A stretch of 64,000 nt of DNA, from contig JBDSQB010000003.1 of the NCBI GenBank assembly GCA_039930045.1, forward strand, positions 1 to 64,000. The letters run 5' to 3'. Below the pieces are notes generated by a model. That model had not been told where the DNA came from. It ran no database searches and saw only the letters and a program-made list of their open reading frames with translations. The DNA comes from Chthoniobacterales bacterium. Its GTDB lineage: Bacteria > Verrucomicrobiota > Verrucomicrobiia > Chthoniobacterales > DASVRZ01. Made by a program: the position numbers and the translations under genes. Positions 1-64,000 of the stretch are shown here, piece after piece (the stretch's first letter is position 1; each line of letters begins with the position of its first letter).

Positions 1-1134
1 CATCCACCAGCCGAGCGTCGCGACCGGCGGTCGATCGAAATCGCGGAAGGCAAGGTTCTCGGCGACGCTCATCTTGGGCACGGTGGCGTTCTTCAGGGGC
101 TCCTCGGGCAGGCCGAAGACCTTGAAGCGGTCGAAGTGGCCGCGCTTGGGCTCGAAGCGCTGCCCGTGAATGAAGATGCCGCCGTCGCTCAGCGGCCGCT
201 GCCCGCTCAGCGTCTCGACGAGTGCCGACTGACCATTGCCGGAGACCCCGGCGATGCCAACGATCTCGCCACCCTGGATCTTGAGGTTCAGCGACTTGAT
301 CGCCAGCATGCCGTCATTGTCGTCGGCAAACAGCCCCGCCAGTTCCAGCACGTCGCCGCGCGCATTGTCGGCCTTGCGGCTGGCGCGCTCGCGGATCGTG
401 GTGTCGCCGATCATCATCCCGCTCATTTCACCGACGCTCACCAGCTTGGCGTCGCCCTCGCCGGTGAACTGGCCGCGCCTGAGCACGGTGAAATGGTCGC
501 AAAACGCCTTCACCTCGCGGAACTTGTGCGAGATCATCAGCACGGTGATCTCCTTGCGCGCCGCCATGGCACCGAGATGTCCCAGCATCTCGTCGGCCTC
601 GCCGGGCGTCAGCACCGATGTGGGCTCGTCGAGGATCATGAAGCGCTGGTCGAGATAGAGCAGCTTCAGGATCTCGAGCTTCTGCTTTTCGCCGGCGCTG
701 AGGCCGCTGACCTGGGTGTCGAGCGGGACGCGGAACGGCATCTGGTCCATGAAGGCCGAGAGCGCCTTCTTCTCCTTGCTCCAGTCGATGACCCCCGGCG
801 CATCGGCCCGCGAGATCACGAGGTTCTCTGCCGCGGTGAGCGAGGGCACCAGCGTGAACTGCTGATAGACCATGCCAATGCCGTGGGCGCGCGCGTCGCG
901 CGGCGATTTGATCGCCACTTCCTTGCCGTCGAGCAGCACCCTGCCCTTGTCGGGCGAGTAGAAGCCCATGATACACTTGACCAGTGTCGATTTGCCGGCG
1001 CCATTCTCGCCGAGCAATGCATGGAATGAGCCGGCGTCGACCTTGATCGAAACATCGCCGAGCGCTACCAGCGGCCCGAAGATCTTGGTCATGCCCTGGG
1101 CTTCGAGGGACGGCGCCCGGACCGGATCGCTCAT
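1..1134 (-). CDS. ABC transporter ATP-binding protein, BMP/simple-sugar type (3' end outside window)
   Basis: This is the ATPase of an importer with two fused nucleotide-binding domains. The first 378 residues are present and the C-terminus lies left of the window. Domain 1 has Walker [10 protein letters not shown] at about 42-50, the variant signature LSAGEKQ at 145-151 and Walker B RFMILDE at 164-170. Domain 2 starts near residue 262 and has the degenerate P-loop GVSGNGQS (296-303) usual for the BMP/CUT2 class (nucleosides, sugars, other polar solutes). The ATG overlaps the stop of biuH by 4 bp, so the two are translationally coupled, and the substrate may be biuret or a related ureide (inference). 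The DNA is GC-richer than the upstream permease, like biuH, which suggests the two arrived together. No permease or binding-protein gene is visible. Confidence 0.9.
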
Positions 1135-1814
1135 GGCAAGGCCTCCAGCAATTGCGCCGACGTCGCCACCGCGCCGAACACGCCGCCCTGCATCTTGATC
1201 ATGTCGAGCGCGGCGAGGTGATTCTCGTACTTAGTTGCGGCCGTGCAGTCCGAAAGCACCAGGCATTCATAGCCGCGGTCGTTGGCATCGCGCATCGTGG
1301 TGTGAACGCAGACGTCGGTGGTGATGCCCGCGAGCACGATGTTCTGGATGCCCTTCTGCCGGAGCAACATGTCGAGATCGGTGGCGTAGAAGGAGCCTTT
1401 GCCCGGTTTGTCGATGATTGCCTCGCCGGGCAGCGGGGCGAGTTCCTCGATGATTTCCCAGCCCGCCTCGCCGCGTGTGAGGATGCGTCCGCAAGGGCCG
1501 TCATCGCCGATGCCCGCGCCCATTTGCCGGCTGCGCCAGCGTTTGTTAGCCGGCAGATCCGCGAGATCCGGGCGGTGTCCCTCGCGGGTGTGCATGACGT
1601 GAAAACCCCGGCTGCGAACCGCCTCCAGCACGCGCTGAATGGGTTCGATCGGGGCACGAGTGAGGGACAAATCGTAGCCCATTTTATCGACATAACCGCC
1701 GACGCCGCAGAAGTCGATCTGCATGTCTATGATGAGAAAAACGGTGTTCTCCGGACGAAGATCACCGTTCCAAGGCCAGGGATAAGGTTGAGCCGGGACG
1801 TAAGTTTCATTCAT
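1131..1814 (-). CDS. biuH: Biuret hydrolase-like cysteine hydrolase (isochorismatase superfamily)
   Basis: This 227-residue cytosolic hydrolase closely resembles, as I remember it, rhizobial biuret amidohydrolase, which splits biuret into allophanate and ammonia. The catalytic triad expected for BiuH is present with the expected spacing: D30 in [10 protein letters not shown]136 in IIDKPGKG and C169 in ITTDVCVHT. Family-typical stretches such as [19 protein letters not shown] are intact. The gene lies 74 bp downstream of the NCS2 permease and overlaps the ABC ATPase by 4 bp. Allophanate would need an allophanate hydrolase, which is not in the window. A related specificity (triuret, ureidoacrylate) cannot be excluded from sequence alone. 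Confidence 0.82.
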
Positions 1815-1838
1815 ATGTGATGTTAGAAAACGGAAGCA

Positions 1839-1870
1839 CGCCCGGCGAACCCACTCAGGTCCACCGGGCG
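1839..1870 (-). other. Intergenic hairpin between permease and biuH
   Basis: In the transcribed direction a 7-bp GC stem, CGCCCGG/CCGGGCG, encloses an 18-nt loop in the only sizeable gap inside the operon. A T-containing but not T-only stretch follows it. It could attenuate distal transcription, stabilise the proximal mRNA, or mark the joint where the GC-richer biuH-ABC segment was added. Confidence 0.45.
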
Positions 1871-1888
1871 CTCCCTTAACCTAGGAAA

Positions 1889-3475
1889 TTATTCCGCGAC
1901 CGCCATGCCTTCGAGGGCGCTTTCAGGCTCTGATTCCGTGGCTGTGACCGTTGATTTGCAACAGGCCAGGAGCACGCCTCCGACGGCGACGTAAGCGAGA
2001 GCGACCGAGGGCGTCTGGTTGATGCCGATGGCCTCGCCATGCATGAGTCCGAAGAAGGTGAGCACGCCGCCCGCAAAGGCAAACGCACTGGCCATCATGA
2101 ACTTGCGGTCGATGATGTAAGTCGTGATCGCACCGAGGACGACTCCCGCGAGAATGGAGCCGCCACCGAGGATGGAGAGGCCGTGGTAGAACACGCCGGT
2201 CTGCGCCATCGAGGCGATCATGTCGGAAGTGACATGGTGAATGCCGGAGACTGAGCCGAGGGCGTTGTCGATTTGCAATTTACCCCAGGCGGCCAGCGAC
2301 GGAACGATCGCCATGATGACGGCGGGCGCGTGTTTGTGCGGGCTTTCTTGAAACGCTTGGGAGCCGATCAACATGCCGATGTAGAGCAGAATCGGTGAGA
2401 TGGCCACGACTGGAATCAGCGCAGTCATCAGCGAGATAATGCCAAACCAAGAGAGCAGAATCACCATCACGCCTGTGGCGGCGGAGTAGCCGATGCGACC
2501 GCCCATGGCCTTCCAGCCGGGGTGGCCGATGTAAACGGCGTTGATGTAAGGATTACCCATCAGACAGCCGATCAGACTGATCACGCCATCGGCGGTCAGC
2601 ACGCGGGTCGTGGGATATTCATCACCGGCGGCGGAGGCGCTCACGACGTTATCCATGGCCTCGACCAGATCATAGATGCCGAAGGGAATTGCCGTGACGA
2701 GAATGACACTGAGCAAGGCCCAATTCAGCCCTCCGAAGACGAGTCCGAAGACCGGTGTTGGAGCAGAAAAACCGAACGTCGAAAACGACTGGTGCAGTGC
2801 GGCGACATTCATTCCACCGAAGTTGTAACCGAGGAGATTCGAGCCCCAAGCGATGGTGGTGCCCGCCGCGATGGCGACAAGACCAGCGGGTATGCCGCCA
2901 AATTTCACTCCACCAAACCAGCTCACGAGAATGATCGCGAAACAGACAATGCCGATGACCGGAGTCATAAACATTTCCAAGGCGGGTTTCATCGAAATGA
3001 AGCTGATCGAGACACCGGCCAGCGCGCCGAGCAGCGCGGCTTTCGGAGTGATCTTCCGAATGATCGGAGCGAGGAAACCTCCTAACATTAAAACGAAGCT
3101 CTGGATGAAGACCCAGACGAGGCCCGCCTGCCACGCTTTCATCGGATCGCCGGTGACGATCTTGATCGGCAGCATGATGACCAGCGTGACGATGAACATG
3201 TGCGGCACACTAATCCCAGAGGGCAGTGCGCAAACGTCGGTGCGTCCGGTTTTCTGGGCCAGCTTGTAGGCGAGCCACGCGTAGTAAAAGGTGCTCATGC
3301 ACATCATCAACCCGGCTGCGGGTAGGATGTGTTTGAACACCATGTCGGGCGGCATTTTCAGGACGTAGAGCAGCAGGCCGCTCAAGGTTAGCAGGTTGAC
3401 GAGGATGTTGGTTCCGAAGCCGAAGAGAGCATTCCAGTCTCCCGGCACCCAGATTTTTGGTTTGGCAGTGGTCAT
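1889..3475 (-). CDS. NCS2-family (xanthine/uracil-type) permease
   Basis: This is a 528-residue polytopic inner-membrane protein with about 12-14 hydrophobic segments from residue 17 to about 505. It resembles solute carrier family 23/NCS2 transporters, which take up purines, pyrimidines or related ureides by ion symport. The internal segment ALPSGISVPHMF around residues 83-94 and the glycine-rich half-helix regions fit the fold. It lies between two cysteine hydrolases, 42 bp after the first, so its substrate is probably a nitrogen-rich amide or ureide that they degrade. The exact substrate cannot be read from sequence. Confidence 0.8.
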   Translation of the reverse strand: MTTAKPKIWVPGDWNALFGFGTNILVNLLTLSGLLLYVLKMPPDMVFKHILPAAGLMMCMSTFYYAWLAYKLAQKTGRTDVCALPSGISVPHMFIVTLVIMLPIKIVTGDPMKAWQAGLVWVFIQSFVLMLGGFLAPIIRKITPKAALLGALAGVSISFISMKPALEMFMTPVIGIVCFAIILVSWFGGVKFGGIPAGLVAIAAGTTIAWGSNLLGYNFGGMNVAALHQSFSTFGFSAPTPVFGLVFGGLNWALLSVILVTAIPFGIYDLVEAMDNVVSASAAGDEYPTTRVLTADGVISLIGCLMGNPYINAVYIGHPGWKAMGGRIGYSAATGVMVILLSWFGIISLMTALIPVVAISPILLYIGMLIGSQAFQESPHKHAPAVIMAIVPSLAAWGKLQIDNALGSVSGIHHVTSDMIASMAQTGVFYHGLSILGGGSILAGVVLGAITTYIIDRKFMMASAFAFAGGVLTFFGLMHGEAIGINQTPSVALAYVAVGGVLLACCKSTVTATESEPESALEGMAVAE

Positions 3476-3517
3476 GTTAGGTTTGTGTGTTGGTGTTGGT
3501 TTTTTTGGCTGTGATAG

Positions 3518-4195
3518 CTATGCAAGTGCGCTGAGAATTTTTGTGGAATCCGAGACCCATCCGAAGATGCCGCCCTGGGCTTTGATCATCTTCAAACCCA
3601 TCTCTTGGAACTCGGGAAAATAGGAGCCGACGCAGTCGGACGGCACGAGACATTCGTAGCCGCGATCGTTGGCCTCACGGACGGTGGTATTGACGCAGAC
3701 CTCGGTGGTGACGCCGGTGACAATGAGTGAGGTGATGCCCCGATTTTGCAGAATCGCCTGCAAGTCAGTTGCAAAAAAAGCGCCCTTGCCCGGCTTGTCG
3801 ATTACCGGTTCGCCGGGCAGCGGATACAACTCGGGAATGATGTCGTGCCCGGCCTCGCCGCGAATGAGAATGCGCCCCATCGGACCGATGTCGCCGATGG
3901 TGGTGGTGCCGTGGCCGCGAACTTTTTTAGCTGGTGGCAGATCCGATAAATCAGGCCGATGTCCCTCGCGGGTGTGCATCACCTGCAAGCCGGCTGCCCG
4001 CCACGCGGCGAGCAACCGGCGATTAGGTTCAATGGTTCCGCGCAACTGGGAAAGGTCGTTTCCTAACATTTCCCCAAAACCGCCCGGCTCGAGGAAGTCG
4101 CGCTGCATGTCGATGATCAGCAGGGCGCATTTGGCCGGGATGAATTCATACGCATACGGCTCGGCTTCGACGGTGACGGGCAGGGTTGGGTCCAT
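3518..4195 (-). CDS. Second cysteine hydrolase, isochorismatase superfamily (BiuH paralogue)
   Basis: This 225-residue protein has the same fold as BiuH. Its triad is D29 in LLIIDMQRDF, K134 in VIDKPGKG and C167 in VTTEVCVNT. It keeps the [17 protein letters not shown] block but differs from BiuH in the 90-110 region, where [10 protein letters not shown] becomes a GHGTTTIGD-type segment, and in the 180-195 loop, which suggests a different substrate. Candidates are triuret, ureidoacrylate-type carbamates or another N-carbamoyl compound. It is the second gene of the operon, 31 bp after the barrel protein. Its base composition matches the permease rather than biuH, so it looks like the resident enzyme. 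Confidence 0.82.
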   Translation of the reverse strand: MDPTLPVTVEAEPYAYEFIPAKCALLIIDMQRDFLEPGGFGEMLGNDLSQLRGTIEPNRRLLAAWRAAGLQVMHTREGHRPDLSDLPPAKKVRGHGTTTIGDIGPMGRILIRGEAGHDIIPELYPLPGEPVIDKPGKGAFFATDLQAILQNRGITSLIVTGVTTEVCVNTTVREANDRGYECLVPSDCVGSYFPEFQEMGLKMIKAQGGIFGWVSDSTKILSALA

Positions 4196-4226
4196 GTTAG
4201 TTTTCCTAGTTTGGCGGACGTTCGAG

Positions 4227-5147
4227 TTAGAAGGATATGGTGATGCCGGTGTGGAGCTGGATCAGATCCTTGTCGCGCTTGGAGGTGGCTCCGAGCAGGA
4301 CGTTGCCATCGAGCAGACCTTCATTGTTCAAGTGATAGTATTGCACGCCCGCATAGATGCCCCAGTGACCGTAGCTGGCGGGGATGAAGGTGAGGGGAGT
4401 GCTAACTTTCAACTCCGTGGAAATCACCGCCGCGCCCGAACCGCCATCGGAACCATCGAGGCGCTGGTAGAAGTCGGACGCCACGAGGTTAACAAAACTC
4501 GGCAACTCGACTTTGACCGGACCGACGTTGAAAGTCGGATCGATGCCCAGCGAGAAGTAGTAGCTGGAAGTCGCACCTAACACGACGGGCAGTTTGTCGA
4601 TGTCGCGGAAATATTCCACGTATGGATTGATCGAGAATCCCTTGATGAAGTGATCGTGATAGGTCAGTTTCAGGTCGAGGTTAGTCGAGGTGTCGTAGGA
4701 ATTTGTCTGGCTGTTAAACGCGGTGTAAAACGCATCGAACTGAAAGTCCTGAAATGCCTTGAAAGTGAGGCCGACGATCGGGTCAATCTCGTTCCACTGA
4801 CGTGGAGTCGCGCCGGACTTGCGGGTGTGCCAGCTATTCCAGACGCCGGTGGTGAGACTAACATCGTTGAGCGGACCGGTTTTCGAGGAATAGAGATCCC
4901 AGAAAAGCAGCAGGAGCGGCTGAAAGATCAGGCCCTGGTTTTCCGTGTCGAGACCGCGCGGCGTGATGTAGTGGTCGGAGAATTCGAGTTGAATCAGTCC
5001 GTGGATTTTCAGGCCGGGTGATTCTTCGAGAATGGGCTTCGCCATTTTTTCATCGGAGATCGGGCCGGCAAGAAGCACTGGAGTGGCGGAGGCCGCCATG
5101 GCGCAGAAGGCTAGCGTTTTGGAAACAGTTTTGAACAACTTAGTCAT
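4227..5147 (-). CDS. Outer-membrane beta-barrel protein, TorF-like porin
   Basis: This 306-residue exported protein starts with a signal peptide (basic TKLFKTVSK, then a hydrophobic Ala-rich core to about residue 28). Alternating-polarity strands with aromatic girdle residues follow, and it ends in ITISF, with the terminal Phe typical of barrels assembled by the BAM complex. The composition resembles TorF/Gcw_chp-type putative porins. As first gene after the sigma-54 promoter it probably admits the operon's substrate across the outer membrane (inference). The start is chosen because the signal peptide begins there. Confidence 0.72.
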   Translation of the reverse strand: MTKLFKTVSKTLAFCAMAASATPVLLAGPISDEKMAKPILEESPGLKIHGLIQLEFSDHYITPRGLDTENQGLIFQPLLLLFWDLYSSKTGPLNDVSLTTGVWNSWHTRKSGATPRQWNEIDPIVGLTFKAFQDFQFDAFYTAFNSQTNSYDTSTNLDLKLTYHDHFIKGFSINPYVEYFRDIDKLPVVLGATSSYYFSLGIDPTFNVGPVKVELPSFVNLVASDFYQRLDGSDGGSGAAVISTELKVSTPLTFIPASYGHWGIYAGVQYYHLNNEGLLDGNVLLGATSKRDKDLIQLHTGITISF

Positions 5148-5206
5148 AGGTATGTTAGTAGTGTGTGGTTTAGGCTGTGGGATTGCTCCCGGACGCTGGC
5201 TTCTTT

Positions 5207-5222
5207 AGCAACGCCTGTGCCA
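5207..5222 (-). promoter_or_regulatory. Sigma-54 promoter of the ureide/biuret operon
   Basis: The minus strand reads TGGCACAGGCGTTGCT, matching the -24/-12 consensus TGGCAC-N5-TTGCW with GG and GC at the required spacing. It lies 59 bp upstream of the barrel-protein ATG and downstream of the NtrC-type gene, so it can serve only the 1-5147 operon. It requires an enhancer-binding activator; the obvious candidate is encoded just upstream. Confidence 0.82.
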
Positions 5223-5306
5223 CTTCTAACAAAGAAATCGAGCCGCTGATCATCAGCGACTTACAAAGAATCCTGCGGCGATGTCTTCATCGCCGACTGT
5301 TCCATT

Positions 5307-5332
5307 TGTTGCACTGCGCAACAGGTGCAACA
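5307..5332. promoter_or_regulatory. Dyad, probable enhancer (UAS) for an NtrC-family activator
   Basis: A perfect inverted repeat TGTTGCAC-N10-GTGCAACA lies about 85-110 bp upstream of the -24 element, the usual distance for a sigma-54 enhancer. The half-sites resemble the TGCAC/GTGCA halves of NtrC sites. It begins 5 bp beyond the stop codon of the adjacent activator gene. Confidence 0.62.
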
Positions 5333-5336
5333 CCTG

Positions 5337-6755
5337 CTAATTCCGGCGATAGATGCGGCTGCGGTTCACTCCTAACAATCGCGCCGCCTCGGCGACGTTG
5401 CCGCCAGTTTGAGCCAGGGCACGCTCGATGAGAACCTCCTCGGCTTTCTCCAGATTCAGAGGGAGGTCGCCGACTAGAATTTTTGATTCGAGTTGCACTT
5501 CTTTCTGATGTGTAGGAGTTGCAGACAAATGGAGGTGTGCGAGTTCGATGGCGCCGCCGCCGCTAGCGATGAGGGCGCGCTCGATGAGATTTTTCAGCTC
5601 TCTAACATTGCCGGGGAAATCGCAGGCGGCGAGCGCCTTCAACGCCTCTGGGCTCAGGGCCGGAGGGCGGAGTCCCATTTCAATGGCGAAGACTTTGAGA
5701 AAGTGCGTGGCCAGCAGCGGAATGTCCTCCCGGCGCTGGCGCAACGGCGGCGTCTCCACGGTGTAGCGGGCGAGGCGGAAATAGAGGTCGCGTCGAAATG
5801 CGCCCGATCCGATCTGCGCGTCGAGGTCGGCATTGGTCGCGGCGAGCACGCGGACGTCCACTTTTTTTGCTTGCGTCGCGCCGATGGGAGTCACCAGGCC
5901 ATCCTCCAGCACACGCAGTAATTTCGCCTGCAGCGTCGCGGGCATGTCGCCGATTTCGTCCAGAAACAACGTCCCGCCGTGAGCCAACTCGAAGTAGCCC
6001 TTGCGATCCGCCGTCGCTCCGGTGAACGACCCACGCAGGTGCCCGAAGAACATCGACTCGGCCAATTCATTTGGGATAGCGACGCAATTCACGGCGACGA
6101 ACGGTCCTTTGGCCCGCGTGCTGTCGTGGTGAATCGCCCTCGCGACGAGTTCTTTTCCCGTGCCGCTTTCGCCGGTGATGAGCACGCTGGTGTTGGCAAA
6201 TGGCTGGAGCCGCTCAATGTCGCCGAGAATCTTCCGCATTGTCTGACTTTCACCGACGAAACCCGTCATGCCCCAGCGTTCGTCCTCGCGATCGGTGATC
6301 GTGGAAAGGCGGGCGTCGGAGCGTTCGCGGCGCTCAATTTCCTGGGCCAACTCGCGGTTTTTCTGCATCAGGTCACGAGTCAGCCGGGCGATTTTTAGAT
6401 GCGTCTCCACGCGAATGAGCACTTCCTCGGCTTCGAAGGGTTTCAAAATATAATCCACTCCGCCAACTCGGAACCCGTTCAGGATGCTCGCTGTTTCCGC
6501 TCGTGCCGTGATGAAAATCACCGGTATGTCGCGGGTCGCCGCATGACGCTTCAACTCGCGGCAAATTTCAAACCCGTTGCTGCCGGGCATCATCACATCG
6601 AGCAGGATGAGATCGGGAATCGCCTTCGCCGCAATCTTCAGCGCGACCTCGCCGCCGGGAGCCGTGAGCACCTCGTAACCATGCGGCTCGAGAGTGCCGG
6701 TGAGCACGTCGAGATTGGCCGGAGTGTCGTCGGCGATGAGAATTTTCTCGCTCAT
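5337..6755 (-). CDS. Sigma-54-dependent response regulator, NtrC family
   Basis: This 472-residue transcription activator has a receiver domain (phosphoacceptor D53 in LLDVMMPG, K106 in LKPF), a coiled linker (about 120-160), an AAA+ domain with Walker A GESGTGKE (195-202) and Walker B GGTLFLDE (260-267), and a Fis-type helix-turn-helix at the C-terminus (AARLLGVNRSRIYR). The sigma-54 contact loop reads GSFTGA (242-247) rather than GAFTGA. Its start overlaps the kinase stop by 4 bp, so they form a two-component pair. A sigma-54 promoter and dyad lie directly downstream, so it probably activates the operon at 1-5147; the pilin promoter at 13586 is a second possible target. Confidence 0.93.
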   Translation of the reverse strand: MSEKILIADDTPANLDVLTGTLEPHGYEVLTAPGGEVALKIAAKAIPDLILLDVMMPGSNGFEICRELKRHAATRDIPVIFITARAETASILNGFRVGGVDYILKPFEAEEVLIRVETHLKIARLTRDLMQKNRELAQEIERRERSDARLSTITDREDERWGMTGFVGESQTMRKILGDIERLQPFANTSVLITGESGTGKELVARAIHHDSTRAKGPFVAVNCVAIPNELAESMFFGHLRGSFTGATADRKGYFELAHGGTLFLDEIGDMPATLQAKLLRVLEDGLVTPIGATQAKKVDVRVLAATNADLDAQIGSGAFRRDLYFRLARYTVETPPLRQRREDIPLLATHFLKVFAIEMGLRPPALSPEALKALAACDFPGNVRELKNLIERALIASGGGAIELAHLHLSATPTHQKEVQLESKILVGDLPLNLEKAEEVLIERALAQTGGNVAEAARLLGVNRSRIYRRN

Positions 6756-9331
6756 TCGGGTCTAACTCCGCTCGGGATTTGCGCGACGATTTTCAGGATC
6801 GTCTCCATGTCGTAACTGGCCATAAACTCGCGCAAATGCTCCGCCAGCCGCTGCTCGCGCGGGCCGAGTGCGTGGAGTTCGCGCAGGCAATTTTTCAAAA
6901 CCGTCGCGCTGTGCAGCTCGGCGGCCATCATCATGCGCAACGCCAAATCTTCGGGGAGAACGATCTGCGCCAGATCCAGCGGCGGCGTGTCGGGATGTTC
7001 GGCAGTGGCGCTTTCATCGTAATCAAACTCGACTTGGAGCAGATTCTGGAGGCATTGCCAGACCTGCTCGGCGCGGATCGGTTTCCCGATAAAATCATCG
7101 CAGCCCGCCTTCAGGCAAGCCTCGCGCTCGTCCTGCAAAACCGACGCCGACATGGAGACGATGTGCAAGCCTTTGTGTCGCGCGACCAGAAGTTGCGTGG
7201 CCTCGATCCCGCTCATTCCGGGCAGCCGCATGTCCATGAAGACAATATCCGGCGTCTCCATGGCGACCGCAGCGAGTGCGGCGGGCCCGCTGTCCACCGT
7301 CCGCACTTCGCAGCCGATACTCTCCAGCATGTGCGAAATGACGGCCCGATTTTCCTCGATGTCGTCCACGACCAAGGCTCGCACCCGGCTGCCCGGCGCA
7401 AGGCTCCTAACCATCCGGCTGCGTCGCGGCTGCAACGAGCCCGCGACCGGCGTTTGCAGTGGGATGTTGAAGAAAAATGTCGAGCCCGCGCCTTCATCGG
7501 ACCAGACCTCCAGCTCTCCGCCCATCAACTCGACCTGACGCCGCGCGATGGCGAGTCCGAGTCCGGTGCCGCCGCGATGAACGGCTGTCGCACCCTGATG
7601 AAACGGCTCAAAGACCGACTTCTGCAACTCCGGCGCGATGCCGATGCCGGTGTCGCGCACTTCAAACTGGCAGCGGCCTTCCTCCTGCGGCTGGATGCGC
7701 AGCGTGACCAGCCCCTGATCGGTAAATTTCACCGCGTTCCCGAGGAGATTGATCAACACCTGACGCAGTTTTCCCTCGTCGCCATCTACGATTCGCCGAT
7801 CCTCGCCGCCGGTCCATTCGATGCGCAGTCCGAGGGATTTTTCCTCGCACGGCTGCTGAAACATGGCGGCCATTTCGCGCGAAAGCTCGACCAGATCAAA
7901 CTCGGCGAGTTGCAGTTCCATGTGACCCGCCTCGATTTTCGAGAGGTCGAGAATTTCATTCACCAGATGGAGCAAATGCTGGCCGCTGCTGGCGATGGTG
8001 GCCACCGCATCGCGCTGAAATGCCGGCAGCGACGCCGCGCGCTGGAGAATCTGGCAATAGCCGAGAATCGCATTCATCGGGGTGCGAATTTCGTGGCTCA
8101 TGTTAGCCAGAAAGAGAGATTTCGCCCGGTTTGCCGCCGCCGCCGCTTCCTCGGCTTGCTTGCGGACGCTGATCTCGCTGGTCAGCGCCTCATTGGCGCG
8201 CGCCAGTTGCTCAGTCCTTTCCTGAACGCTGATCTCCAGACTGTCGCGGGCGAGTTTCAATTCCTCCTCCGCTCGCTTGCGCTCGGCGATTTCGTTCGAG
8301 AGTTCCATCGTTTTCTCGAAGACAGAATCCTCGATTTCCTCCTGACGCCGCTGCGAGCCGCGGACCAATGACGCGCCCAGCCCCGTGCAGGCGAGGCCCG
8401 CTCCGAGCACCATCCACGACCAATGCGTCGCGCGTTGGGAAATGAATTCCGCCGAGGGCTGAAAATTAACCTGCCAGTTGCGCCCGGCAAATTCGAGATT
8501 CACGAGTTGATCGAACTCAGAGTCCGGTTTCTCCACGGGCTGACGATAAATGCTAACATCCTTCTCGCCCATATCCTGGATCGAGACGCCGAGGCCGATT
8601 TTTTGCAGCGGACTGAGGGCGCTTTCCACCAGATTGGCGATTCGGAAAACAGCGACCGCAAACCCGGCAAACGTGGCGTGATCCGTGCCCTGATAGAGCG
8701 GCAGGAAAACTAGAAAACCGGGATCGCCCTGGGCGAGTTCGATCGGAGCGGTGGCGATGGCTTTGTTAGTGTGGCGCGCGAGTTCGAGCGCGGCGCGACG
8801 GCGCTTCTCGGAGCCAACGTCGAAGCCGAAAGCGGCCTTGTTTCTCTCCAGCGTCTCAAGAAAATAGACCGGATAATATTCGTCGCGAGTCGCGGCGGTT
8901 ATGAGATGATGCTCCGTTTCCTCCTCAGTAAAATGGAAGTCGGCATAGCCGTCCTGATGCGCCCTTTCCTCCCAAGCCTCGCGTTGGCCGAGCAGAACGA
9001 GCGGGTCCCAGGCGAGCCCTTGCAACTCCGGCTGCCGGAGCAATGCATCGGCCACAAAGTCATGAAATTCGGCCCGTGTGACTACTTCGCGCGCCGCATA
9101 GAAAGAGCGAATCGAGTGCAGTACTTCCATCGAGCGCAGAATCTGGCTGCGCAGAATTTCTACGCGATCCGCCGTTTGCTTTTGCACCTGCTCGTGGAGC
9201 ATTTCTTTTTCCATGCGGGCGACGAGCACCCAGAGCACAACGGAAAACGCTGTGCCCGCAAGCAGGACACTCAAAAAGACGGCATGACGTCGCACGTGCG
9301 GAGTGGTAATCAGATGCGGACGGCGCGTCAA
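6752..9331 (-). CDS. Hybrid sensor histidine kinase with CHASE domain
   Basis: This 859-residue membrane kinase has TM1 at 17-38, a periplasmic CHASE-type sensor at about 60-290, TM2 at about 303-323 and a coiled coil at 330-400. HisKA carries H413 in NMSHEIRTPMNAILGY. The ATPase domain has the N-box near 528-536, DTGIGI at 560-565 and the GGTGLGLAI box near 587-595. A C-terminal receiver has D700 in FMDMRLPG, followed by about 85 residues without an obvious HPt motif. CHASE domains bind small ligands outside the inner membrane, so it may sense the compound imported by the downstream operon (inference). It overlaps the response-regulator gene and starts 8 bp after tatD. Confidence 0.93.
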   Translation of the reverse strand: MTRRPHLITTPHVRRHAVFLSVLLAGTAFSVVLWVLVARMEKEMLHEQVQKQTADRVEILRSQILRSMEVLHSIRSFYAAREVVTRAEFHDFVADALLRQPELQGLAWDPLVLLGQREAWEERAHQDGYADFHFTEEETEHHLITAATRDEYYPVYFLETLERNKAAFGFDVGSEKRRRAALELARHTNKAIATAPIELAQGDPGFLVFLPLYQGTDHATFAGFAVAVFRIANLVESALSPLQKIGLGVSIQDMGEKDVSIYRQPVEKPDSEFDQLVNLEFAGRNWQVNFQPSAEFISQRATHWSWMVLGAGLACTGLGASLVRGSQRRQEEIEDSVFEKTMELSNEIAERKRAEEELKLARDSLEISVQERTEQLARANEALTSEISVRKQAEEAAAAANRAKSLFLANMSHEIRTPMNAILGYCQILQRAASLPAFQRDAVATIASSGQHLLHLVNEILDLSKIEAGHMELQLAEFDLVELSREMAAMFQQPCEEKSLGLRIEWTGGEDRRIVDGDEGKLRQVLINLLGNAVKFTDQGLVTLRIQPQEEGRCQFEVRDTGIGIAPELQKSVFEPFHQGATAVHRGGTGLGLAIARRQVELMGGELEVWSDEGAGSTFFFNIPLQTPVAGSLQPRRSRMVRSLAPGSRVRALVVDDIEENRAVISHMLESIGCEVRTVDSGPAALAAVAMETPDIVFMDMRLPGMSGIEATQLLVARHKGLHIVSMSASVLQDEREACLKAGCDDFIGKPIRAEQVWQCLQNLLQVEFDYDESATAEHPDTPPLDLAQIVLPEDLALRMMMAAELHSATVLKNCLRELHALGPREQRLAEHLREFMASYDMETILKIVAQIPSGVRPE

Positions 9332-9339
9332 TGTTAGTT

Positions 9340-10104
9340 TTACTGGAAGAGACGATGGAAATTATTGCGCACCGCAAGCGCGAGATCGGCGACTTCCATT
9401 CCACGAATTCGCGCCAGATGCTCGTAACACGCGACGATGTTAGCAGGATGATTCGCCCCTGACTCGAGTGTGGCTTTTGCTAAGTGATCGGGGAGGTTCA
9501 TGCTCGGCGCGTCGGTTTCTACTAACAAACGCTCCAGCGGCAACTGGCGAAAGACTTCGCGCCGGGCCGCTTTTCGCTCGTGCAGAAAATGGCCGGAGAA
9601 GGAAAAATACGCGCCCATATCCAGGCACTCACGGGCGATTTCGATGGAACCCGACCAGGCGTGCAGCAAAAATCCACAGGCGGGCAGGGGATTGGTGCGG
9701 AGTATTTTCGTCAGCAGACCAAAAGCCTTCAGGCAATGAATGGTGGCGGGAATGTTTCTCTCGGCCGCCAATGTTAGCTGCCAGCGAAAAATTTCCTCCT
9801 GCGCCGCGCGATCCGGATCTTTCATCCAGAGGTCGAGTCCGATTTCGCCCAGACTCGATTGTGGCGTGGAGAGAAATTGATCGAGAGCCTTTTTCCAGTT
9901 TGCAGTGCGCCGGGCTAGAAACCACGGGTGCAATCCAAATGCAGGTCGAATCCACGGGTATTCAGCGGCCAATTCCTGAACGTGCGGCCAGTCCGCTTCC
10001 GTGGTGCCATTGACCACTGCCGCCTCCATTGGGAGTGAGGTTAGTATCGGCAGGGTTTCCGCCAGCAACGGGGCTTGCAGATGATTGTGCGCATCAATCC
10101 ACAT
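9340..10104 (-). CDS. tatD: TatD-family metal-dependent hydrolase
   Basis: This 254-residue TIM-barrel hydrolase has DAHNHL at residues 4-9, GLHPWF near 57-62, a Glu metal ligand in SLGEIGLDLW, TIHCLKAF, a LLHAWSG segment and LLVETDAP near the C-terminus, which together make the TatD metal site. Members act as Mg-dependent 3'-5' DNases or related phosphoesterases. It overlaps the sufE-like gene by 11 bp, and the kinase follows after 8 bp, an unusual pairing for a housekeeping enzyme. Confidence 0.88.
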   Translation of the reverse strand: MWIDAHNHLQAPLLAETLPILTSLPMEAAVVNGTTEADWPHVQELAAEYPWIRPAFGLHPWFLARRTANWKKALDQFLSTPQSSLGEIGLDLWMKDPDRAAQEEIFRWQLTLAAERNIPATIHCLKAFGLLTKILRTNPLPACGFLLHAWSGSIEIARECLDMGAYFSFSGHFLHERKAARREVFRQLPLERLLVETDAPSMNLPDHLAKATLESGANHPANIVACYEHLARIRGMEVADLALAVRNNFHRLFQ

Positions 10105-10495
10105 GGGCTCGAAAGGTTTGAATAACTCGCTCCAGCCCGTGCAATCGTGTGGGGCTGAGGATTTTATCGAGCCCGAGCGCTTCTAATAAAGTCGGATGAA
10201 AATCCCGCGCGTCGGCAATGTCTGCTCCGTGATAAAGCTCGACTAACAAGGCCACCAGTCCGCGGATCATGACGGAATCGGCGGCATATCGGACTTCCAT
10301 TCGATTCTCGGCGACTTGCACCCGCAGCCAGACTTGCGAGGAGCAACCCCGGACCAGCCATTCGTCGCGGCGTTCCTCGGCAGCGAGCTGTCGGTCGGCG
10401 AGTTTGAAGCTAATGATGGCATTTAGCCGTTCGTGCCGGTCCTCAATGAGCGAGTAGCGCTCGATTAGTTCGCTTTGCTTTTGCAGCAGGGTCAT
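10094..10495 (-). CDS. sufE: SufE-like sulfur acceptor protein
   Basis: This 133-residue cytosolic protein has the SufE fold. It carries the persulfide-accepting cysteine in VRGCSSQVWL at about residue 51, the conserved ADSVMIRGLVALLV helix and a C-terminal GLDKILSPTRLHGL segment. SufE accepts sulfane sulfur from a SufS-type desulfurase for Fe-S cluster assembly. The usual suf partners are absent from the window. It overlaps both neighbours, by 4 bp with the upstream membrane protein and 11 bp with tatD. Confidence 0.9.
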   Translation of the reverse strand: MTLLQKQSELIERYSLIEDRHERLNAIISFKLADRQLAAEERRDEWLVRGCSSQVWLRVQVAENRMEVRYAADSVMIRGLVALLVELYHGADIADARDFHPTLLEALGLDKILSPTRLHGLERVIQTFRAHVD

Positions 10496-11697
10496 TTGAT
10501 CATTTTCAGCGCCTGCATCAAGGGCATGGGCACCGGATCATACACGGCGTTCTTGATGAAGATGGTATCGTAATTGGATGTCTGGAAATAAACGATAACG
10601 ACTAACATCACGCTGAGAACAGCTTTCTGCGCCAGCGGTTTAGTTAGTGAATGGCTTAAGTCCAGCAATGGAATCGCCGCGAGATAGCAGAGCGGGAAAT
10701 CCCAGATCAAGGCGTAGCGAAGATTCATTCCGTAGCGCAGATTTCCCATGATGAGATAGCTGATGAGAATGAAGCCCGTGAAATACCAGGCGGTTTTTTC
10801 TTTGGCTCGAAACATTCCTCCAATGGCTAGCAGGACAACGGCGGGCGTGGTAAGAACCAAGTCGGAGAGATAACGAAACCATGGGCCGTCTCCCGTAGCG
10901 ATGGCGTAGGGCAGCACATAGGACATGCGGACGTTGAGGAGATAGGCGGTGAAGAGGGTGTCTGTGCCGCCGGCGGCTAATGTTAGGAGACAGGCTCCCA
11001 GCAATGGGCCGAGAAATGTCGCGATGAGCAGGGGCTTGGTGACGGTTCCGAGTTTGAGCCAGTGATTGGCGGCCAGAATTGCGAGAATGGCTAGATAAAC
11101 AAAGGCGGCGTTTTCCTTGGTGAGTACTAGAATGGCTAGAAAGCCTGCGTAGGCAGCGAGCCAGGCTTTGCTTTTGGCGTTTTGCAGCGCTTCCCAAAGA
11201 GCCCAGATGACGAAGAAAGTGATGGTGGCAAAGAAGCCGTCGATGAGCGCACGATGCGCCATGTAGAGTTGGAGCGGGGCGAAGGTCATCAAGGTTGTAA
11301 TCACCAGCGCCAGTCGTTTGCCGCCTAGTCTCCAGGCGAAAACGGCTGATCCGAGTAAGAGTAAAATGCTGGCCGCCGTGGAAATGGCGCGCACGGATTC
11401 CACGGATGAGGCGCCGGTCAGCCCGTGCCAAACGGCGGCTGACAATAAGAATGCAACTCGCGTCGGCGGCAGAAAGGCGATGGGAGCCTGTTTCTGATCG
11501 ATGATATACGCATTGACCATGTCCGGATAATGCGTCCAGCCACGGTGGCCGATTTGCTCGACGTATTGGCGGTAAATATTTTCGTCGAAGCCGACGCCTT
11601 CCTGCTTTTCAAAGGAATGAATGCGCAGGTAGATCCCGATGCCGACTAACAATACGAGGATCAGCATCCAGGTGAGGGAGAGTTTTTCTGTAGTCAT
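10492..11697 (-). CDS. GT-C fold membrane glycosyltransferase-like protein (ArnT/PMT type)
   Basis: This 401-residue protein has about 9-10 transmembrane segments starting at residue 8. The first periplasmic loop carries an acidic pair-like site in EGVGFDENIYRQYV (residues 34-47), the position of the catalytic or metal-binding acid in GT39/GT83 enzymes that use polyprenyl-linked sugars. It overlaps its neighbours by 4 bp on each side, so it is part of the 5337-13514 operon. Donor and acceptor are unknown. Together with the gene upstream it resembles the glycosyltransferases on the other side of the pilin gene. Confidence 0.7.
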   Translation of the reverse strand: MTTEKLSLTWMLILVLLVGIGIYLRIHSFEKQEGVGFDENIYRQYVEQIGHRGWTHYPDMVNAYIIDQKQAPIAFLPPTRVAFLLSAAVWHGLTGASSVESVRAISTAASILLLLGSAVFAWRLGGKRLALVITTLMTFAPLQLYMAHRALIDGFFATITFFVIWALWEALQNAKSKAWLAAYAGFLAILVLTKENAAFVYLAILAILAANHWLKLGTVTKPLLIATFLGPLLGACLLTLAAGGTDTLFTAYLLNVRMSYVLPYAIATGDGPWFRYLSDLVLTTPAVVLLAIGGMFRAKEKTAWYFTGFILISYLIMGNLRYGMNLRYALIWDFPLCYLAAIPLLDLSHSLTKPLAQKAVLSVMLVVIVYFQTSNYDTIFIKNAVYDPVPMPLMQALKMIK

Positions 11698-13514
11698 GGA
11701 TTGCTCGAAATTTTGCTTCTAAGCTCAAGAAGCTGCTCTTGTTTGGGGTGCAGAATCAATGCTTGATCGAGGGTTTGCAGGGCTTGGGAGGGGTTTTGAT
11801 TTTTCCAGTAAGCGGTGGCCAGTTGATAGGCGGCGAGGATGTTGCCGGGATCAAGCTCCAGCGACTGTGAGTAGTATGAAACTGCGCTGGCGGGGGAATT
11901 TTGGCTGAGTGCGATGTAACCCAGGTTGTTCAGGGCGGCGGTGTTTCTGGAATTGAGGCGAATGGCGCGTTGAAAAAACAAACTGGCTCGAGTCAGATCG
12001 TTTTGGAGGAGATAAAGATTGCCGACAGCGAGATTGGTGTTGTCGTTTTCAGGAGCGTAGCGCCAGGCGAGTTGCAATTGTTCGCTGGCTTTGTTCGCAT
12101 CTTTTTTGGCCAGATAACGGATGCCACTATTATAGGTGTCCAAAGCCCACGCGCCTTGGTTGGGCACGGGGAGGGTGACGAAAATGGTCCAGACGATGAG
12201 CGTCGCGGATTGCATCACGGCGCATTTCCACCGGGCGCACGCTGCATTCTCCCAAAGCTGCACGATGAAGTAGGCGGCCATGATGATCAGACCCGGCACT
12301 GCGGCCAAACGGTAGCGTTCGGTGATGAAGACGGTGAGCAGCGATGCCAGATGAAGGAAAATGGCGGCGACAACCCATCGGGATTTCACATGCTCGCTGC
12401 CCAAGGCGACGCAGATTCCGGCCAAGCCCAAGGCGGCGACGATGCCAAAATGTAAACCAAGCGTGGTGATTCTCTCCTCGCCGAGCGCCCGAATGATACT
12501 GAGGTCGTCGTATTGATAGGCGTTCCAGAAATTGATGATTTTCTGACCGAGAAGTCTCAACCAAGCGACTGGATGCTCGTGAATGTAGGCGCTGGCTTGG
12601 TTCGACCAGTACGCGGAGACGGCGGAGCGCGGAATATTTTGGCCGCCACCCAGTGCTTTTTCTGCCACACTGATGGAGTCCGCAAGCATCTGTGCTTGAT
12701 TGGCGCGAAGGCCGGAAGGAATTTTGAGGTAGCCGTCGGCTTCGGCGTTATTACCGATGAAGAAATTCAGTCCGCCGTGCGCGGAGAGCATCACCATATC
12801 ATGCGCGATCCATCTGTTATGCAGGATAGCCGGGCTGCATCCTAATATGACGCCCACCAAGAGCAGGGGAATGGACTTCGATAGAGCTGTGCTCTTCTGG
12901 ATGAGCGCAAGCAATACGAGTGGCAGAACAAAAAAGATCGTCGCAACCATCATGGCCATGCAACCGATGCCGATGCCAACCGCCAATGCCTCCATCCAAG
13001 TGATTTCTTTTACGCGACTTCTCAGACACCACCAGACAATGAGCCAAAAAGCGGCGGCTGCCAGTGTTGTCGGCATCATCACGGATGCAAATGCCTGCGA
13101 AGGCAGGTAAAAAGCATAACCAACCCCTGCGAAGATACCTATAGCAGAGGAAAAATGCCTGTTTTCTCCTTTTGCGAAAATCAAATTTGCAATGCTGTAT
13201 ATCAAAAATGAGAGAAATGCCTCTATTCCAGCTTGGAGAGCAGTGATTAAAATCGGGTTTTGGAAAAATGTTTTGTAGATTCCAGCCACTAAAAAAGCAT
13301 ACCCAGGCAATCCATAGAAAGCGTAATGGTCCGTCCAGTTTCCAGACAGAAGACGTTTCGACCATTCGTTATAGAACTGCATATCGCCTTGATTATCAAG
13401 GATATATGATGCGTCTTGAAGCCGGAAGAGGACTAGGAGGCGAACCGTTAAGGTTAGAAAAAAAACCAATAAACCGGCTCTCTTATAGAAGGCGTGACGA
13501 GGGGCCGAGGACAT
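11694..13514 (-). CDS. GT-C fold membrane glycosyltransferase-like protein with C-terminal TPRs
   Basis: This 606-residue protein has about 10-11 hydrophobic segments in residues 12-430, followed by TPR units (about 450-600). The repeats include ASLFFQRAIRLNSRNTAALN, ASAVSYYSQSLELDPGN and ALQTLDQALILHPKQ. The first loop has LDNQGDMQFYNEWSKRLL with acidic residues at the expected catalytic position. The TM plus TPR layout parallels eukaryotic TMTC O-mannosyltransferases and the plus-strand genes at 14149-19891. It is the first gene of the minus-strand operon, divergent from the pilin gene with a 155-bp shared regulatory region. Confidence 0.72.
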   Translation of the reverse strand: MSSAPRHAFYKRAGLLVFFLTLTVRLLVLFRLQDASYILDNQGDMQFYNEWSKRLLSGNWTDHYAFYGLPGYAFLVAGIYKTFFQNPILITALQAGIEAFLSFLIYSIANLIFAKGENRHFSSAIGIFAGVGYAFYLPSQAFASVMMPTTLAAAAFWLIVWWCLRSRVKEITWMEALAVGIGIGCMAMMVATIFFVLPLVLLALIQKSTALSKSIPLLLVGVILGCSPAILHNRWIAHDMVMLSAHGGLNFFIGNNAEADGYLKIPSGLRANQAQMLADSISVAEKALGGGQNIPRSAVSAYWSNQASAYIHEHPVAWLRLLGQKIINFWNAYQYDDLSIIRALGEERITTLGLHFGIVAALGLAGICVALGSEHVKSRWVVAAIFLHLASLLTVFITERYRLAAVPGLIIMAAYFIVQLWENAACARWKCAVMQSATLIVWTIFVTLPVPNQGAWALDTYNSGIRYLAKKDANKASEQLQLAWRYAPENDNTNLAVGNLYLLQNDLTRASLFFQRAIRLNSRNTAALNNLGYIALSQNSPASAVSYYSQSLELDPGNILAAYQLATAYWKNQNPSQALQTLDQALILHPKQEQLLELRSKISSNP

Positions 13515-13529
13515 TTTAGCCGAAAGAAT

Positions 13530-13569
13530 GGTGCGCCCGGCACCGCCAAGTCAACGGGGAAGGTCCCCG
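13530..13569. promoter_or_regulatory. Two dyads upstream of the pilin promoter
   Basis: GGTGC-N5-GCACC (13530-13544) and CGGGGA-AGG-TCCCCG (13555-13569) lie 17-57 bp upstream of the -24 element, between the divergent genes. The first resembles NtrC-type half-sites. They are candidate activator sites but closer to the promoter than is typical for an enhancer. Confidence 0.4.
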
Positions 13570-13585
13570 AGTTATTTTAAAAAGC

Positions 13586-13601
13586 TGGCACGACGGCTGC
13601 T
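13586..13601 (+). promoter_or_regulatory. Sigma-54 promoter of the pilin gene
   Basis: The sequence TGGCACGACGGCTGCT matches the sigma-54 consensus TGGCACG-N4-TTGCW with one mismatch in the -12 element (CTGC for TTGC). It lies about 70 bp upstream of the pilin ATG. Sigma-54 control of pilA by a PilR/NtrC-type activator is established in other bacteria. Confidence 0.78.
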
Positions 13602-13669
13602 TAATAAGATTTTGTGTCGGACAATCCGACAAAGTAAAAACACAAACTAATAAAAATAGAAAACATCAT

Positions 13670-14089
13670 ATGCTAAACAAACTAAACAAAAACCGTGGGG
13701 GCTTCACCCTCGTTGAAATCATGATCGTTGTTGCGATTATCGCCTTGCTCGCTTCCGTGGCTGTTCCCAGCTTCCTGCGTGCTCGTAAACGCTCACAAGC
13801 TACTGCAGTGAAAAACGACTTGCGCCTCATCGACGCTGCCGTTGATCAGTATGCGATCGAAAACAACAAGGCCGCTGGCGTTCAGCCAACTGGTGCGGAT
13901 ATTTCCAAATATCTCAAAACCGGCACTCGCCTTCAGGTCGCAGCTGCTAATAATGCCATCACCGATCAGCTTGGCAACACTGTTGCCGTGCCAACCGTGG
14001 ATGCTCTGCCGAAGCTGCCAACCACCACCAACACAGCGCTGTCTGATGTTGCTGATGCTAACTTCTGGGCTCCCTACTCGATTAACTAA
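13670..14089 (+). CDS. Type IV pilin-like / type II secretion pseudopilin-like protein
   Basis: This 139-residue protein has a short basic leader ending in glycine, then FTLVEIMIVVAIIALLASVAVPSF. The prepilin-peptidase site is G|FTLVE with the conserved Glu at mature position 5. A hydrophobic assembly helix and a small globular domain (about 45-139) follow; the globular domain is rich in Ala, Thr and Asn and contains TTTN, a possible O-glycosylation stretch. It has its own sigma-54 promoter and terminator, so it should be made in much larger amounts than the downstream genes. No pilus assembly ATPase is in the window. A pseudopilin or signalling pilin is possible, but the single-gene setting favours a major pilin. 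Confidence 0.88.
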   Translation: MLNKLNKNRGGFTLVEIMIVVAIIALLASVAVPSFLRARKRSQATAVKNDLRLIDAAVDQYAIENNKAAGVQPTGADISKYLKTGTRLQVAAANNAITDQLGNTVAVPTVDALPKLPTTTNTALSDVADANFWAPYSIN

Positions 14090-14109
14090 TCTAACTTAAA
14101 CTCACATCA

Positions 14110-14140
14110 AGCCCTCCGAGGAAACTCGGGGGGCTTTTTT
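14110..14140 (+). terminator. Rho-independent terminator after the pilin gene
   Basis: A 10-bp stem AGCCCTCCGA/TCGGGGGGCT with the loop GGAAAC-like spacer is followed by six T residues. It ends 8 bp before the next ATG, so the downstream genes must rely on read-through or an internal promoter. Confidence 0.88.
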
Positions 14141-14148
14141 GTGTTTCA

Positions 14149-16155
14149 ATGTCTTTGGTTGCCTTCCAAGCTGACATCTTAATAAATTCTGTCCTGGCTG
14201 TGATCGCGCTTCCCAAAAAAAACTATCTCATCTGGTTCAGCGTAACAGCCACCGTGCTTTTTATCGGCATCACTTTCTGGCTTTATTGGGGGTGTTTGAG
14301 AGGCGAGTTTATTTGGGATGACAATTTTCTAGTTAAAAATAACCCTCTCATTCGTTCTCCCAAGTTATTCTTTGAAATCTACCGTCATTTTCTTGGCTAC
14401 GATCCCTCGTCAAATTTCTACCGTCCCACTCAAACACTGACATATTTGCTCGACTACTGGAGAGGCGGAATTGCACCGATATACTATCATCAGACAAACG
14501 TCATCATTCATGGCCTGAATGCAGGATTGTTTTTCACCTTCCTCATGCTACGTCTAAAAAAAGAGACTGCCGGGCTGGATCGGAAGATAATCTTTGGAGC
14601 TTTTCTAGTTTCATTGTTGTGGCTGGTACAACCCATACATTCAGCCACCGTCGCCTATATTGCAGGGCGGGCGGACAGCCTGGCACTGCTATTCCTTCTG
14701 GCCACCTGGTGTCTATGGGAGAAAATCAAGCAATCGTCGAAACGCAGTGCAACTCTGCTCCTGTTCACTCTGACGTTCTCTCTTTTTTTAGCCTTGGGCT
14801 CTAAAGAAGCCGCGTTAATAGGAATGGCCTTCTTCCTCCTGAATACCCTCTTTCTTGAGAATGAACTATCAGCAACACGCAAGTGGAGCGTGGTATTCGC
14901 CTGCCTCTTCTTGTTTGCTATTTATCTGGCTCTCCGTTTTAGCATTAACAACGTCACTGAACCCAATAGTTTTTTCACCGAATGGCCAGAGAGGCCCAAG
15001 CTGATCCTTTGTGCACTGGGAGACTATCTGCGCCTGCTCATCTACCCTGGTAATCTGCGGATGGAACGCCAAGTTGCATTGCTGCCCAACCTCTACGTGG
15101 ATCCAGCCAGCTTTGATCCACTCTATCCATGGCTGGCAATTATAGGAATTATTTTTATAGTCTTACTGCTGACTCTGTGTATCTATCGAGGAAAACATCA
15201 GCCTCTACGTCGTTTTGGCGTGGCTTGGTTTTGCACGATGCTGCTACCAGTCTCCAATGTCTTCTCACTTAATTCTACGGTTGCCGAACACTGGCTCTAC
15301 ATTCCATCGATTGGCTTTTTTATCGCGCTGTTAGGATCGTGGTTGGAGGCCACGCGAAATATCCAAAGAATCGCCACACTATTCATAGCGATCTGGATTA
15401 TTGGATTGTCCTGTCGAACGGTTGTGAGGTCTAAAGATTGGATAACACCGATTACATTCTTCGAAAAAACAATTCACGACGGTGGCGATACAGCTCGAAT
15501 GCGGGTTAACTTGGCTAATGAATACCGAAAGGTTGGACGGTTTGCCGAAGGAGAAACTGTGTTGCGGTTTGTTTTGCAGAAAAGCCCGACTTATTTCCAA
15601 GCCCGTCATGCCCTGGCGGCCAATCTGCAAGCGCAAGGGAACACAGACGAGGCAAGTCAGTTAATCAGTGACGGTGAAAATGCACTTGGGTCTAGCTTTT
15701 CAGGCAAGATTTATTTGCTGCAGCACATGCTGCAAGTAGACCAGATTCAAAAAGCTGGCAGCTTACTGAAAGAGTTGCGACAGCAATATCCAGATTCATG
15801 GATGATAACAAAAGACACACTTCTTTTTTTTGACAAAGTAAACCAGTCGCAAAACAAGTTAACTGTCCTGCAGTCTTTCGCGGAGAGACACTGGTGGCAT
15901 AGGGATTCTCTAATTTTGCTGGGTGATTACTATGCCGATGCAGGCTGCTTAAATAATGCCATTGCCTCCTATAAAAATGCTGCTGAACTCGATATCCGAG
16001 ATGCTGGGGCCTACAATCGCATTGTATCTTTGTTGGTGAAGAATAGCAATTACTCTGAAGCCATTATCTGGGAGAAAAAGGCACTCGATAGAGAAGGTTC
16101 CTTGAAACAAATTGCGCTCCTAAATTCATTGCGGTCTGCGGCACATAAAAAATAA
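14149..16155 (+). CDS. TMTC-like membrane glycosyltransferase with TPR tail, copy 1
   Basis: This 668-residue protein has about 10-11 transmembrane segments (about 28-430) and a C-terminal TPR solenoid (about 445-660, e.g. AEGETVLRFVLQKSPTYFQARH). The first loop has FIWDDNFLVKNN (acid pair near residues 63-64) followed by YRPTQTLTYLLDY. Later it has STVAEHWLYIPSIGF. These match the layout of TMTC O-mannosyltransferases, which move mannose from dolichol phosphate to secreted proteins. It starts 8 bp beyond the pilin terminator and is followed after 1 bp by a paralogue. The exact start is uncertain, because the first 20 residues look non-membrane and a later GTG is possible. Confidence 0.72.
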   Translation: MSLVAFQADILINSVLAVIALPKKNYLIWFSVTATVLFIGITFWLYWGCLRGEFIWDDNFLVKNNPLIRSPKLFFEIYRHFLGYDPSSNFYRPTQTLTYLLDYWRGGIAPIYYHQTNVIIHGLNAGLFFTFLMLRLKKETAGLDRKIIFGAFLVSLLWLVQPIHSATVAYIAGRADSLALLFLLATWCLWEKIKQSSKRSATLLLFTLTFSLFLALGSKEAALIGMAFFLLNTLFLENELSATRKWSVVFACLFLFAIYLALRFSINNVTEPNSFFTEWPERPKLILCALGDYLRLLIYPGNLRMERQVALLPNLYVDPASFDPLYPWLAIIGIIFIVLLLTLCIYRGKHQPLRRFGVAWFCTMLLPVSNVFSLNSTVAEHWLYIPSIGFFIALLGSWLEATRNIQRIATLFIAIWIIGLSCRTVVRSKDWITPITFFEKTIHDGGDTARMRVNLANEYRKVGRFAEGETVLRFVLQKSPTYFQARHALAANLQAQGNTDEASQLISDGENALGSSFSGKIYLLQHMLQVDQIQKAGSLLKELRQQYPDSWMITKDTLLFFDKVNQSQNKLTVLQSFAERHWWHRDSLILLGDYYADAGCLNNAIASYKNAAELDIRDAGAYNRIVSLLVKNSNYSEAIIWEKKALDREGSLKQIALLNSLRSAAHKK

Positions 16156-16156
16156 A

Positions 16157-18151
16157 ATGTCCTTCCCACCTCGGCAGCGCAGGTTAGATACTGATCAAGT
16201 TTCTTGGTGGAAGATATGCCTTTTATGCGCCGCGCTTGTGTTACTTACAGAAATCGCTTACCTGCCGGTGTGGCATGGTAAGTTTCTGTGGGATGACGAG
16301 TTTCTAGTTCTACGGAATTCATTTATCCGATCACCTATTCTTTGCGCTGAAGTTTTCCGTCACTTCCTTTTCACAGATGCAAAAGGCGAGTTCTATAGGC
16401 CTGTGCAAAACCTTTCTTACATTCTGGATTACTGCCGCGCTGGGTTGAACCCAAGTGCCTTCCATGGAACTAACATCATTCTCCATGCACTGAATGGCGT
16501 TCTGCTGTTTTTTTTGGGCAGAAATCTATTCAGAAGATTTACAGCAAGGACCTGCTCTCAATCGACTTGCATGGCATTCTGCCTGGCAGCAATTTGGCTT
16601 TTGCATCCAGTTCACAGCGCCATTGTCGCCTATGTGTCTGGTCGGGCCGACAGCCTTGCTCTGGCGGGTTTACTAGGTGGCTGGCTCTGCTGGGAAACCG
16701 CACGAGCCGTCTCACCAGAAAAAAAGAAACGGATTCGGGCACTCTACGCCTTGGCTTTCTTACTGGCTTTAGCTGGTTGCTGCTCCAAGGAAATCGGATT
16801 GGCCGGGATGGGCTTTTTTATTCTATACCTCTGGCTTTTTAAAATAGACGTTCCAAATCTGGTAAAAGGAAAAACCACGCTCATGGTCTCTTTGATTGTC
16901 ATCTGTTATTTTCTATTGAGACAACTGCCCGATCCAAATGTGGCTCCTTCAGATGGAAAAATAATTCCATTGATCGAAAAACTTAGCTTATTCTTACGAG
17001 CCATGGGTGATTATGGCCGACTTTTTATCTATCCGGCCAAGCTCTTCATGGAGCGGCAGGTAAGTATTCACACCGGACTGTTCACCGACGCTGTAAAGAA
17101 CGATGCGTTGTTTCCTTGTCTTGGATGGATGGGGGGCGCTTTTCTCATTGCTCTCACAGCTTCTCTATTGTGGAAAGGAGAAGGACGCAGACTCCGTCTT
17201 CTTGGTGTGCTCTGGTTTGGCATCATGATTTTGCCCGTTTCCAACTTATTCACTTTGAATGCTACGGTGGCGGAGCACTGGCTCTATATTCCTTCCATCG
17301 GCCTCTATCTCTGGCTCGCTGGATGCTGGTTGGATGCTGGCAAAATTTTCCGGCGGAGTATTGTTTTGCTCTTGCCTGTGGCAATAGTCTGTCTTGGCCT
17401 TCGTACACATGTAAGAGCAGGGGATTGGAAGGATGGGTTCACCTTCTACCGTGCAACCATCCGCGATGGAGGCGACAGCATTCGAGTTAGAATCAACCTG
17501 GCAGGTGAATATGAGAAAATGAACAAATTGGATGAGTCAGAAAGAATTTATCGATCCATCCTCAAAGCTGTCCCTGATTTTTCTTTGGCCAGAGTGCTTC
17601 TCATTCAGAATTTACTCAAACAGCAGCGTCCGGCTGACGTGGAGAAGCTTGGCGCAAAACTCGACACGCACGTTTCCGGCATGGCTGAACGCAGCGCCAC
17701 TGTCGCCCTGTTAACCCAATCAAAGCAATTTGGTGAAGCCGCCAAAGTCGCCCGACAAGCCTACGAAGCTAACCCCAATTCCTGGTCTATGGCCAAAGCG
17801 CTTGCCCAAATCTACAAAGAGCAAAATCAAACACTGGCTGCTATCCAGTTGCTCAATGGATATACTCAAAGAAATTGGTGGAATGCTGCGGCACAGAATG
17901 AGCTGGCTGAGCTTTGCGTTTCTCTTAATGAATTTGACGTAGCGCTGCCAGCGTATCTCATGGCAGCGAGATTAGACATTAGAGATCCCGAGCCATTGGC
18001 ACAAGCCGCAGTGATACTTGCAGAGAAAGGTGATTTTTCTAAAGCAATTGCGTTGCAGGAAGAAGCCGTCAGTCGAGACAATTCCCAGCGACAGCGGGAA
18101 ATTTTAGACTCCATAAAAACGCTGCAGTCGGAGAAAACACCAGCAAAATAG
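16157..18151 (+). CDS. TMTC-like membrane glycosyltransferase with TPR tail, copy 2
   Basis: This 664-residue paralogue of the preceding gene keeps the same landmarks: FLWDDEFLVLRN in the first loop, YRPVQNLSYILDY, HPVHSAIVAYVSGRADSLAL, NATVAEHWLYIPSIGLY, then TPRs from about 440 to 655. The two proteins align along their full length, so this is a tandem duplication that has diverged. The start is 1 bp after the previous stop, so they are co-translated. Donor lipid and acceptor protein are unknown; proximity to the pilin suggests an extracytoplasmic protein acceptor. Confidence 0.74.
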   Translation: MSFPPRQRRLDTDQVSWWKICLLCAALVLLTEIAYLPVWHGKFLWDDEFLVLRNSFIRSPILCAEVFRHFLFTDAKGEFYRPVQNLSYILDYCRAGLNPSAFHGTNIILHALNGVLLFFLGRNLFRRFTARTCSQSTCMAFCLAAIWLLHPVHSAIVAYVSGRADSLALAGLLGGWLCWETARAVSPEKKKRIRALYALAFLLALAGCCSKEIGLAGMGFFILYLWLFKIDVPNLVKGKTTLMVSLIVICYFLLRQLPDPNVAPSDGKIIPLIEKLSLFLRAMGDYGRLFIYPAKLFMERQVSIHTGLFTDAVKNDALFPCLGWMGGAFLIALTASLLWKGEGRRLRLLGVLWFGIMILPVSNLFTLNATVAEHWLYIPSIGLYLWLAGCWLDAGKIFRRSIVLLLPVAIVCLGLRTHVRAGDWKDGFTFYRATIRDGGDSIRVRINLAGEYEKMNKLDESERIYRSILKAVPDFSLARVLLIQNLLKQQRPADVEKLGAKLDTHVSGMAERSATVALLTQSKQFGEAAKVARQAYEANPNSWSMAKALAQIYKEQNQTLAAIQLLNGYTQRNWWNAAAQNELAELCVSLNEFDVALPAYLMAARLDIRDPEPLAQAAVILAEKGDFSKAIALQEEAVSRDNSQRQREILDSIKTLQSEKTPAK

Positions 18152-19891
18152 ATGCATCCTGATCCCGTTGTTCATCAGAATAATCTGCGAATAGAACGCC
18201 AGCGAATCATGCTGGTCGCTATTTTGATAATCATCGTTGGCATAGTCTCTTATCGAGAGTCGTTTCGCGTGCCATTCATTTTCGATGACATTCCGACTAT
18301 TCAGGAAAATCCAACTATTTTGCACATATGGCCTTTGAAGGAGGCGTTATTTCCTCCGCCCAATAGCGGCCTAACCACAGCAGGACGCCCTCTGGTGAAT
18401 CTTTCTTTGGCTGTGAACTACGCACTTGATCAGTACAAAGTCACCGGATATCACATCTTCAATTTGGGTGCTCATCTCTGTGCGGCACTGGCCCTCACGG
18501 GAATCGCGAGACGAACGTTCCTGCAGCCATCACTCCAAGACAAATTCGGTCAGGCTGCATTACCCCTGGCTTCGGTAATCGCGCTGCTTTGGTTAGTCCA
18601 CCCTCTAAACACTGCGGCTGTGACTTACATTGTTCAACGAGCCGAAGTCATGACGTGCCTCTTCTATCTTTTGGCGCTTTATAGTTTTATTCGAGGGAGC
18701 GCACAGGAAAATGCTACACGCTGGTTAGTTTTTTCTGTAGCTGCTTGCTACTTCTCAGTCGCCAGCAAAGAAGTGGGAGCCACCATTCCGCTAACGATAC
18801 TCCTCTACGACCGAACATTTTGTTCAGGCAGCTTTCGTAAAGCCTGGGCTTTGCGCTGGAAGTATTATCTCTCGCTGGTGGCCAGCTGGTGCTTTCAAAT
18901 TCTTCTAATCCTCAGCACCGGCAACCGTGGTGGAACAGCCGGATTCGGCGTTAAAATGCCTCTTCTAGATTATGCCCTAACTCAAACTTGGGCCATTGCG
19001 AATTATTTGAAGCTAATCTTTTGGCCATCACCATTGATCTTTGATTATGGCACAGACCTAATCACCACTCCGTCCGAGGTGATTCTTCCCTGCATCCTAA
19101 TTGTCCTATTGCTGGGTTTGACTTTGATCGCACTCTGGAAGCGTCCCATTCTCGGATTTCTCGGAGCTGGTTTCTTTGTCATTCTAGCGCCGAGTTCCAG
19201 TGTGGTGCCTGTGGTCACACAAACCATGGCGGAGCACCGGATGTATCTGCCGTCAGCTGTGATCCTCGCTCTCGTGGTGACAGGCTTATATTCAAAGTTG
19301 GGTAAATCGAGCGGTATTCTATTCGCGGGTCTAATTGTCATGGCCTCGATGCTGACGCAGTTCAGAATTCAGGATTACAAAACGCATCTTTCCATCTGGC
19401 GAGACACCGTTGAGAAGCGTCCGCAAAACGCACGGGCGTGGAAATGCCTCGGCGTGTTAGTGGCGCAACTAGGAGATTATCCTGTTGCGATTAAAATGTA
19501 TGATCACGCCAAGCAGATCGAGCCGCGCGACCCTGGCTTATATTTCAACACAGCGAATGCACTCGGAAAAATCGGACGCATTCCCGATGCGATCAGGGAA
19601 TATCAGATAGCCATTCAGATGCTGCCCAGTTTTGCAGAGGCTAGAAACAATCTAGCCAACATCTATTTACAAGCTGGACAAGCCGACGAAGCGGTTTCCC
19701 AGTTACAAATCGCTCTTAAAATCGACCCTAACTCCGCCCAGGCTCACTACAACATGGGAAGAGGTCTGCAGATGTTAGGAAAAACTCGCGAGGCCGAAAT
19801 GCACCTTCTCGAAAGTCTTCGGATACGACCTGATTTTCCACCCGCCATGGATGCACTCCAGTCACTGCGTGCAGCTACCACTTCTCAATAG
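18152..19891 (+). CDS. TMTC-like membrane glycosyltransferase with TPR tail, copy 3 (shorter)
   Basis: This 579-residue protein starts directly after the previous stop. It has a TM segment at about 20-40, then VPFIFDDIPTIQENPTI (the acid-pair loop), AGRPLVNLSLAVNYALDQ, HPLNTAAVTYIVQRAEVM, TMAEHRMYLPSAV, and four canonical TPRs from about 430 to 575 (AIKMYDHAKQIEPRDPGLYF, AIREYQIAIQMLPSFAEARN, AVSQLQIALKIDPNSAQAHY). It is the member most like classical bacterial TMTC/PMT-TPR proteins and lacks the long tails of copies 1 and 2. Confidence 0.75.
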   Translation: MHPDPVVHQNNLRIERQRIMLVAILIIIVGIVSYRESFRVPFIFDDIPTIQENPTILHIWPLKEALFPPPNSGLTTAGRPLVNLSLAVNYALDQYKVTGYHIFNLGAHLCAALALTGIARRTFLQPSLQDKFGQAALPLASVIALLWLVHPLNTAAVTYIVQRAEVMTCLFYLLALYSFIRGSAQENATRWLVFSVAACYFSVASKEVGATIPLTILLYDRTFCSGSFRKAWALRWKYYLSLVASWCFQILLILSTGNRGGTAGFGVKMPLLDYALTQTWAIANYLKLIFWPSPLIFDYGTDLITTPSEVILPCILIVLLLGLTLIALWKRPILGFLGAGFFVILAPSSSVVPVVTQTMAEHRMYLPSAVILALVVTGLYSKLGKSSGILFAGLIVMASMLTQFRIQDYKTHLSIWRDTVEKRPQNARAWKCLGVLVAQLGDYPVAIKMYDHAKQIEPRDPGLYFNTANALGKIGRIPDAIREYQIAIQMLPSFAEARNNLANIYLQAGQADEAVSQLQIALKIDPNSAQAHYNMGRGLQMLGKTREAEMHLLESLRIRPDFPPAMDALQSLRAATTSQ

Positions 19892-21764
19892 TCTTCATTT
19901 GCAAAATATCCGCTCCGCTCATTTCAAAATTTGTCTGTGCATCACAGTCCTGATTGCGGCGCTGTGGACATTTCAATCGTGGTGGAGATGGAGTCATTTC
20001 AGCTACACCACATTCGATCTCGCCTTCTATGTGCAGGCGCTCGATGGATTCACTCACGGACGCAACTGGAGCAGCCTGCTGGGAGTCAAACCGTTTGGCA
20101 ATCACGCAGATTTTATCATCCTCCTTATCTGGCCGCTGTTTGCCGTCATTCGTCACCCGATGACGCTGATTGTTGTGCAGAATCTAGCTCTTGCAGCCTG
20201 TCTTCCGCTTGGGTGGAAAATTGCCCGACAAATGGGCTGGAACTCGCGGTCCTCTTTTTGGCTCGCGTCCGTGTTGCTGATCAATCCTGTGCTAACATTT
20301 GTAGCCTTGCACGAATTTCATCCGGAAGCATTTGCGGCACCGCTTTGGCTGGCGATCTATCATAGCTGGCAGAAGAAAAATCTTCGGGCATTCTGGTTGT
20401 TCCTGATTCTGTTTCTTAGTTGCAAAGAAAATCTGGGGCTATTGGCAGGTGCCTGGTGTTTCATAAAGCTTTTTGAACATCCCAGTCGTCAGATTCTCTG
20501 GCAATGGATCATCTTTCCCGGACTATTTATTGCAGGCTGGATGGCTGTTTATCTGTTCTGGCTGGGACCAAAGTGGAATGCAGGAAATGTGGATTTCGGT
20601 GCACTCTACTCGCACTTGCACGAGAAGGGTTTACTCGCTGGAGCCAGCGATGTTTTCCACTCGTCACTGCAAGGCTCCATTCTCTGGGCGCTGCTGCTGC
20701 CAATGCTATTTCTTCCGTTGCGCAAACCTTTGAGCTTGCTGCCTACGATGCCGCTTTTGCTTCAGCATTTACTCTCCTGGAGATCGTCGGAATGGACCAT
20801 TTACTTCCATTACGCCGCGCCGATTTTGCCGGTGTTTTGGATCGCCACTCTGGAATCACTAAATCCGCAAAATGGGGAGGGTAAAAAATGGTATGCCACA
20901 ATGCCTTTCTTCCTTGTGCTGGCAAATCTGGTTTGCTTCTTTATTGTGGAGACTCCCGAGAAGTTCCTCGCTCCTTTTTCTAACATCGACAGCCAGCTCG
21001 CAGCCAAGAAGGCGATTGTTAGAGAAATTCCGGCTGAGGCTAGTGTGCTGGCCCCACTTCCATTTCAATCTCAACTGGCTGAGCGGCCTGAAATCTACTC
21101 GCTACACCTGGTTTTAAAAGGGTTGAAAACCCTGAGTCGGAATATCTATTCGCCTCCTCCGCCAACGGATTTTGTCATAGTAGATTATGACGACACCATC
21201 ACATTCGACTCCAACTCCGGTTACTACCATCCGGCGATGAAGTTAAGGACCGGCGAAGTAGTGAGTTCGAGTGATGCGCTGCTACATCAGTTTTTAAGCA
21301 AGGCAAGCTGGCAGGTGGATTCTGTGGGCGCACTCACAGTTTTCCAGAAGATTTCGGCCCAACCGGTTGTCGCAACGCCAACATCCATTCCGCTCAAGTC
21401 CGGCTTGATCGATTCAGCCACGGATTTGATGACTCTATCTGTGATGAATAACAACGGGCAGATTCAAGTTACATCCGAATGGAGTTATCGTAGCGAGCGT
21501 CGAAAAATCCCGTGGCTGCATGTGATCGCCACTCAAATCGGCACCGGCGAACAACGCATTTTCAATCGCGGACTTTGTTGCCCCGAAGGCAGGGCAGACG
21601 GAGGCATTTGGCGCGACACTTGGAACCTGCCTGCGGAGCTTCTCATTCGTCCGGAGGAATGGAGCTTCCGGGCGATCTTTGAGGATCATGCGACTCGTTC
21701 CTACACGCATCGCGAGCTGAATGGTGACGAAATTTTCGCCATCGACATTCCCTGGAAGAAATAG
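19851..21764 (+). CDS. DUF2079-family polytopic membrane protein
   Basis: This 637-residue protein has about 10 transmembrane segments and the DUF2079 signature region: FDLAFYVQALDGFTHG, GNHADFIILL and a VALHEFHPEAFAAPL block (about residues 140-155), with a soluble C-terminal domain of about 200 residues ending near DIPWKK. DUF2079 proteins are GT-C-like and function-unknown, often among envelope polysaccharide genes. The ATG lies inside the preceding gene (41-bp overlap). A TTG at 19899, 8 bp after the preceding stop, is an alternative start. Confidence 0.72.
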   Translation: MHSSHCVQLPLLNSLHLQNIRSAHFKICLCITVLIAALWTFQSWWRWSHFSYTTFDLAFYVQALDGFTHGRNWSSLLGVKPFGNHADFIILLIWPLFAVIRHPMTLIVVQNLALAACLPLGWKIARQMGWNSRSSFWLASVLLINPVLTFVALHEFHPEAFAAPLWLAIYHSWQKKNLRAFWLFLILFLSCKENLGLLAGAWCFIKLFEHPSRQILWQWIIFPGLFIAGWMAVYLFWLGPKWNAGNVDFGALYSHLHEKGLLAGASDVFHSSLQGSILWALLLPMLFLPLRKPLSLLPTMPLLLQHLLSWRSSEWTIYFHYAAPILPVFWIATLESLNPQNGEGKKWYATMPFFLVLANLVCFFIVETPEKFLAPFSNIDSQLAAKKAIVREIPAEASVLAPLPFQSQLAERPEIYSLHLVLKGLKTLSRNIYSPPPPTDFVIVDYDDTITFDSNSGYYHPAMKLRTGEVVSSSDALLHQFLSKASWQVDSVGALTVFQKISAQPVVATPTSIPLKSGLIDSATDLMTLSVMNNNGQIQVTSEWSYRSERRKIPWLHVIATQIGTGEQRIFNRGLCCPEGRADGGIWRDTWNLPAELLIRPEEWSFRAIFEDHATRSYTHRELNGDEIFAIDIPWKK

Positions 21765-21803
21765 TCGGCGGTCTGATCCCGTTGGCCCGCATTTTGCTTA
21801 TTA

Positions 21804-23354
21804 TTGGGTGTGCCTGCCCAAAATCCATCTATCGACTCCACTCCCATGGAGTTGTCTGGAGCGCGTGTGCTCATCCACATTGTCGCTTACAACGCCGAGA
21901 AAACGATCAGTCAGGTGCTCAATCGTATTCCCGCAAGCCTGCGCCAGCCCGGTGTGGAAGTGCTGGTGATCGACGATTTTTCTCGCGACGGGACATTCTC
22001 CGTAGGCTGCCAGACGCTGGTGCATGGAATTAAACTCACCGTCCTGCGCAATCCGGTGAATCAAGGCTACGGCGGCAATCAAAAACTCGGCTATCGCTAC
22101 GCCATCGAACACGGTTTCGACATTGTCGCCCTCGTGCATGGCGACGGACAATACGCGCCGGAAAAACTGCCCGAGCTTCTCCAGCCGCTGCTCGATGGAG
22201 AGGCGGACGCTGTTTTTGGCTCCCGCATGCTGCTTCCCGGCGCGGCGAGGCGCGGCGGAATGCCCGCCTACAAATTCATTGGCAACCGCATTCTGAGCAT
22301 CACGCAAAACTGGCTGTTGCGCGGGTCGTTGTCCGAATTTCACTCCGGCTACCGTCTCTATACGGTCAACGCGTTGCGGCAGATTCCCTTTGAGCGAAAC
22401 ACGCGGGACTTCCATTTCGATACGGAGATTATCGCGCAATTTTTGCTGAAGAAACTCCGCATCGCCGAGGTGCCGATCCCGACGTATTACGGCGAGGAAA
22501 TCTGCCACGTGAACGGCCTGAAATACGCTTGGGATGTGATCCGAACGAGCGTGCGGGTGCGGTTGCACCAACTCAATCTGCTCTACGACCGCAAGTTTGA
22601 GGTTGGCCGCATCGAGGAAAAATACACGCTCAAACTTGGGTATCGCTCGTCGCATACCGATTCTCTGAAAGCCGTTCGCGCCGGTGCCAGCGTGCTCGAT
22701 CTCGGTTGCGGCGAAGGTTATTGGGCCGAGGAAGCCGCCGGACGTGGAGCGCAGGTGACAGGCCTCGATCAATTTGCGCCCATCGGCAGCACGTCCAGTC
22801 GGGGCGTTCGTTATCTGCGGGCGAATCTAAACGACATCACCTTGCCCACTTCACCCAGCGAGTACGACCAGATTTTTATGCTCGACATCATCGAGCATCT
22901 TCAGGACCCGGAGGAGTTTCTGGAAAACCTGCGTGAAGCCACGGGGAGGAAGCGTCCGGAGTTGATTCTGACAACGGCTAACATTGGATTCATCGTCACG
23001 CGCTTGATGCTGCTTTTCGGACAATTCAATTACGGGCGAAAGGGAATTTTAGATCGGACTCACACTCGGCTCTTCACGTTTCAAACCTTGCGTCAGGCCT
23101 TGGAGGAAACCGGCTACGAAGTCGAGGAAATGCACGGCATTCCGGCTCCGATTCCCGCAGCCTTGGGTGATAACATTCTGAGTCGCGGCCTGATGCTGGC
23201 CAATCGCGCCTTGATTCGCCTCTCTCGCGGACTTTTTTCCTATCAGATCTTTCTGAAGGCGAAGGCGACGCCGACCATCCAAAATCTTCTTGGCGAGACC
23301 ATCGACGCGTCTTCGAAACTGGCCGCCGATCTGGATCTCGCGAACCGCCGCTAA
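21804..23354 (+). CDS. Fused GT2 glycosyltransferase and SAM methyltransferase
   Basis: This is a 516-residue cytosolic fusion. Residues 20-235 form a GT-A domain of the dolichol-phosphate-mannose-synthase-like GT2 family: ARVLIHIVAYNAEKTI, VLVIDDFSRDGTF, NPVNQGYGGNQKLGYRYA and the metal-binding DGQYAP. Residues 285-440 form a class I methyltransferase: VLDLGCGEGYWAEEA (motif I), then a LDIIEHLQDPEEFL segment. A likely role is to make a polyprenyl-phosphate sugar and to methylate a sugar or lipid, which could supply the GT-C enzymes upstream (inference). The first ATG is used; an internal ATG 14 codons later (MELSGARV) is also plausible. Confidence 0.85.
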   Translation: MGVPAQNPSIDSTPMELSGARVLIHIVAYNAEKTISQVLNRIPASLRQPGVEVLVIDDFSRDGTFSVGCQTLVHGIKLTVLRNPVNQGYGGNQKLGYRYAIEHGFDIVALVHGDGQYAPEKLPELLQPLLDGEADAVFGSRMLLPGAARRGGMPAYKFIGNRILSITQNWLLRGSLSEFHSGYRLYTVNALRQIPFERNTRDFHFDTEIIAQFLLKKLRIAEVPIPTYYGEEICHVNGLKYAWDVIRTSVRVRLHQLNLLYDRKFEVGRIEEKYTLKLGYRSSHTDSLKAVRAGASVLDLGCGEGYWAEEAAGRGAQVTGLDQFAPIGSTSSRGVRYLRANLNDITLPTSPSEYDQIFMLDIIEHLQDPEEFLENLREATGRKRPELILTTANIGFIVTRLMLLFGQFNYGRKGILDRTHTRLFTFQTLRQALEETGYEVEEMHGIPAPIPAALGDNILSRGLMLANRALIRLSRGLFSYQIFLKAKATPTIQNLLGETIDASSKLAADLDLANRR

Positions 23355-23358
23355 CCTG

Positions 23359-23862
23359 CTAGCGCGGAGTTAGGAAGTCATTCAGCGTGGCTACCAAGTC
23401 GTCGATGCGATTTCTTTCTGCCGCCAGTGCGGTTTCCAAGGCGGCGATCCGCTGCAGAAGCGCGCTGTCTTCGCCGGCTTTTTCCGAATCGGCAGGCTCA
23501 GTTTCTTCAACCGGCTCCTCCTCTTCCTCTTCTGGTAGAAACGGAAGTTCGCCCACTTTGGTCTCGGTGGCGTCCTTGCAATTGATCACCAGCGTCTCGT
23601 GGTCGATCTCGCCTTCCTTAATGAATTCCTGAATCGCACTAAGCGTGGTGGGACCGTAATAATGGTCGTCGCTCATCTGAAGCAGCCAATCCATTTCGAG
23701 TTGGGCAAACATGGGAGCCTTGATCCAGTTGAGCTGGTCCTCGGAAATTTTATCGAGCGGGGAAACTTGGGCCGCCTGCGCCCATTCCTTGATTTGATCG
23801 AAAGACACGGGGCCAAAAACGGTCCCGTCGTCGTGCTTCATTAAGTGCCAGTTTGTGCTCAT
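23359..23862 (-). CDS. GYF_2-domain protein with acidic linker and coiled coil
   Basis: This 167-residue cytosolic protein has two GYF_2-like units. The first is MSTNWHLMKHDDGTVFGPVSFDQIKEW (residues 1-50), and the second is around DWLLQMSDDHYYGPTTLSAIQEFI (58-100). A Glu-rich linker (PEEEEEEPVEETEP, about 108-125) and a C-terminal coiled coil (133-167) follow. GYF_2 domains in PVC bacteria are usually protein-interaction modules on membrane or scaffold proteins. It converges on the GT2 fusion with 4 bp between stops. Confidence 0.75.
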   Translation of the reverse strand: MSTNWHLMKHDDGTVFGPVSFDQIKEWAQAAQVSPLDKISEDQLNWIKAPMFAQLEMDWLLQMSDDHYYGPTTLSAIQEFIKEGEIDHETLVINCKDATETKVGELPFLPEEEEEEPVEETEPADSEKAGEDSALLQRIAALETALAAERNRIDDLVATLNDFLTPR

Positions 23863-23875
23863 AGGGGGAATTTTG

Positions 23876-24394
23876 TTAGTGGGCAGCCGGGGAAGGGGCG
23901 GCTGCTGCGGGCGGTGGTGTGGGAATTGAGAGAACCTGGCCGATCTGCATTTTGCGCGCGTCGGTGATTTTGTTCAATTTCTGGATCGCGTCGGCGGTGG
24001 TGCCATATTTTTTGGCGATGTTAGTCAGATTATCGCCCTTGATTACCGTGTGCTGCAGGACATTTGGATCGGGCGTGGGCGTGGCGACAACTGGGGCGGA
24101 GGCAGAGGGAGTCGCCGTGGCTGGTGGCTCCGAAGTAGCCAGTGTCGGTGCTGCAGGAGCTGGCGTGACGGCTTCGGATGTTTTCGGTGGACGCCGCTGG
24201 CCGAGAGCGATGCCGAGCCGTTCAATTTCTGCCGTCAGGGCGTCGATCTGACGGGTTTGCTGAATGACGGCCTCGCGAAGAGCTCCGACCTGACGTTTCA
24301 AATCCGCGTCTCCATCCACCGGGGTCTGTGCGGAGAGCTGGGAAATGCTGGCGGTGAAACCAATTAAGAAAACGCAGAAAAAAGGCGCACGCAT
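23876..24394 (-). CDS. Exported LysM-domain protein
   Basis: This 172-residue protein starts at the internal ATG giving MRAPFFCVFLIGFTASISQLSAQ, a good signal peptide; the longer frame adds ten unlikely residues. A short coiled coil (about 32-62) and an Ala/Pro/Thr-rich spacer (70-110) lead to one LysM (about 118-165: TVIKGDNLTNIAKKYGTTADAIQKLN...IGQVLSIP), which binds peptidoglycan. It probably anchors in the periplasm. It is co-directional with the GYF gene, 13 bp downstream. Confidence 0.85.
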   Translation of the reverse strand: MRAPFFCVFLIGFTASISQLSAQTPVDGDADLKRQVGALREAVIQQTRQIDALTAEIERLGIALGQRRPPKTSEAVTPAPAAPTLATSEPPATATPSASAPVVATPTPDPNVLQHTVIKGDNLTNIAKKYGTTADAIQKLNKITDARKMQIGQVLSIPTPPPAAAAPSPAAH

Positions 24395-24451
24395 TGTTCC
24401 CAGAATACAGAAGGCATCCGGCAACGCAACATCAGGAAGGCAAAAACCGGC

Positions 24452-25249
24452 TCATTCCTTGATCTTTTTTTCCGTTTCCAGATCGGGCGGTGCGCCGAGT
24501 TTGAGCGCGGCCTGATAATGCTTCTCGGCGAGGGCTTTGTTCGGCGGATCGCGCTGCAAATAGATCAGGGCCAGATTGAAATGCGCGTCGGCATATTTCG
24601 GGTCGAGTGTGATGGCTTGCTGCAACTCCGCCTCGGCTCCGTCGAACCATCCTTTGCGGCCCACGGCGACTCCCAGGTAATTGTGGATTTTGGCATTGTC
24701 TGGACTCAGCAAAACAGCCTGCGCCAGCGCAGCGAGCGCCTTGTCTGGATCGTCCTGATAAACACGAACCATCCCGAGCAAAGCCCAGGCCTGAGCGGAG
24801 TTAGGGTCGACTCGGATAGCTTGCTCGAGGAGTTCGGCGCCTTGCTTGAGGCGTCCAGTTTGAAAAGCGATCGTGCCGAGATTGATCAGCGGCATGGGAT
24901 GGCCAGGGCTGAGGGCGCGCATTTTTTCAAACTCCAGACGAGCCTCGGCCAGATCGCCTTTCTCAAAAGCAGCCATCGCCAGCGCGGCGACGACTTTTGC
25001 TTCATCGGTCAGCGGGGCGAAAGGGGGCGTCGGCGCAGGCGTGGCGGATTGGGCCAGTCGGAGACTGCGAATTTTATCAAACTGGAGCCGCTCCCGAGGC
25101 AGGTTCGCCTTTTCAAAAGCCGCCATGGCCGACGCGGCGATCACCTTGTCATCGTCGAAATGCGCCGGAGTCGGCGAGGGGATCACCGTCTGAGCAGAGA
25201 TCGTTTGAACTCCCGCCCAAACGACAAAAACGGCACCCAGTCTTTTCAT
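24452..25249 (-). CDS. Exported tetratricopeptide-repeat protein
   Basis: This 265-residue protein has a signal peptide (MKRLGAVFVVWAGVQTISA) and an N-terminal internal duplication: DDKVIAASAMAAFEKANLPRE and EAKVVAALAMAAFEKGDLAEA share the same pattern. TPRs from about residue 85 to 250 follow (AEARLEFEKMRALSPGHPM, GAELLEQAIRVDPNSAQAW, ALAALAQAVLLSPDNAKIH, AEAELQQAITLDPKYADAH). It is likely a periplasmic assembly scaffold. The start codon overlaps the proC stop (TAATG). Confidence 0.82.
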   Translation of the reverse strand: MKRLGAVFVVWAGVQTISAQTVIPSPTPAHFDDDKVIAASAMAAFEKANLPRERLQFDKIRSLRLAQSATPAPTPPFAPLTDEAKVVAALAMAAFEKGDLAEARLEFEKMRALSPGHPMPLINLGTIAFQTGRLKQGAELLEQAIRVDPNSAQAWALLGMVRVYQDDPDKALAALAQAVLLSPDNAKIHNYLGVAVGRKGWFDGAEAELQQAITLDPKYADAHFNLALIYLQRDPPNKALAEKHYQAALKLGAPPDLETEKKIKE

Positions 25250-26046
25250 TAGCGCATGGCGGAGGACCTCTCCGTCGCCGCACGAACCGCCGAAATCAGC
25301 GCCGCGCGCAGGCCGCCTTTTTCCAGCGCCTCCATTGCGGCAATCGTCGTTCCTCCGGGACTCGTGACCATGTCGCGCAGGGCCGCCGGATGCAGATGCG
25401 TCTGCACGACCATTTCTCCAGCGCCGATGACGGTCTGCGCGGCCAGTTGCAAAGCCAGCTCACGGGGGAGTCCCATCAGGACGCCACCATCGGCCAGCGC
25501 CTCGATCACGGTATAAATATAGGCGGGCCCGCTGCCGCTCAGGCCGGTAACGGCGTCGAGGGCGCTTTCGGCGACTTGGAAAACCTGGCCCACGGCGCAG
25601 AAAATTTCCTCCACCACCTCCGCATGTTCCTCGGTGGCACCGTCGCCCAAGGCGTAGGCAGTCGCGCCGCGATGCACCAGCGCCGGGGTGTTGGGCATCA
25701 CGCGAATGACCGCCGCCGCGTTGCCAGAGAGCTCCTGAAGTCGGGCAATGGTCAGTCCGGCCGCAATGGAAACGATCAATTTCCCCGCCAGCACAGGCTG
25801 GATTTCTTTCAAAGCCGCAGGCACATCGCAGGGCTTCACGCAGAGGAGAATCACCTCGGCAGCCTCTGCGACCGCGGTATTCGAGGCGAGCGGACGCGCT
25901 CCGCAAATGTCCTTTAACTCCGCCATGCGAGCGGCGTCCTTGTCGTGCAGAAAAAGCTGATCGCCGTCAAATTTACCTGAGTTGCAGACGCCTTGCAGGA
26001 TCGCGCCCGCCATTTTTCCACAACCGATGAAGCCAATCTTTGTCAT
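25249..26046 (-). CDS. proC: Pyrroline-5-carboxylate reductase
   Basis: This 265-residue enzyme reduces pyrroline-5-carboxylate to proline with NAD(P)H in the cytosol. The start is set at MTKIGFIGCGKMAGAIL because the Rossmann motif GxGxxxxA then sits at the N-terminus as in the family; the longer frame adds 17 unlikely residues. VIRVMPNTPALVHRGATA, the ALTGLSGSGPAYIY-type catalytic segment and the DMVTSPGGTTIAA loop are intact. It is translationally coupled to the TPR protein downstream. Confidence 0.95.
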   Translation of the reverse strand: MTKIGFIGCGKMAGAILQGVCNSGKFDGDQLFLHDKDAARMAELKDICGARPLASNTAVAEAAEVILLCVKPCDVPAALKEIQPVLAGKLIVSIAAGLTIARLQELSGNAAAVIRVMPNTPALVHRGATAYALGDGATEEHAEVVEEIFCAVGQVFQVAESALDAVTGLSGSGPAYIYTVIEALADGGVLMGLPRELALQLAAQTVIGAGEMVVQTHLHPAALRDMVTSPGGTTIAAMEALEKGGLRAALISAVRAATERSSAMR

Positions 26047-26207
26047 GGAGCCAACTCTAAGCCGCTCGAAATCGGAAAAAAAGTCATTCCTCGCCATTTG
26101 CGAAAAACCCGGCGTAAAGTCGGCAACTTTCGCGGTTTCCCTGTTCTTTCGATTGCCAAGCGCAAACCGAGAGCCTAAGTTCCGCGACTTTTCCCTATCA
26201 AAATTTT

Positions 26208-27536
26208 ATGAACGTAGAAGTCGAATCCCTGCCCCATTGTCTAGCCTCCGTCAAAGTCGAAGTCCCTTCCGACAAAGTCGTGGCCGCCCAGTCCCGCATC
26301 GCTGCCGGATATAAAAATCAAGCTCGCATCCCCGGTTATCGTCCGGGCAAAGCGCCGCAATCCGTCATTGATAAAAAATTCCATAAAGAGATCAAAGAAG
26401 AGCTCACCAAGCAGCTCGTCGATGAAGGTTTCCGCGAAGCGATTCAGAAGGAAAAACTGAAAGTCCTCTCTGTCTCCGACGTGCAAGACGTCGAGTTCCA
26501 TGAGGATCACAGCCTGTCGTTCACCGCGACCATCATTACCCAGCCCACTTTCGAACTCCCTGAATACAAGGGACTTCCCGTGCAGGTGCCGTCTTCCGAG
26601 GTTCAGCCCGGCGATATCGAACGCGCATTGCAAAATCTCCGCGAGCAGCACGCCGATTTCGTTGATGTCTCAGGCCGCGGACTCGAAATGAGCGACTTTG
26701 CCGTCATTGATTACACCGGCACTGTCGATGGAAAATCCGTCGCTGAGATCGCTCCCAAAGCCGGCAAAGCTCTCTCTGGAAACACCGGTTTCTGGATTAA
26801 AATGGGACCCGAATCCTTTTTCAAAGGCTTTTGCGACAACCTGGTTGGCGCGCAGATCGAGGACAACCGCAAGTTCGCCATCGAGATCCCAGCGGATTTC
26901 CCGGCCAAGGAAGTGGCCGGTCTCAAAGTGGACTTCGATGTCACTGTCAAAGGCATCAAGTCGCAGGTTCTACCTGAACTGAACGACGAACTCGCAGCCA
27001 AAGTCATCCCGGATCACACTTACGAGCAATTGGTCGAGCTTCTCAAAGAAGAAATCGCCAGCCAGCGCGCCAATGAAGTCGAGCGCCTGAAACGCGATCA
27101 AGTCGTGGAAAATCTCCTCGCCAAAGTCGAGTGCGAGCTGCCTCAGGACATGGTGCAGAACGAAACCCGCCGCATCATGGCCGAGATCGTTCAGCAAAAT
27201 CAACAACGCGGTATCACCGACGAGCAGCTTAAGGAAAACGAGAAAGACATCGTCGTCCAAGCCGCGACCGGCGCTCGCAACCGTCTGAAAGGTGCCTTCA
27301 TTCTCACTCGCATCGCGGAGAAGGAAGAAATCCGTATCAACCGCAACGAAGTGGACAGCCGCGTTGAGCAAATGGCTCAGAAATACCGTGTGACTCCCAA
27401 GAAAATGCAGAACGAGTTGCAAAAACGTGGCGGTTTTGGCGGTCTCCAGGAAGACATTCTCATGGGCAAGGTGATTGATTTCCTCGTCGCGAACGCTACG
27501 GTTCAGGAAGTTGCCACCCCGACTCCCGCAGAGTAA
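26208..27536 (+). CDS. tig: Trigger factor
   Basis: This 442-residue ribosome-associated chaperone folds nascent chains. The N-terminal ribosome-binding domain (1-120) contains [10 protein letters not shown], the variant of the usual FRxGxxP docking loop. The FKBP-type PPIase domain spans about 150-245 ([13 protein letters not shown]...[13 protein letters not shown]), and the helical C-terminal chaperone arms about 250-430. It heads the conserved tig-clpP-clpX cluster, 8 bp before clpP. Confidence 0.97.
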
Positions 27537-27544
27537 TTTTCGCT

Positions 27545-28264
27545 ATGAATCACATCTCGCCTTTCGCCTCCATGCCCGCCGGTTTTACGCAAACTCCCAG
27601 TAACTCCATGCTTGTCCCCATGGTTGTCGAGCAAACCGGGCGAGGGGAGCGCAGCTACGATATTTATTCGCGCCTGCTGAAGGATCGCATCATTTTCCTC
27701 GGCACCGCCGTGGATGATCATGTGGCGAATCTCATCATCGCGCAGTTGCTTTTCCTCCAGATGGAAGATCCGAAAAAAGACATCCATCTTTACATCAATT
27801 CACCAGGCGGTTCAGTCACGGCGGGTTTGGCGATTTATGATACGATGCAGTTTTTGACCTGCGACGTTTCGACTTATTGCCTCGGCATGGCCGCGAGCAT
27901 GGGTGCGGTTCTTCTGGCAGCCGGAGCCAAGGGCAAACGTTATGCCTTGCCAAACTCCGACATCATGATCCACCAAGTTTCCGGTGGTGCCCAAGGCACG
28001 GCAAGCGACGTCGAACGCACGGTCGAGTTCATGTATAAGCTGAAAAAGCGCCTCATCCGCATTTTGGCGCATCACACCGGCAAAACTCCCGAGCAGGTGA
28101 ATCTCGACTCCGATCGCGATAATTATATGACGGCCGACGAAGCCGCTGCTTACGGATTGGTGGATGAAGTGGTTAAATCCCAAAAAGAACTTCCCGCTTC
28201 GGCCAAACCCGACCTCAAGGACAAACCTTCCGATCCTCCATCCCCGGCTTCGCTTCCTGCGTAA
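27545..28264 (+). CDS. clpP: ATP-dependent Clp protease proteolytic subunit
   Basis: This 239-residue serine protease has the triad S118 ([11 protein letters not shown]), H143 (SDIMIHQ) and D192 (SDRDNYM). The N-terminus has about 15 residues ahead of the usual [25 protein letters not shown] start, and a Pro/Ser-rich tail of about 25 residues follows the core. The tetradecamer degrades substrates unfolded by ClpX, encoded 19 bp downstream. Confidence 0.97.
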
Positions 28265-28283
28265 ATTGCGTTGACATTTCATT

Positions 28284-29555
28284 ATGGCCAGAGCTTCCAA
28301 TCTCACCATGTGCTCCTTCTGCGGAAAGAGCCATTCCGAGGTCAAAAAGCTGATTGCAGGCCCCGGAGTGTATATTTGCGATAGCTGTATCAATGTTTGC
28401 AAAAGCATCCTTGATAAGGAGTTAAATGAGGATGGCCGCAAAAAAGTGGCTTTGGAAATGCGGGTGCCCAAGCCTGCGGAAATCAAACGCCAGCTCGATC
28501 AATATGTGATTGGACAGGAACTTGCCAAGCGAACGCTTTCGGTCGCAGTTCACAACCACTACAAGCGCATTCTGGACGTGCCGCATCCTTCCAGCAGCGG
28601 ATTCACCGACTTTTCGGACGTCGAGCTCGACAAGAGCAACATTCTCCTCCTAGGTCCCACGGGTTGCGGCAAAACGCTGCTCGCCAAGACGCTCGCCCGC
28701 ATTCTCGACGTGCCTTTCTGCATCGCCGACGCCACGACTTTGACCGAAGCCGGTTACGTCGGTGAGGATGTGGAAAACATCGTTCTCCGCCTGCTTCAGG
28801 CTTCTGATTACGACGTCAAACGCGCCGAGATCGGCATCGTTTACATCGACGAAATCGACAAAATCGGTCGCAGCAATGGCAACGTCAGCATCACCCGCGA
28901 CGTTTCGGGAGAAGGCGTCCAGCAGGCACTCCTGAAAATCCTCGAAGGCAGCACCTGCAACGTCCCTCCGCAAGGCGGGCGCAAGCATCCTCAGCAGGAA
29001 TACATTCAAATCAATACCGACAAAATTCTCTTCATCTGCGGCGGAGCCTTCGTGGGGTTGGAGAAAATTGTCAGCCGCCGCATCGGCAGCAAAGCGATGG
29101 GTTTTCACGCTGTGGCCGCCAATGGCGGGAGCATGAGCATTCCCGAGGCGTTCCAAAAAACCGAGCCGGAGGATCTGCTGGCATTCGGCTTAATCCCGGA
29201 ATTTGTCGGTCGTCTGCCTGTTCTTACGGCGCTCAATCCGCTAAATGAGGACGAACTGGTGCAAATTCTAACTGCTCCGAAGAACGCCATGGTGAAGCAA
29301 TATTCCAAGCTGCTCGGCATGGAAGGCGTGAACCTGAACTTCACCAAGGACGGCCTGCGCGCCCTCGCGGCTCAAGCCGTCGCCAAGGGCACCGGTGCCC
29401 GCGCCCTGCGTTCCATGATCGAAAAAATCATGCTCGACGTCATGTATGAGGCTCCCGGCCGCGAAGATTTGGCCGAGGTGACGATTAACCGCGCCGTCGT
29501 CGAGGGCACCAAAGCGCCCATCCTGCGCCGCAAGCAGGAAAAAGAAGCAGCCTGA
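28284..29555 (+). CDS. clpX: Clp protease ATP-binding subunit ClpX
   Basis: This 423-residue AAA+ unfoldase has an N-terminal zinc-binding domain with C10, C13, C32 and C35, Walker A GPTGCGKT (124-131), Walker [11 protein letters not shown], the ClpP-docking IGF-like loop region near 270 and the sensor-2 segment [12 protein letters not shown]. It feeds proteins into ClpP. It converges on queD; a small CGACT/AGTCG hairpin lies in the 18-bp gap. Confidence 0.97.
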
Positions 29556-29573
29556 ACCGACTGGAAGTCGAAT

Positions 29574-29939
29574 CTAAAACTCCCCGCGAAAACTACACCG
29601 CGCCGTTGGCGTTTCGTAGATCACGATCTCACTCAGCCCTGGAAGATCCGCCTCGATCTTCCGCCAAAACCACGCAGCCATGTTCTCGATCGTCGGGTTT
29701 TCCATGCCCTCGATTTCGTTGAGATACGAGTGATCCAGCCGGTCGATCAGCGGCTTCATCGCGCCGGTGATTTTGGCGTGATCATAAATCCAGCCGATTT
29801 GCGGATCGACCTCGCCCGTCACAGAGACTTCCACCTTGAAACTGTGGCCGTGCATCAGCCGGCATTTGTGGCCTTCCGGCGCCCCGGGCAGAGTCTGCGC
29901 GGCTTCAAAAGTGAAATCCTTGGTCATCGTTGCTTTCAT
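29574..29939 (-). CDS. queD: 6-carboxy-5,6,7,8-tetrahydropterin synthase
   Basis: This 121-residue enzyme of queuosine biosynthesis converts dihydroneopterin triphosphate to carboxytetrahydropterin. The catalytic Cys C26 in GHKCRLMHGHSF and zinc ligands H30 and H32 are present, with DHSYLNEI and the family-typical NPTIENMAAWFW. An ATG four codons downstream (MTKDFTFEAAQ) is an equally good start. It lies 5 bp after queE, the next enzyme in the pathway. Confidence 0.93.
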   Translation of the reverse strand: MKATMTKDFTFEAAQTLPGAPEGHKCRLMHGHSFKVEVSVTGEVDPQIGWIYDHAKITGAMKPLIDRLDHSYLNEIEGMENPTIENMAAWFWRKIEADLPGLSEIVIYETPTARCSFRGEF

Positions 29940-29944
29940 AAAAA

Positions 29945-30601
29945 TCAGACTCCGATGGTTTTCGGGTCCCAGATAAATTTGTGCATTTGAAGCTGGAAAC
30001 GCACATCCAGTTTATCCTCCACGAGCCATTCCACAATCAGGCGCGGCTCGATCACGGTGAAATTTGGGGAAAACAAAACGGTGCAGATTCGAGTTAGATC
30101 GTAATCAGCAATCCGAGCGCAGGCCCAGTCGTAATCGACGCGCGATCCGATGACGAATTTTACCTCATCGCGCGACGTCAGATGCGCGATATTTGTCCAA
30201 AGCATCCGGCCCGACTCTCCGCTATCCGGCGTCTTTAAATCCATGATCCGATGCACGCGCGGATCGATCTTGGAAATGTCGTGCGCGCCGCTCGTCTCGA
30301 TCAGCATCGTCTTGCCTGCGTCGCAGAGCGCGGTCATCAGCAGAAGGACGTTTTTCTGCAAAAGCGGCTCGCCTCCGGTAATCTCCACCAGCGGACAATC
30401 CATGCCCAGTACTTCGCTGAGGATCTCGGAAAGCACGCGCTTGTCGCCTTTGTAAAACGCATACGCCGTGTCGCAATAGGTGCAGCGCAGATCGCAAAAA
30501 GTCAGCCGCACGAAGACGCAGCGCAGTCCAGCCCAAGTGCTTTCACCCTGAATCGACTGGTAAATTTCGTTAACGGTGAGCGTCGGCTCTTTTTGCTCCA
30601 T
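29945..30601 (-). CDS. queE: 7-carboxy-7-deazaguanine synthase (radical SAM)
   Basis: This 218-residue radical SAM enzyme has a CX3CX2C cluster motif at C36, C40 and C43 (FCDLRCTYCDT). The N-terminal NEIYQSIQGES segment and VEITGGEPLLQ glycine-rich SAM-binding stretch are family hallmarks. It converts the QueD product to 7-carboxy-7-deazaguanine for queuosine. It forms an operon with queD and diverges from the sigma-factor gene. No preQ1-riboswitch-like structure is evident in the 79-bp gap. Confidence 0.95.
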   Translation of the reverse strand: MEQKEPTLTVNEIYQSIQGESTWAGLRCVFVRLTFCDLRCTYCDTAYAFYKGDKRVLSEILSEVLGMDCPLVEITGGEPLLQKNVLLLMTALCDAGKTMLIETSGAHDISKIDPRVHRIMDLKTPDSGESGRMLWTNIAHLTSRDEVKFVIGSRVDYDWACARIADYDLTRICTVLFSPNFTVIEPRLIVEWLVEDKLDVRFQLQMHKFIWDPKTIGV

Positions 30602-30680
30602 AAAAATCGGGCGCGAATTATTCTTGAAAAAACTGCCTAAGAAAATTCCGCGGAAGGCCGTTTACCCCCTGCCAACCCCA

Positions 30681-31217
30681 ATGTCAAACCCAGCCACCGA
30701 GGACAGCATCGAATCGACCCTTGTCCGTTACGAGCGACCGCTCATTCAATACGCCCTCGGCCTGACCTCCGGCGACATTGACCAGGCCCGCGACATCGTG
30801 CAGGACACCTTTCTGCGACTCGTCCGCGAGCCCGAGCCGCCGGTCGGCGACCATCTGGCTCCATGGCTTTTCACCGTCTGCCGCAATCGTGCCCACGATC
30901 ATCACCGCAAATCCAAACGCCTCATTTATATGGAAAAAACCGCCATGGAAGACTCGCCTGCCGACGTTGACGGGCCATCCCGCGTCCTCGAGCAAAAGGA
31001 AAACGCACTCGAGTTAGGGCGTTATTTGGAGAGGCTCCCGGAGAACCAGCGCGAAGTCATCCGGCTGAAATTCCAGTTGGATTTGAGTTACAAAGAAATC
31101 TCCGAAATCACCTCGCTCAGCGTCGGCAACGTCGGATTTCTCCTCCACACCGGACTCCGCAAGATGCGCGAGTTCCTTCAGGAAAACGAAACCTTCACTC
31201 TCAAGAAAGTCGGCTAA
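30681..31217 (+). CDS. RNA polymerase ECF sigma factor
   Basis: This 178-residue group 4 sigma factor starts at MSNPATEDSIESTLVRYERPL; the longer frame runs back into queE and is unlikely. Region 2 (about 15-85) includes DIVQDTFLRLVRE, and region 4 (about 115-168) contains LPENQREVIRLKFQLDLSYKEISEITSLSVGNVGFLLHTGLRKMRE. The membrane VWA protein follows after 4 bp and has an anti-sigma-like N-terminus, so the pair probably form a regulatory unit. Confidence 0.93.
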   Translation: MSNPATEDSIESTLVRYERPLIQYALGLTSGDIDQARDIVQDTFLRLVREPEPPVGDHLAPWLFTVCRNRAHDHHRKSKRLIYMEKTAMEDSPADVDGPSRVLEQKENALELGRYLERLPENQREVIRLKFQLDLSYKEISEITSLSVGNVGFLLHTGLRKMREFLQENETFTLKKVG

Positions 31218-31221
31218 ATCT

Positions 31222-33429
31222 ATGAACCTCGACGACCCCAAACTCACCGCTTACGCCCTCGGCGAACTCACCGATCCTGCGGAACTTTCCGAAGTGGAAA
31301 CCTGGCTGGCTGCCAACCCGGAAGGCCAATACTTCGTGGCTGAGACCCGGCAACTGGCCGATTTCCTCTCGGAAAAACTGCACACCGCCATTCCGGTGGA
31401 ACTCACCGAGACCCAGAGGGAATCCATCCTGACCTCGGGAAAAATCATCCCGCTCCCGACGGCTCGCCGGACATGGTCGATGATCGGCCTCGCGGCTTTG
31501 GCGGCCTGCCTGGCGTCGGCTCCCTTGCTACCGTGGACAGAATTGTTGCGCCTCCGCGATAGCTCGGCACCCAAGGTTGCCATTAGCGATAAGCCGATGA
31601 CTCTCCAAATGCCGAGGGAGGAGATGAAAAAAGAGAAAACGGACATGATCGCCACTGAAGCTGGTCAATATGTCGTGTCTGAAAGTGAATCCGCGCTGGC
31701 GCAAAAACCAATTATTGCAGCCCAACCAACTTGGGTGGCTCCTGCTCCGGAAAGACCAACAGCCGATCAGCGTTTGGAAGCTCTGAGATCAGGAATACCC
31801 TCGGATGGCCGCACAACTGCAATGAACGGCGCAACGATTTCGCCCGCTCTTTCTCCAAGTTCACAAGCAACCATTGCTGGTTTTACGGGCGGCTGGTCGC
31901 AGGGTGCTGGTGGTGGAGGAAGTCTCAAATCAACAAAAAGTAGCCAAGTGAATGGCAACGATGCTTATTCCATGAGGGTAGATAAAGGCACCGAGCAGCC
32001 CAACACCGAAGCCTACGACGCCGTCACCGAGAACGACTTCCTGGCCGCTCGCGACAATCCGCTTTCCACGTTCTCCATCGATGTGGACACCGCCAGTTAC
32101 GCCAACGTCCGACGGATGTTGCGCGACGGGCAGCTTCCGCCCAAGGGCGCGGTGCGCGTCGAAGAAATGCTGAATTATTTCACCTACGACTACGCCAAAC
32201 CCGAGGGTGACGCGCCATTTTCCACCAACCTCGAAGTCGCCACCTGCCCGTGGCAGCCCGATCATCGGCTCGTGCGCATCGGGTTGAAAGGTCGTGAAAT
32301 CCCCGTGGCCGAGCGCAAACCCGCCAACCTCGTCTTTCTGATCGACGTTTCCGGCTCGATGGATGAGCCCAACAAGCTCCCGCTCCTCCAGCAAAGCCTC
32401 CGCCTTCTGGTCGATCAACTCGGTGAAAACGACCGCGTCGCCATCGCCGTTTACGCGGGCAGTTCGGGACTCGTCCTGCCCTCGACCTCCGATAAAACGG
32501 CCATCCGCGAGGCTCTCGCCAACCTCAAAGCCGGCGGCAGCACCAACGGAGCCTCGGGCATCCGGCTCGCTTACGAAGAGGCCGCCGCCCATTTCCAAAA
32601 AGAGGGCGTCAACCGCGTCATCCTCGCCACAGATGGCGACTTCAATGTCGGCGTCACCAACCAGAGCGACCTCGTGGATCTCATCACGGAGAAGGCGAAA
32701 TCGGGCGTCTTCCTCAGCGTGCTCGGCTTCGGCTCGGGCAATTTGAAGGACTCGACCATGGAAAAACTCGCTGACAAAGGCAACGGCAACTACGCCTACA
32801 TCGACAGCCTGAACGAAGGCCGCAAAGTCCTCGTCGAGCAGATGGGCGGCACGCTCGTCACCATCGCCAAGGACGTTAAAATCCAGGTCGAGTTCAATCC
32901 TGCTGTGGTCAGCAACTACCGGCTCGTCGGCTACGAAAACCGGGCGCTCAAGAAAGAAGACTTCGCCGACGACAAAAAAGACGCCGGGGAAATCGGGGCC
33001 GGACACACCGTCACCGCGCTCTACGAAGTCGTCATGGTCGGCAGCATGTCCACCGAAGTCCACGCCGAGCCGCTTCGTTACCAGAGCAACACAGTGCAAA
33101 TGAAAATGGCCACCCTGCCCAGCGGCGAAATGCTCACCGTCAAACTCCGTTACAAAGACCCCGCGGGCGACGTGAGCAAATTGCTCGAGTTTCCGCTCAC
33201 CGACGACCACCAGAAGCTCGAAGCCGCCAGTCGCGACTTCCAGTTCGCCAGCGCAGTGGCCGAGTTTGCGGAGTTGCTGCGGAAGTCCAAGCACAGCCAG
33301 CTCGCGAGTTGGGAATCGCTCATCGCCCGCGCCAGCGAATCGAAGGGAGAGGATCGCGGCGGCTACCGGGCCGAATTTGTGGAACTCGCCCGCCGCGCCG
33401 AGGCTCTCACCCGTCCCAAAGATTCGTAG
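31222..33429 (+). CDS. Membrane-anchored YfbK-type von Willebrand factor A protein with anti-sigma-like N-terminus
   Basis: In this 735-residue protein, residues 1-75 resemble cytoplasmic anti-sigma domains (DDPKLTAYALGELTDPAE...). A single TM helix lies at about 86-104 and a long low-complexity linker (Gly/Ser/Ala-rich) at about 110-265. A VWA N-terminal domain (FSIDVDTASYANVRRML...VEEMLNYF) precedes a VWA domain with the complete MIDAS D375-x-S377-x-S379 and a C-terminal DUF3520-like domain (about 530-735). The N-terminus probably binds the sigma factor encoded 4 bp upstream, and the periplasmic VWA part could be the sensor (inference). Confidence 0.85.
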   Translation: MNLDDPKLTAYALGELTDPAELSEVETWLAANPEGQYFVAETRQLADFLSEKLHTAIPVELTETQRESILTSGKIIPLPTARRTWSMIGLAALAACLASAPLLPWTELLRLRDSSAPKVAISDKPMTLQMPREEMKKEKTDMIATEAGQYVVSESESALAQKPIIAAQPTWVAPAPERPTADQRLEALRSGIPSDGRTTAMNGATISPALSPSSQATIAGFTGGWSQGAGGGGSLKSTKSSQVNGNDAYSMRVDKGTEQPNTEAYDAVTENDFLAARDNPLSTFSIDVDTASYANVRRMLRDGQLPPKGAVRVEEMLNYFTYDYAKPEGDAPFSTNLEVATCPWQPDHRLVRIGLKGREIPVAERKPANLVFLIDVSGSMDEPNKLPLLQQSLRLLVDQLGENDRVAIAVYAGSSGLVLPSTSDKTAIREALANLKAGGSTNGASGIRLAYEEAAAHFQKEGVNRVILATDGDFNVGVTNQSDLVDLITEKAKSGVFLSVLGFGSGNLKDSTMEKLADKGNGNYAYIDSLNEGRKVLVEQMGGTLVTIAKDVKIQVEFNPAVVSNYRLVGYENRALKKEDFADDKKDAGEIGAGHTVTALYEVVMVGSMSTEVHAEPLRYQSNTVQMKMATLPSGEMLTVKLRYKDPAGDVSKLLEFPLTDDHQKLEAASRDFQFASAVAEFAELLRKSKHSQLASWESLIARASESKGEDRGGYRAEFVELARRAEALTRPKDS

Positions 33430-33502
33430 CGGGAACGGAAGGGATGGCTCCGGGTGCCTCGCCCAAGGCTCGCCACGCGGCCCGGGGCGATTGCTGGCCT
33501 CG

Positions 33503-33720
33503 GAAAACCTGTGAAATTCTCCTCCGGGCTGTTTTCCGTCGCCAGAAATCAGGGCGGATTCTCCTCCGGGCCGTTTTCCGCCGCCAGAAATCGGGGCGGA
33601 TTTTCCTCCGGACTGTTTTCCGTCGCCATAAATCGGGGGGAATTCTCCTCCGGGCCGATTTTCGTCGCCAGAAATCGGTGGGGATTCTCCTCCGGACCGA
33701 TTTCGGTCCCCGGAAAACGG
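33503..33720. repeat. 42-bp tandem repeat, five units
   Basis: A CTCCTCCGG(G/A) core recurs at 33519, 33561, 33603, 33645 and 33687, exactly 42 bp apart, with CAGAAATCGG-type ends and an internal GTTTTCCG(T/C)CG(C) segment. The array fills most of the 395-bp gap between the VWA gene and the convergent GT-C gene. Because 42 is a multiple of 3, all six frames stay mostly open, but none looks like a protein. I see nothing else in the gap. Confidence 0.9.
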
Positions 33721-33824
33721 CGTCCCCGCAGCCCATTTCCTCCCCCTCGTTCCCAAGCTCCGTTTGGGAATGCCTTGTCCCCGAAACTCCGTTTCGTCGG
33801 CGGCTTGTCAGGAGCGCGCCCGCC

Positions 33825-35303
33825 TCAAGGCCGCAGCCAGAGCGTTGTTGCATCATCCAGACGCTCGGGACGATACCCCAGACGCGCTGCGTAGGAGATC
33901 AGTGGTTTTTCCAATTTGGCTTCTTCTCCGTCCGTGAGAATGGCCGCAGGCGGTTCGCTGGCCAGATAGGAATCCAAGTCCGCTGGAGCCAGCAGGCCGA
34001 GTCGTTCCCGGCGCGGCGGGGGAACGAGATGGGCAAATTTCCAGCCGAAAATCCCCGTGGCGAGTGGCGGATAAATGGAGAGTCCACTTTCGACGACGAC
34101 GATGGGAGTCAGGGTGAGGATTTTTCCCTTGGGCACCCTAGCTCGCAGATCGAGGGCGCGGTCGTGGATGCGAGTGACATCCCAATCTTGTGGATGACAA
34201 ACTTCACCAGCGCGGAGAAAGACTTTCCCGCCCATGACGACACTGATAGCGGCGACGGCGAGCAATCCGTAAATGAGGCGGGTGGAAGTCGCCTGTAAAA
34301 GCTGCGCGGCGAGGAGGGCGGCGAGGGGGGCGACGATGTAGAAATGCTGCATCTCGTATCGAGACGGCGCGAACGCTCCCGCGACGAGAGCCAGGCTCGG
34401 GACGATCCAGCGCCAGGGGAGTTGCATTCGGCTCTGGTGCAGCGATCCGACTGCAAGTCCGATGAAGGCGAGGGCGAGCGGGAGATTCGAGGCAACGACT
34501 TCCTTGAAGAAAAACCGCATTTTTCTCCACGGGGTGATGGTTTTCAGGATGCGGCTGTTATCGGCTTCGAGGAGCGGGAGGCGGGGAAACTGGAAGTTGC
34601 CGAAGAGGTAGCCCTCGGGGCTTTGCAGGTAAAACCAGAGGCTGGGCAGGAGGGCGAGGGCGACTCCAATAGCGCTCAAAGTCAGATGGAAAAAACGCGT
34701 GCGCAGCGGGACGTTTCCCCAGAGCAGCGCGGTGAGCGGAAGCAATCCGGCGAACGGGGCGAAGGTGAGGCGGCTACCAGTGGCGAGTCCGGCCAGCAAC
34801 CCGGCGGCGAGCCAGTGCCAGTGGCGGGGTGTTTCCGAAAAGAGGAGAATCGCGAGGGCGGAAATGGCGAGCAGGCTGGGCAAATCGTGGTTCCAAGTGC
34901 GCCCGGATGCGACCAGAAACAGATGGCTGGTGAGCCAGAGCGTGACGATGGAAATGGCTGAAACGAGTCTAAGTCCGATGGGTTTTTCCCGAGTGGCTAA
35001 CCACGCGCAGCCAAAAAGCAGCAGCGCGGTGAGAAAGGCGGCGGCACCCGAGATCAGCCGGGCGGCGAGCAGGGGAGAGGCGGCGTGTTTCACGGCCACA
35101 GCATCAAGCGCGATGAGATACGGCTGATGGAACAATGGCACGTCGCGATAGGGCAGGAGACCCTCGCGAGCCCAGAGGACGGCAGGGGCGATGAATTGGT
35201 GCTCGTCGTGATTGAGGCCGAGCCCGACGCATTGGCCCAAGGTGACGAGGGCGACGAGGATGAGGAACGAACCCGCTGTAACTCGGATGAGATTTTTTTT
35301 CAT
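33825..35303 (-). CDS. GT-C fold membrane glycosyltransferase-like protein
   Basis: This 492-residue protein has about 10 TM helices (first at 10-28). The first periplasmic loop GLGLNHDEHQFIAPAVLWAREGLLPYRDVPLFHQPYL has an acidic D-E pair near 33-34 and the YRD/HQP arrangement of ArnT/PMT-like (GT39/GT83) enzymes. A soluble C-terminal domain spans about 350-492. It is the last of three co-directional genes (yitJ-like, TVP38-like, this one), 15 bp after its neighbour. Substrate unknown. Confidence 0.72.
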   Translation of the reverse strand: MKKNLIRVTAGSFLILVALVTLGQCVGLGLNHDEHQFIAPAVLWAREGLLPYRDVPLFHQPYLIALDAVAVKHAASPLLAARLISGAAAFLTALLLFGCAWLATREKPIGLRLVSAISIVTLWLTSHLFLVASGRTWNHDLPSLLAISALAILLFSETPRHWHWLAAGLLAGLATGSRLTFAPFAGLLPLTALLWGNVPLRTRFFHLTLSAIGVALALLPSLWFYLQSPEGYLFGNFQFPRLPLLEADNSRILKTITPWRKMRFFFKEVVASNLPLALAFIGLAVGSLHQSRMQLPWRWIVPSLALVAGAFAPSRYEMQHFYIVAPLAALLAAQLLQATSTRLIYGLLAVAAISVVMGGKVFLRAGEVCHPQDWDVTRIHDRALDLRARVPKGKILTLTPIVVVESGLSIYPPLATGIFGWKFAHLVPPPRRERLGLLAPADLDSYLASEPPAAILTDGEEAKLEKPLISYAARLGYRPERLDDATTLWLRP

Positions 35304-35318
35304 CCGGTCTGATCCTAT

Positions 35319-36038
35319 TTACCCGACTTGCAGGGCCACGGCGCGCTCGTCGATTTCCTTGAGGAGATTCATCGAGAGGCGGGCGAGGGCGATGCTGATG
35401 CCGAGCGCCGCGAGCAGGCCGGCGATCCAGAGGCCGGATTCGCCAAGCTGGAACCGGGATTTTTCCTGAAGAATCTGCACGCCGTATTGCCCGATCGTGC
35501 CGAGGTAAACGTAGAGAAAAATCCCCGGCAACTGGCCGAGCGCGACCCAGCCGAGGCAGGACCAAAAAGGCAGCCGGGTGATGCCGTAAAAATAGTTCAG
35601 CAAACTCGTGGGAAAAAGCGGATGGAGCTGGCTGAGAAAGACGATGCGCCCGCCCTTTTCGCCGATGACTTCGTCCATCGCCTGCCAGCGGGCGTTGGCG
35701 AGCATTTTGCGCTCGACCCATTTTCTCGCCACGGTGCGGGCGATGACAAATGCGATGGCGGCCCCGAGGATATTGCCGAGCAAAACGACGGCGCATCCGA
35801 CCCAAAGTCCGAAGAAAAACCCGGCTCCGACCACGAGCACGCCGGCGGGCAGAAGGAGGACGTTGCAGCCGGCGTAGAGCAGCGGGTAGGCGACAATGCT
35901 GGCTGGCCCCAGGCTTTGGACCCAGCGCTGGGCAGTCTGAATCCAGCTCAGGATGGGGAATTTCCACGCGAGCCAGCCGACGAATAGCGCGGCGATGGCG
36001 AGAAGGGCGTAGTGAATGGAGAGGGCGCGGCGCTTCAT
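35319..36038 (-). CDS. TVP38/TMEM64 (DedA-related) membrane protein
   Basis: This 239-residue inner-membrane protein has about six hydrophobic segments, the VTT-domain region GAGFFFGLWVGCAVVLLGNILGAAIAFVIARTVARKWVE (about 75-115) and the re-entrant LSQLHPLFPTSLLNYFYGITRLPFWSCLGWVALGQLPGIFLYVYLG block (about 135-185). The family includes lipid scramblases/flippases. It starts 5 bp after the upstream gene's stop. Confidence 0.87.
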   Translation of the reverse strand: MKRRALSIHYALLAIAALFVGWLAWKFPILSWIQTAQRWVQSLGPASIVAYPLLYAGCNVLLLPAGVLVVGAGFFFGLWVGCAVVLLGNILGAAIAFVIARTVARKWVERKMLANARWQAMDEVIGEKGGRIVFLSQLHPLFPTSLLNYFYGITRLPFWSCLGWVALGQLPGIFLYVYLGTIGQYGVQILQEKSRFQLGESGLWIAGLLAALGISIALARLSMNLLKEIDERAVALQVG

Positions 36039-36043
36039 CGATC

Positions 36044-37876
36044 CTATTGGGCGCGGACGAAGGCGGCGAGTTCGGTCGTAGTCTCGTAGTTGAGGAATGG
36101 CGTGATCAGATACACACCCGGAAAACGATCCAAGGCGGCGCGGCAGATGTCTTTTCCGAGTTCGACGCCTTTCTTTTTGCCCTCAGCGCCCTCCATCCCG
36201 CGCATGGTCTCGCGGACGTTGTCGGGAATGGAAATGCCGGGAACTTCGTTGTGCAGAAACTCGGTCTGGCGGCCATTCAATAATGGCCAGACTCCGGTGA
36301 AAATGGGGACATTGAGATGCGCGGTGCGGCGGTGCATTTCGGCCACGAGCGCCGTGTCGAAGACGGGCTGGGTCATGACGTAAGTGGCCCCGGCGGCGAT
36401 CTTGCGCTCGAGTCGGGCGACCTGGGCGTCGAGGTTTTTGGCGTTGGGATTGAAGGTGCAGCCCTGGACGAAATTGGTCTGCACCTTGATGCTTTTTCCG
36501 GCGTGATTGTAGCCTTCGTTGAGCCGGGCGATGATGCGCATGAGTTCGATGGAATTCACATCATAGACCGACGATGCTCCCGGGTGGTCGCCCACTTTCG
36601 CGGGGTCGCCGGTGAGCGGCAAAATGTGGCGGATGCCGAGGGCGGCGATGCCCATCAGCTCGCTTTGGAGTCCGAGCAAATTGCGGTCGCGGCAACTGAT
36701 GTGGAGTAGCGGCATGATGTCGAAACGCTCCTTCAGCAGCGCGCCGATGGAGACGTTGGCGACGCGCAGGATGGCGAGGGAATTGTCGGCCAAAGTGATG
36801 GCGTCGCTGCCAGCCTCGGTGAGTGCCTGGGCTCCGGCGAAATACTTGTCGAGATCGAGGGTTTTCGGAGGGTCGAGTTCGGTAACAATGACGGTTTTTC
36901 CGGCGGCGATCAGATCGAGCAAACTGGTTTCCTCTGAGTGCGCCTTGGCGGACGGACGCGGGGCCTCGGTGACGCGGACGACTATTTTTTGCGAGGCGGG
37001 TTGGAGTCCAATGAGGGCCTTCGAGAGCGCCGCGATGTGCTCGGGCCCGACGCCGCAGCAACCACCGATCAGTCGTGCGCCTTGGGCGGCAAATTCGCGT
37101 CCGGCAGTGGCGAAATACTCGGGCGACAAGCCATACAAATACTGGCCCTCGCGGTAGAGCGGATGCCCGGCATTGGGGAATGCACTGAGATTGAAGTCGA
37201 GCGGGATTTTTTCCAGCACGCGGATCATGGCGTGCGGGCCAGTGAGACAATTGAGACCCACGACGTCGGCTCCGGCGGCGGTCAGTTTGCGGAAGGCCTC
37301 GACGATGCTCAAACCCGATGTGAGGCGGCCTTCCTCGCTGCAAACCATCGAGCAGACGACAGGAACTCGACTGAGATTTTTACTGACTTCGAGTGCGAGA
37401 AGGATTTCGTCGAGGTGGAGAAATGTTTCGAGTTGGATCAGATCGACGCCGCCGTCGAGGAGCGCACTGATTTGATCCTGAAATACCGCCCGGCGATCCA
37501 CGTTTTGCTCGCGGATGGCCTCCGGGCTGAGTCCGATCGGACCCACCGAACCGGCGACGTAAGCGTTTTTGCCGAGCGCGGCGACCTTGGCGAGCCGGGC
37601 CGCATTCGTATTGAACTCAGCGACCCGGTTTTCCAGTCCAAAACGAGCGAGTCGCACAGCGTTGGCACCAAAGGAATTGGTCTCGATCACCCGGGCCCCG
37701 GCGGCGAGATAATCCGTGTGAATCCCGGAAATGAGCCCCGGCTCCGAGCAGACGAGTTCCTCGAAACAACCATCGACCAGCGCCCCGCGCGCCATGATCT
37801 CGGTGCCCATCGCGCCATCGCCGCAAAGCAGGCCGCTATTGAGTTCGTCGAGAAAATCCATGGGGGTGCAAGGCAA
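36044..37876 (-). CDS. Bifunctional homocysteine S-methyltransferase / methylenetetrahydrofolate reductase (YitJ type)
   Basis: This is a 610-residue cytosolic fusion. Residues 5-300 form the homocysteine-binding methyltransferase barrel with zinc ligands C210 (GLNCLTGP), C273 and C274 (GGCCGVGP). Residues 325-605 form a MetF-like FAD-dependent reductase (VTELDPPKTLDL..., HISCRDRNLLGLQSELMG, LPLTGDP). Such fusions link 5-methyl-THF production to methionine formation, as in Bacillus YitJ. It heads a three-gene minus-strand operon. No SAM riboswitch is recognisable in the 111-bp upstream gap. Confidence 0.93.
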   Translation of the reverse strand: MPCTPMDFLDELNSGLLCGDGAMGTEIMARGALVDGCFEELVCSEPGLISGIHTDYLAAGARVIETNSFGANAVRLARFGLENRVAEFNTNAARLAKVAALGKNAYVAGSVGPIGLSPEAIREQNVDRRAVFQDQISALLDGGVDLIQLETFLHLDEILLALEVSKNLSRVPVVCSMVCSEEGRLTSGLSIVEAFRKLTAAGADVVGLNCLTGPHAMIRVLEKIPLDFNLSAFPNAGHPLYREGQYLYGLSPEYFATAGREFAAQGARLIGGCCGVGPEHIAALSKALIGLQPASQKIVVRVTEAPRPSAKAHSEETSLLDLIAAGKTVIVTELDPPKTLDLDKYFAGAQALTEAGSDAITLADNSLAILRVANVSIGALLKERFDIMPLLHISCRDRNLLGLQSELMGIAALGIRHILPLTGDPAKVGDHPGASSVYDVNSIELMRIIARLNEGYNHAGKSIKVQTNFVQGCTFNPNAKNLDAQVARLERKIAAGATYVMTQPVFDTALVAEMHRRTAHLNVPIFTGVWPLLNGRQTEFLHNEVPGISIPDNVRETMRGMEGAEGKKKGVELGKDICRAALDRFPGVYLITPFLNYETTTELAAFVRAQ

Positions 37877-37987
37877 ACCGATTTGCCCGCTCTGCGCAAG
37901 CCGTTTGCGCGACCAGTCTATTTACAACGAGGTCAAATATGACCGGCCGTTGTTTACATCGCCTGGAGGCGGGGCTAAGAAACGCGC

Positions 37988-38671
37988 ATGCTTCTCCGCC
38001 TTCTGTTTCTCGGCCTGATTGGACTGCAACTCGCCTCTGCCGCCTCGCCGTCGCTGGTCATCATCGACGCCGGGCACGGGGGCAAGGACAGCGGCGGCCA
38101 TGGAAATGGGCTCATCGAAAAGCAACTCACGCTCGACACTGCGCTCCGGCTCCAGTCGAAGCTGACCCGGGCCGGGGTGAAATCCATCTTGCTGCGCAAC
38201 GCCGATTTTTTCATCGAACTCGACGACCGCGTGGCCATGGCGAATCGTTACCGGGGCCGCGACGCCGTGCTGGTCTCCATTCATTACAATGCGGTCGGCG
38301 GCAGCGAACCACACGGCGTGGAGACGTTTTTCTGGCGGCCCGATGCGACTGCGCTCGCGGCACGTATCCAGCGTCACGTCGCGAGTGAGGCGGGTCTGAG
38401 CAATATCGCGATTAACCGCCGCCGACTCCGGCTCACGCGCAATCCCGAGATTCCTGCGGTGCTGGTGGAGGGCGGTTACATGACCAATCCGTCGGAGGCG
38501 CGGCGGCTGGCGCAGGCCAAAACCCGCGACGCCATCGCTCAGGGCATCTGCGACGGCCTGCTGGAACTCCGCGAACGAGGCGAAGCCGGCATCCGGCGCG
38601 TGCCGGAGATTGCCAGTCCGCTCTCGCGCCCGACTGATCCGAAAGATGGCGGACGCCGCATTCGCATCTAA
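37988..38671 (+). CDS. N-acetylmuramoyl-L-alanine amidase (Amidase_3)
   Basis: This 227-residue exported zinc amidase cuts the bond between MurNAc and the stem peptide. The signal peptide is MLLRLLFLGLIGLQLASAA. Zinc ligands are H30 and E44 (DAGHGGKDSGGHGNGLIEKQ), a later His in SIHYNAVGG and the catalytic Glu in VLVEGGYMTNPSEA. Binding modules such as SPOR or LysM are absent. It diverges from the yitJ-like gene and converges on the OppC-like gene. Confidence 0.93.
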   Translation: MLLRLLFLGLIGLQLASAASPSLVIIDAGHGGKDSGGHGNGLIEKQLTLDTALRLQSKLTRAGVKSILLRNADFFIELDDRVAMANRYRGRDAVLVSIHYNAVGGSEPHGVETFFWRPDATALAARIQRHVASEAGLSNIAINRRRLRLTRNPEIPAVLVEGGYMTNPSEARRLAQAKTRDAIAQGICDGLLELRERGEAGIRRVPEIASPLSRPTDPKDGGRRIRI

Positions 38672-38679
38672 CTCGACTC

Positions 38680-39585
38680 TTATTTTTTCTCCCGAGGATC
38701 GAGGGCGTCGCGCAGGCCGTCGCCGAGGAAATTCAGCGCGAGCAGGGTGAGTGACATCGCGACGGCGGGAAAAACGAGGAGCCACCAGTTGGATTTGATC
38801 GGGTTGATGGTTTGCGCGCCTTCCGCCAGGAGTGTACCCCAACTCGCCTGTGGCGCCTGCACGCCGAGGCCGAGGAAGGAGAGAAACGATTCATCCAGAA
38901 TGACCGCCGGAATGGTGAGCGTGACGTAAATGAGGATGACGCCCAGCAAGTTGGGAAAGATGTGGCGTAGGACGATGCGGAAGTTGGTCTGCCCGAGGGC
39001 GCGGGCGGCGAGGACGAATTGTTGGGACTTCAGCGCGAGGACTTGGCCGCGAACGATGCGGGCCATGGTGAGCCATTCGATGGCCCCGAGCGAGACGATG
39101 AGGATGAGAATTTTTGAGTAGCCGACGAGAGAATCCAGGTGCCAGCCGATGAGCCATTGCTTCAAAAAAGTGTCGAAGCTGCTGATGGCGATGAGGATGA
39201 AAACCAGCCGCGGGATGGCGTAGAGAATATCGACGAAACGCATCATGGCGGAGTCGATTTTGCCGCCTTTGTAGCCGGAGATCATGCCGTAAGTCGTGCC
39301 GATGACGAACGAAACGAGCGCACCAAAAACGCCGACCACGAGCGAGATGCGCGCGCCCTCCAGCGTGTGATAGAGCACGTCGCGTCCATTTAAGTCGGTG
39401 CCGAAAGGATGCTCGCGGGACGGTGGGGAAAACTGAGCCGCGCTGGTGCCAGCCATGCGCTCAGGAAAAACGAAAATGCCGAGCACAGCGGCGAGCAGGA
39501 CGAAGCTCAGGAGCACCACGGAGGCGACCACTTTCGGATCGCGCCGCAGCCGTTGCCAGGCGCCGGGAGTGGGGAGGCGGTTCAT
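38680..39585 (-). CDS. OppC/DppC-type ABC transporter permease
   Basis: This 301-residue inner-membrane permease has a start (MNRLPTPGAWQRLRRDPKVV) that overlaps the OppB-like stop by 4 bp; the longer open frame upstream is only the antisense/out-of-frame part of oppB. Six TM segments are preceded by the family's N-terminal hydrophobic helix, and the EAA loop reads FVLAARALGQTNFRIVLRHIFPN. It forms the peptide/nickel/oligosaccharide-type channel with the upstream partner. Neither a binding protein nor ATPases are in the window. Confidence 0.92.
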   Translation of the reverse strand: MNRLPTPGAWQRLRRDPKVVASVVLLSFVLLAAVLGIFVFPERMAGTSAAQFSPPSREHPFGTDLNGRDVLYHTLEGARISLVVGVFGALVSFVIGTTYGMISGYKGGKIDSAMMRFVDILYAIPRLVFILIAISSFDTFLKQWLIGWHLDSLVGYSKILILIVSLGAIEWLTMARIVRGQVLALKSQQFVLAARALGQTNFRIVLRHIFPNLLGVILIYVTLTIPAVILDESFLSFLGLGVQAPQASWGTLLAEGAQTINPIKSNWWLLVFPAVAMSLTLLALNFLGDGLRDALDPREKK

Positions 39586-40577
39586 TGGAGCGTGATGCGT
39601 TTGTCGAGAACGCCGTAAAGAATGTCCACGAGGAGGTTCATCAGCACGAGCAGCGTGCAGTAAACGATGGTGACGCCGCCGAGTAGAAAAGCGTCGCCGT
39701 TCAAGATGGAATTGACGAAAAACCGGCCCGATCCGGGTACGTTGTAGATCGTTTCCACCACGATCGAGCCGGTGAGAAGATTCGCGGTGAGCGGTCCGAA
39801 AAACGAGACGACCGGCAGCACGGCGATCTGGAGGGCGTGTTTCCAGACGACTTGCACCTCGCTCAGGCCCTTGGCCTTGGCGGTGCGAATGTAATCCTGG
39901 CTGAGCACTTCGAGCATGGAGCCGCGCATGAGACGCGCGATGTAGGCCGCATACGGCAGCGCGAGCGTGAGCACGGGGAGAATCCAGCTTTGCCAGCCGG
40001 TCCAGCCGCCCACCGGGAGCCATTTCAGCCAAAAGCAGAAGATCAAAATGAGAATCGGCCCCGTGACAAATGCCGGCAACGAGATTGCGACCAAAGCCAG
40101 TAACATCGACGCGCTGTCGGCGATCTGATGCTGCCGCATGGCGGCGTAAGCCCCAAGGGAAACGCCGGTGAACGCGGCCACGATCAGAGCCAGACTCCCG
40201 AGCGTCGCCGAGACGGGGAGCGATTGCGCGAGGATTTCGTTCACCGTGCGGTTGCGATATTTGAGAGACAGCCGGAAGTCGCCCTTCGCCACGTCGGCTA
40301 GATAGTCGCCAAGCTGCTGGCAGAGCGAGCCAAATTTCCCCCAGGATTGCTGCGCAGCCGGGCTGAGGCCGAGGCTTTGGGCGTGAGTTACAGCCCAATC
40401 ACGACCATCGGCGCCATCGAGTTTGTATTTGCGGAGGAGCGCCTCCTCGACGGCCTTGGGGATTTTCTTTTCCTTGTCGAACGGCCCTCCGGGTTTGATC
40501 CGAATCAGAAAAAACGTGATCGTGATCACACTCAGCAGCACCGGGATAAGGAGTAGCAGGCGGCGAAGGATGAACAT
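39582..40577 (-). CDS. OppB/DppB-type ABC transporter permease
   Basis: This 331-residue permease starts at MFILRRLLLLIPVLLSVITI, the normal OppB beginning; an in-frame ATG 23 codons upstream adds an unlikely leader. It has the FFLIRIKPGGPFDKEK loop and an EAA motif in YIRTAKAKGLSEVQVVWKHALQ. It has a longer first periplasmic loop (about 32-110) than most, as in YejB-like members. Translationally coupled to the OppC-like gene. Confidence 0.92.
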   Translation of the reverse strand: MFILRRLLLLIPVLLSVITITFFLIRIKPGGPFDKEKKIPKAVEEALLRKYKLDGADGRDWAVTHAQSLGLSPAAQQSWGKFGSLCQQLGDYLADVAKGDFRLSLKYRNRTVNEILAQSLPVSATLGSLALIVAAFTGVSLGAYAAMRQHQIADSASMLLALVAISLPAFVTGPILILIFCFWLKWLPVGGWTGWQSWILPVLTLALPYAAYIARLMRGSMLEVLSQDYIRTAKAKGLSEVQVVWKHALQIAVLPVVSFFGPLTANLLTGSIVVETIYNVPGSGRFFVNSILNGDAFLLGGVTIVYCTLLVLMNLLVDILYGVLDKRITLQ

Positions 40578-40700
40578 GACCGCCGCCAGCATCGGCAAAG
40601 CTCCAGATTTGTCAGCAAGAAAAAAGAATGAATCCGCCAGCCGCACTCAGTCGAAAAGTGGGTTGTCGATGTCTGCCATTTTGAGCTAGCCTCCACCTCC

Positions 40701-41198
40701 ATGATCGATGACGTGCCTCCATCCTTGATAAACGAACTCATCGCCATGCATCTGCCATCCATCGATCCCTCCAGCGTCGTCGCGCCGCCGGCCGCAGTGC
40801 GCGAGGAGCTTTTCGAGAAACTGTTTCCGCCGGAGAAAGTCGGCGACTTTTTGCGTCAGATCCCGGGCGTCAACAGCCAGGCGGTCGTCGTCTCGGACAT
40901 CGAGGGACTCATCGAATGGGTCAGCCCTGCCTTTAGCCGGATGTGCGGTTATACCCTCGGCGAACTTCGCGGCAACAAAGCCGGGAAAATGCTCCAGGGC
41001 GCGGATACCGATCCGGCTGCGGTAGAGACGCTTCGCAATGCCATCCGCGAGCGGCGTCCGGCTCACGCGCAACTGATAAATTACAGCAAGGACGGCGAAC
41101 GCTACGAGGTGGACATTGAGCTCTCGCCGACGTTCGCTGCCGACGGGAGTTGCACAGGATTCATCGCGCTGGAAAAGGAAGTCGGACAGGTCGCCTAG
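40701..41198 (+). CDS. Stand-alone PAS-domain protein
   Basis: In this 165-residue cytosolic protein, residues 1-55 are a helical N-terminal extension. Residues 58-160 form one PAS domain (QAVVVSDIEGLIEWVSPAFSRMCGYTLGELRGNKAGKMLQGADTDP..., then NYSKDGERYEVDIELSP). It resembles the LOV-like PAS subclass but lacks the photoactive Cys, since the GRNCRFLQG position reads GNKAGKMLQG. With no output domain it probably acts by protein-protein contact. It diverges from oppB and lies 70 bp before ileS. Confidence 0.85.
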   Translation: MIDDVPPSLINELIAMHLPSIDPSSVVAPPAAVREELFEKLFPPEKVGDFLRQIPGVNSQAVVVSDIEGLIEWVSPAFSRMCGYTLGELRGNKAGKMLQGADTDPAAVETLRNAIRERRPAHAQLINYSKDGERYEVDIELSPTFAADGSCTGFIALEKEVGQVA

Positions 41199-41268
41199 TT
41201 GAAACTGGCCGCTTGGCAACCCCCGGCGGGCGTTGTAGTTTCGACGCCCCAGTTTTGACCCTTAGCCG

Positions 41269-43941
41269 ATGAATTACAAAGACACGCTCAATCTCCCGAA
41301 AACCGATTTCCCGATGAAGGCCGGGCTCACCACCCGGGAGCCGGAAATGCTGGCCCAGTGGACTTCCATCGGACTCTACGAGCGCATTCAGGAGGCGCGA
41401 AAAGATGCGCCCGCATTCGTCCTGCACGACGGCCCGCCGTTCGCCAATGGCGACGTTCACATGGGCACCGCAATGAACAAGGTGCTGAAGGATTTCATCG
41501 TCAAATCGAAGACCATGAGCGGCTTTCGCGCCCCGTATGTGCCGGGCTGGGATTGCCACGGTCTGCCCATTGAATTCAAAGTCGTCAAGGAATCGCGCGA
41601 TCTTTCGCCCGTGGAAATCCGCAAACGCTCGGAAGATTACGCCCGCAAATACGTGGACATCCAGCGCGGGCAATTTCAGCGTCTCGGCATTCTCGGCGAC
41701 TGGCAAAATCCGTATCTCACCCTCGACCCGGCCTACGAAGCCGACATCATGCGTTCCTTCGCGACCTTCGTGGAAAAAGGGCTCGTCTATCAGGCGAAAA
41801 AACCCGTCCTCTGGAGCACCGGCGCGCAAACTGCCCTGGCCGAAGCCGAGGTGGAATACGCCGACCGCACGGACCCGGCGATCTATGTGAAGTTTCCGAT
41901 GGTAGAACAAGCTTCCAGCTTGGTCATCTGGACCACGACTCCTTGGACGCTGCCGGCGAACGTCGCGATCGCAGTGCATCCTCGACAGGAATACGTTCTT
42001 TCCGAAACTGATTCGGGTGAGACTTTAATCGTGGCGCGTCCATTGTTAGAAGTGTTTCAAACGGAAACCGGCATCCGCTTCATTCGCGAAATCGCCAGCT
42101 TCACCGGGGATCAACTCGCCGGAATGGAAGCGCGTCATCCGTTTTTAGAGCGGACTTCCAAAGTAATCACCGCCGACTTCGTCACCACCGACACCGGCAC
42201 CGGAGCCGTCCACATCGCGCCCGGCCATGGCGCGGACGATTACGTCGCTGGAAAACAGAACGGACTTCCAATCCTATCACCCGTCGATGATCGCGGGCAT
42301 CTCACCGAGGAAGCGGGCGTTCCGGCGCTCACCGGCAAATACGTTTTCGCCGCGAACCCCATTGTCATCGAACTCCTTCGCGAGCGCGGCGCGTTGTTAG
42401 CAGAGCAGAAATACACCCACAGTTATCCGCATTGCTGGCGCTCGAAAACGCCTATCGTCTTCCGCGCTGTCGAGCAATTTTTCATCCGTATCGACGCCAT
42501 CCGCGCCGACGCTTTGGCCGCCATCGACACCGTCCAATGGATTCCAGCCTGGGGCCGCAACCGCATTGCCGGAACCGTCGAGGCGCGCCCCGATTGGTGC
42601 ATCTCGCGCCAGCGCACCTGGGGCGTGCCGCTACCGGTTTTCTATGATGAAACCGGCGCGCCGCTGCTCGATGCTAACATCGCCCGCCAAGTCGCCGATC
42701 TCGTGGAAAAACAGGGGACTAACATTTGGTTCGAGAAGTCCGATGCCGAATGGGCCGCGATGTTAGATCTGCCTCCTAACACCACGCGCCGCAACGACAC
42801 GCTCGACGTCTGGATCGACTCCGGCACGAGTCATCAGGCCGTGTTGAAACGCAGACCCGAACTCCATTTCCCTGCCGACATGTATATCGAGGGCACCGAC
42901 CAGCATCGCGGTTGGTTTCAGTCTTCGCTGCTAACATCCGTCGCCATCGAAGGTTGCGCGCCCTATTTAGCCGTCGCTACCAATGGATTCGTCGTCGATA
43001 CCGATGGAAAAAAAATCTCCAAGTCCTCCGACTACAAGAAGCCGATGGACGCGAAGTATTTCGTCGAAAAACATGGAGCCGACATTGTCCGTCTCTGGGT
43101 GAGCAGCGTGAACTATTCCGACGAAGTTCCCTTCGGCGAAGAAATCTTCACCCGCGTCGCCGACACCTACCGGCGGATTCGCAATACGCTGCGAATCCTT
43201 CTCGCCAACCTCTCCGATTTTGATGTTAGTCGCGATGCCGTTCCTAACAACGAACTAACCTTCGTCGATCGCTGGGCTCTCAGCCGTCTTGGACATGTCG
43301 TGAGCGAGTGTCGCGAAGGTTATGCCGCGTATGATTTCCGCCGCGTCTATCATAGCTTGAATCAATTCTGCGCCGTCGATCTCAGCAGTCTCTACGTTGA
43401 TATCACGAAGGACCGCGTCTATTGCGACGCCATCGATTCCGACCGCCGCCGCAGCACGCAAACCGTGATGCATCGGACTTTCAACGCACTCTGCCGCTTG
43501 TTAGCACCGATCCTCGCCTACACCGCCGACGAAGCTTGGACACATGCTGGAAATCAGGAATCCGTCCACTTAACCTTGCTGCCCGAAGTGGCTGATTATC
43601 CAGTGGATGCCGCCGTCGAAGCCGAGGCTGAGAAACTCATGCAACTCCGCTCGCTCGTCGCCCAAGGGATCGAGGCGCAGCGCCAGGAAAAAATTATCGG
43701 TAACGCGCTCGAAGCCCACGTCGAAGTCAGTCTTCCCGCCGCCGAATCGCCACAGATCGACCATGATGAAATCGAGGAATTCCTCATCCTCAGCGACCTC
43801 GTTCTAACCGTCGGCGAGCGCCATTCGACTGTTACTCGAACCAGTTCTTCCCGCTGCGAACGCTGCTGGCGTCACCGCCCCACAGTCGGCTCTAACTCGA
43901 CTCACCCCGAGCTGTGCGCCCGCTGCGCGGAAGTCGTTTAG
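41269..43941 (+). CDS. ileS: Isoleucyl-tRNA synthetase
   Basis: This 890-residue class I aminoacyl-tRNA synthetase of bacterial type has a HIGH-like motif H64-M-G-T (NGDVHMGTAMN), KISKS at 582-586, the editing domain (about 185-390, with WTTTPWTLPANV) and a C-terminal zinc knuckle with four Cys (CERCWRHRP...CARC). A small palindrome at 41908-41922 adds an unusual EQASSL stretch near residue 214. The 3' two-thirds is dense in CTAACA/TGTTAG words while the first 770 bp has none. Confidence 0.97.
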   Translation: MNYKDTLNLPKTDFPMKAGLTTREPEMLAQWTSIGLYERIQEARKDAPAFVLHDGPPFANGDVHMGTAMNKVLKDFIVKSKTMSGFRAPYVPGWDCHGLPIEFKVVKESRDLSPVEIRKRSEDYARKYVDIQRGQFQRLGILGDWQNPYLTLDPAYEADIMRSFATFVEKGLVYQAKKPVLWSTGAQTALAEAEVEYADRTDPAIYVKFPMVEQASSLVIWTTTPWTLPANVAIAVHPRQEYVLSETDSGETLIVARPLLEVFQTETGIRFIREIASFTGDQLAGMEARHPFLERTSKVITADFVTTDTGTGAVHIAPGHGADDYVAGKQNGLPILSPVDDRGHLTEEAGVPALTGKYVFAANPIVIELLRERGALLAEQKYTHSYPHCWRSKTPIVFRAVEQFFIRIDAIRADALAAIDTVQWIPAWGRNRIAGTVEARPDWCISRQRTWGVPLPVFYDETGAPLLDANIARQVADLVEKQGTNIWFEKSDAEWAAMLDLPPNTTRRNDTLDVWIDSGTSHQAVLKRRPELHFPADMYIEGTDQHRGWFQSSLLTSVAIEGCAPYLAVATNGFVVDTDGKKISKSSDYKKPMDAKYFVEKHGADIVRLWVSSVNYSDEVPFGEEIFTRVADTYRRIRNTLRILLANLSDFDVSRDAVPNNELTFVDRWALSRLGHVVSECREGYAAYDFRRVYHSLNQFCAVDLSSLYVDITKDRVYCDAIDSDRRRSTQTVMHRTFNALCRLLAPILAYTADEAWTHAGNQESVHLTLLPEVADYPVDAAVEAEAEKLMQLRSLVAQGIEAQRQEKIIGNALEAHVEVSLPAAESPQIDHDEIEEFLILSDLVLTVGERHSTVTRTSSSRCERCWRHRPTVGSNSTHPELCARCAEVV

Positions 43942-44006
43942 ACGATTCGCCGCGCAGACGGACAAATTCCATTTGTGCGCATATCTTTTGGGGCGAGCGT
44001 CGCATC

Positions 44007-46538
44007 ATGCTCCCTCGATTCCTAGCTGTCCTCCCCTTGCTGGCCGCCATCGCCCACGCAGGACCCATTCTTCGCAACGACACCGTTACGATCAATGCCC
44101 GGCAAAGCGCCAGCATTCCCGTGCTTCAAAACGACTCGAAAGGCATCTCGCGCACCTCGGTTCGCATCGCCAAAGCCCCGAAATATGGTTCGGTGACCCT
44201 GAACCGCGATGGCACGATTTTCTATCGCAACACACGCGGCTCCTCCAGCGTGGATGCGTTTCGTTACAAGTTGAGAAATGGCTCCAGAACGGCGCTGGTG
44301 AGAATACGGTTGTCAAAAAATCTGCGCGTCCCGCCGTTCCCCACCACGCTGCCGCTCGACCCCGGCGCCAGCTCCGCCTATTCGATGGTCGATGCCTTGG
44401 ACGCGACCTTCGATCAACCAGTCTGCCTAGCCACGCCGCCGGGTGAAACGAGCCGCCTGTTTGTTCTGGAGAAAACCGGCGCGGTCAAGCTGGTGGCCGA
44501 CGTGACTGCTAGTACTAACACAGCGGTGACGACCTTTCTGGATCTGCCCGCGCTGCTGGCCACGCGGGGCGAGACGTTGTCCACGGATAGCGAGCAGGGG
44601 TTGTTGGGCCTAGCCTTTCATCCGCAATACGCGAGCAACGGCTACTTCTACGTTTTTTATTCCGTGCATAACAATCAAACTGGAAACGAGTATGAGCGCG
44701 TCTCGCGTTTCACGGTTTCTAACAATGATCCCGCGAAGGCCAATCCCGCGAGCGAACTCGTTCTCCTCAATCAGCTAGACGACGCTAGCAATCACAATGG
44801 CGGCTGCCTGCAATTTGGCTCCGATGGTTATCTCTACATCTCGGTGGGCGACGAGGGCGCGGCGAACGATTCGCTGAACAACAGCCAGCGCATCGACAAG
44901 GATTTTTACTCCGGCATCCTGCGCATCGACGTGGACAAACTCTCGGGTAATCTCGCGCCGAAGGCGCACGCCTCGATCCCGCTGGATAACGGTGTCGCGC
45001 GGTTCTCCGTACCTAGCGACAACCCGTTCGTCGGCGCGACGAGTTTCAATGGAATCACGATCAATCCTAACAATCTGCGCACGGAGTTTTGGGCCGTGGG
45101 ATTGCGCAACCCCTGGAGGTTTTCCTTCGACATCGCGACCAATGAACTCTGGTGCGCCGACGTGGGCCAGGACGCGTGGGAAGAGGTCGATCTCATCACC
45201 GCTGGTGGCAACTACGGCTGGGCTTACCGCGAGGGAAATCATGCCGGCCCAAAGACGCCGCCGGTGGGTTTCACCTCAATAAACCCCATCGTCGAGCACG
45301 CCCACGGCAGCGGCCCGAACAGCGGAAACTCCATCACTGGCGGTCTGGTTTATCGCGCGAGCAAGTTGGCCAGTCTGATCGGTTCCTACGTCTATGCGGA
45401 CTATGAAACGGGCAATGTCTGGTCGCTGCGACGGACGCCTGATGGTCCGGTTGTGACCCGGCTGATGGCGCGCAACGGTCTCGTGGCTTTTGGCACCGAT
45501 CCGTCGAATGGCGACATCCTCGCGTGCAACATCAACGAGGGAAAAATCCTGCGTCTGATCCAGTCTGTGCCTAACACTATTTTTCCCGCGACGCTCACCG
45601 CCACGAACATTTTTGCGAGTGTGAAAACGCTCTCGCCGAATCCGGGATTTGTCGCTTACTCGCCGAACGTTCCATTCTGGAGCGACTACGCGATCAAGAG
45701 CCGGTGGTTTCGTCTGCCAGCTAGTACTAGCCAGATCGATTGGTCGCAGGACGTGCCCTGGGTCACACCGACCGGCACAATCTGGGTGAAACATTTCGAC
45801 CTCGAAACGACTCGCGGAAATCCAGCCACCAAAAGACGCATCGAGACGCGTGTGTTAGTACGCAACGACGACGGCGTTTACGGACTCACATATCAATGGA
45901 ACTCGGCCCAGACTGAGGCGTATCTCGTGCCGGAGCAGGGGGCCGATCTCACCATTCCAGTGCAGGTGAATGGAAGTCCCACCAATCAGGTCTGGCACAT
46001 TCCGGGACGCGCGGAATGTGCCACCTGCCACACGCCGCAAGGTGGCTATTCGCTCTCCTTCAACACGCGGCAATTTAACCACGGGCCGAGTTTGAATGGA
46101 TTCGCCGGGAACCAGATTGACGTGCTGAAAGCGGCGGGATATTTCTCCACGACCGTGCCGGATTCGGTGAGCCTGCCGCGTCATTATCCGCTGGACGACT
46201 TGCAGTTCGATCTCGAGAACCGCGTCCGATCTTATCTCGGGGTAAACTGCGCGTATTGCCATCAATCCGGCGGCACCGCGCCGACGCAATGGGATGGCCG
46301 GCCGGAGCTAACGCTGGCGGAAACGGGTTTGATCAATGGGCCAGTTTCCGACGATGGCGGCGACTCCGCGAACAAGCTCGTGGTCTCGGGCGACCCGGCG
46401 CACTCAGTGATCCTCAACCGCATCGCAGGGACGCACGGTTTTACACGAATGCCGCCGCTAGGAACGAATCAGATCGATCCGCAAGCCGTGAACATCGTCA
46501 CGGACTGGATTCAAAACTATCTGCCGCAGCATCCCTGA
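44007..46538 (+). CDS. Secreted glucose/sorbosone dehydrogenase-type beta-propeller with C-terminal diheme cytochrome
   Basis: This 843-residue exported protein starts at MLPRFLAVLPLLAAIAHAGP, a clear signal peptide; an earlier ATG would add 31 residues and overlap ileS. A short Ig/cadherin-like N-terminal module (about 20-110) precedes a GSDH-type six-bladed propeller (about 120-540, e.g. GLLGLAFHPQYASNGYFYVFYS, GDEGAANDSLNNSQ, WCADVGQDAWEEVDLI, GGNYGWAYREGNH). A C-terminal domain has two heme c sites, C671-x-x-C674-H675 and C748-x-x-C751-H752. It probably oxidises a sugar with PQQ in the periplasm and passes electrons to its own hemes. Confidence 0.87.
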   Translation: MLPRFLAVLPLLAAIAHAGPILRNDTVTINARQSASIPVLQNDSKGISRTSVRIAKAPKYGSVTLNRDGTIFYRNTRGSSSVDAFRYKLRNGSRTALVRIRLSKNLRVPPFPTTLPLDPGASSAYSMVDALDATFDQPVCLATPPGETSRLFVLEKTGAVKLVADVTASTNTAVTTFLDLPALLATRGETLSTDSEQGLLGLAFHPQYASNGYFYVFYSVHNNQTGNEYERVSRFTVSNNDPAKANPASELVLLNQLDDASNHNGGCLQFGSDGYLYISVGDEGAANDSLNNSQRIDKDFYSGILRIDVDKLSGNLAPKAHASIPLDNGVARFSVPSDNPFVGATSFNGITINPNNLRTEFWAVGLRNPWRFSFDIATNELWCADVGQDAWEEVDLITAGGNYGWAYREGNHAGPKTPPVGFTSINPIVEHAHGSGPNSGNSITGGLVYRASKLASLIGSYVYADYETGNVWSLRRTPDGPVVTRLMARNGLVAFGTDPSNGDILACNINEGKILRLIQSVPNTIFPATLTATNIFASVKTLSPNPGFVAYSPNVPFWSDYAIKSRWFRLPASTSQIDWSQDVPWVTPTGTIWVKHFDLETTRGNPATKRRIETRVLVRNDDGVYGLTYQWNSAQTEAYLVPEQGADLTIPVQVNGSPTNQVWHIPGRAECATCHTPQGGYSLSFNTRQFNHGPSLNGFAGNQIDVLKAAGYFSTTVPDSVSLPRHYPLDDLQFDLENRVRSYLGVNCAYCHQSGGTAPTQWDGRPELTLAETGLINGPVSDDGGDSANKLVVSGDPAHSVILNRIAGTHGFTRMPPLGTNQIDPQAVNIVTDWIQNYLPQHP

Positions 46539-46591
46539 GCGGAGTTCCATTCGACTCGCAGCGCAGATTGCACTGCAACTCCAATGAGTTT

Positions 46592-48184
46592 TTACAACGC
46601 GACGACGCGGGCGGAGAGAATGTCGGATTCGCCGGTGAGCGACGCCACGACGTCCGCACTGGGCGAGCTGTCGAGGTTGAGCACGGTGAGGGCTTTGCCG
46701 CCGATCTCATTTCGGCTGAGCGACATGCCCGCGATATTCACGCCGTGCTGGCCGAGTATGGAACCGACTTTGCCGACGATGCCAGGCACGTCCTGGTTTT
46801 CTAAAATGAGTAAAAAACCCGATGGCTTGGCCTCGACGTAGCGCTGGTTGATGCGAACGATGCGAGGCGTGGTGCCGAAGAAGGTGCCGGAGACGGAGAC
46901 GATGTCGTCGCCGCAGCCAGCGGTGACTTCGAGGAGTTCGGCGAAGTCGCCGGAGACGCTCTGGCGGGTTTCTTTGAAGGCGAGTCCGAGGCTTTCGGCG
47001 AGAGCGGGAGCGTTGACGGTGTTAACCTCGGCACCGCCGATGTTGGCGAGGTAGCCTTTGAGAATCATGCGCGAGATCGGAGTCGTGTCGGCCTCGTTGA
47101 TTTTCCCGCTGTAGTTGACGCTAAGGTTTTCGCAGCGTTTCGGAGCGATCTGGCTGATGAATTTCCCAAGTGATTCGCCGAGGGTGAGATACGGACCGAC
47201 AACGGCCAGGGTTTTGGCGTCGATGTTCGGCATATTGACGGCGTTGCGGATCGTGCCTTCGAGCAGGGTGGCGCGAATAGCCTCGGCGATTTCGATACCG
47301 ACATTTTCCTGAGCTTCGGACGTGGAGGCACCGAGGTGAGGGGTCAGCACGATGTTCGGCAGCGAGCGCAGCGGGAAATCTGCGGGAGGCGGCTCGGTTT
47401 CAAACACGTCGAGCGCGGCACCGGCGACGTGGCCGTTTTTCATGGATTCGTAGAGGGCGGTTTCCTCGACGAGACCTCCGCGGGCGCAGTTGACGATGCG
47501 GACGCTTTTTTTGCAAAGAGCCAGGCGGCGGGAGTCGAGCATGTATTTGGTCTCGGCCGTGAGCGGCATGTGCATCGAAATGAAGTCGGCCTGGGGCAGA
47601 ATGTCGTCGAGTTGATCGATTAATTCGACCTGCAAGCTGCGGGCGCGACTTGCGGAGAGATACGGATCGTAGGCCAAAACCCTCATGCCGAAGGCCATGG
47701 CGCGACGGGCGAGTTCCGTTCCAATGCGGCCCATGCCGAGAATGGCGAGGGTTTTGCCGTAAAGCTCGACCCCCTCGAAGTTTTTGCGGTCCCATTTGCC
47801 CGCCTTCATGGAAGCATCGGCCTGCGGGATGTTGCGGGCGAGGGAAACGAGGAGCGAAAAGGCGTGCTCGGCGGTGGAAATGGTGTTGCCGCCCGGGGTG
47901 TTCATGACGATGACGCCATGCTTGGTGGCGGCCTCGACATCGACGTTATCAACGCCGACACCAGCGCGACCGACGGCTTTTAGGTCCTTGGCGGCTTCGA
48001 GGACTTTGGCGGTGACTTTGGTCTGACTGCGAACGACCAGAGCCGAGACGCCTTGGATGGCTTCGATGAGTTGATCTTCTTTCAGACCGGTTTTGACGAC
48101 GACTTCGAGGAGACCGCCGGAAGCGAGTTCATCGACACCGCGTTGAGAAATAGGATCAGCGACAAGGACACGAAAGTTAGCCAT
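46592..48184 (-). CDS. serA: D-3-phosphoglycerate dehydrogenase
   Basis: This 530-residue enzyme catalyses the first step of serine synthesis, oxidising 3-phosphoglycerate with NAD. It is the long type, with a substrate domain (1-95, 280-315), Rossmann domain (GMGRIGTELARRAMAFGMRVLAYDPY near 148-173), catalytic Arg/Glu/His in CARGGLVEE and LTPHLGASTSEAQ, the ASB domain (about 320-450) and a C-terminal ACT domain (about 455-528, LLILENQDVPGIVGKVGSIL). It is divergent from the repeat locus at 48237. Confidence 0.96.
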   Translation of the reverse strand: MANFRVLVADPISQRGVDELASGGLLEVVVKTGLKEDQLIEAIQGVSALVVRSQTKVTAKVLEAAKDLKAVGRAGVGVDNVDVEAATKHGVIVMNTPGGNTISTAEHAFSLLVSLARNIPQADASMKAGKWDRKNFEGVELYGKTLAILGMGRIGTELARRAMAFGMRVLAYDPYLSASRARSLQVELIDQLDDILPQADFISMHMPLTAETKYMLDSRRLALCKKSVRIVNCARGGLVEETALYESMKNGHVAGAALDVFETEPPPADFPLRSLPNIVLTPHLGASTSEAQENVGIEIAEAIRATLLEGTIRNAVNMPNIDAKTLAVVGPYLTLGESLGKFISQIAPKRCENLSVNYSGKINEADTTPISRMILKGYLANIGGAEVNTVNAPALAESLGLAFKETRQSVSGDFAELLEVTAGCGDDIVSVSGTFFGTTPRIVRINQRYVEAKPSGFLLILENQDVPGIVGKVGSILGQHGVNIAGMSLSRNEIGGKALTVLNLDSSPSADVVASLTGESDILSARVVAL

Positions 48185-48236
48185 AGGGAGCGCAGAGGCT
48201 AAGAGGCAGGCGGGAACGTGTCAAAAGCGAAATGCA

Positions 48237-50084
48237 ATGAATGCGCCTGACGCTAGTGGCGAACCTGCAGGCTGCGCAGAGAAAATAAGGAAACTCCTGT
48301 GGATAACTTCGGCGGGAGGCCGGGGAAATCCATCCACAAGTTGTTCACAACAAGATAAATACCTCATTACACGCCATATAAGAATAACATCATACAATGT
48401 ATGTAATATAAAACAGAGGTATCACCGGAACGGGCGCAGAAAGCTGGAAGGTCCTTGCCGGACGGCAATCCCCGCTGACCAGTCATCCCACAGGGATGCC
48501 CTTCCCGTCGAAGATCAGAGGGCGCATGGATGCACCAACGGCGTGGATGCCGCGCCAGCGGCAGCCATGCCGTTTGGTTTATCTATAGTGTCATATCTCC
48601 CTAACACGGAAAACAGCCCTCTGGAGCCCTGTCATGATGTAATTACACTCGGAAAGAGCCTTCCTGATGGAATCGTCCATGTTTCAGAGGTTGTTCCCGC
48701 TGTCCTCGCTGACCTCGAAACGGCGGCCAGACTTATCCATGATTTCCCCGCCCCTGACTCTGGCGAGAATGGGCAGCGTAGCGAAAACAGCTCGTCGGAG
48801 ACAGAGTCAGGGGCGGATCAGGAAATTGTGGGTAAGTCGCGAATTGAGGCCGCGCCCTCGTTTGCAAATGAGAGCTTCGCTGGGGTGAAGTCGCCGCCGG
48901 GTCCTGTGCCGAAAACCTCGGCTCGGCGGTCAGCCCCCAAAATCCCAGTTGCTGACGTGCTGGCCAGAGTCCACAAGTTCGCCACCATGACGGCTGCCAT
49001 ACCGCTCACCCTTCGCACGGAAAAGGCCCGCCATGACCTCGAACACGACCTTTCCGAGTATCGGGACCGCCTCAACGAAATCCTCGAAATCGACTCCCTT
49101 CTTGGTGTAGAATCCAGCGTGCCAGTAACATCATACAATAACGGCCCCACCCTCGAAAACCGGGTCAATCCGTCTGTATGTAATATAAAACAGAGGTATA
49201 AGCGCAATGGACGGCGCATCGCCTCTCCAGCGGTCACGCTGCCAGTCGTGAATGGAATGAACGGTGTTGGGAGCTTGACCACAGAGGCCGCGCCAGCGGC
49301 CTCCGGTGGTCAGGTTCCCTTCCTTGTCTATTTAGAAACAACTCAATCCATTACGAGGGAAAGTGCTGCGGAAGGCCATTTTTCTTCGGACCCGGAAAAC
49401 CCCTCTTTTTGCCCTCCGTGTCTTACATCGGAGGCCAGACTTATCCATGATTTCCCCGCCCCGGCTGGGGTCGAGAATGGGCCCGGAAGGACCAGCTCGT
49501 CGGAGACGCCAGCCGGGGCGGATCAGGAAATTGTGGGTAAGTCGAGAGTTGCAGCCGCTCATCGCTTTCATGTCCTTGGGGGAAGTGACGCTCCCCGTGT
49601 GCCGTCCCTGTCTGCGCCAAAAACCTCGCAGGGGCGGTCTCGACGTTCCCATATCCCGGTTGACTCTGTCCTGGCTCGCGTTCACACGTTCGCCAAGATG
49701 ATCGACGCCATTCCGCTCTCTCTTCGCACTGAGGAGGCCCGCCAAGCCCTCCGAGTCGATGTTTTGGAGTATCGGGACCGCCTCAACGAAATCCTCGATG
49801 TCCGGGAGATCGTGGAGCTGCATTCCCTTCCATCCGTGCTTCCCTCGGCCCCTTTGATAACGTCATACAATAATGACGCCCCCCTCTCCACAGGGGTCAG
49901 TCCGTCTGTATGTAATATAAAACAGAGGTATCACCGGAACGGGCGCAGAAAGCTGGATGGTCCTTGCCGGACGGCAACCCGTCCCGATCAGCCGTCCCAG
50001 CGGGACGCCCTTCCCGGCGAAGATCAGAGGACGCATGGATGCCACGCCAGCGGCAGTTCATGCCCGATTTCGTTGCGCCAGTGA
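48237..50084 (+). CDS. Repeat-built open frame of unknown function (two modules); coding status uncertain
   Basis: This 615-codon frame contains two modules of 259 and 244 codons delimited by three A elements in the same frame. Each module has a RLIHDFPAP...GADQEIVGKSR stretch over a B hairpin and a helical segment (VLARVHKFATMTAAIPLTLRTEKAR...EYRDRLNEIL and its counterpart). In that helical segment, differences between the copies fall mostly at third codon positions (16 third, 7 first, 10 second by my count), which supports translation. The hairpins inside the frame covary as nucleic acid, which a normal gene would not need. The start is unclear; 48568 is an alternative ATG. I recognise no family. 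It could be a pseudogene made of nested repeats. Confidence 0.4.
   Translation: MNAPDASGEPAGCAEKIRKLLWITSAGGRGNPSTSCSQQDKYLITRHIRITSYNVCNIKQRYHRNGRRKLEGPCRTAIPADQSSHRDALPVEDQRAHGCTNGVDAAPAAAMPFGLSIVSYLPNTENSPLEPCHDVITLGKSLPDGIVHVSEVVPAVLADLETAARLIHDFPAPDSGENGQRSENSSSETESGADQEIVGKSRIEAAPSFANESFAGVKSPPGPVPKTSARRSAPKIPVADVLARVHKFATMTAAIPLTLRTEKARHDLEHDLSEYRDRLNEILEIDSLLGVESSVPVTSYNNGPTLENRVNPSVCNIKQRYKRNGRRIASPAVTLPVVNGMNGVGSLTTEAAPAASGGQVPFLVYLETTQSITRESAAEGHFSSDPENPSFCPPCLTSEARLIHDFPAPAGVENGPGRTSSSETPAGADQEIVGKSRVAAAHRFHVLGGSDAPRVPSLSAPKTSQGRSRRSHIPVDSVLARVHTFAKMIDAIPLSLRTEEARQALRVDVLEYRDRLNEILDVREIVELHSLPSVLPSAPLITSYNNDAPLSTGVSPSVCNIKQRYHRNGRRKLDGPCRTATRPDQPSQRDALPGEDQRTHGCHASGSSCPISLRQ
48298..48349. 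promoter_or_regulatory. Cluster of DnaA-box-like sites next to an AT-rich stretch
   Basis: A perfect DnaA box is present on the minus strand (TGTGGATAA, 48298-48306). CCATCCACA (48330-48338, two mismatches) and TTGTTCACA (48341-48349, one mismatch to TTATNCACA) follow. About 70 bp of AT-rich DNA lies beyond (48351-48420) in otherwise GC-rich surroundings. This resembles a replication-origin or DnaA-regulated site, but no dnaA, dnaN or partition gene is nearby. Confidence 0.4.
48391..48570 (+). repeat. Structured repeat element A, copy 1
   Basis: It begins with the hairpin CATAC-AAT-GTATG, continues with a TAATATAAAACAGAGGTAT-type AT-rich core and a CACCGGAACGGGCGCAGAAA segment, then three hairpins: TTGCC-GGAC-GGCAA, CATCCC-ACA-GGGATG (48484-48498) and TGCCGC-GCCA-GCGGCA (48548-48563). 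Copy 3 matches it almost base for base outside the stems. Confidence 0.85.
48730..48838. repeat. Hairpin element B, copy 1
   Basis: Imperfect outer arms (GACTTATCCATGATTTCC and its near-complement ending GTGGGTAAGTC) enclose a perfect 15-bp stem CCGCCCCTGACTCTG/CAGAGTCAGGGGCGG (48748-48762 with 48802-48816) and a loop with GAGAATGGGC and AGCTCGTCGGAGA. The two outer arms carry DnaA-box-like words, TTATCCATG (48733) and TGTGGGTAA (48827). Confidence 0.88.
49132..49303 (+). repeat. Structured repeat element A, copy 2 (diverged)
   Basis: CATACAAT (49132-49139) and GTATG (49176-49180) are here separated by an extra 36 nt that can form its own hairpin (ACGG...ACCC/GGGT...CCGT). The AT-rich core through 49199 is identical to the other copies. 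Further on, CAGCG-GTCA-CGCTG and a perfect 8-bp hairpin GAGGCCGC-GCCA-GCGGCCTC (49284-49303) replace the stems of copies 1 and 3 while keeping the GCCA loop. Confidence 0.75.
49438..49543. repeat. Hairpin element B, copy 2
   Basis: It has the same outer arms and loop words as copy 1, but the inner stem is CCGCCCCGGCTGG/CCAGCCGGGGCGG (49456-49468 with 49509-49521). Both arms changed together relative to copy 1, so pairing is preserved. DnaA-box-like words recur at 49441 and 49532. Confidence 0.88.
49864..50063 (+). repeat. Structured repeat element A, copy 3
   Basis: CATACAAT and GTATG are separated by a 36-nt insert with a CCCC...GGGG hairpin. The AT-rich core is at 49908-49931. The hairpin CGTCCC-AGC-GGGACG (49993-50007) matches copy 1 with a compensatory A-T to G-C change, and TGCCAC-GCCA-GCGGCA (50040-50055) has one mismatch. 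The 732-bp spacing from copy 2 and 777 bp from copy 1 to 2 are both multiples of three. Confidence 0.85.
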
Positions 50085-50389
50085 AGCCCCGTAAAATGAT
50101 TCTCGCCCCCCGCACTTATCCGCCGCAGACGCCAAAGACGCCTTGGTATCTTGATCCAGAGAGCGGTGGATCAAATCCAGCAGTGAAGAAGGAAGGATTA
50201 AATACGATGACGAGGGCCAGTCGGAGCTTCCAATTTGAATCGGCACCAACACCAATAGCAATGTTTACCTGCGAAGGGATGCCTTGCCCTCCTGCGTCCA
50301 GCCAAGCCTCACCCCTGGATACTAGAGCCGACTCATTCGCAACTTTTCTCCAAGCGCGGGTTTAATAACGAAGTTAGAATTCCTTTCCC
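50085..50389. other. Gap after the repeat locus, no clear gene
   Basis: A plus-strand frame covers 49964-50365 and would read through element A3 in a different frame, but it has no recognisable motif. The sequence is lower in structure than the repeats to its left. I see no terminator. The promoter for the gene at 50390 probably lies near its right end. Confidence 0.5.
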
Positions 50390-51667
50390 ATGAGCAAACT
50401 CCCCTTGATCGTCGCCACCGCTGCTGGCTGGACCCTCGCCGCAGGTTCCATCATTTATAACACCACGAAGTCGCCCTCCAGCGCGACCGTCTCGGCTTCG
50501 GCGGAACATCCCAACTCCGGCCCCAGTTCCCGTTCCAGTGGCAGCCTCGCCAATGATAATCCGAGTTCCAGCAGCCGCTTGCTGGACGCTAATATCGACA
50601 CGCGCAATCTCACTGCCGATTCTGTCCAAAAAATTGACGATCCGGCCAAGCGGCGTGAGGCGTTCACCGAATTGGGCGGAATGCTGGCCGCTGGCGACCT
50701 CAAGAAAGCCTTGGACATGGTCAGCAAACTCCCTGCTGGAGCGGATCGTCGCGCCATGTTGAGCGGGATTTTTGGCCAGCTCGCCACCACAGATCCGAAG
50801 AATGCCCTGGATGCCGCCAAGAGCCTCACCGATCCCGCCGACAAGCGGTTTGCCATGAAAAGTCTCGCCATGGAATGGGCTTTCTCCAGTCCCGATGACA
50901 AGGGCGACGGCAGTCTGGGAACGTCTGCCGCGATGAGTGTGACCCTCGCCCTCGCCGACAAAAATCCGGCTGAAGCGGCCGCTTTTGCCCAGAACGAAAT
51001 CGAAGGCCGTGAGCGGAGTTTCATGAATATGGCCGTGGCTCGCAGTTGGACGAAATCCGATCCCGTTGCAGCCGCCACCTTTGCCTCGCAACTGGCCGAG
51101 GGCGATGGCCGTCAATGGGTCGTGGCCAGCGTGGCGAATCAATGGGCGGAAACCGATCCGGCTCACGCTGCTGCCTGGGTGGAAAAATTTCCCGACGGCC
51201 GCGAGCGCAATCAATCCATCGACCGCATCAGCAGCAAATGGGCAGAAACCAATCCAGCCCAAGCCATTCAGTGGGCGAGCAATCTTCCGGCAGACGGCCA
51301 GGGTAATGCCTATCGCTCTATCGCCAATACATGGGCCAAGAATGACCCTGCCAAGGCTGTTGCTTGGGCTACGCAAATTACTGACCCCAATTCTCAAAAA
51401 GCCGCCGTCAGTTCTGCCATCGGTAGCTGGGCTTCCACAGACAGTCAGGCAGCGACCAACACGGCGCTAGGCATGAACAATCCGGAGACGCAACAGGCGG
51501 CGATTACCGCGATTGCACGTCAGGTCAGACGCGGTGATCAGGCGGCCTCAGACGCTTGGGTGAACTCAATTCCGGCAGGTCCTTTGCGTGATCTTGCGAC
51601 AAAAAGCCTGACGGAGCGCGGCGGACGAGGCGGTGGAAATTGGGGTGGTGGCGGACGCGGTCAGTAG
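50390..51667 (+). CDS. Exported protein of W-A-x-x-[DN]-P repeats
   Basis: This 425-residue protein has an N-terminal hydrophobic segment (about 4-22, signal anchor) and a Ser-rich spacer (25-65). Helical repeats of about 28-34 residues then run to about 400, with WAETDPAHAAAWVEKFPDG, WAETNPAQAIQWASNLPADG and WAKNDPAKAVAWATQITDP as best units. It ends in a Gly/Arg-rich tail (RGGRGGGNWGGGGRGQ). Repeat proteins of this kind are common and function-unknown in Verrucomicrobiota. They probably form a periplasmic solenoid. The gene converges on an ECF sigma gene 27 bp away. Confidence 0.8.
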   Translation: MSKLPLIVATAAGWTLAAGSIIYNTTKSPSSATVSASAEHPNSGPSSRSSGSLANDNPSSSSRLLDANIDTRNLTADSVQKIDDPAKRREAFTELGGMLAAGDLKKALDMVSKLPAGADRRAMLSGIFGQLATTDPKNALDAAKSLTDPADKRFAMKSLAMEWAFSSPDDKGDGSLGTSAAMSVTLALADKNPAEAAAFAQNEIEGRERSFMNMAVARSWTKSDPVAAATFASQLAEGDGRQWVVASVANQWAETDPAHAAAWVEKFPDGRERNQSIDRISSKWAETNPAQAIQWASNLPADGQGNAYRSIANTWAKNDPAKAVAWATQITDPNSQKAAVSSAIGSWASTDSQAATNTALGMNNPETQQAAITAIARQVRRGDQAASDAWVNSIPAGPLRDLATKSLTERGGRGGGNWGGGGRGQ

Positions 51668-51694
51668 ATGGGCAACTTCCTCGTGTAAAACGAG

Positions 51695-52267
51695 TTACAG
51701 TTGATTCTCTACTAAATCTTTCAGACGCATCATGCCGCGGCGAATGCGCGCTTTGACTGTCCCCAAGGGCTGGTCGAGGCGTGATGCGATCTCAATTTGG
51801 GTCAGTCCGCCGAAGTAAGCCATCTCGATGGCTTCGCGCTGCTCTTGGGAAAGTTGCATAACGGCGGCACGGATGATTTTTCCCTTTTCCAACGAGTCCA
51901 CCTCGTCGGATGAATCGCGCTGGCCGAGGGAACTTTTGATTTCCGTCTCGTTCTCGACTTGGTCGCGGAGACGGGCGCGACGTTGCAGCGAGCGCAGCCG
52001 GTCGATGGATTTATTGCGGGTCAAAGTCAGCGCCCAAGTCAGCGGTTTGCCGCGTTCTGGAACGTAGAAATGAGCCTTTTCCCAGATCTGAATAAAGACA
52101 TCTTGGAGAATATCCTCGGCTTCGCGCTGGTCGTTCAGCACGCGCAAAGCCGCCGTAAAAAGGATGCCGCTGAACCGCTCGTATAGCGCCTCAAAGCTGG
52201 CCCGATCCCCTTGTGCGGTGCGGCGAAGAAGCTCCATTTCGAGCTGTTGTTCGGGCGGGTTATCCAT
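51695..52267 (-). CDS. RNA polymerase ECF sigma factor (SigK/RpoE-like)
   Basis: This 190-residue sigma factor starts at MDNPPEQQLEMELLRRTAQGD; an in-frame ATG 15 codons upstream adds an unlikely leader. Region 2 has ILQDVFIQIWEKA and the extended VPERGKPLTWALTLTRNKSIDRLRS, and region 4 has LSQEQREAIEMAYFGGLTQIEIASRLDQPLGTVKARIRRGMMRLKDL. The GKPLTWALTLTRN motif resembles ECF groups controlled by RskA-type anti-sigmas, but none is next to it. It diverges from the parvulin gene, separated by 67 bp. Confidence 0.93.
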   Translation of the reverse strand: MDNPPEQQLEMELLRRTAQGDRASFEALYERFSGILFTAALRVLNDQREAEDILQDVFIQIWEKAHFYVPERGKPLTWALTLTRNKSIDRLRSLQRRARLRDQVENETEIKSSLGQRDSSDEVDSLEKGKIIRAAVMQLSQEQREAIEMAYFGGLTQIEIASRLDQPLGTVKARIRRGMMRLKDLVENQL

Positions 52268-52334
52268 GAGAAATAGACGTGGGAAGTATGTCTGGAAATT
52301 TGGTGCCAGCAAGGTTTATCATTTTCGAACAATC

Positions 52335-53312
52335 ATGGCAGACACCCACCCACGGACACGCCTTCTCTGCTGGCTGCTGGCGCTGAATTTCCTCCTTTTG
52401 GGCGGAATGCTCTGGCTGGTTTTTGAACGAAATCGCGTATGCGAGGAGCCGGTGCAGGGAATTCCCGCCGTGGTCGCCAGAGTCAACGGGCGGCCGTTGT
52501 ATGCGCGTTATTTGTTGTCCGCCGCGCAGTTAGATCGGGAGCCGCCAGACGTTAATCAACTGCGCCCCGCCCTCCAGCGCCTGATTCAAATGGAAGTCGT
52601 CTCTCAGCGAATGCCGCGACTGCCCAGCGAGCAGGTCGAGGAAAGGATGGAAACGCTGAGCCATCAATTTCCAGATGTCGCCAGCTTAAACACGGCCTTG
52701 CAAGCCGCGGGCTTGAGCGAAAACGATCTGCGCCAACGCATTGGAACTCAAATGCAGGTGGAGAAGTGGCTGCGGGAAATGGCGAAAAGCGAGCCTACCG
52801 AAGCAGAATGCCGGGCTTGGTTTGCCGCTCATCTGGAGATTTCAGCGCTGCCCGAAGTCGCGCAGGCGAGTCATTTCGCCGCGATTTTTTCTCCGAAAGG
52901 AACCCCCGTCGAACTTTTGGAAAAGGTCGATCTGATCCACGACGCTCAAGCCCGCCTGGCGGATGGCATCCCCTTTTCGCAGTTGATCGACGCGTTGTCG
53001 GACGATCCGGCGAAAAAAATCACCCACGGCTCCCTGTCCTGGTTTCGTAGCGAGCGCATGGAACCTGCGCTCGTTAAGGCCGCCTTTGCGCAGCCGCTCA
53101 ACCAAGTCGGACAGCCCGTGGAAACTCGATTCGGGTTCCATTTGATTCTCGTTTCCGAGCGTCACCCTGCCGTCACGCTGAGTTATGACGATGTCGCCGC
53201 CGAGGTGCGTCAGCGTTGTCGAGACGAGCAGGAGCGGAAAAAAATCGACGCCACCGTGACCGATCTCGTGCAACGTGCGAAGATCGAAATTCTCGACCCA
53301 CATCTATTATGA
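52335..53312 (+). CDS. Membrane-anchored parvulin-type peptidyl-prolyl isomerase
   Basis: This 325-residue SurA/PpiC-like protein has a TM anchor (about 10-30: LLCWLLALNFLLLGGMLWLV), a SurA N-like helical domain (about 48-190) and one parvulin domain (about 195-295: ASHFAAIFSPKG..., THGSLSWF, VGQPVETRFGFHLILV). It assists folding of exported or outer-membrane proteins. The start is set at the ATG before the hydrophobic anchor; upstream codons overlap the divergent sigma gene. It overlaps the next gene by 4 bp. Confidence 0.88.
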   Translation: MADTHPRTRLLCWLLALNFLLLGGMLWLVFERNRVCEEPVQGIPAVVARVNGRPLYARYLLSAAQLDREPPDVNQLRPALQRLIQMEVVSQRMPRLPSEQVEERMETLSHQFPDVASLNTALQAAGLSENDLRQRIGTQMQVEKWLREMAKSEPTEAECRAWFAAHLEISALPEVAQASHFAAIFSPKGTPVELLEKVDLIHDAQARLADGIPFSQLIDALSDDPAKKITHGSLSWFRSERMEPALVKAAFAQPLNQVGQPVETRFGFHLILVSERHPAVTLSYDDVAAEVRQRCRDEQERKKIDATVTDLVQRAKIEILDPHLL

Positions 53313-54148
53313 GCACTCGCATCGGAATCATCGGACTCGGCATCATCGGCAGCCGCATCGCCGGTCACCTCAGAAAACGCGGTCACGAAGTCTATGTCTG
53401 GAGCCGTTCGCCGCGGCCCGTGCCGAATTTTCTCGGCTCCGCTGAGGAAGTCGCCCGGACCTGCAACATCCTCCAATTCTTCGTCTCCGACGACGCCGCG
53501 CTCCTGCAAGCCGTCCAATCGGTCGTCAGCGTTCTCACGAAAAACCACATTCTGCTCTTTCATCCCACCGTCTCGCCGGAAACCACGAAACGCGTCGGCG
53601 GCATTGTCAGCAGCGTCGGCGCGCAATTTCTCGATTGCCCCTTCACCGGTAGCAAGGTCGCTGCGGAAAACGGCGCGCTGGTTTACTACGTCGGCGGCGA
53701 TCCGGCGCTCATCGAAAAGATGACCCCCATCCTCCTCGACAGCGCCAAAACGGTCGTCCCCATCGGCGAAGTCGGCCAGGCAGCGGTCATGAAAATCGCC
53801 GCCAACATGATGATCGCCGGGATGTTGCAAGTGCTCGGGGAAGCGCTCGCCGTCACCAGCGCCGCCGGAATTTCGCTGGAAAAAGTGCAGAAGGCGCTCG
53901 CCCCGAACGCGATTCGTTCCCCGCTGATTGATATGAAACTCCCGTCCATTATCGCGAATGATTTTTCGCCGCATTTCACCGTGCAGCACATGATGAAAGA
54001 TCTGCGGCACGCGGCGAGTTTGAGCCGGCCCAAGAACATCGCCACACCGGCTATCGACGCCGCGCTCGCGTCGTTGCAACGCGCCGAGGCCGAGGGAAGA
54101 TCCGGCGACGACTTCTCGATTCTCACCAAACTCGCCGCGAAGTCCTGA
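53309..54148 (+). CDS. 3-hydroxyisobutyrate/beta-hydroxyacid dehydrogenase family enzyme
   Basis: This 279-residue NAD(P)-dependent oxidoreductase has a Rossmann motif (IGIIGLGIIGSRIAGHL, 4-20), the substrate loop FLDCPFTGSKVAAENGAL (DxPxSGG-like, with TGS for SGG), the catalytic Lys in GQAAVMKIAANMM and an all-helical C-terminal domain. The family covers 3-hydroxyisobutyrate, tartronate semialdehyde and glyoxylate/succinic semialdehyde reductases; the precise substrate is unclear. It overlaps both neighbours. Confidence 0.85.
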   Translation: MSTRIGIIGLGIIGSRIAGHLRKRGHEVYVWSRSPRPVPNFLGSAEEVARTCNILQFFVSDDAALLQAVQSVVSVLTKNHILLFHPTVSPETTKRVGGIVSSVGAQFLDCPFTGSKVAAENGALVYYVGGDPALIEKMTPILLDSAKTVVPIGEVGQAAVMKIAANMMIAGMLQVLGEALAVTSAAGISLEKVQKALAPNAIRSPLIDMKLPSIIANDFSPHFTVQHMMKDLRHAASLSRPKNIATPAIDAALASLQRAEAEGRSGDDFSILTKLAAKS

Positions 54149-54954
54149 TGGAAAATTTTGCAGTCGAGTTAGAGCGCACTGTGCTGGAGTTTCGGGGTGC
54201 GGACGTGGTTCGTTTCCTCAATGGCCAGCTCAGCAACGATGTTAGGAAACTTCATTCTAACATCGCGATGCACGCCTGCGTGATGACCGCCAAAGGCAAG
54301 ATGAACGCCGAAGTCTGGCTGACAAAACTGGACGACGGCATCCGCGTCGATGGTCCTCCTAACATGAGCGAGGAATTGCTCGCCCGCTTCGAGCGTTACA
54401 TCATTTCCGACGATGTTAGCATCACAGATATTAGCTCCGAGTTGCATCTGACTCACCTCGTCGGCGAAAGCGGTGGAATCCAGTCCAAACGCCTCGGCGT
54501 CCCCGGTTGCGACCTCTGGCAAACTGTAAAAACCACCCGCTCCCATCGCGTTCTAACTCCGCTGGAGACCGAGTCATTTCGCATCGCGCAGGGCATTCCC
54601 AAATGGGGCGCTGAACTCGACGAAAACACCATCCCCGTCGAGGCCGGGCTCGACCGCGACTGCATCGACTACCACAAGGGTTGCTACATCGGGCAGGAAG
54701 TCATCAGCCGCATTAAAAGCGTCGGGCACGTCAATCGCCTCCTTATTCGCCTCACCGCTCCGAAAGATTCCGCCATCGGCGCAGGCTCCCCGCTCCTCGT
54801 TCATGGACAACCCATCGGCAGCGTCACCAGTGCGGCTGTCAGTTTGGACTTGGAAAACATCGTCGCACTTGCTTACGTCAAGCGCGCCCACTCCACACCC
54901 GGCACCGTCATCCAAACCGCCACTGGAGAAAGCCTGACCGTCCAATCCTTATGA
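54148..54954 (+). CDS. ygfZ: YgfZ/GcvT-family folate-binding protein
   Basis: This 268-residue protein resembles YgfZ, a tetrahydrofolate-binding factor that helps repair or assemble Fe-S enzymes. The signature K-G-C-Y-x-G-Q-E is present (YHKGCYIGQEVISR, about 172-185), with FLNGQLSNDV near the N-terminus. Start and stop overlap neighbours by 1 and 4 bp, so the parvulin, dehydrogenase, ygfZ and cyclophilin genes form one transcription unit. Its first 400 bp is very rich in CTAACA/TGTTAG words. Confidence 0.88.
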   Translation: MENFAVELERTVLEFRGADVVRFLNGQLSNDVRKLHSNIAMHACVMTAKGKMNAEVWLTKLDDGIRVDGPPNMSEELLARFERYIISDDVSITDISSELHLTHLVGESGGIQSKRLGVPGCDLWQTVKTTRSHRVLTPLETESFRIAQGIPKWGAELDENTIPVEAGLDRDCIDYHKGCYIGQEVISRIKSVGHVNRLLIRLTAPKDSAIGAGSPLLVHGQPIGSVTSAAVSLDLENIVALAYVKRAHSTPGTVIQTATGESLTVQSL

Positions 54955-55517
54955 AACTCGCCTCACTATTTTTCCTCGCCCTGCTCACTGCGGCCCCGGC
55001 CGCTGAAGTCGCCGTCCTTTCCATTCAGGTGCCCAACGAAAAGCAGCCGAAACAAGTCACCATCGAGTTGTATCCCGAAGCTGCGCCGCAGACTGTCGCC
55101 AACTTCGAGAAACTTGCCCGCAAGAAATTTTACAAAGGCATGGCCTTCCATCGCGCCCTGCCCGGTCGCCTCGTCCAGATCGGCGACCCGCTTAGTCGCA
55201 AAAAGAAACCCAATCTTCCCCTCGGCACCGGCGGCCCGGGTTACGTTGTTCCCGCCGAGATTAAACTCAAACACCAGCGCGGCACCGTCGCCATGGGACG
55301 CCTCCCAAACCGCATCAATCCCAACAAAGCCTCCAACGGCAGCCAGTTTTACGTAACCCTCGTCCCCGCTCCGACCTTGGACGGCGAATACACCGTCTTT
55401 GGCAAAGTCACCAGCGGACTGGAAGTCCTCGAAGCCATCAGCCACGGCGAGACCGATTCAAATAACGCCCCGCTCGTCCGCTCCGTCATCCGCTCGATCC
55501 AGATCGTGCAGCAGTAG
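54951..55517 (+). CDS. Exported cyclophilin-type peptidyl-prolyl isomerase
   Basis: This 188-residue protein has a signal peptide (MKLASLFFLALLTAAPAAEV) and a cyclophilin barrel: IELYPEAAPQTVANFEKLARKKFYKGMAFHR (with the catalytic-site FHR), GTVAMGR, SQFYVTLVPAPTLDGEYTVFGKV. It is a bacterial short cyclophilin acting in the periplasm. Last gene of the 52335-55517 unit. Confidence 0.93.
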   Translation: MKLASLFFLALLTAAPAAEVAVLSIQVPNEKQPKQVTIELYPEAAPQTVANFEKLARKKFYKGMAFHRALPGRLVQIGDPLSRKKKPNLPLGTGGPGYVVPAEIKLKHQRGTVAMGRLPNRINPNKASNGSQFYVTLVPAPTLDGEYTVFGKVTSGLEVLEAISHGETDSNNAPLVRSVIRSIQIVQQ

Positions 55518-55523
55518 CTCTGG

Positions 55524-55550
55524 AGTTCCATTCCAATGGAAGATTTTTCC
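55524..55550 (+). terminator. Probable Rho-independent terminator after the cyclophilin gene
   Basis: A perfect stem TTCCATT-CC-AATGGAA (55526-55541) is followed by GATTTTTCC. The two-base loop is tight, so the inner pairs may not form, but position and T-run fit. GGAGTTCCATT also occurs directly after the stop at 46538. Confidence 0.55.
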
Positions 55551-55642
55551 AAGGAAAACGCTCTTCGCACGTTTCCTCGGTAATGCTCGACGCCGCGCGC
55601 CTTTTTCCTTAAACAAGCGCGACGGTTCTTTCTCCCCCTCGT

Positions 55643-57139
55643 ATGAATTCCTTCCCCGATCTTCCCAAGAGTCGCCCGCAACTGCCGACCTGGGCCTTCA
55701 GCTTGCCGGTCATTCTCATTTTGGCCGTCCTTTTTATTCCGCTCTACATCTGGTTTTTCTGCCGGGTGGAACCGATGGCCGATGAAATCGTGGTCCTCAT
55801 TCGCAAGACTGGAAAAAACCCCGCGCAAGGCGCCGTCCTCGCGGCCAAGGATGAAAAAGGCATTCAACTCGATGTGCTGGCCGAGGGCCGCCATTTCCTG
55901 AATCCCTACACTTATAGTTGGGAAGTCGTTCCGGTAACGGATGTTCCTGCGGGCAAGCTGGGAGTCGTCACGCGGCTCTTTGGAAATAATCTGCCCGATG
56001 GAGAAATCATCGCGCATCCTGACAGCAAGGGCATCCTCTCCGATGTGTTGCTCCCAGGGAAACACCGCATCAATCCCTACGCGTTTCATGTGCAAATGTT
56101 CGACGCGATCACCATCCGCCCCGGCCACATCGGGGTAAAAGTCTCCCTCGTGGGCGGCGATCCCCTCACCGGCCAGCCCGGAGCCACCAACACGTTCATC
56201 GTCCCAGTCGGCACCAAGGGCGTCGTCTCCGAAACGGTTGATCCGGGAAGTTATTACATCAATCCATTTCTCATCAGCCTGGTCGAGGTGAACCTCCAGA
56301 GTCAGCGGTTTGAGATGAGCGGCGACGACTCCATCGATTTTCTGACGGTGGACGGCTTTACGATCACCGCTGAGGGCACGATCGAGTATGGCATCAAGCG
56401 GGACAGCGCCGCGCTTCTGGCGCATCAGGTCGGCGACATGGACGACATCGTTCAAAAAATCATCCTGCCCGTCGCGCGCGGCTTCGGTCGCATTGAGGGC
56501 AGTAAAAATCCCGCCTTGAGCTACATCGTGGGCGAGACGCGGCAGCTTTTTCAGGATAAACTCGAAAGTCACCTCCGCGAGCATTGCAGCAAGTGGGGCA
56601 TCGACGTGCGCTCCGTGCTGATCCGCAACATCACCCCGCCCGACCAGATCGCCGGCATCATTCGCGAACGCGAACTCGCCGCCCAAACCCGCGCCATGTA
56701 CGACCAGCAAATCACCCAGGCGCAGTCGAAGGCGCAACTGGCCCGCCAGCAGCAGCTCGCCGTCCAGAAAAGCGAGCAGGTCGCCGCAGAAACCACTGCG
56801 CTCACATCCATCATCGCAGCAAAACAAGATCAGGAGGTGCGCCTGACAGCCGCTGAGCAGGATCTGGCGGTGGCCAGCCTGGAGCGCGATGCCGCCCAAG
56901 CCCAGGCGCGGGCCATTCTCAGCCGCGCCACCGGTGAGCAGACGGTGATCCAAGCCCAGAACCTGGCGGAAGCGAGCGTCTTGCAACAACAGGCCGCCGC
57001 GTTTGGCGATGGCTTCAACTACGCCCGCCATCTTTTCTACAGCCGCACCGCGCCGCAGATTCAAAGCATTCTCACCGGCGACGGCGAAGGCAGCCTCGGA
57101 TCGCTCTTCAACTCCTATCTGCCTACCCGCAAACCTTGA
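55643..57139 (+). CDS. SPFH/band-7 membrane protein with vault-like repeats, 1
   Basis: This 498-residue protein has one TM helix (about 15-38). Three short repeats of the form G-x-x-x-[LI]-N-P follow (AEGRHFLNPYTY near 77, LPGKHRINPYAF near 138, DPGSYYINPFLI near 200), then an SPFH domain (about 205-345), a long Ala/Gln/Glu-rich coiled coil (345-450) and a short C-terminal region. The repeat pattern recalls major vault protein. SPFH proteins form large membrane cages or microdomains. It is followed by a similar gene after 14 bp, so the two may co-assemble. Confidence 0.85.
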   Translation: MNSFPDLPKSRPQLPTWAFSLPVILILAVLFIPLYIWFFCRVEPMADEIVVLIRKTGKNPAQGAVLAAKDEKGIQLDVLAEGRHFLNPYTYSWEVVPVTDVPAGKLGVVTRLFGNNLPDGEIIAHPDSKGILSDVLLPGKHRINPYAFHVQMFDAITIRPGHIGVKVSLVGGDPLTGQPGATNTFIVPVGTKGVVSETVDPGSYYINPFLISLVEVNLQSQRFEMSGDDSIDFLTVDGFTITAEGTIEYGIKRDSAALLAHQVGDMDDIVQKIILPVARGFGRIEGSKNPALSYIVGETRQLFQDKLESHLREHCSKWGIDVRSVLIRNITPPDQIAGIIRERELAAQTRAMYDQQITQAQSKAQLARQQQLAVQKSEQVAAETTALTSIIAAKQDQEVRLTAAEQDLAVASLERDAAQAQARAILSRATGEQTVIQAQNLAEASVLQQQAAAFGDGFNYARHLFYSRTAPQIQSILTGDGEGSLGSLFNSYLPTRKP

Positions 57140-57153
57140 TTTCTTCCCTCCCG

Positions 57154-58911
57154 ATGAAACGCTCACTCACTTTTCTTATTGTCGCTGCCATCGTCGCAGT
57201 GGCCGGACTTTGGTTCCTCTGGACCTGGGGTTTCTGCCGCTTTTACGTCCCGATCAATCATATTGCCGTCATCACCGCCAAAGAGGGCTCGCTGCTTCCG
57301 CCGGGGCAAATTCTCGCGAGGGAGGGCCAGAAGGGCGTCCAGGAGAACGTCCTCGGTGAAGGCCGTTATTTTCTTAATCCTTACAGCTACGAGCACACCA
57401 TCGTCCCCGTCACTTTGATCGAACCCGGCAAGGTCGGCGTGATCGTTTCCAAAGTCGGCAACGACCTCGGCCAGGGCGACTTCCTCGCTGGCCCCGGCCA
57501 AAAGGGCATCCAGCGCGGCGTCCTCGGACCCGGCAAATACAAGATCAACCCCGTCGGCTACAAAGTGGACATCCTCGACGCCATCAGCATCCCCATCGGC
57601 TACAGCGCCGTCGTTACCTCGCTTTCTGGACGGCAGGCACCGGAGGGAGCTTTCGCGAAGCCGGGGGAAAAAGGCGTCATGGAAAACATCCTCCAGCCCG
57701 GCCTCTACTACATTAACCCCAAGCAATACAAGGTGGACGTCATCGAAGTCGGCCTCAACCAAGTCTCCCTCCTTGGCAAGGAAGGTGGTGCCGTCATCAC
57801 CAAAACGGCCCTGCGGAGTTCCAATGGATTCCTCAACAATCTCGAAAACAACGTCCTCCAGCAACAGGCTGCCAATCGCGCCGACTACATCAGCAACGAG
57901 AGCCAGTCCGGCATGAGCCTCGCCCCGGCCCAGCAGGATTTCGCCCTCTCGCGAAACGCTGGCAGCGGCACTTGGGCCAATGGTTCCACCCGAAATTCCG
58001 CAGCACCCGCTGCCAAACCGCAATCCGAAGCCAAAAAAGAAAAGACCCAGACCGAGGCCACCTTCGTCCTCAACCAGCACGTCAGCTTCCCCTCGCGCGA
58101 CGGCTTCGATGTCGCCCTCGACATGACGGTCGAGTTTGAGTTTCGTCCCGAAAACGTCGCGGGCATCTACCGCGATTATGGCGACATGCCCGCCGTGGTG
58201 GAAAAAATCCTCATGCCGCAGATCCTGTCCATTTCACGCTTGAAAGGCTCCGCCTACCGCGCCCTCGACTTCATCGTGGGTGAAGGCCGGGAGAAATTTC
58301 AGAACGAACTCACCCTCTCGCTTCAGTCGAACTTGGGAGGCAAGCACATTACCACCCACAACGCCCTTATTCGCCACGTGAAAGTGCCCGAGCAAATCCT
58401 GGAGCCCATCCAAAACTCCAGCATCGCCACTGAACAGGATCTCACCAACAAAGAGCGCCAGAAGACCGCGGCCAAACTGGCCGAACTCAACACCGAGACC
58501 CAACTCATCGAGCAGCGTTCCGCCGAAGTCATCGGCGAAACCCGCAAACTCAAAGCCAGCATCGCCGCCAACCAGGCCAAGCAAGTTGCCGAACTGGGTG
58601 GAGAAACAAATGTCCGCGTCTCCGAAATTGCGCAAAAGACAGCCAGCATCCGGGCCGAGCGCGACGTAGCCCTCGGCAAGGCCAATGCCGACGCCAGCCT
58701 GATGGTCGAGGGCGAAAAAGCCAAGGGCTACGCGCTGAAGATCAAAGCCTTTGGCGACCCGCAAGCCTACAACCTCGCTGAGTTTGCCCGCGCCCTGAAT
58801 CCCGCGCTCAAGATCAATGTCCTCCACACCGGACCTGGCACCCTCTGGACCGATCTCGACAAAATGGGCCTCAGCGGAGCCGCCGGAGCGAAGGCTCTGG
58901 AAAAGCGGTAA
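57154..58911 (+). CDS. SPFH/band-7 membrane protein with vault-like repeats, 2
   Basis: This 585-residue partner of the preceding gene starts at MKRSLTFLIVAAIVAVAGLWFLW; a TTG six codons upstream overlaps the previous stop and is less likely. It has the same N-terminal repeats (GEGRYFLNPYSY, GPGKYKINPVGY, QPGLYYINPKQY), then a unique low-complexity insert (about 215-305), an SPFH domain (about 308-425) and a coiled coil (425-540). The periplasmic or cytoplasmic side cannot be fixed from sequence. Tandem paralogues of unequal length suggest a two-component hetero-oligomer like HflKC. Confidence 0.85.
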   Translation: MKRSLTFLIVAAIVAVAGLWFLWTWGFCRFYVPINHIAVITAKEGSLLPPGQILAREGQKGVQENVLGEGRYFLNPYSYEHTIVPVTLIEPGKVGVIVSKVGNDLGQGDFLAGPGQKGIQRGVLGPGKYKINPVGYKVDILDAISIPIGYSAVVTSLSGRQAPEGAFAKPGEKGVMENILQPGLYYINPKQYKVDVIEVGLNQVSLLGKEGGAVITKTALRSSNGFLNNLENNVLQQQAANRADYISNESQSGMSLAPAQQDFALSRNAGSGTWANGSTRNSAAPAAKPQSEAKKEKTQTEATFVLNQHVSFPSRDGFDVALDMTVEFEFRPENVAGIYRDYGDMPAVVEKILMPQILSISRLKGSAYRALDFIVGEGREKFQNELTLSLQSNLGGKHITTHNALIRHVKVPEQILEPIQNSSIATEQDLTNKERQKTAAKLAELNTETQLIEQRSAEVIGETRKLKASIAANQAKQVAELGGETNVRVSEIAQKTASIRAERDVALGKANADASLMVEGEKAKGYALKIKAFGDPQAYNLAEFARALNPALKINVLHTGPGTLWTDLDKMGLSGAAGAKALEKR

Positions 58912-59061
58912 GCGGCCTGCCAGCATCCCAATTCCGAGGCGAAGAGCAGCCATCGCCAAAGAAAATTTCCACGCTTTAAATCGCACATAGGGAACCACAA
59001 CTCCGCAATCATCCGTTTCTCCGGCAATGACTTCTCCCCGCAACCCTGCCGCCTGATTCCC

Positions 59062-60318
59062 ATGGAACCCGCCCCACTCGACCGACGCCGCTTCCAGACG
59101 GCCTTCGTTCTTATCCTCGTCATCGCCATTTCCGCGCTTTTCCTCGGCGTTATCTGGCCGTTTCTCCAGCCGCTCTTCCTTGCCGCCATTTTCTCCGGCC
59201 TTTGCCGTCCGCTCTTCCGCTGGTTCGTTAAAATCTGCAAAGGCCGCCGCTCCCTCGCCTCGGCCCTGACGTTGCTCGTCCTCTTTCTCCTCATTGCCGG
59301 GCCCATCAGCGCCTTCGTTGGCGTCGTCATCAACCAAGCCGCGGGCATCTCCGACGAGGCCATCCCCTGGCTGCAAGTCCACCTCCAGGCCAGCGGGGCT
59401 ACCGACGCCCGCGAATGGCTCGCCCACCGCTTCCCGCCCCTCGCCAATTACCTGCCCGATCAGGCGAAAATCGTCGAGAACGCGGGCAACGCCGCCAAGG
59501 CCGCCGGGCACGCCCTCGTCGCCGGAGCCTCTGCCATGACCGCCAGCACGGCGAACTTCCTCCTCAACCTCTTCGTCATGCTCTACGCCATGTTTTTCTT
59601 CTTGAAAGACGGCACCGCCATCCTCGAGCGCATCTTCTATTACATCCCGCTTCAGCACGACGACGAGGTCCGCATGCTCGACCGCCTCACCTCCGTCACC
59701 CGTGCCACCGTCAAAGGCACCCTCCTCATCGGCCTCATCCAGGGCACCCTCGCTGGCATCGGATTCGCCATCGCCGGCATCGGCGGTGCCGCCTTTTGGG
59801 GCACCCTCATGGTCCTCCTCTCCGTCGTCCCCGGCATCGGAGCCACCCTCATCTGGGTGCCGGCCGTCATCTTCCTCTTCGTCTCCGGCCAGACCCTCGC
59901 CGGCACCCTCCTCGGCATCTGGTGCGCAGCCGTCGTCGGCACCATCGATAATGTTTTGCGCCCCAGCCTCGTCGGCAAGGATGCGAAAATGCCCGACCTC
60001 CTCATCATGGTCGGGACTTTGGGCGGACTCTTCCTCTTTGGGCCCATCGGCTTCATCATCGGCCCCGTCATCTGCGGCCTCTTCCTCACCGCGTGGGACA
60101 TCTACGCCGCCACCTTCAAAACCATCCTCCCGCCCGTGCACAGCCTCCGCACTGGCGAAATCAAGCCCGCTCCTACCCCGTCCCCTGCCCCCGAGGCTCC
60201 TGCTGAGTCTGATGAAACTCCCGCCGCCGAAAAAAAAGAACCCACTCCGCCCAAGCCCAAAGCCCGCCGCAAGCCCGCCAAGAAACACACCGTTTCCGCT
60301 ACTGCTGCGAAAGCGTAA
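59062..60318 (+). CDS. AI-2E family (PerM-like) transporter
   Basis: This 418-residue inner-membrane protein has about 7-8 TM helices: an N-terminal pair (about 14-60), a soluble extracytoplasmic stretch (90-150) and the conserved C-terminal half (about 155-345, with LIGLIQGTLAGIGFAIAGIGGAAFWGTLMVLLSVVPGIGATLIWVPA and DNVLRPSLVGKDAKMPDLLIMVGTLGGLFLFGPIGFIIGP). A Pro/Lys-rich tail (360-418) ends the protein. The family exports AI-2, ions or other small solutes. It lies 150 bp after the SPFH pair. Confidence 0.9.
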   Translation: MEPAPLDRRRFQTAFVLILVIAISALFLGVIWPFLQPLFLAAIFSGLCRPLFRWFVKICKGRRSLASALTLLVLFLLIAGPISAFVGVVINQAAGISDEAIPWLQVHLQASGATDAREWLAHRFPPLANYLPDQAKIVENAGNAAKAAGHALVAGASAMTASTANFLLNLFVMLYAMFFFLKDGTAILERIFYYIPLQHDDEVRMLDRLTSVTRATVKGTLLIGLIQGTLAGIGFAIAGIGGAAFWGTLMVLLSVVPGIGATLIWVPAVIFLFVSGQTLAGTLLGIWCAAVVGTIDNVLRPSLVGKDAKMPDLLIMVGTLGGLFLFGPIGFIIGPVICGLFLTAWDIYAATFKTILPPVHSLRTGEIKPAPTPSPAPEAPAESDETPAAEKKEPTPPKPKARRKPAKKHTVSATAAKA

Positions 60319-60323
60319 AGAGC

Positions 60324-60590
60324 CTACCGTCGCAACTCGCGCAATGCCTCACAAGCCGCCGCAAAGAGCGTGGGCCGCGCCAGAAGTGTCAACGCATTCA
60401 CCAGCGCCGCGTCTTCGCCAGCCGCCTGCATTTGGGTAGCCATCCCGCCGAGTTCCGTCGCACGTGAAGGCAGCGGCAAAGTTTCCATATTGAGAAACCA
60501 CTCTGAGAGCCTATCGTCCTCCGAAAGAGCCCGAACCAAGTCCACCAGCGGTTCCGTATACAGCCTCACTAAAAGCGCTCCCATACCCAT
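60324..60590 (-). CDS. Small hypothetical protein (88 aa)
   Basis: This 88-residue, acidic, mostly helical protein (LYTEPLVDLVRALSEDDRLSEWFLNMETLPLPSRATELGGMATQM...) has no signal peptide or recognised motif. It overlaps the next upstream gene by 22 bp and converges on the AI-2E-type gene with 5 bp between stops. Normal composition and conserved-looking ends support a real gene; function unknown. Confidence 0.55.
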   Translation of the reverse strand: MGMGALLVRLYTEPLVDLVRALSEDDRLSEWFLNMETLPLPSRATELGGMATQMQAAGEDAALVNALTLLARPTLFAAACEALRELRR

Positions 60591-60868
60591 CGCGTTCCCG
60601 ATGTGGTGTGCGTAACAATCTCAGGTGTATTCTCGTCGTAATACATAGCCGCAAAAGATGTTGTTCGAATAGCGCCCGCATTAATCCATATCTGAATCCC
60701 TTTGGAGTCTTTCACATCCGTTGCTGGTATGCCGATGAGGGAGGTAACGGTTGCCCGACTCATTCCTGGATGAACAGATTTCCACTGCCTATCGGGGGCA
60801 CTATGAACCCAGTCCATTGCGAATATGCTGACGATTGTCGCAAATCCAATCAGGAGTTTTCTTTTCAT
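60569..60868 (-). CDS. Small exported SmpA/BamE-like protein
   Basis: This 99-residue protein has a signal peptide (MKRKLLIGFATIVSIFAMDWVHSA) without a lipobox Cys. A short domain begins VHPGMSRATVTSLIGIPATDVKDSKGIQIW, the pattern of SmpA/OmlA/BamE-like proteins (PGMSxxxVxxLxGxP). It is probably periplasmic. It sits 19 bp after the GyrI-like gene. Confidence 0.62.
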   Translation of the reverse strand: MKRKLLIGFATIVSIFAMDWVHSAPDRQWKSVHPGMSRATVTSLIGIPATDVKDSKGIQIWINAGAIRTTSFAAMYYDENTPEIVTHTTSGTRWVWERF

Positions 60869-60887
60869 GACGAGGTAACTACAGAGC

Positions 60888-61517
60888 CTAACACGTTGTA
60901 GGTGAAAGATGTTCCCTCATCCCCTGTCGCAGGATCGTCTTCCACTTCTTCGGGTCAGCCCGCCGGACATCGCTCAGGTAGATCTCGTGATGCTTCCCTG
61001 CGAGCCCCGACCGCGCCTCGATAAACTCATGCAGGCGCGCAATCGTCGGCCCCTCCTCCGTAAATGGGCCCACATGCAAGATCTGCGCACAGCGACCTTC
61101 GGCAAACACTTCCAGCCGCAACTTCGCCAGAGCCGGGAGCTGCTTCTTGCGGGCGACTTGAGCCAGCGCCCCGTCGATCACCGCGTCCGTTGCGAACGGC
61201 GGCTGCAGGATCATCATCGTCCACAGCCAATTCTGCCGATCCCCAGCCTCGAACGCCGACCAATCCTTCGCCCACCAGAGCCCTTCCAGCGGCATCACCG
61301 AGTAGTCGGTCCCCGTCGCCTTCTTCACCGCAAACTTCGCCGTGTAAGACACCGTGAACAACGCCTCCACCGCCTGCGCATACCCCGGGGAAGTATTCGG
61401 ATCGCCCTCGCCATCCACCATCAAGTAACGCAACGGCGGCAACTCCACCTCCACCACCTCCTTCGCCGAGGCCCGGTAGAAATGCTTCAGCTCCTTCTTG
61501 TAGTCGATCTTCTCCAT
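60888..61517 (-). CDS. GyrI-like small-molecule-binding domain protein
   Basis: This 209-residue cytosolic protein starts at MEKIDYKKELKHFYRASAKEVVEVELPPLRYLMVDGEGDPN; the 14-residue longer frame is not needed. It shows the AraC effector-binding/GyrI-like fold (MPLEGLWWAKD, LRLEVFAEGRCAQILHVGPFTEEGPTIARLHEFIEARSGLAGKHHEIYLSDVRRADPKKWKTILR). Members bind hydrophobic or cationic compounds, and some hydrolyse cyclopropanoids or isothiocyanates. No regulator domain is attached. Confidence 0.85.
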   Translation of the reverse strand: MEKIDYKKELKHFYRASAKEVVEVELPPLRYLMVDGEGDPNTSPGYAQAVEALFTVSYTAKFAVKKATGTDYSVMPLEGLWWAKDWSAFEAGDRQNWLWTMMILQPPFATDAVIDGALAQVARKKQLPALAKLRLEVFAEGRCAQILHVGPFTEEGPTIARLHEFIEARSGLAGKHHEIYLSDVRRADPKKWKTILRQGMREHLSPTTC

Positions 61518-61613
61518 AGAGTTAGATTGGGCTTGAGTGACAGAATGTGGTACCGCCAAAAAAAGCGCCAGAAAGACAAAGTAAGTGCAAGAGATGCTTG
61601 CGCTCCTTTGCTG

Positions 61614-62009
61614 TCATTTGCGGAAGAGCCGTTGAAAAAGGCGCGCCAGAATGTTGGATCTAGCCCTACAGCAAGAGTGTGAAGCTTGCTCAGTTAGCTC
61701 CTGACGATGTAACTTCCCTTCCGGAATGAGATAGTAAGGTGTGTCTGCTGGAATAGCATCCCAGTCAAAAGTGTCGCCGTCAGTATGAATGGTGGCGACA
61801 CAACAACCCTCTACAGACTCACGAACAATAACTTCTTCTTCGGGTGTCTCTGGCTGCTTACAAACATAGGAATAACCGCCGGCATTGTTGCGAGTGAAAT
61901 TATCTGGCGCGGTCTCTCGGCAAAGATCGCAGTCCATACACGAAGCGGAAACGTAATACTTGCCCGGAACATTCTCTGGCCAGCGGTGCTTAAACTCTTC
62001 GTGTGGCAT
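61614..62009 (-). CDS. Ferredoxin-like [4Fe-4S] protein
   Basis: This 131-residue protein starts at MPHEEFKHRWPENVPGKYYVSASCMDCDLCRETAP; eight upstream codons are possible. It has CxxCxxC (residues about 24-30) and a distal Cys pair in VEGCCVATI (about 67-68), the ligand set for one [4Fe-4S] cluster of the short ferredoxin type. The C-terminal about 55 residues, with CC and an Arg-rich end, are unusual for ferredoxins. Confidence 0.78.
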   Translation of the reverse strand: MPHEEFKHRWPENVPGKYYVSASCMDCDLCRETAPDNFTRNNAGGYSYVCKQPETPEEEVIVRESVEGCCVATIHTDGDTFDWDAIPADTPYYLIPEGKLHRQELTEQASHSCCRARSNILARLFQRLFRK

Positions 62010-62033
62010 GGTTGATTCTATAAAGGCAAGCAA

Positions 62034-62440
62034 GGTGGCCTAGATGTTTTAGGCGAGAAATGGTTGCTTGAACAAGCGGTCTTTCCCTTGGCTGGCCTAG
62101 TGATCTGCGGGACACGGATGACATGAATGGTATTGATTATGGAATATCCGGCGGCTCCCTTGGGAGCCTGATATTTATAGAAAGCATCTCCACCTTGGCC
62201 CAACTCCGTAGAGACATTCGGGCCTCGCCGACTTGGTGCCGCTCCGATGGACTGAATGGATTTTTGGTTCGGGTGCTATAGATATGGTGACCCGCTGGGT
62301 CTCGGAAGGGCCGACGGGCATCTCGCAAGCGGGCTGGCTGACCAGCGGCGAGTCGGACACTTCGCACTAGCTCCCAAAACCAATGTGGTGGCATTCCCGA
62401 TCATGATTTTGCGCTTTCGAGCTTTGGAAGACTTAACCCT
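62034..62440. other. Gene-free stretch with palindromes, possible dispersed repeat
   Basis: No convincing gene is present. It holds the perfect hairpins GGCTCCC-TT-GGGAGCC (62153-62168) and GACCC-GCT-GGGTC (62289-62301), with a CTCCGTAGAGACATTCGG word between them. From memory, similar words recur in intergenic repeats of Verrucomicrobiota and Planctomycetota, so this may be one copy of a dispersed element. Confidence 0.45.
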
Positions 62441-62478
62441 GTGGAAAAGGCATAAGTCGCTCAGGATCAACCAGATTC

Positions 62479-62667
62479 ACGAAACGGATCGGTCCTTTTC
62501 GCAAACGGATCGGTCGTTTGCCAAAAGGAGTGGTCCAGCGAGCTGTCGGAACGCTGGACGGAGCCAACGGATCGGTCGATTGCTCTCAGGGAACGGTCGA
62601 ATCGAGTCAGGGAACGATCCGACTCGTAAACGGAGCACCGGATGCACCTGTCGGAACGCTTCCTCTC
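62479..62667 (+). repeat. 21-bp imperfect tandem repeat, nine units
   Basis: Nine consecutive 21-bp units share a central GGA(T/A)CGGTC-like core. In the plus frame starting at 62479 they read as heptapeptides of the form x-x-G-[TS]-[VLI]-x-x (AVGTLDG, ANGSVDC, SQGTVES, SQGTIRL). The frame opens after a TAA near 62434 and runs to 62895 but has no good start codon, so it may be the remains of a repeat protein gene. Confidence 0.6.
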
Positions 62668-62769
62668 CGGCAGGCGCTGGTCGATGGCTTTCTAGGTCGC
62701 TGGAGTCGCGGTCGCCGCGTGTGGATGGCGCGCAGCGGGGTTCGACAAGCTGCTGCGGATGCCGCGCGT

Positions 62770-62890
62770 ACGAAGCGTGGCGGGGTGGTCCTTGCCGAGA
62801 ACTCCCTCGATGAGGCTCACCCTGGCTTGCGCCAGTTTGTAGTTGTTTTCCGGGAGGAAGAGTTTTTCCCGGATGGGCGGGTTGCAAATG
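62770..62890 (-). pseudogene. Fragment of a kinesin-light-chain-type TPR gene
   Basis: The minus strand encodes REKLFLPENNYKLAQARV followed by SLIEGVLGKDHPATLRTR, a typical KLC-like TPR unit (the [LG]xxHPxTLxxR signature). It is not attached to a full gene, has no plausible start, and overlaps the 5' end of the kinase gene on the other strand. Probably a decayed remnant. Confidence 0.35.
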
Positions 62891-64000
62891 GATGAGGGTG
62901 TGACAGTTTGTCGCTCCAGAATGAAGCCGGGGTTTCTTGATAAGTTTCTAGATCGCATCCACTGGGTGGAGCCGCAGGCGGTGCAGAGCACGATTCTGCG
63001 GCTGGCGCGGGAGAAAGGGTTCTTTGAGCGGGTGTTCAATTCGCTGCAAGAAGGAGTGATCGTGACGGATGCCACGAGTCAGATTCTTTACCTCAACCAA
63101 GCGGCCTGCGGCTTGTGCGGATTGAATGCGAAGTCGGATCTGGGTGAACTCCTGACCGAGCGGATGCGGGGCCTCGACTGGCGCGGGATGTCGCAGAGCG
63201 ACCGAGTGGTGAGTCGCGACATGGAGATTTTTTATCCTCAAAACCGGCTGCTGAATTTCTATGTGGTGCCATTTCATCTCGGCGAGGAAGGCGAGATCGA
63301 AGATCTGGGGCCGAATGATGAGAATCTGGGTTACGCCGTGATTTTGCGGGACATTACGGAGACACGGAAATCGACCGAGGAATCGCTGGAGAGCGAGCGG
63401 TTTTCGGCCTTGACGCTGCTGGCGGCGGGGGTGGCGCATGAGATCGGGAACCCGCTAAATTCACTGCACATTCACCTGCAACTGATGGAGCGCCGCATCC
63501 GCAAGCTGGAGGGGCGGCAACGGGTGGCGCTGGAGGAATCGGTGGAGGTGGCGAAGGAGGAGGTGAAGCGGCTGGATTACATTGTGAACCAGTTTCTCCG
63601 GGCGGTGCGCCCGACGCAGCCGCAGGTGCAAAAGGAGGACATCAATGCCATCATTCGCGAGTCCGTTTCCTTTCTGGCGAAGGAAATCGAGGACCGCGAT
63701 GTGCTGGTGGAGCTGGACCTGGCGGAGGACCTGCCCGCACTCGAGTTGGATCGCAATCAGATCAAGCAGGCCTTTTACAATCTCATCAAGAACAGCTTCC
63801 AGGCGATGAAGACGGGCGGCATCCTGCACATTGCGAGCTGGCGGGGCGACGAGCATGTGGGGGTGCGGTTTACGGACACGGGTGGGGGGATTTCGCCGGA
63901 GAACATGGGGCGGATTTTTCAGCCGTACTTTACGACAAAGGAGAGCGGGAGCGGGCTCGGATTGCTGATTGTGCGGCGGATTGTGCGGGAGCACGGCGGC
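62888..64000 (+). CDS. PAS-domain sensor histidine kinase, NtrB-like (3' end outside window)
   Basis: The first about 370 residues are present. A PAS domain (about 35-155: VFNSLQEGVIVTDATSQILYLNQAAC) is followed by a HisKA domain with the phosphoacceptor His in GVAHEIGNPLNSLHIHLQLMERR (about 190) and an HATPase with NLIKNSFQAMKTGG, FTDTGGGIS and SGSGLGL. The GVAHEIGNPL H-box and lack of TM segments resemble NtrB/AtoS-type soluble kinases that partner sigma-54 activators; a cognate regulator may follow outside the window. Starts at 62873 or 62921 are in the same frame and also possible. Confidence 0.88.
   Translation, partial: MDEGVTVCRSRMKPGFLDKFLDRIHWVEPQAVQSTILRLAREKGFFERVFNSLQEGVIVTDATSQILYLNQAACGLCGLNAKSDLGELLTERMRGLDWRGMSQSDRVVSRDMEIFYPQNRLLNFYVVPFHLGEEGEIEDLGPNDENLGYAVILRDITETRKSTEESLESERFSALTLLAAGVAHEIGNPLNSLHIHLQLMERRIRKLEGRQRVALEESVEVAKEEVKRLDYIVNQFLRAVRPTQPQVQKEDINAIIRESVSFLAKEIEDRDVLVELDLAEDLPALELDRNQIKQAFYNLIKNSFQAMKTGGILHIASWRGDEHVGVRFTDTGGGISPENMGRIFQPYFTTKESGSGLGLLIVRRIVREHGG

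Follow-up and report, generated by a model that had tools for sequence, protein, structure and literature searches.

Two large hairpins, B1 and B2, lie within a long open reading frame of the window (the whole 64-kb stretch of DNA analysed here). They belong to a family with full copies in four other genomes of the same order, in which covariation maintains the pairing, the fold shows a strand bias and three of the four genomes carry their copies in mobile-element surroundings. With a probability of about one in two, B1 and B2 are copies of a REPIN-like fold-back element of ~135 bp, a movable module that would be carried by other mobile elements, and which lies here in frame in an orphan gene, within a module that has been tandemly duplicated.

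The hairpins and their reading frame

The locus occupies 2.2 kb between serA (46592-48184, minus strand; PGDH) and a gene at 50390 whose function is unknown. Its reading frame is composed of two tandem modules of ~730-740 bp and of a partial third one. Each full module consists of a 24-bp AT-rich word, a hairpin of a second type (A), a hairpin B and the coding sequence of a small helical domain (Table 1).

Table 1. Features of the hairpin locus (positions in the window)
Feature	Position	Strand	Description
ORF without relatives found	48237..50084	+	615 aa if started at ATG; 645 codons between stops; contains all hairpins
24-bp AT-rich direct repeat, copy 1/3	48399..48422	+	GTATGTAATATAAAACAGAGGTAT
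24-bp AT-rich direct repeat, copy 2/3	49176..49199	+	
24-bp AT-rich direct repeat, copy 3/3	49908..49931	+	
Hairpin A1	48524..48589	+	Second type, tip GCCGC-GCCA-GCGGC
Hairpin A2	49261..49327	+	Second type
Hairpin B1	48730..48838	+	Predicted fold; one of two 33-bp-stem hairpins
B1 outer arms	48730-48747 / 48821-48838	+	
B1 inner arms	48748-48762 / 48802-48816	+	
B1 3' bulge	48817-48820	+	
B1 apical loop	48763-48801	+	
Full hairpin-family match around B1	48719..48854	+	Includes conserved flanks
Hairpin B2	49438..49543	+	Predicted fold; one of two 33-bp-stem hairpins
B2 outer arms	49438-49455 / 49526-49543	+	
B2 inner arms	49456-49470 / 49507-49521	+	
B2 bulge	49522-49525	+	
Full hairpin-family match around B2	49427..49559	+	Includes conserved flanks

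The initial annotation had located two hairpins at 48730-49543. Both lie exactly there, and the inner-stem words it quoted are right. In each of them, an outer stem of 18 bp with three G-U wobbles is followed by a bulge of 4 nt (AUCA) in the 3' arm, the inner stem comprising 15 bp in B1, and 13 bp, a G-G mismatch and 3 bp in B2. The minimum free energies are -65.6 kcal/mol for B1 (z -8.3 against dinucleotide shuffles) and -72.8 kcal/mol for B2 (z -7.5). Synonymous recoding of the same peptide destroys the fold (z ~ -4.8 for B1 and ~ -5.0 for B2). After GC correction, A1, A2, B1 and B2 are the four strongest folds among ~2,130 segments of 120 nt over the 64 kb.

Several smaller features accompany these hairpins. 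A1 and A2 have a conserved tip and stems that are almost wholly different yet paired; of 27 rank-matched pairs, 14 are altered on both sides. Covariation between modules is also seen in a small hairpin (48485-48500 versus 49993-50008), with CATCCC/GGGATG in one and CGTCCC/GGGACG in the other. The three copies of the 24-bp repeat are identical despite diverged flanks, and the repeat is unique to this locus genome-wide (up to 3 mismatches allowed). A consensus DnaA box, TTATCCACA (48298-48306, minus strand), precedes an AT-rich stretch. A replication origin was considered on account of this box and of DnaA-like words in the stems, but dnaA lies on another contig and the contig has no GC-skew switch.

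The frame is likely coding, as judged from several sequence features which are each moderate and have to be taken together. The offsets between repeat blocks (741, 777, 738, 708, 705, 708, 711 and 732) are all multiples of three, as are the net indels between duplicated units. The differences between units are distributed 48/45/72 over the codon positions, dN/dS is ~0.47 (0.40 in the hairpin part), and the same changes placed at random leave no stop in only ~5% of trials. The encoded protein gave no match of meaningful score in Pfam, NCBIfam or PHROGs, and no homologue in 97 relatives or in GTDB contigs, phages, plasmids and viral contigs. None was credible in 388 genomes of the phylum, where one match (E 0.006) has an internal stop. 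An AlphaFold model of one module has a mean pLDDT of 51, and values in the 70s are confined to its small helical part.

Homologues, covariation and the folding strand

Between B1 and B2, five pairs are altered on both sides, one pair is broken and the outer 18 pairs are identical. The initial annotation had counted at least six positions changed on both sides, which is a slight overcount. The same level of covariation is reached by 17 of 500 shuffles, and the two sequences alone thus give modest support for pairing. A covariance model was therefore built and relatives were searched. The first model matched contig C297 of genome G030 (E 1e-18), and a second one retrieved two copies in G064 and one each in G076 and G022. 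The hairpin is thereby present in 5 of the 213 genomes of the order, the window's own included, with homologue scores of 78 to 117 bits (G030, both G064 copies and G076) and of 49 bits (G022). A further search at the DNA level revealed a truncated copy in G039, together with an end fragment in G030. The copy number is 1-2 per genome, as scored on the best candidates per genome in the wide scans.

A class-wide search with model R3 gave no match outside the order, where absence is a weak result as the best 8 candidates per genome were scored. Matches of model R1 in G009 and G018 were judged to be chance (~22 bits, outer stem partial or broken), and the hairpin is absent from viral contigs sharing short exact words with it. 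Neither the 24-bp repeat nor the words of the hairpin recur elsewhere in the window's own genome, and a dispersed REP was rejected accordingly.

Covariation across the seven full copies is strong evidence for pairing. Changes on both sides affect 13 of the 33 pairs, and this covariation score is reached by 0 of 500 shuffles. In the alignment, which was made with MAFFT and not fitted to the structure, 92.6% of cells pair, compared with ~40% in slid controls, although B1 was the main source of that structure, and models of it served to retrieve the homologues. The covariance-model search suggested by the initial annotation has thus yielded more copies with compensatory changes, and its claim of selection for pairing is borne out by a fold kept in four other genomes. 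Gene conversion may account for the identical outer arms of B1 and B2, since the outer arms of other genomes vary with compensation. A U-G pair occupies one stem position in all seven copies, and the bulge and the loop words CGAGAAUG and CGUCG are conserved.

The bulge measures 4 or 5 nt across the homologues, so that the two arms stand in a different relative frame from one copy to another. Only the hairpin is common to the window locus and the homologue loci, not the rest of the ORF. Because the relatives have no reading frame, it is the hairpin, and not the peptide, that appears to be conserved across the family. The earlier view that pairing is kept and not the peptide stands in this respect. 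It does not describe the copies in the window, which share the 645-codon open frame, in-frame indels and the dN/dS ratio given above.

The cells that depart from Watson-Crick pairing point to the + strand as the folding molecule, as RNA or single-stranded DNA alike. Read on this strand, 25 cells are G-U (11 positions) and 2 are A-C (2 positions), counts that are not independent because the copies share ancestry. The + strand fold is also the more stable one, by 6-14 kcal/mol, in every copy.

Genomic surroundings and comparison with known elements

In G076 and on contig C143 of G064, the hairpin occupies the interval from the stop of an IS481-type transposase (rve, LZ_Tnp_IS481) to terminal repeats TGTAACCCATGTCTTGGCCA, related forms of which are also found inverted before the transposase. 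It is antisense to the transposase in these copies. In G030, two IS481-like terminal repeats, GTCAGGACATCGGTAACA, lie ~70 bp from the hairpin in the same relative orientation, and the hairpin itself is ~120 nt upstream of a korA-like gene and codirectional with it. The second G064 copy, on contig C722, stands after a truncated tyrosine recombinase and before a Mutator-type transposase. The G022 copy, close to a contig end, lies ~270 nt upstream of an acs-like gene, in the same direction. The contig with the truncated G039 copy carries a Rep_3 replication gene. An IS481-type element is thus found around or beside three of the seven full copies and is not a constant associate, no terminal-repeat motif being present near the other four. 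As a separate observation, 36-nt inverted repeats rich in CGTTCACCGTTC (5894-5929 and 6201-6236 of L035) enclose the G030 hairpin and its two IS481-like terminal repeats.

The initial annotation knew of no named element of this form. This was wrong in kind, since REPINs, which are REP doublets forming palindromic hairpins, have such an anatomy: their ends are invariant, their spacer varies but pairs, and compensatory changes are common (Bertels and Rainey 2011, PMC3116915). The particular hairpin family is unnamed as far as tested, a covariance-model search of Rfam giving no match. Like REPINs, it folds back over ~100 bp, with near-invariant inverted ends, a less conserved pairing spacer and frequent compensatory changes, and its hairpin is expected in single-stranded DNA or mRNA (PMC3116915). 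Unlike them, it occurs within IS481-type elements and, in the window, within an ORF. It shows no consistent terminal GTAG tag, and CGTC is seen in the loop only; its copy number is low (1-2, among the best candidates scored per genome); and it has no nearby RAYT, no hairpin being found at 30 RAYT/Y1 transposase (Y1_Tnp) loci. Because it departs from REPINs in tag, RAYT association and copy number, the hairpin is described as REPIN-like and is not classed as a REPIN. The GTAG/CGTC-tagged palindromic repeats of bacterial genomes (PMC3733652), units of 20-40 bp with a terminal tag, may likewise fold when two of them are paired in opposite orientation. The present stem is longer, at 33 pairs, and CGTC is confined to the apical loop, where most copies have it.

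Two other fold-back families were seen on the window's own contig, C3, beyond the window. GTAG-tagged REPIN-like pairs, GTAGGGACATGCGG with inverted GTAGGGACGAGCGG, lie at ~99.2, 100.2, 106.1, 106.7 and 122.5 kb (L074, L075, L076). Another large family, GGGAGCGCACGCGTCTCGCGTG and its inverse, lies at ~85.0, 112.0, 214.7 and 275.1 kb (L074, L075, L080, L083).

Two hairpin copies lie inside an IS481-family element and one beside similar terminal repeats; unlike an IS481 component, however, the hairpin is also present where no IS481 remnant exists, and IS481 is not known to require an internal hairpin. Rickettsia palindromic elements also form hairpins and lie in frame within protein-coding genes. 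The present hairpin resembles them in this respect, but B1 and B2 derive from the duplication of one module and not from separate insertions.

Origin and role of the hairpin

The main rival explanation, which we consider rather unlikely, is a structured non-coding RNA (or an IS-borne regulatory RNA) made from the + strand, with the loop words and the 4-5 nt bulge as functional sites. It would fit the strong preference for G-U over A-C (25:2), the U-G pair kept in 7/7 copies, the conserved bulge and loop words, and the codirectional positions upstream of the korA-like and acs-like genes. Counting against it are surroundings that differ among most copies, an antisense position relative to the transposase in the IS481 copies, a location inside an ORF in the window and the lack of an Rfam match. 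Still less probable is a hairpin that would serve as an attachment or origin site, such as an attC-like recombination hairpin, a plasmid oriT or a single-strand origin. One copy is indeed beside a tyrosine recombinase fragment and one is on a Rep_3 contig, but most have no such genes nearby and the window locus lacks a GC-skew switch. The integron R-box pair (GTTRRRY / RYYYAAC) was not found at the stem base in the alignment of copies, in which a GTTGGGT word occurs in G022 only and GTGSGT in the others.

Matching arms could also arise with no selection for the fold. In quasi-palindrome correction, a mutational process known from imperfect palindromes, template switching during replication copies one arm onto the other, and the paired changes within the 8-nt stretch differing between B1 and B2 could be made in one step. 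This explanation is improbable, as imperfections are kept (the U-G wobble in 7/7, a bulge in all, the G-G mismatch in B2) and the 13 changed pairs are distributed over both helices; the retained wobbles and bulges are not accounted for by template switching alone. It is very improbable that the hairpins simply result from repeats in the protein, with peptide modules that happen to have complementary coding sequences. The open frame, the in-frame indels and the dN/dS values do indicate coding constraint in the window, but synonymous recodings almost never fold as well, the frame is shifted in homologues elsewhere and no relatives of the protein were detected. The homologues that lie outside any such ORF largely refute this idea.

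In the preferred reading, that of a REPIN-like fold-back module, the working form would be the + strand folded in a single-stranded state, either as DNA during transfer or as a transcript. A putative mobilising enzyme or partner would read the 18-bp ends, which are nearly invariant, together with the conserved loop words, and pairing would be the sole requirement in the inner stem. One copy would have come in frame into the orphan gene, the ~730-bp module with its hairpin would then have been tandemly duplicated, and the inner stems would have diverged afterwards while maintaining their pairing. Mobility of the element is what we infer. The presence of only 1-2 copies per genome counts against it, as do the 30 Y1_Tnp loci without a hairpin and the weak Y1_Tnp matches that are all the window's genome contains. 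Neither a target-site duplication nor an empty site was seen, the loci compared including no orthologous pair that differs in presence of the hairpin. The IS481 copies, two of which are close relatives of each other, could be passive passengers.

A tentative, more general description is that of an undescribed family of large strand-specific hairpins (~135 nt, with conserved loop words and bulge), borne by IS481-type and other mobile elements and acting as RNA or single-stranded DNA, one of which may have been built into a protein gene whose bases are constrained both as hairpin and as codons. A covarying hairpin first found by eye has been confirmed with independent homologues, which points to a hairpin module common to unrelated mobile elements within one bacterial order. 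In the window, the same bases of a gene appear to serve as codons and as a paired stem, a dual constraint that is testable.

Follow-up and report, generated by a model that had tools for sequence, protein, structure and literature searches.

Tandem units beside the dif site of a Chthoniobacterales genome: probable Xer-integrated rolling-circle satellites with no recognised Rep

The window analysed here, a stretch of 64,000 nucleotides from a Chthoniobacterales (Verrucomicrobiota) genome, contains an AT-rich sequence repeated three times, the core of which is dif, the XerC/XerD site of this genome, and not an RNA. Of the three copies, the first alone is an intact dif (48384-48415, on the forward strand like all features below unless otherwise given); copies 2 and 3 are split sites, which end two inserted units of 777 and 732 nt, named E1 and E2, and are followed by a remnant. 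E1, E2 and the remnant are likely to be tandem, Rep-less rolling-circle satellites, integrated by the Xer recombinases beside the dif at 48384-48415. Direct support for this reading comes from the identity of dif, the topology and recurrence of the half-sites, a filamentous prophage that is arranged in the same way in the related genome G105, and the homology of the origin; the units would then be mobile, served by the Rep of a helper, and their long hairpin would have a part in the cycle.

Regarding the layout of the repeats, the original prediction of three copies of an element A, sharing an AT-rich core of more than 20 bp and spaced by multiples of three, held: the 25-bp core TGTATGTAATATAAAACAGAGGTAT is identical at 48398-48422, 49175-49199 and 49907-49931, with core-to-core distances of 777 and then 732 bp, each divisible by three, and CATACAAT is found at 48391, 49132 and 49864. 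A 23-base piece of the core has three exact matches in the window against 0.00 expected by chance. The tandem repetition of a duplicated unit is likewise supported, the order along the window being intact dif, E1, right half, E2, right half, and remnant. A copy 1 (48398-48533) and the segment 49907-50042 have 90% identity over 136 nt; copy 2 retains about 39 nt of A and the GCCA hairpin, with the rest gone, and the B segments between the A copies are 76-85% identical in their alignable parts. The predicted change from CATCCC/GGGATG (48484-48498) to CGTCCC/GGGACG (49993-50007) was seen, but that hairpin occurs in copies 1 and 3 and is missing from copy 2, whereas the GCCA-loop hairpin is present three times (48541, 49279 and 50033), as claimed. 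The description of A as a multi-hairpin element applies to the GCCA hairpins (z -5.4 and -5.1 against shuffles), but shuffles fold as well as A does when the whole element is taken (z 0.31 and -0.16).

A whole-genome search placed all three copies at this one locus, with none elsewhere in the 3.5 Mb; a dispersed family of the REP/BIME or MITE-like kind was rejected on this ground. The core is not dispersed here, yet the relatives each carry it, nearly always once and amid unrelated flanks, and because of this distribution it is identified as dif. The earlier expectation, by which dispersed copies would mean a mobile palindromic family and a single locus a dedicated RNA or protein, fits on neither side; the core behaves as a dif, and the repeated unit looks mobile as an Xer-integrated rolling-circle satellite rather than as a palindrome of the REP kind or a structured RNA.

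The first copy with its flank, used as query against 57 genomes of the order, matched nine, its own included; in the other eight the matches were short (27-38 bp) and their surroundings unrelated. A sequence-only model built from the nine sites then matched 137 of 213 genomes of the order at E <= 0.05, a threshold at which about ten chance matches are expected across the 213. Counted by hand from the resulting table, exactly one match occurred in 129 of the 137 genomes and more in 8, and the best E was <= 1e-4 in 90. An exact-pattern scan of 84,980 species returned 15 stretches, all titled Chthoniobacterales, Spartobacteria, Chthoniobacter or Verrucomicrobia. The consensus ATAACATCATACAATATATGTCATATAAAAT, with a conserved core of 28-33 bp, resembles dif sites in size, AT-richness and partial symmetry, and the flanks of the core differ between genomes without relation. 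As to whether relatives would keep the sequence, the dif part is conserved and the A element as a whole is not. In the intact site the left half is TAACATCATACAAT and the right half, comprising centre and arm, is ATGTAATATAAAA; its single copy in relatives, its position at the terminus and the Xer genes all point to dif. As for these genes, C2:156267 scores above the XerD cut-off, and C2:351802 is XerC-like, with XerC as its best match but a score under the XerC cut-off. The available text on Legionella describes a conserved dif with neighbouring DNA that is not conserved (PMC9765430), and in Chthoniobacterales, too, the site is kept and the neighbours are not; dif was predicted in three Verrucomicrobia genomes, according to the part of PMC3025954 at hand. 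A literature search on Verrucomicrobia and dif, judged by titles and the start of abstracts and covering few subscription journals, gave no account of these dif elements. The dif so identified is that of an entire order, whose members are abundant in soil and freshwater and for the most part uncultured.

As for its position on the chromosome, the GC skew changes sign at dif in the well-assembled relatives G041 and G047. In G041 (one contig, 3.76 Mb), where 20 stretches of 20 kb were sampled for the skew and octamer test, the skew is mostly positive before dif and mostly negative after it. The octamer GGGNAGGG is distributed 49:16 to the left of dif and 2:14 to the right in G041 (Fisher p 5.8e-6), and 31:6 and 7:32, respectively, in G047 (p 1.1e-8); transcription runs toward dif for rpoB in both genomes and, in G041, also for the 16S rRNA gene. 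Skew, octamers and gene orientation in these two genomes fit a replication terminus at dif. A replication origin, an idea prompted by the DnaA boxes described below, was rejected because of the skew sign, the direction of the octamer and the orientation of the rRNA and rpoB genes. It should be noted that the contig of the window has no clean skew change at dif and that its octamer counts, 5:3 and 8:20, are weak (p 0.11). The coding-strand bias follows the proposed replichores in G041 and not in G047; in G041, dnaA lies 864 kb from dif, i.e., not opposite, and the skew keeps its sign around it in the sampled stretches.

In the window, the insertion has a full dif to its left and a partial site to its right. 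E1 (48398-49174, 777 nt) is delimited by the half-site topology as the inserted element from dif to the next right half-site, which is its right end (49175-49199); E2 (49175-49906, 732 nt) ends in the same manner at 49907-49931. Each of these right halves is preceded by a left half, identical at 14/14 positions in copy 2 (49126-49139) and at 13/14 in copy 3 (49858-49871), and separated from it by a 36-nt insert (49139-49174 and 49871-49906). These inserts are present where the original prediction had placed them; its view of them as hairpins found no support, their folding being no better than that of shuffles (z -0.53 and -1.02). A copy 3 (49907-50064), which keeps the GCCA hairpin together with the 136 nt shared with copy 1, represents either what is left of a third element or the right-hand flank as it was originally; neither a nick region nor a right half-site follows it.

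Insertions of this topology recur in relatives. The loci fetched numbered 101 (20, a further 80, and the window), the 80 being the better-scoring matches of the 213-genome search and not all 137 genomes; a full dif is present in 99 of them, the exceptions being L086 and L095. The array of L086, in genome G007, looks cassette-like, the comparison with integron attC having been made by eye. The 99 oriented loci were searched for the right half of each genome's own site (16 bases, <= 2 mismatches), and outside the window 11 of 11 extra right half-sites lay downstream of dif on the same strand (binomial p 1.6e-4, computed against the share of bases); in the same loci, none was found upstream, on the opposite strand or with the reversed control. 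These insertions occur on the same side of dif in unrelated genomes and have unrelated contents. The sites of window copies 2 and 3 differ from those of the relatives in retaining the left half 36 nt away. Copies of the left half lie upstream of dif in two other genomes (L079 and L087), and a mirror-image class of insertions may exist. Contig ends within 1 kb of dif were also skewed in the 80 loci, with 15 downstream and 5 upstream against 6.5 expected per side; such a downstream excess of breaks is what repeated inserts would cause. Shared host genes around dif were compared as well; serA falls within a dif locus in a single genome (L210), so these genes give no empty-site comparison.

In G105 the insert at dif is an 8.1-kb filamentous prophage. 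Downstream of dif it encodes a PF23343 Rep and a 689-aa protein in which Zot (E 2.3e-12) and secretin (E 6.6e-34) domains were recognised, and a 16/16 right half ends it at +8081; given the phage context, we take the Zot domain to be that of the phage assembly ATPase. In G047 the 16/16 right half lies at +21998, and the added length is taken, from reading the translations, to be a Mu-like insertion.

Regarding replication, each of the two full units has a GCCA-apex hairpin followed by a nick-like stretch, and in E2 the hairpin (49269-49319, z -5.08) and the motif after it are, by their sequence, a rolling-circle origin. The nick region of E2, CTTCCTTGTCTATTTAGAAACAACTCAATC (49319-49348), is identical at 30/30 nt to a stretch of a 1284-bp Salmonella plasmid, within the replication gene of the latter (E 2e-4). 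With the 51 nt around this region as query, 23 plasmid records matched at E <= 10, 22 of them sized 0.7-2.7 kb, and 12 of 5,426 E. coli genomes matched with 80-99% identity. Reps of three matching small plasmids fall in PF23343 and in the phage rolling-circle family phrog_3419. Within the order, PF23343 was found in 20 of 213 genomes at E <= 0.01, in 15 of them above the cut-off; its sole match in the genome of the window, at C1:30911-31192, is just over it (30.9 bits against 27.8). Before this gene stands a perfect long hairpin followed by CTTGTCTATTAACAAACAACTC, 20/22 identical to E2, and the same succession of hairpin and nick motif is common to several other Rep genes of the order. In E1, the hairpin (48534-48578, z -5.44) has the apex CCGCGCCAGCGG, also found in the origins beside the Rep genes of L300 and L301, where it reads CCGC-GCCA-GCGG. 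The GCCA hairpin is interpreted as an origin hairpin because the Rep-adjacent origins share its layout, apex and nick motif. The origin is clear by sequence in E2; E1 has the hairpin and, directly after it, a divergent nick-like stretch (48579-48600), which gave nothing convincing against plasmids, and A copy 3 has the hairpin alone. Viral contigs had no match to the dif or nick patterns, and, the origin motif aside, searches of viral contigs, phages and plasmids yielded no unit of the E1/E2 type.

A hairpin of 105 nt in B, absent from the original prediction, is among the strongest-folding elements of the units. When folded as single-stranded DNA and compared with shuffles, it has z scores of -6.47 in E1 (48730-48838), where it includes a conserved 4-nt ATCA bulge, and -8.20 in E2 (49438-49543). 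Between E1 and E2, 40/40 pairs are preserved, five of them altered in both partners in a compensatory way; 19 of 500 shuffles equal this result and slid versions do not, so that the compensatory pairing, a comparison of two sequences, has modest support. The long hairpin is a candidate second-strand (single-strand) origin or packaging signal.

According to the mechanism proposed, a unit would start at the right half of dif, i.e., its central region and one arm, and stop at the next right half, so that insertion would leave the dif to the left of the unit intact and a half-site to its right. A full unit would bring a GCCA-apex origin-like hairpin, a nick region and the long hairpin; a Rep acting in trans, for which the HUH-type protein of C1:30911-31192 is the candidate, would nick the unit within the array, and rolling-circle copying would proceed to the next copy, freeing a single-stranded circle of one unit. 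XerC/XerD would then integrate this circle at dif, next to older copies. A role of the 36-nt insert in the split right-hand sites may be to hold the integrated units where they are.

As for other explanations, the units might be immobile host DNA beside dif, its duplication being due to homologous or illegitimate recombination. Their identities, 90% for A1/A3 and about 76-85% for B1/B2, resemble those of an old local duplication, and the units are confined to this locus; however, the half-sites at the unit ends are 100% identical over 25 bp despite the diverged interior, half-site insertions with unrelated contents recur on the same side of dif in unrelated genomes, and E2 has a plasmid-type rolling-circle origin, all of which makes a host duplication unlikely. 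A family of structured RNAs, or a riboswitch-like element, present three times would account for the compensatory changes seen in the long B hairpin and, between copies 1 and 3, in the A hairpin, and also for G-U pairs that favour the plus strand. This pairing is equally explained, though, by hairpins in the single-stranded DNA of a rolling-circle element, and the most conserved 25-33 bases are dif itself; moreover, Rfam gave no family in the 64 kb at the gathering score, and just chance-level matches to miRNAs and the like below it. With a conserved core that is dif, an A element that folds like shuffles and no Rfam family at the gathering score, the RNA was rejected, and we hold it to be the least probable of the readings.

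A further reading concerns an open frame of 615 codons (48237-50084) that crosses dif and all the units and whose coding status is uncertain; the array could encode a repeat protein of 615 residues, the hairpins and half-sites being by-products of its repeats. The open run, 627 codons in all, exceeds every shuffle (maximum 297, or 246 for tiled shuffles), and the unit offsets, 777, 738, 708, 705, 708, 711 and 732, are all divisible by three; since this also holds for the lengths of E1 and E2, either unit, once circular, would read as a frame without end. The satellite reading leaves this frame unexplained, which counts against it. Differences between copies lean to third codon positions (19, 16, 27 and 5, 4, 8), an excess that is slight, and two helices are predicted in the repeat in a low-confidence structure (pLDDT 58). 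Such a protein would have to run through dif and a DnaA box, and no homologue of the frame was found in 213 genomes of the order beyond one weak match (E 0.0019), nor any in phages, viral contigs or Pfam. The repeat protein is accordingly quite improbable, less so than the RNA and more so than the host duplication; integrated rolling-circle satellites remain the preferred reading.

Among known systems, a dif/pdif module of the Acinetobacter type is a gene module between two complete Xer sites; the window has one complete site, together with split sites and half-sites. The likeness to these modules, in the text available of PMC12907356, lies in small units that are bounded by Xer sites and arrayed, whereas the window has a single full dif and half-sites of the same direction at the dif locus, and its units carry their origin inside and no recognised resistance or other cargo gene. 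IMEX and other dif-integrated satellites are described, in the portions of PMC4246890 and PMC5357621 at hand, as inserted at dif by XerC/XerD, arranged in tandem arrays, provided with a rolling-circle origin and dependent on functions of another phage. The units of the window are similarly tandem, have a rolling-circle origin and lie at dif, between an intact dif and a partial site; unlike IMEX, they belong to a different phylum, measure about 0.75 kb, have no recognised Rep or structural gene, and retain the left half 36 nt away in their partial site. The same source (PMC4246890, available text) describes TLC with a replication module of its own, unlike these units without recognised Rep, and CTXphi, which replicates by rolling circle from tandem copies, RS1 included. 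In Legionella, LME-1 is stabilised by a modified right-hand site, as the text at hand of PMC9765430 has it. As for UPphi and related dif-integrated filamentous phages of Enterobacteriales, their tandem repeats match about the first fifteen bases of dif only, according to the available part of PMC7307601; the 16-base right halves of the Chthoniobacterales inserts are comparable, but these phages are full 7.5-kb genomes with structural genes, unlike the window units.

Finally, the nick region relates E2 to tiny rolling-circle plasmids, such as the Salmonella arp plasmid of 1284 bp (NZ_CP149236.1, with the 30 identical nt) and others of E. coli (1.8-2.7 kb) and Aeromonas. Their Reps belong to PF23343, the family of the Rep at C1:30911-31192; in the records examined, these enterobacterial and Aeromonas plasmids encode their own Rep, and the window units do not. 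IMEX and dif-integrated satellites are already known, and what is new here is the size, the phylum, the missing Rep and the split sites. The dif of Chthoniobacterales would be used by Xer-hijacking elements that include a filamentous prophage and far smaller units; the latter, with about 0.75 kb and only an origin, a hairpin and an attachment site, would rank among the smallest natural Xer-integrating satellites and would be, in effect, natural phagemids.

On its other side, dif is accompanied by a DnaA box, which was unexpected. The 15-mer CACAAGTTGTTCACA (48335-48349) contains a 9-mer that begins 43 nt before the dif motif, and an inverted DnaA-box-like sequence, TGTGGATAA, lies at -86 (48298-48306, reverse strand). 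In 91 dif loci, a count in which genome G057 was entered twice, TT(A/G/T)TNCACA stands precisely at -43 in 33, and one more has it at -44; besides these, only one match of the same direction was found within 200 nt upstream. The box is present in 34 of 53 loci outside family f8, spread over eight families, and in 0 of 38 loci of f8. A joint protein-DNA complex at dif can be argued from this fixed spacing, and it is possible, though we hold it tentatively, that dif is compound, the -43 box allowing the initiator to bind the terminus and to gate or time Xer recombination, which would directly link initiator and terminus. The satellites would insert on the opposite side of dif from the box, sparing this control region. 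A literature search pairing DnaA box and dif, by titles and the start of abstracts and with few subscription journals covered, found no paper about such a link; with a box fixed next to dif, a direct action of the initiator at the terminus becomes testable. In the genome of the window, the 15-mer pattern occurs only beside dif and about 270 nt before the apparent start of dnaA. Of six genomes searched whole, four have CACAAGTT(D)TNCACA, only at dif (G000 and G071) or just upstream of dnaA (G000, G041, G047 and G071). A model of box and dif together, run on 384 genomes of the class, gave end-to-end matches mainly in this order, and outside it mostly weak matches to the dif part alone. Inverted boxes, between -112 and -86, are present in 10 of the 91 loci.

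Two DnaA-box-like sites lie upstream of dif (48384-48415), the XerC/XerD chromosome-unlinking site, at 48298-48306 and 48335-48349; the 15-mer of the latter has only one other occurrence in this genome, upstream of dnaA. As for family f8 of the Chthoniobacterales, its dif loci (L033, L035, L042, L051, L056 and others) have no DnaA box, and these genomes often have in common GGTGTTG..CCGATT..GTATGG immediately to the right of dif. In the class, the single-contig genomes G225, G257 and G274 have their weak matches to the dif model ~49-55% of the way along the record (from rounded lengths), where dif should fall provided that the records begin at the origin; this does not hold for G241, G229 and G345.

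Regarding the DNA inserted at dif, a filamentous prophage occurs there in G105 (L193 and L302) and G047 (L303-L304), with the Zot and secretin domains fused in a single protein of 689 aa; the G047 copy is apparently broken by a Mu-like element. Dif-adjacent insertions of two genomes each encode a short protein, at L077 9861-10454 (…LDTAISLWFTEGDPISIHTLA…) and L092 9562-10134 (…IESAIMLWFQTAESVSIHTLA…), and the two appear related by eye. The nick region, the rolling-circle origin stretch of the inserted unit E2 (49319-49348), has a likeness, CCTTCCTTGTCTATTTAGTAA, in the cyanobacterial Kovacikia minuta megaplasmid (L275 3001-3027), with an E of 3 that may reflect chance.

Finally, L086 (G007 C16) carries, at about 4800-10700 of the locus and at a distance from G007's full dif, 5-6 sites like the right half of dif (centre plus one arm), spaced 0.5-2 kb, with conserved flanks (GGTGTTG... 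or GGCCAGCGGTTGGC...) and small open frames between neighbours, an arrangement that resembles a gene-cassette array.
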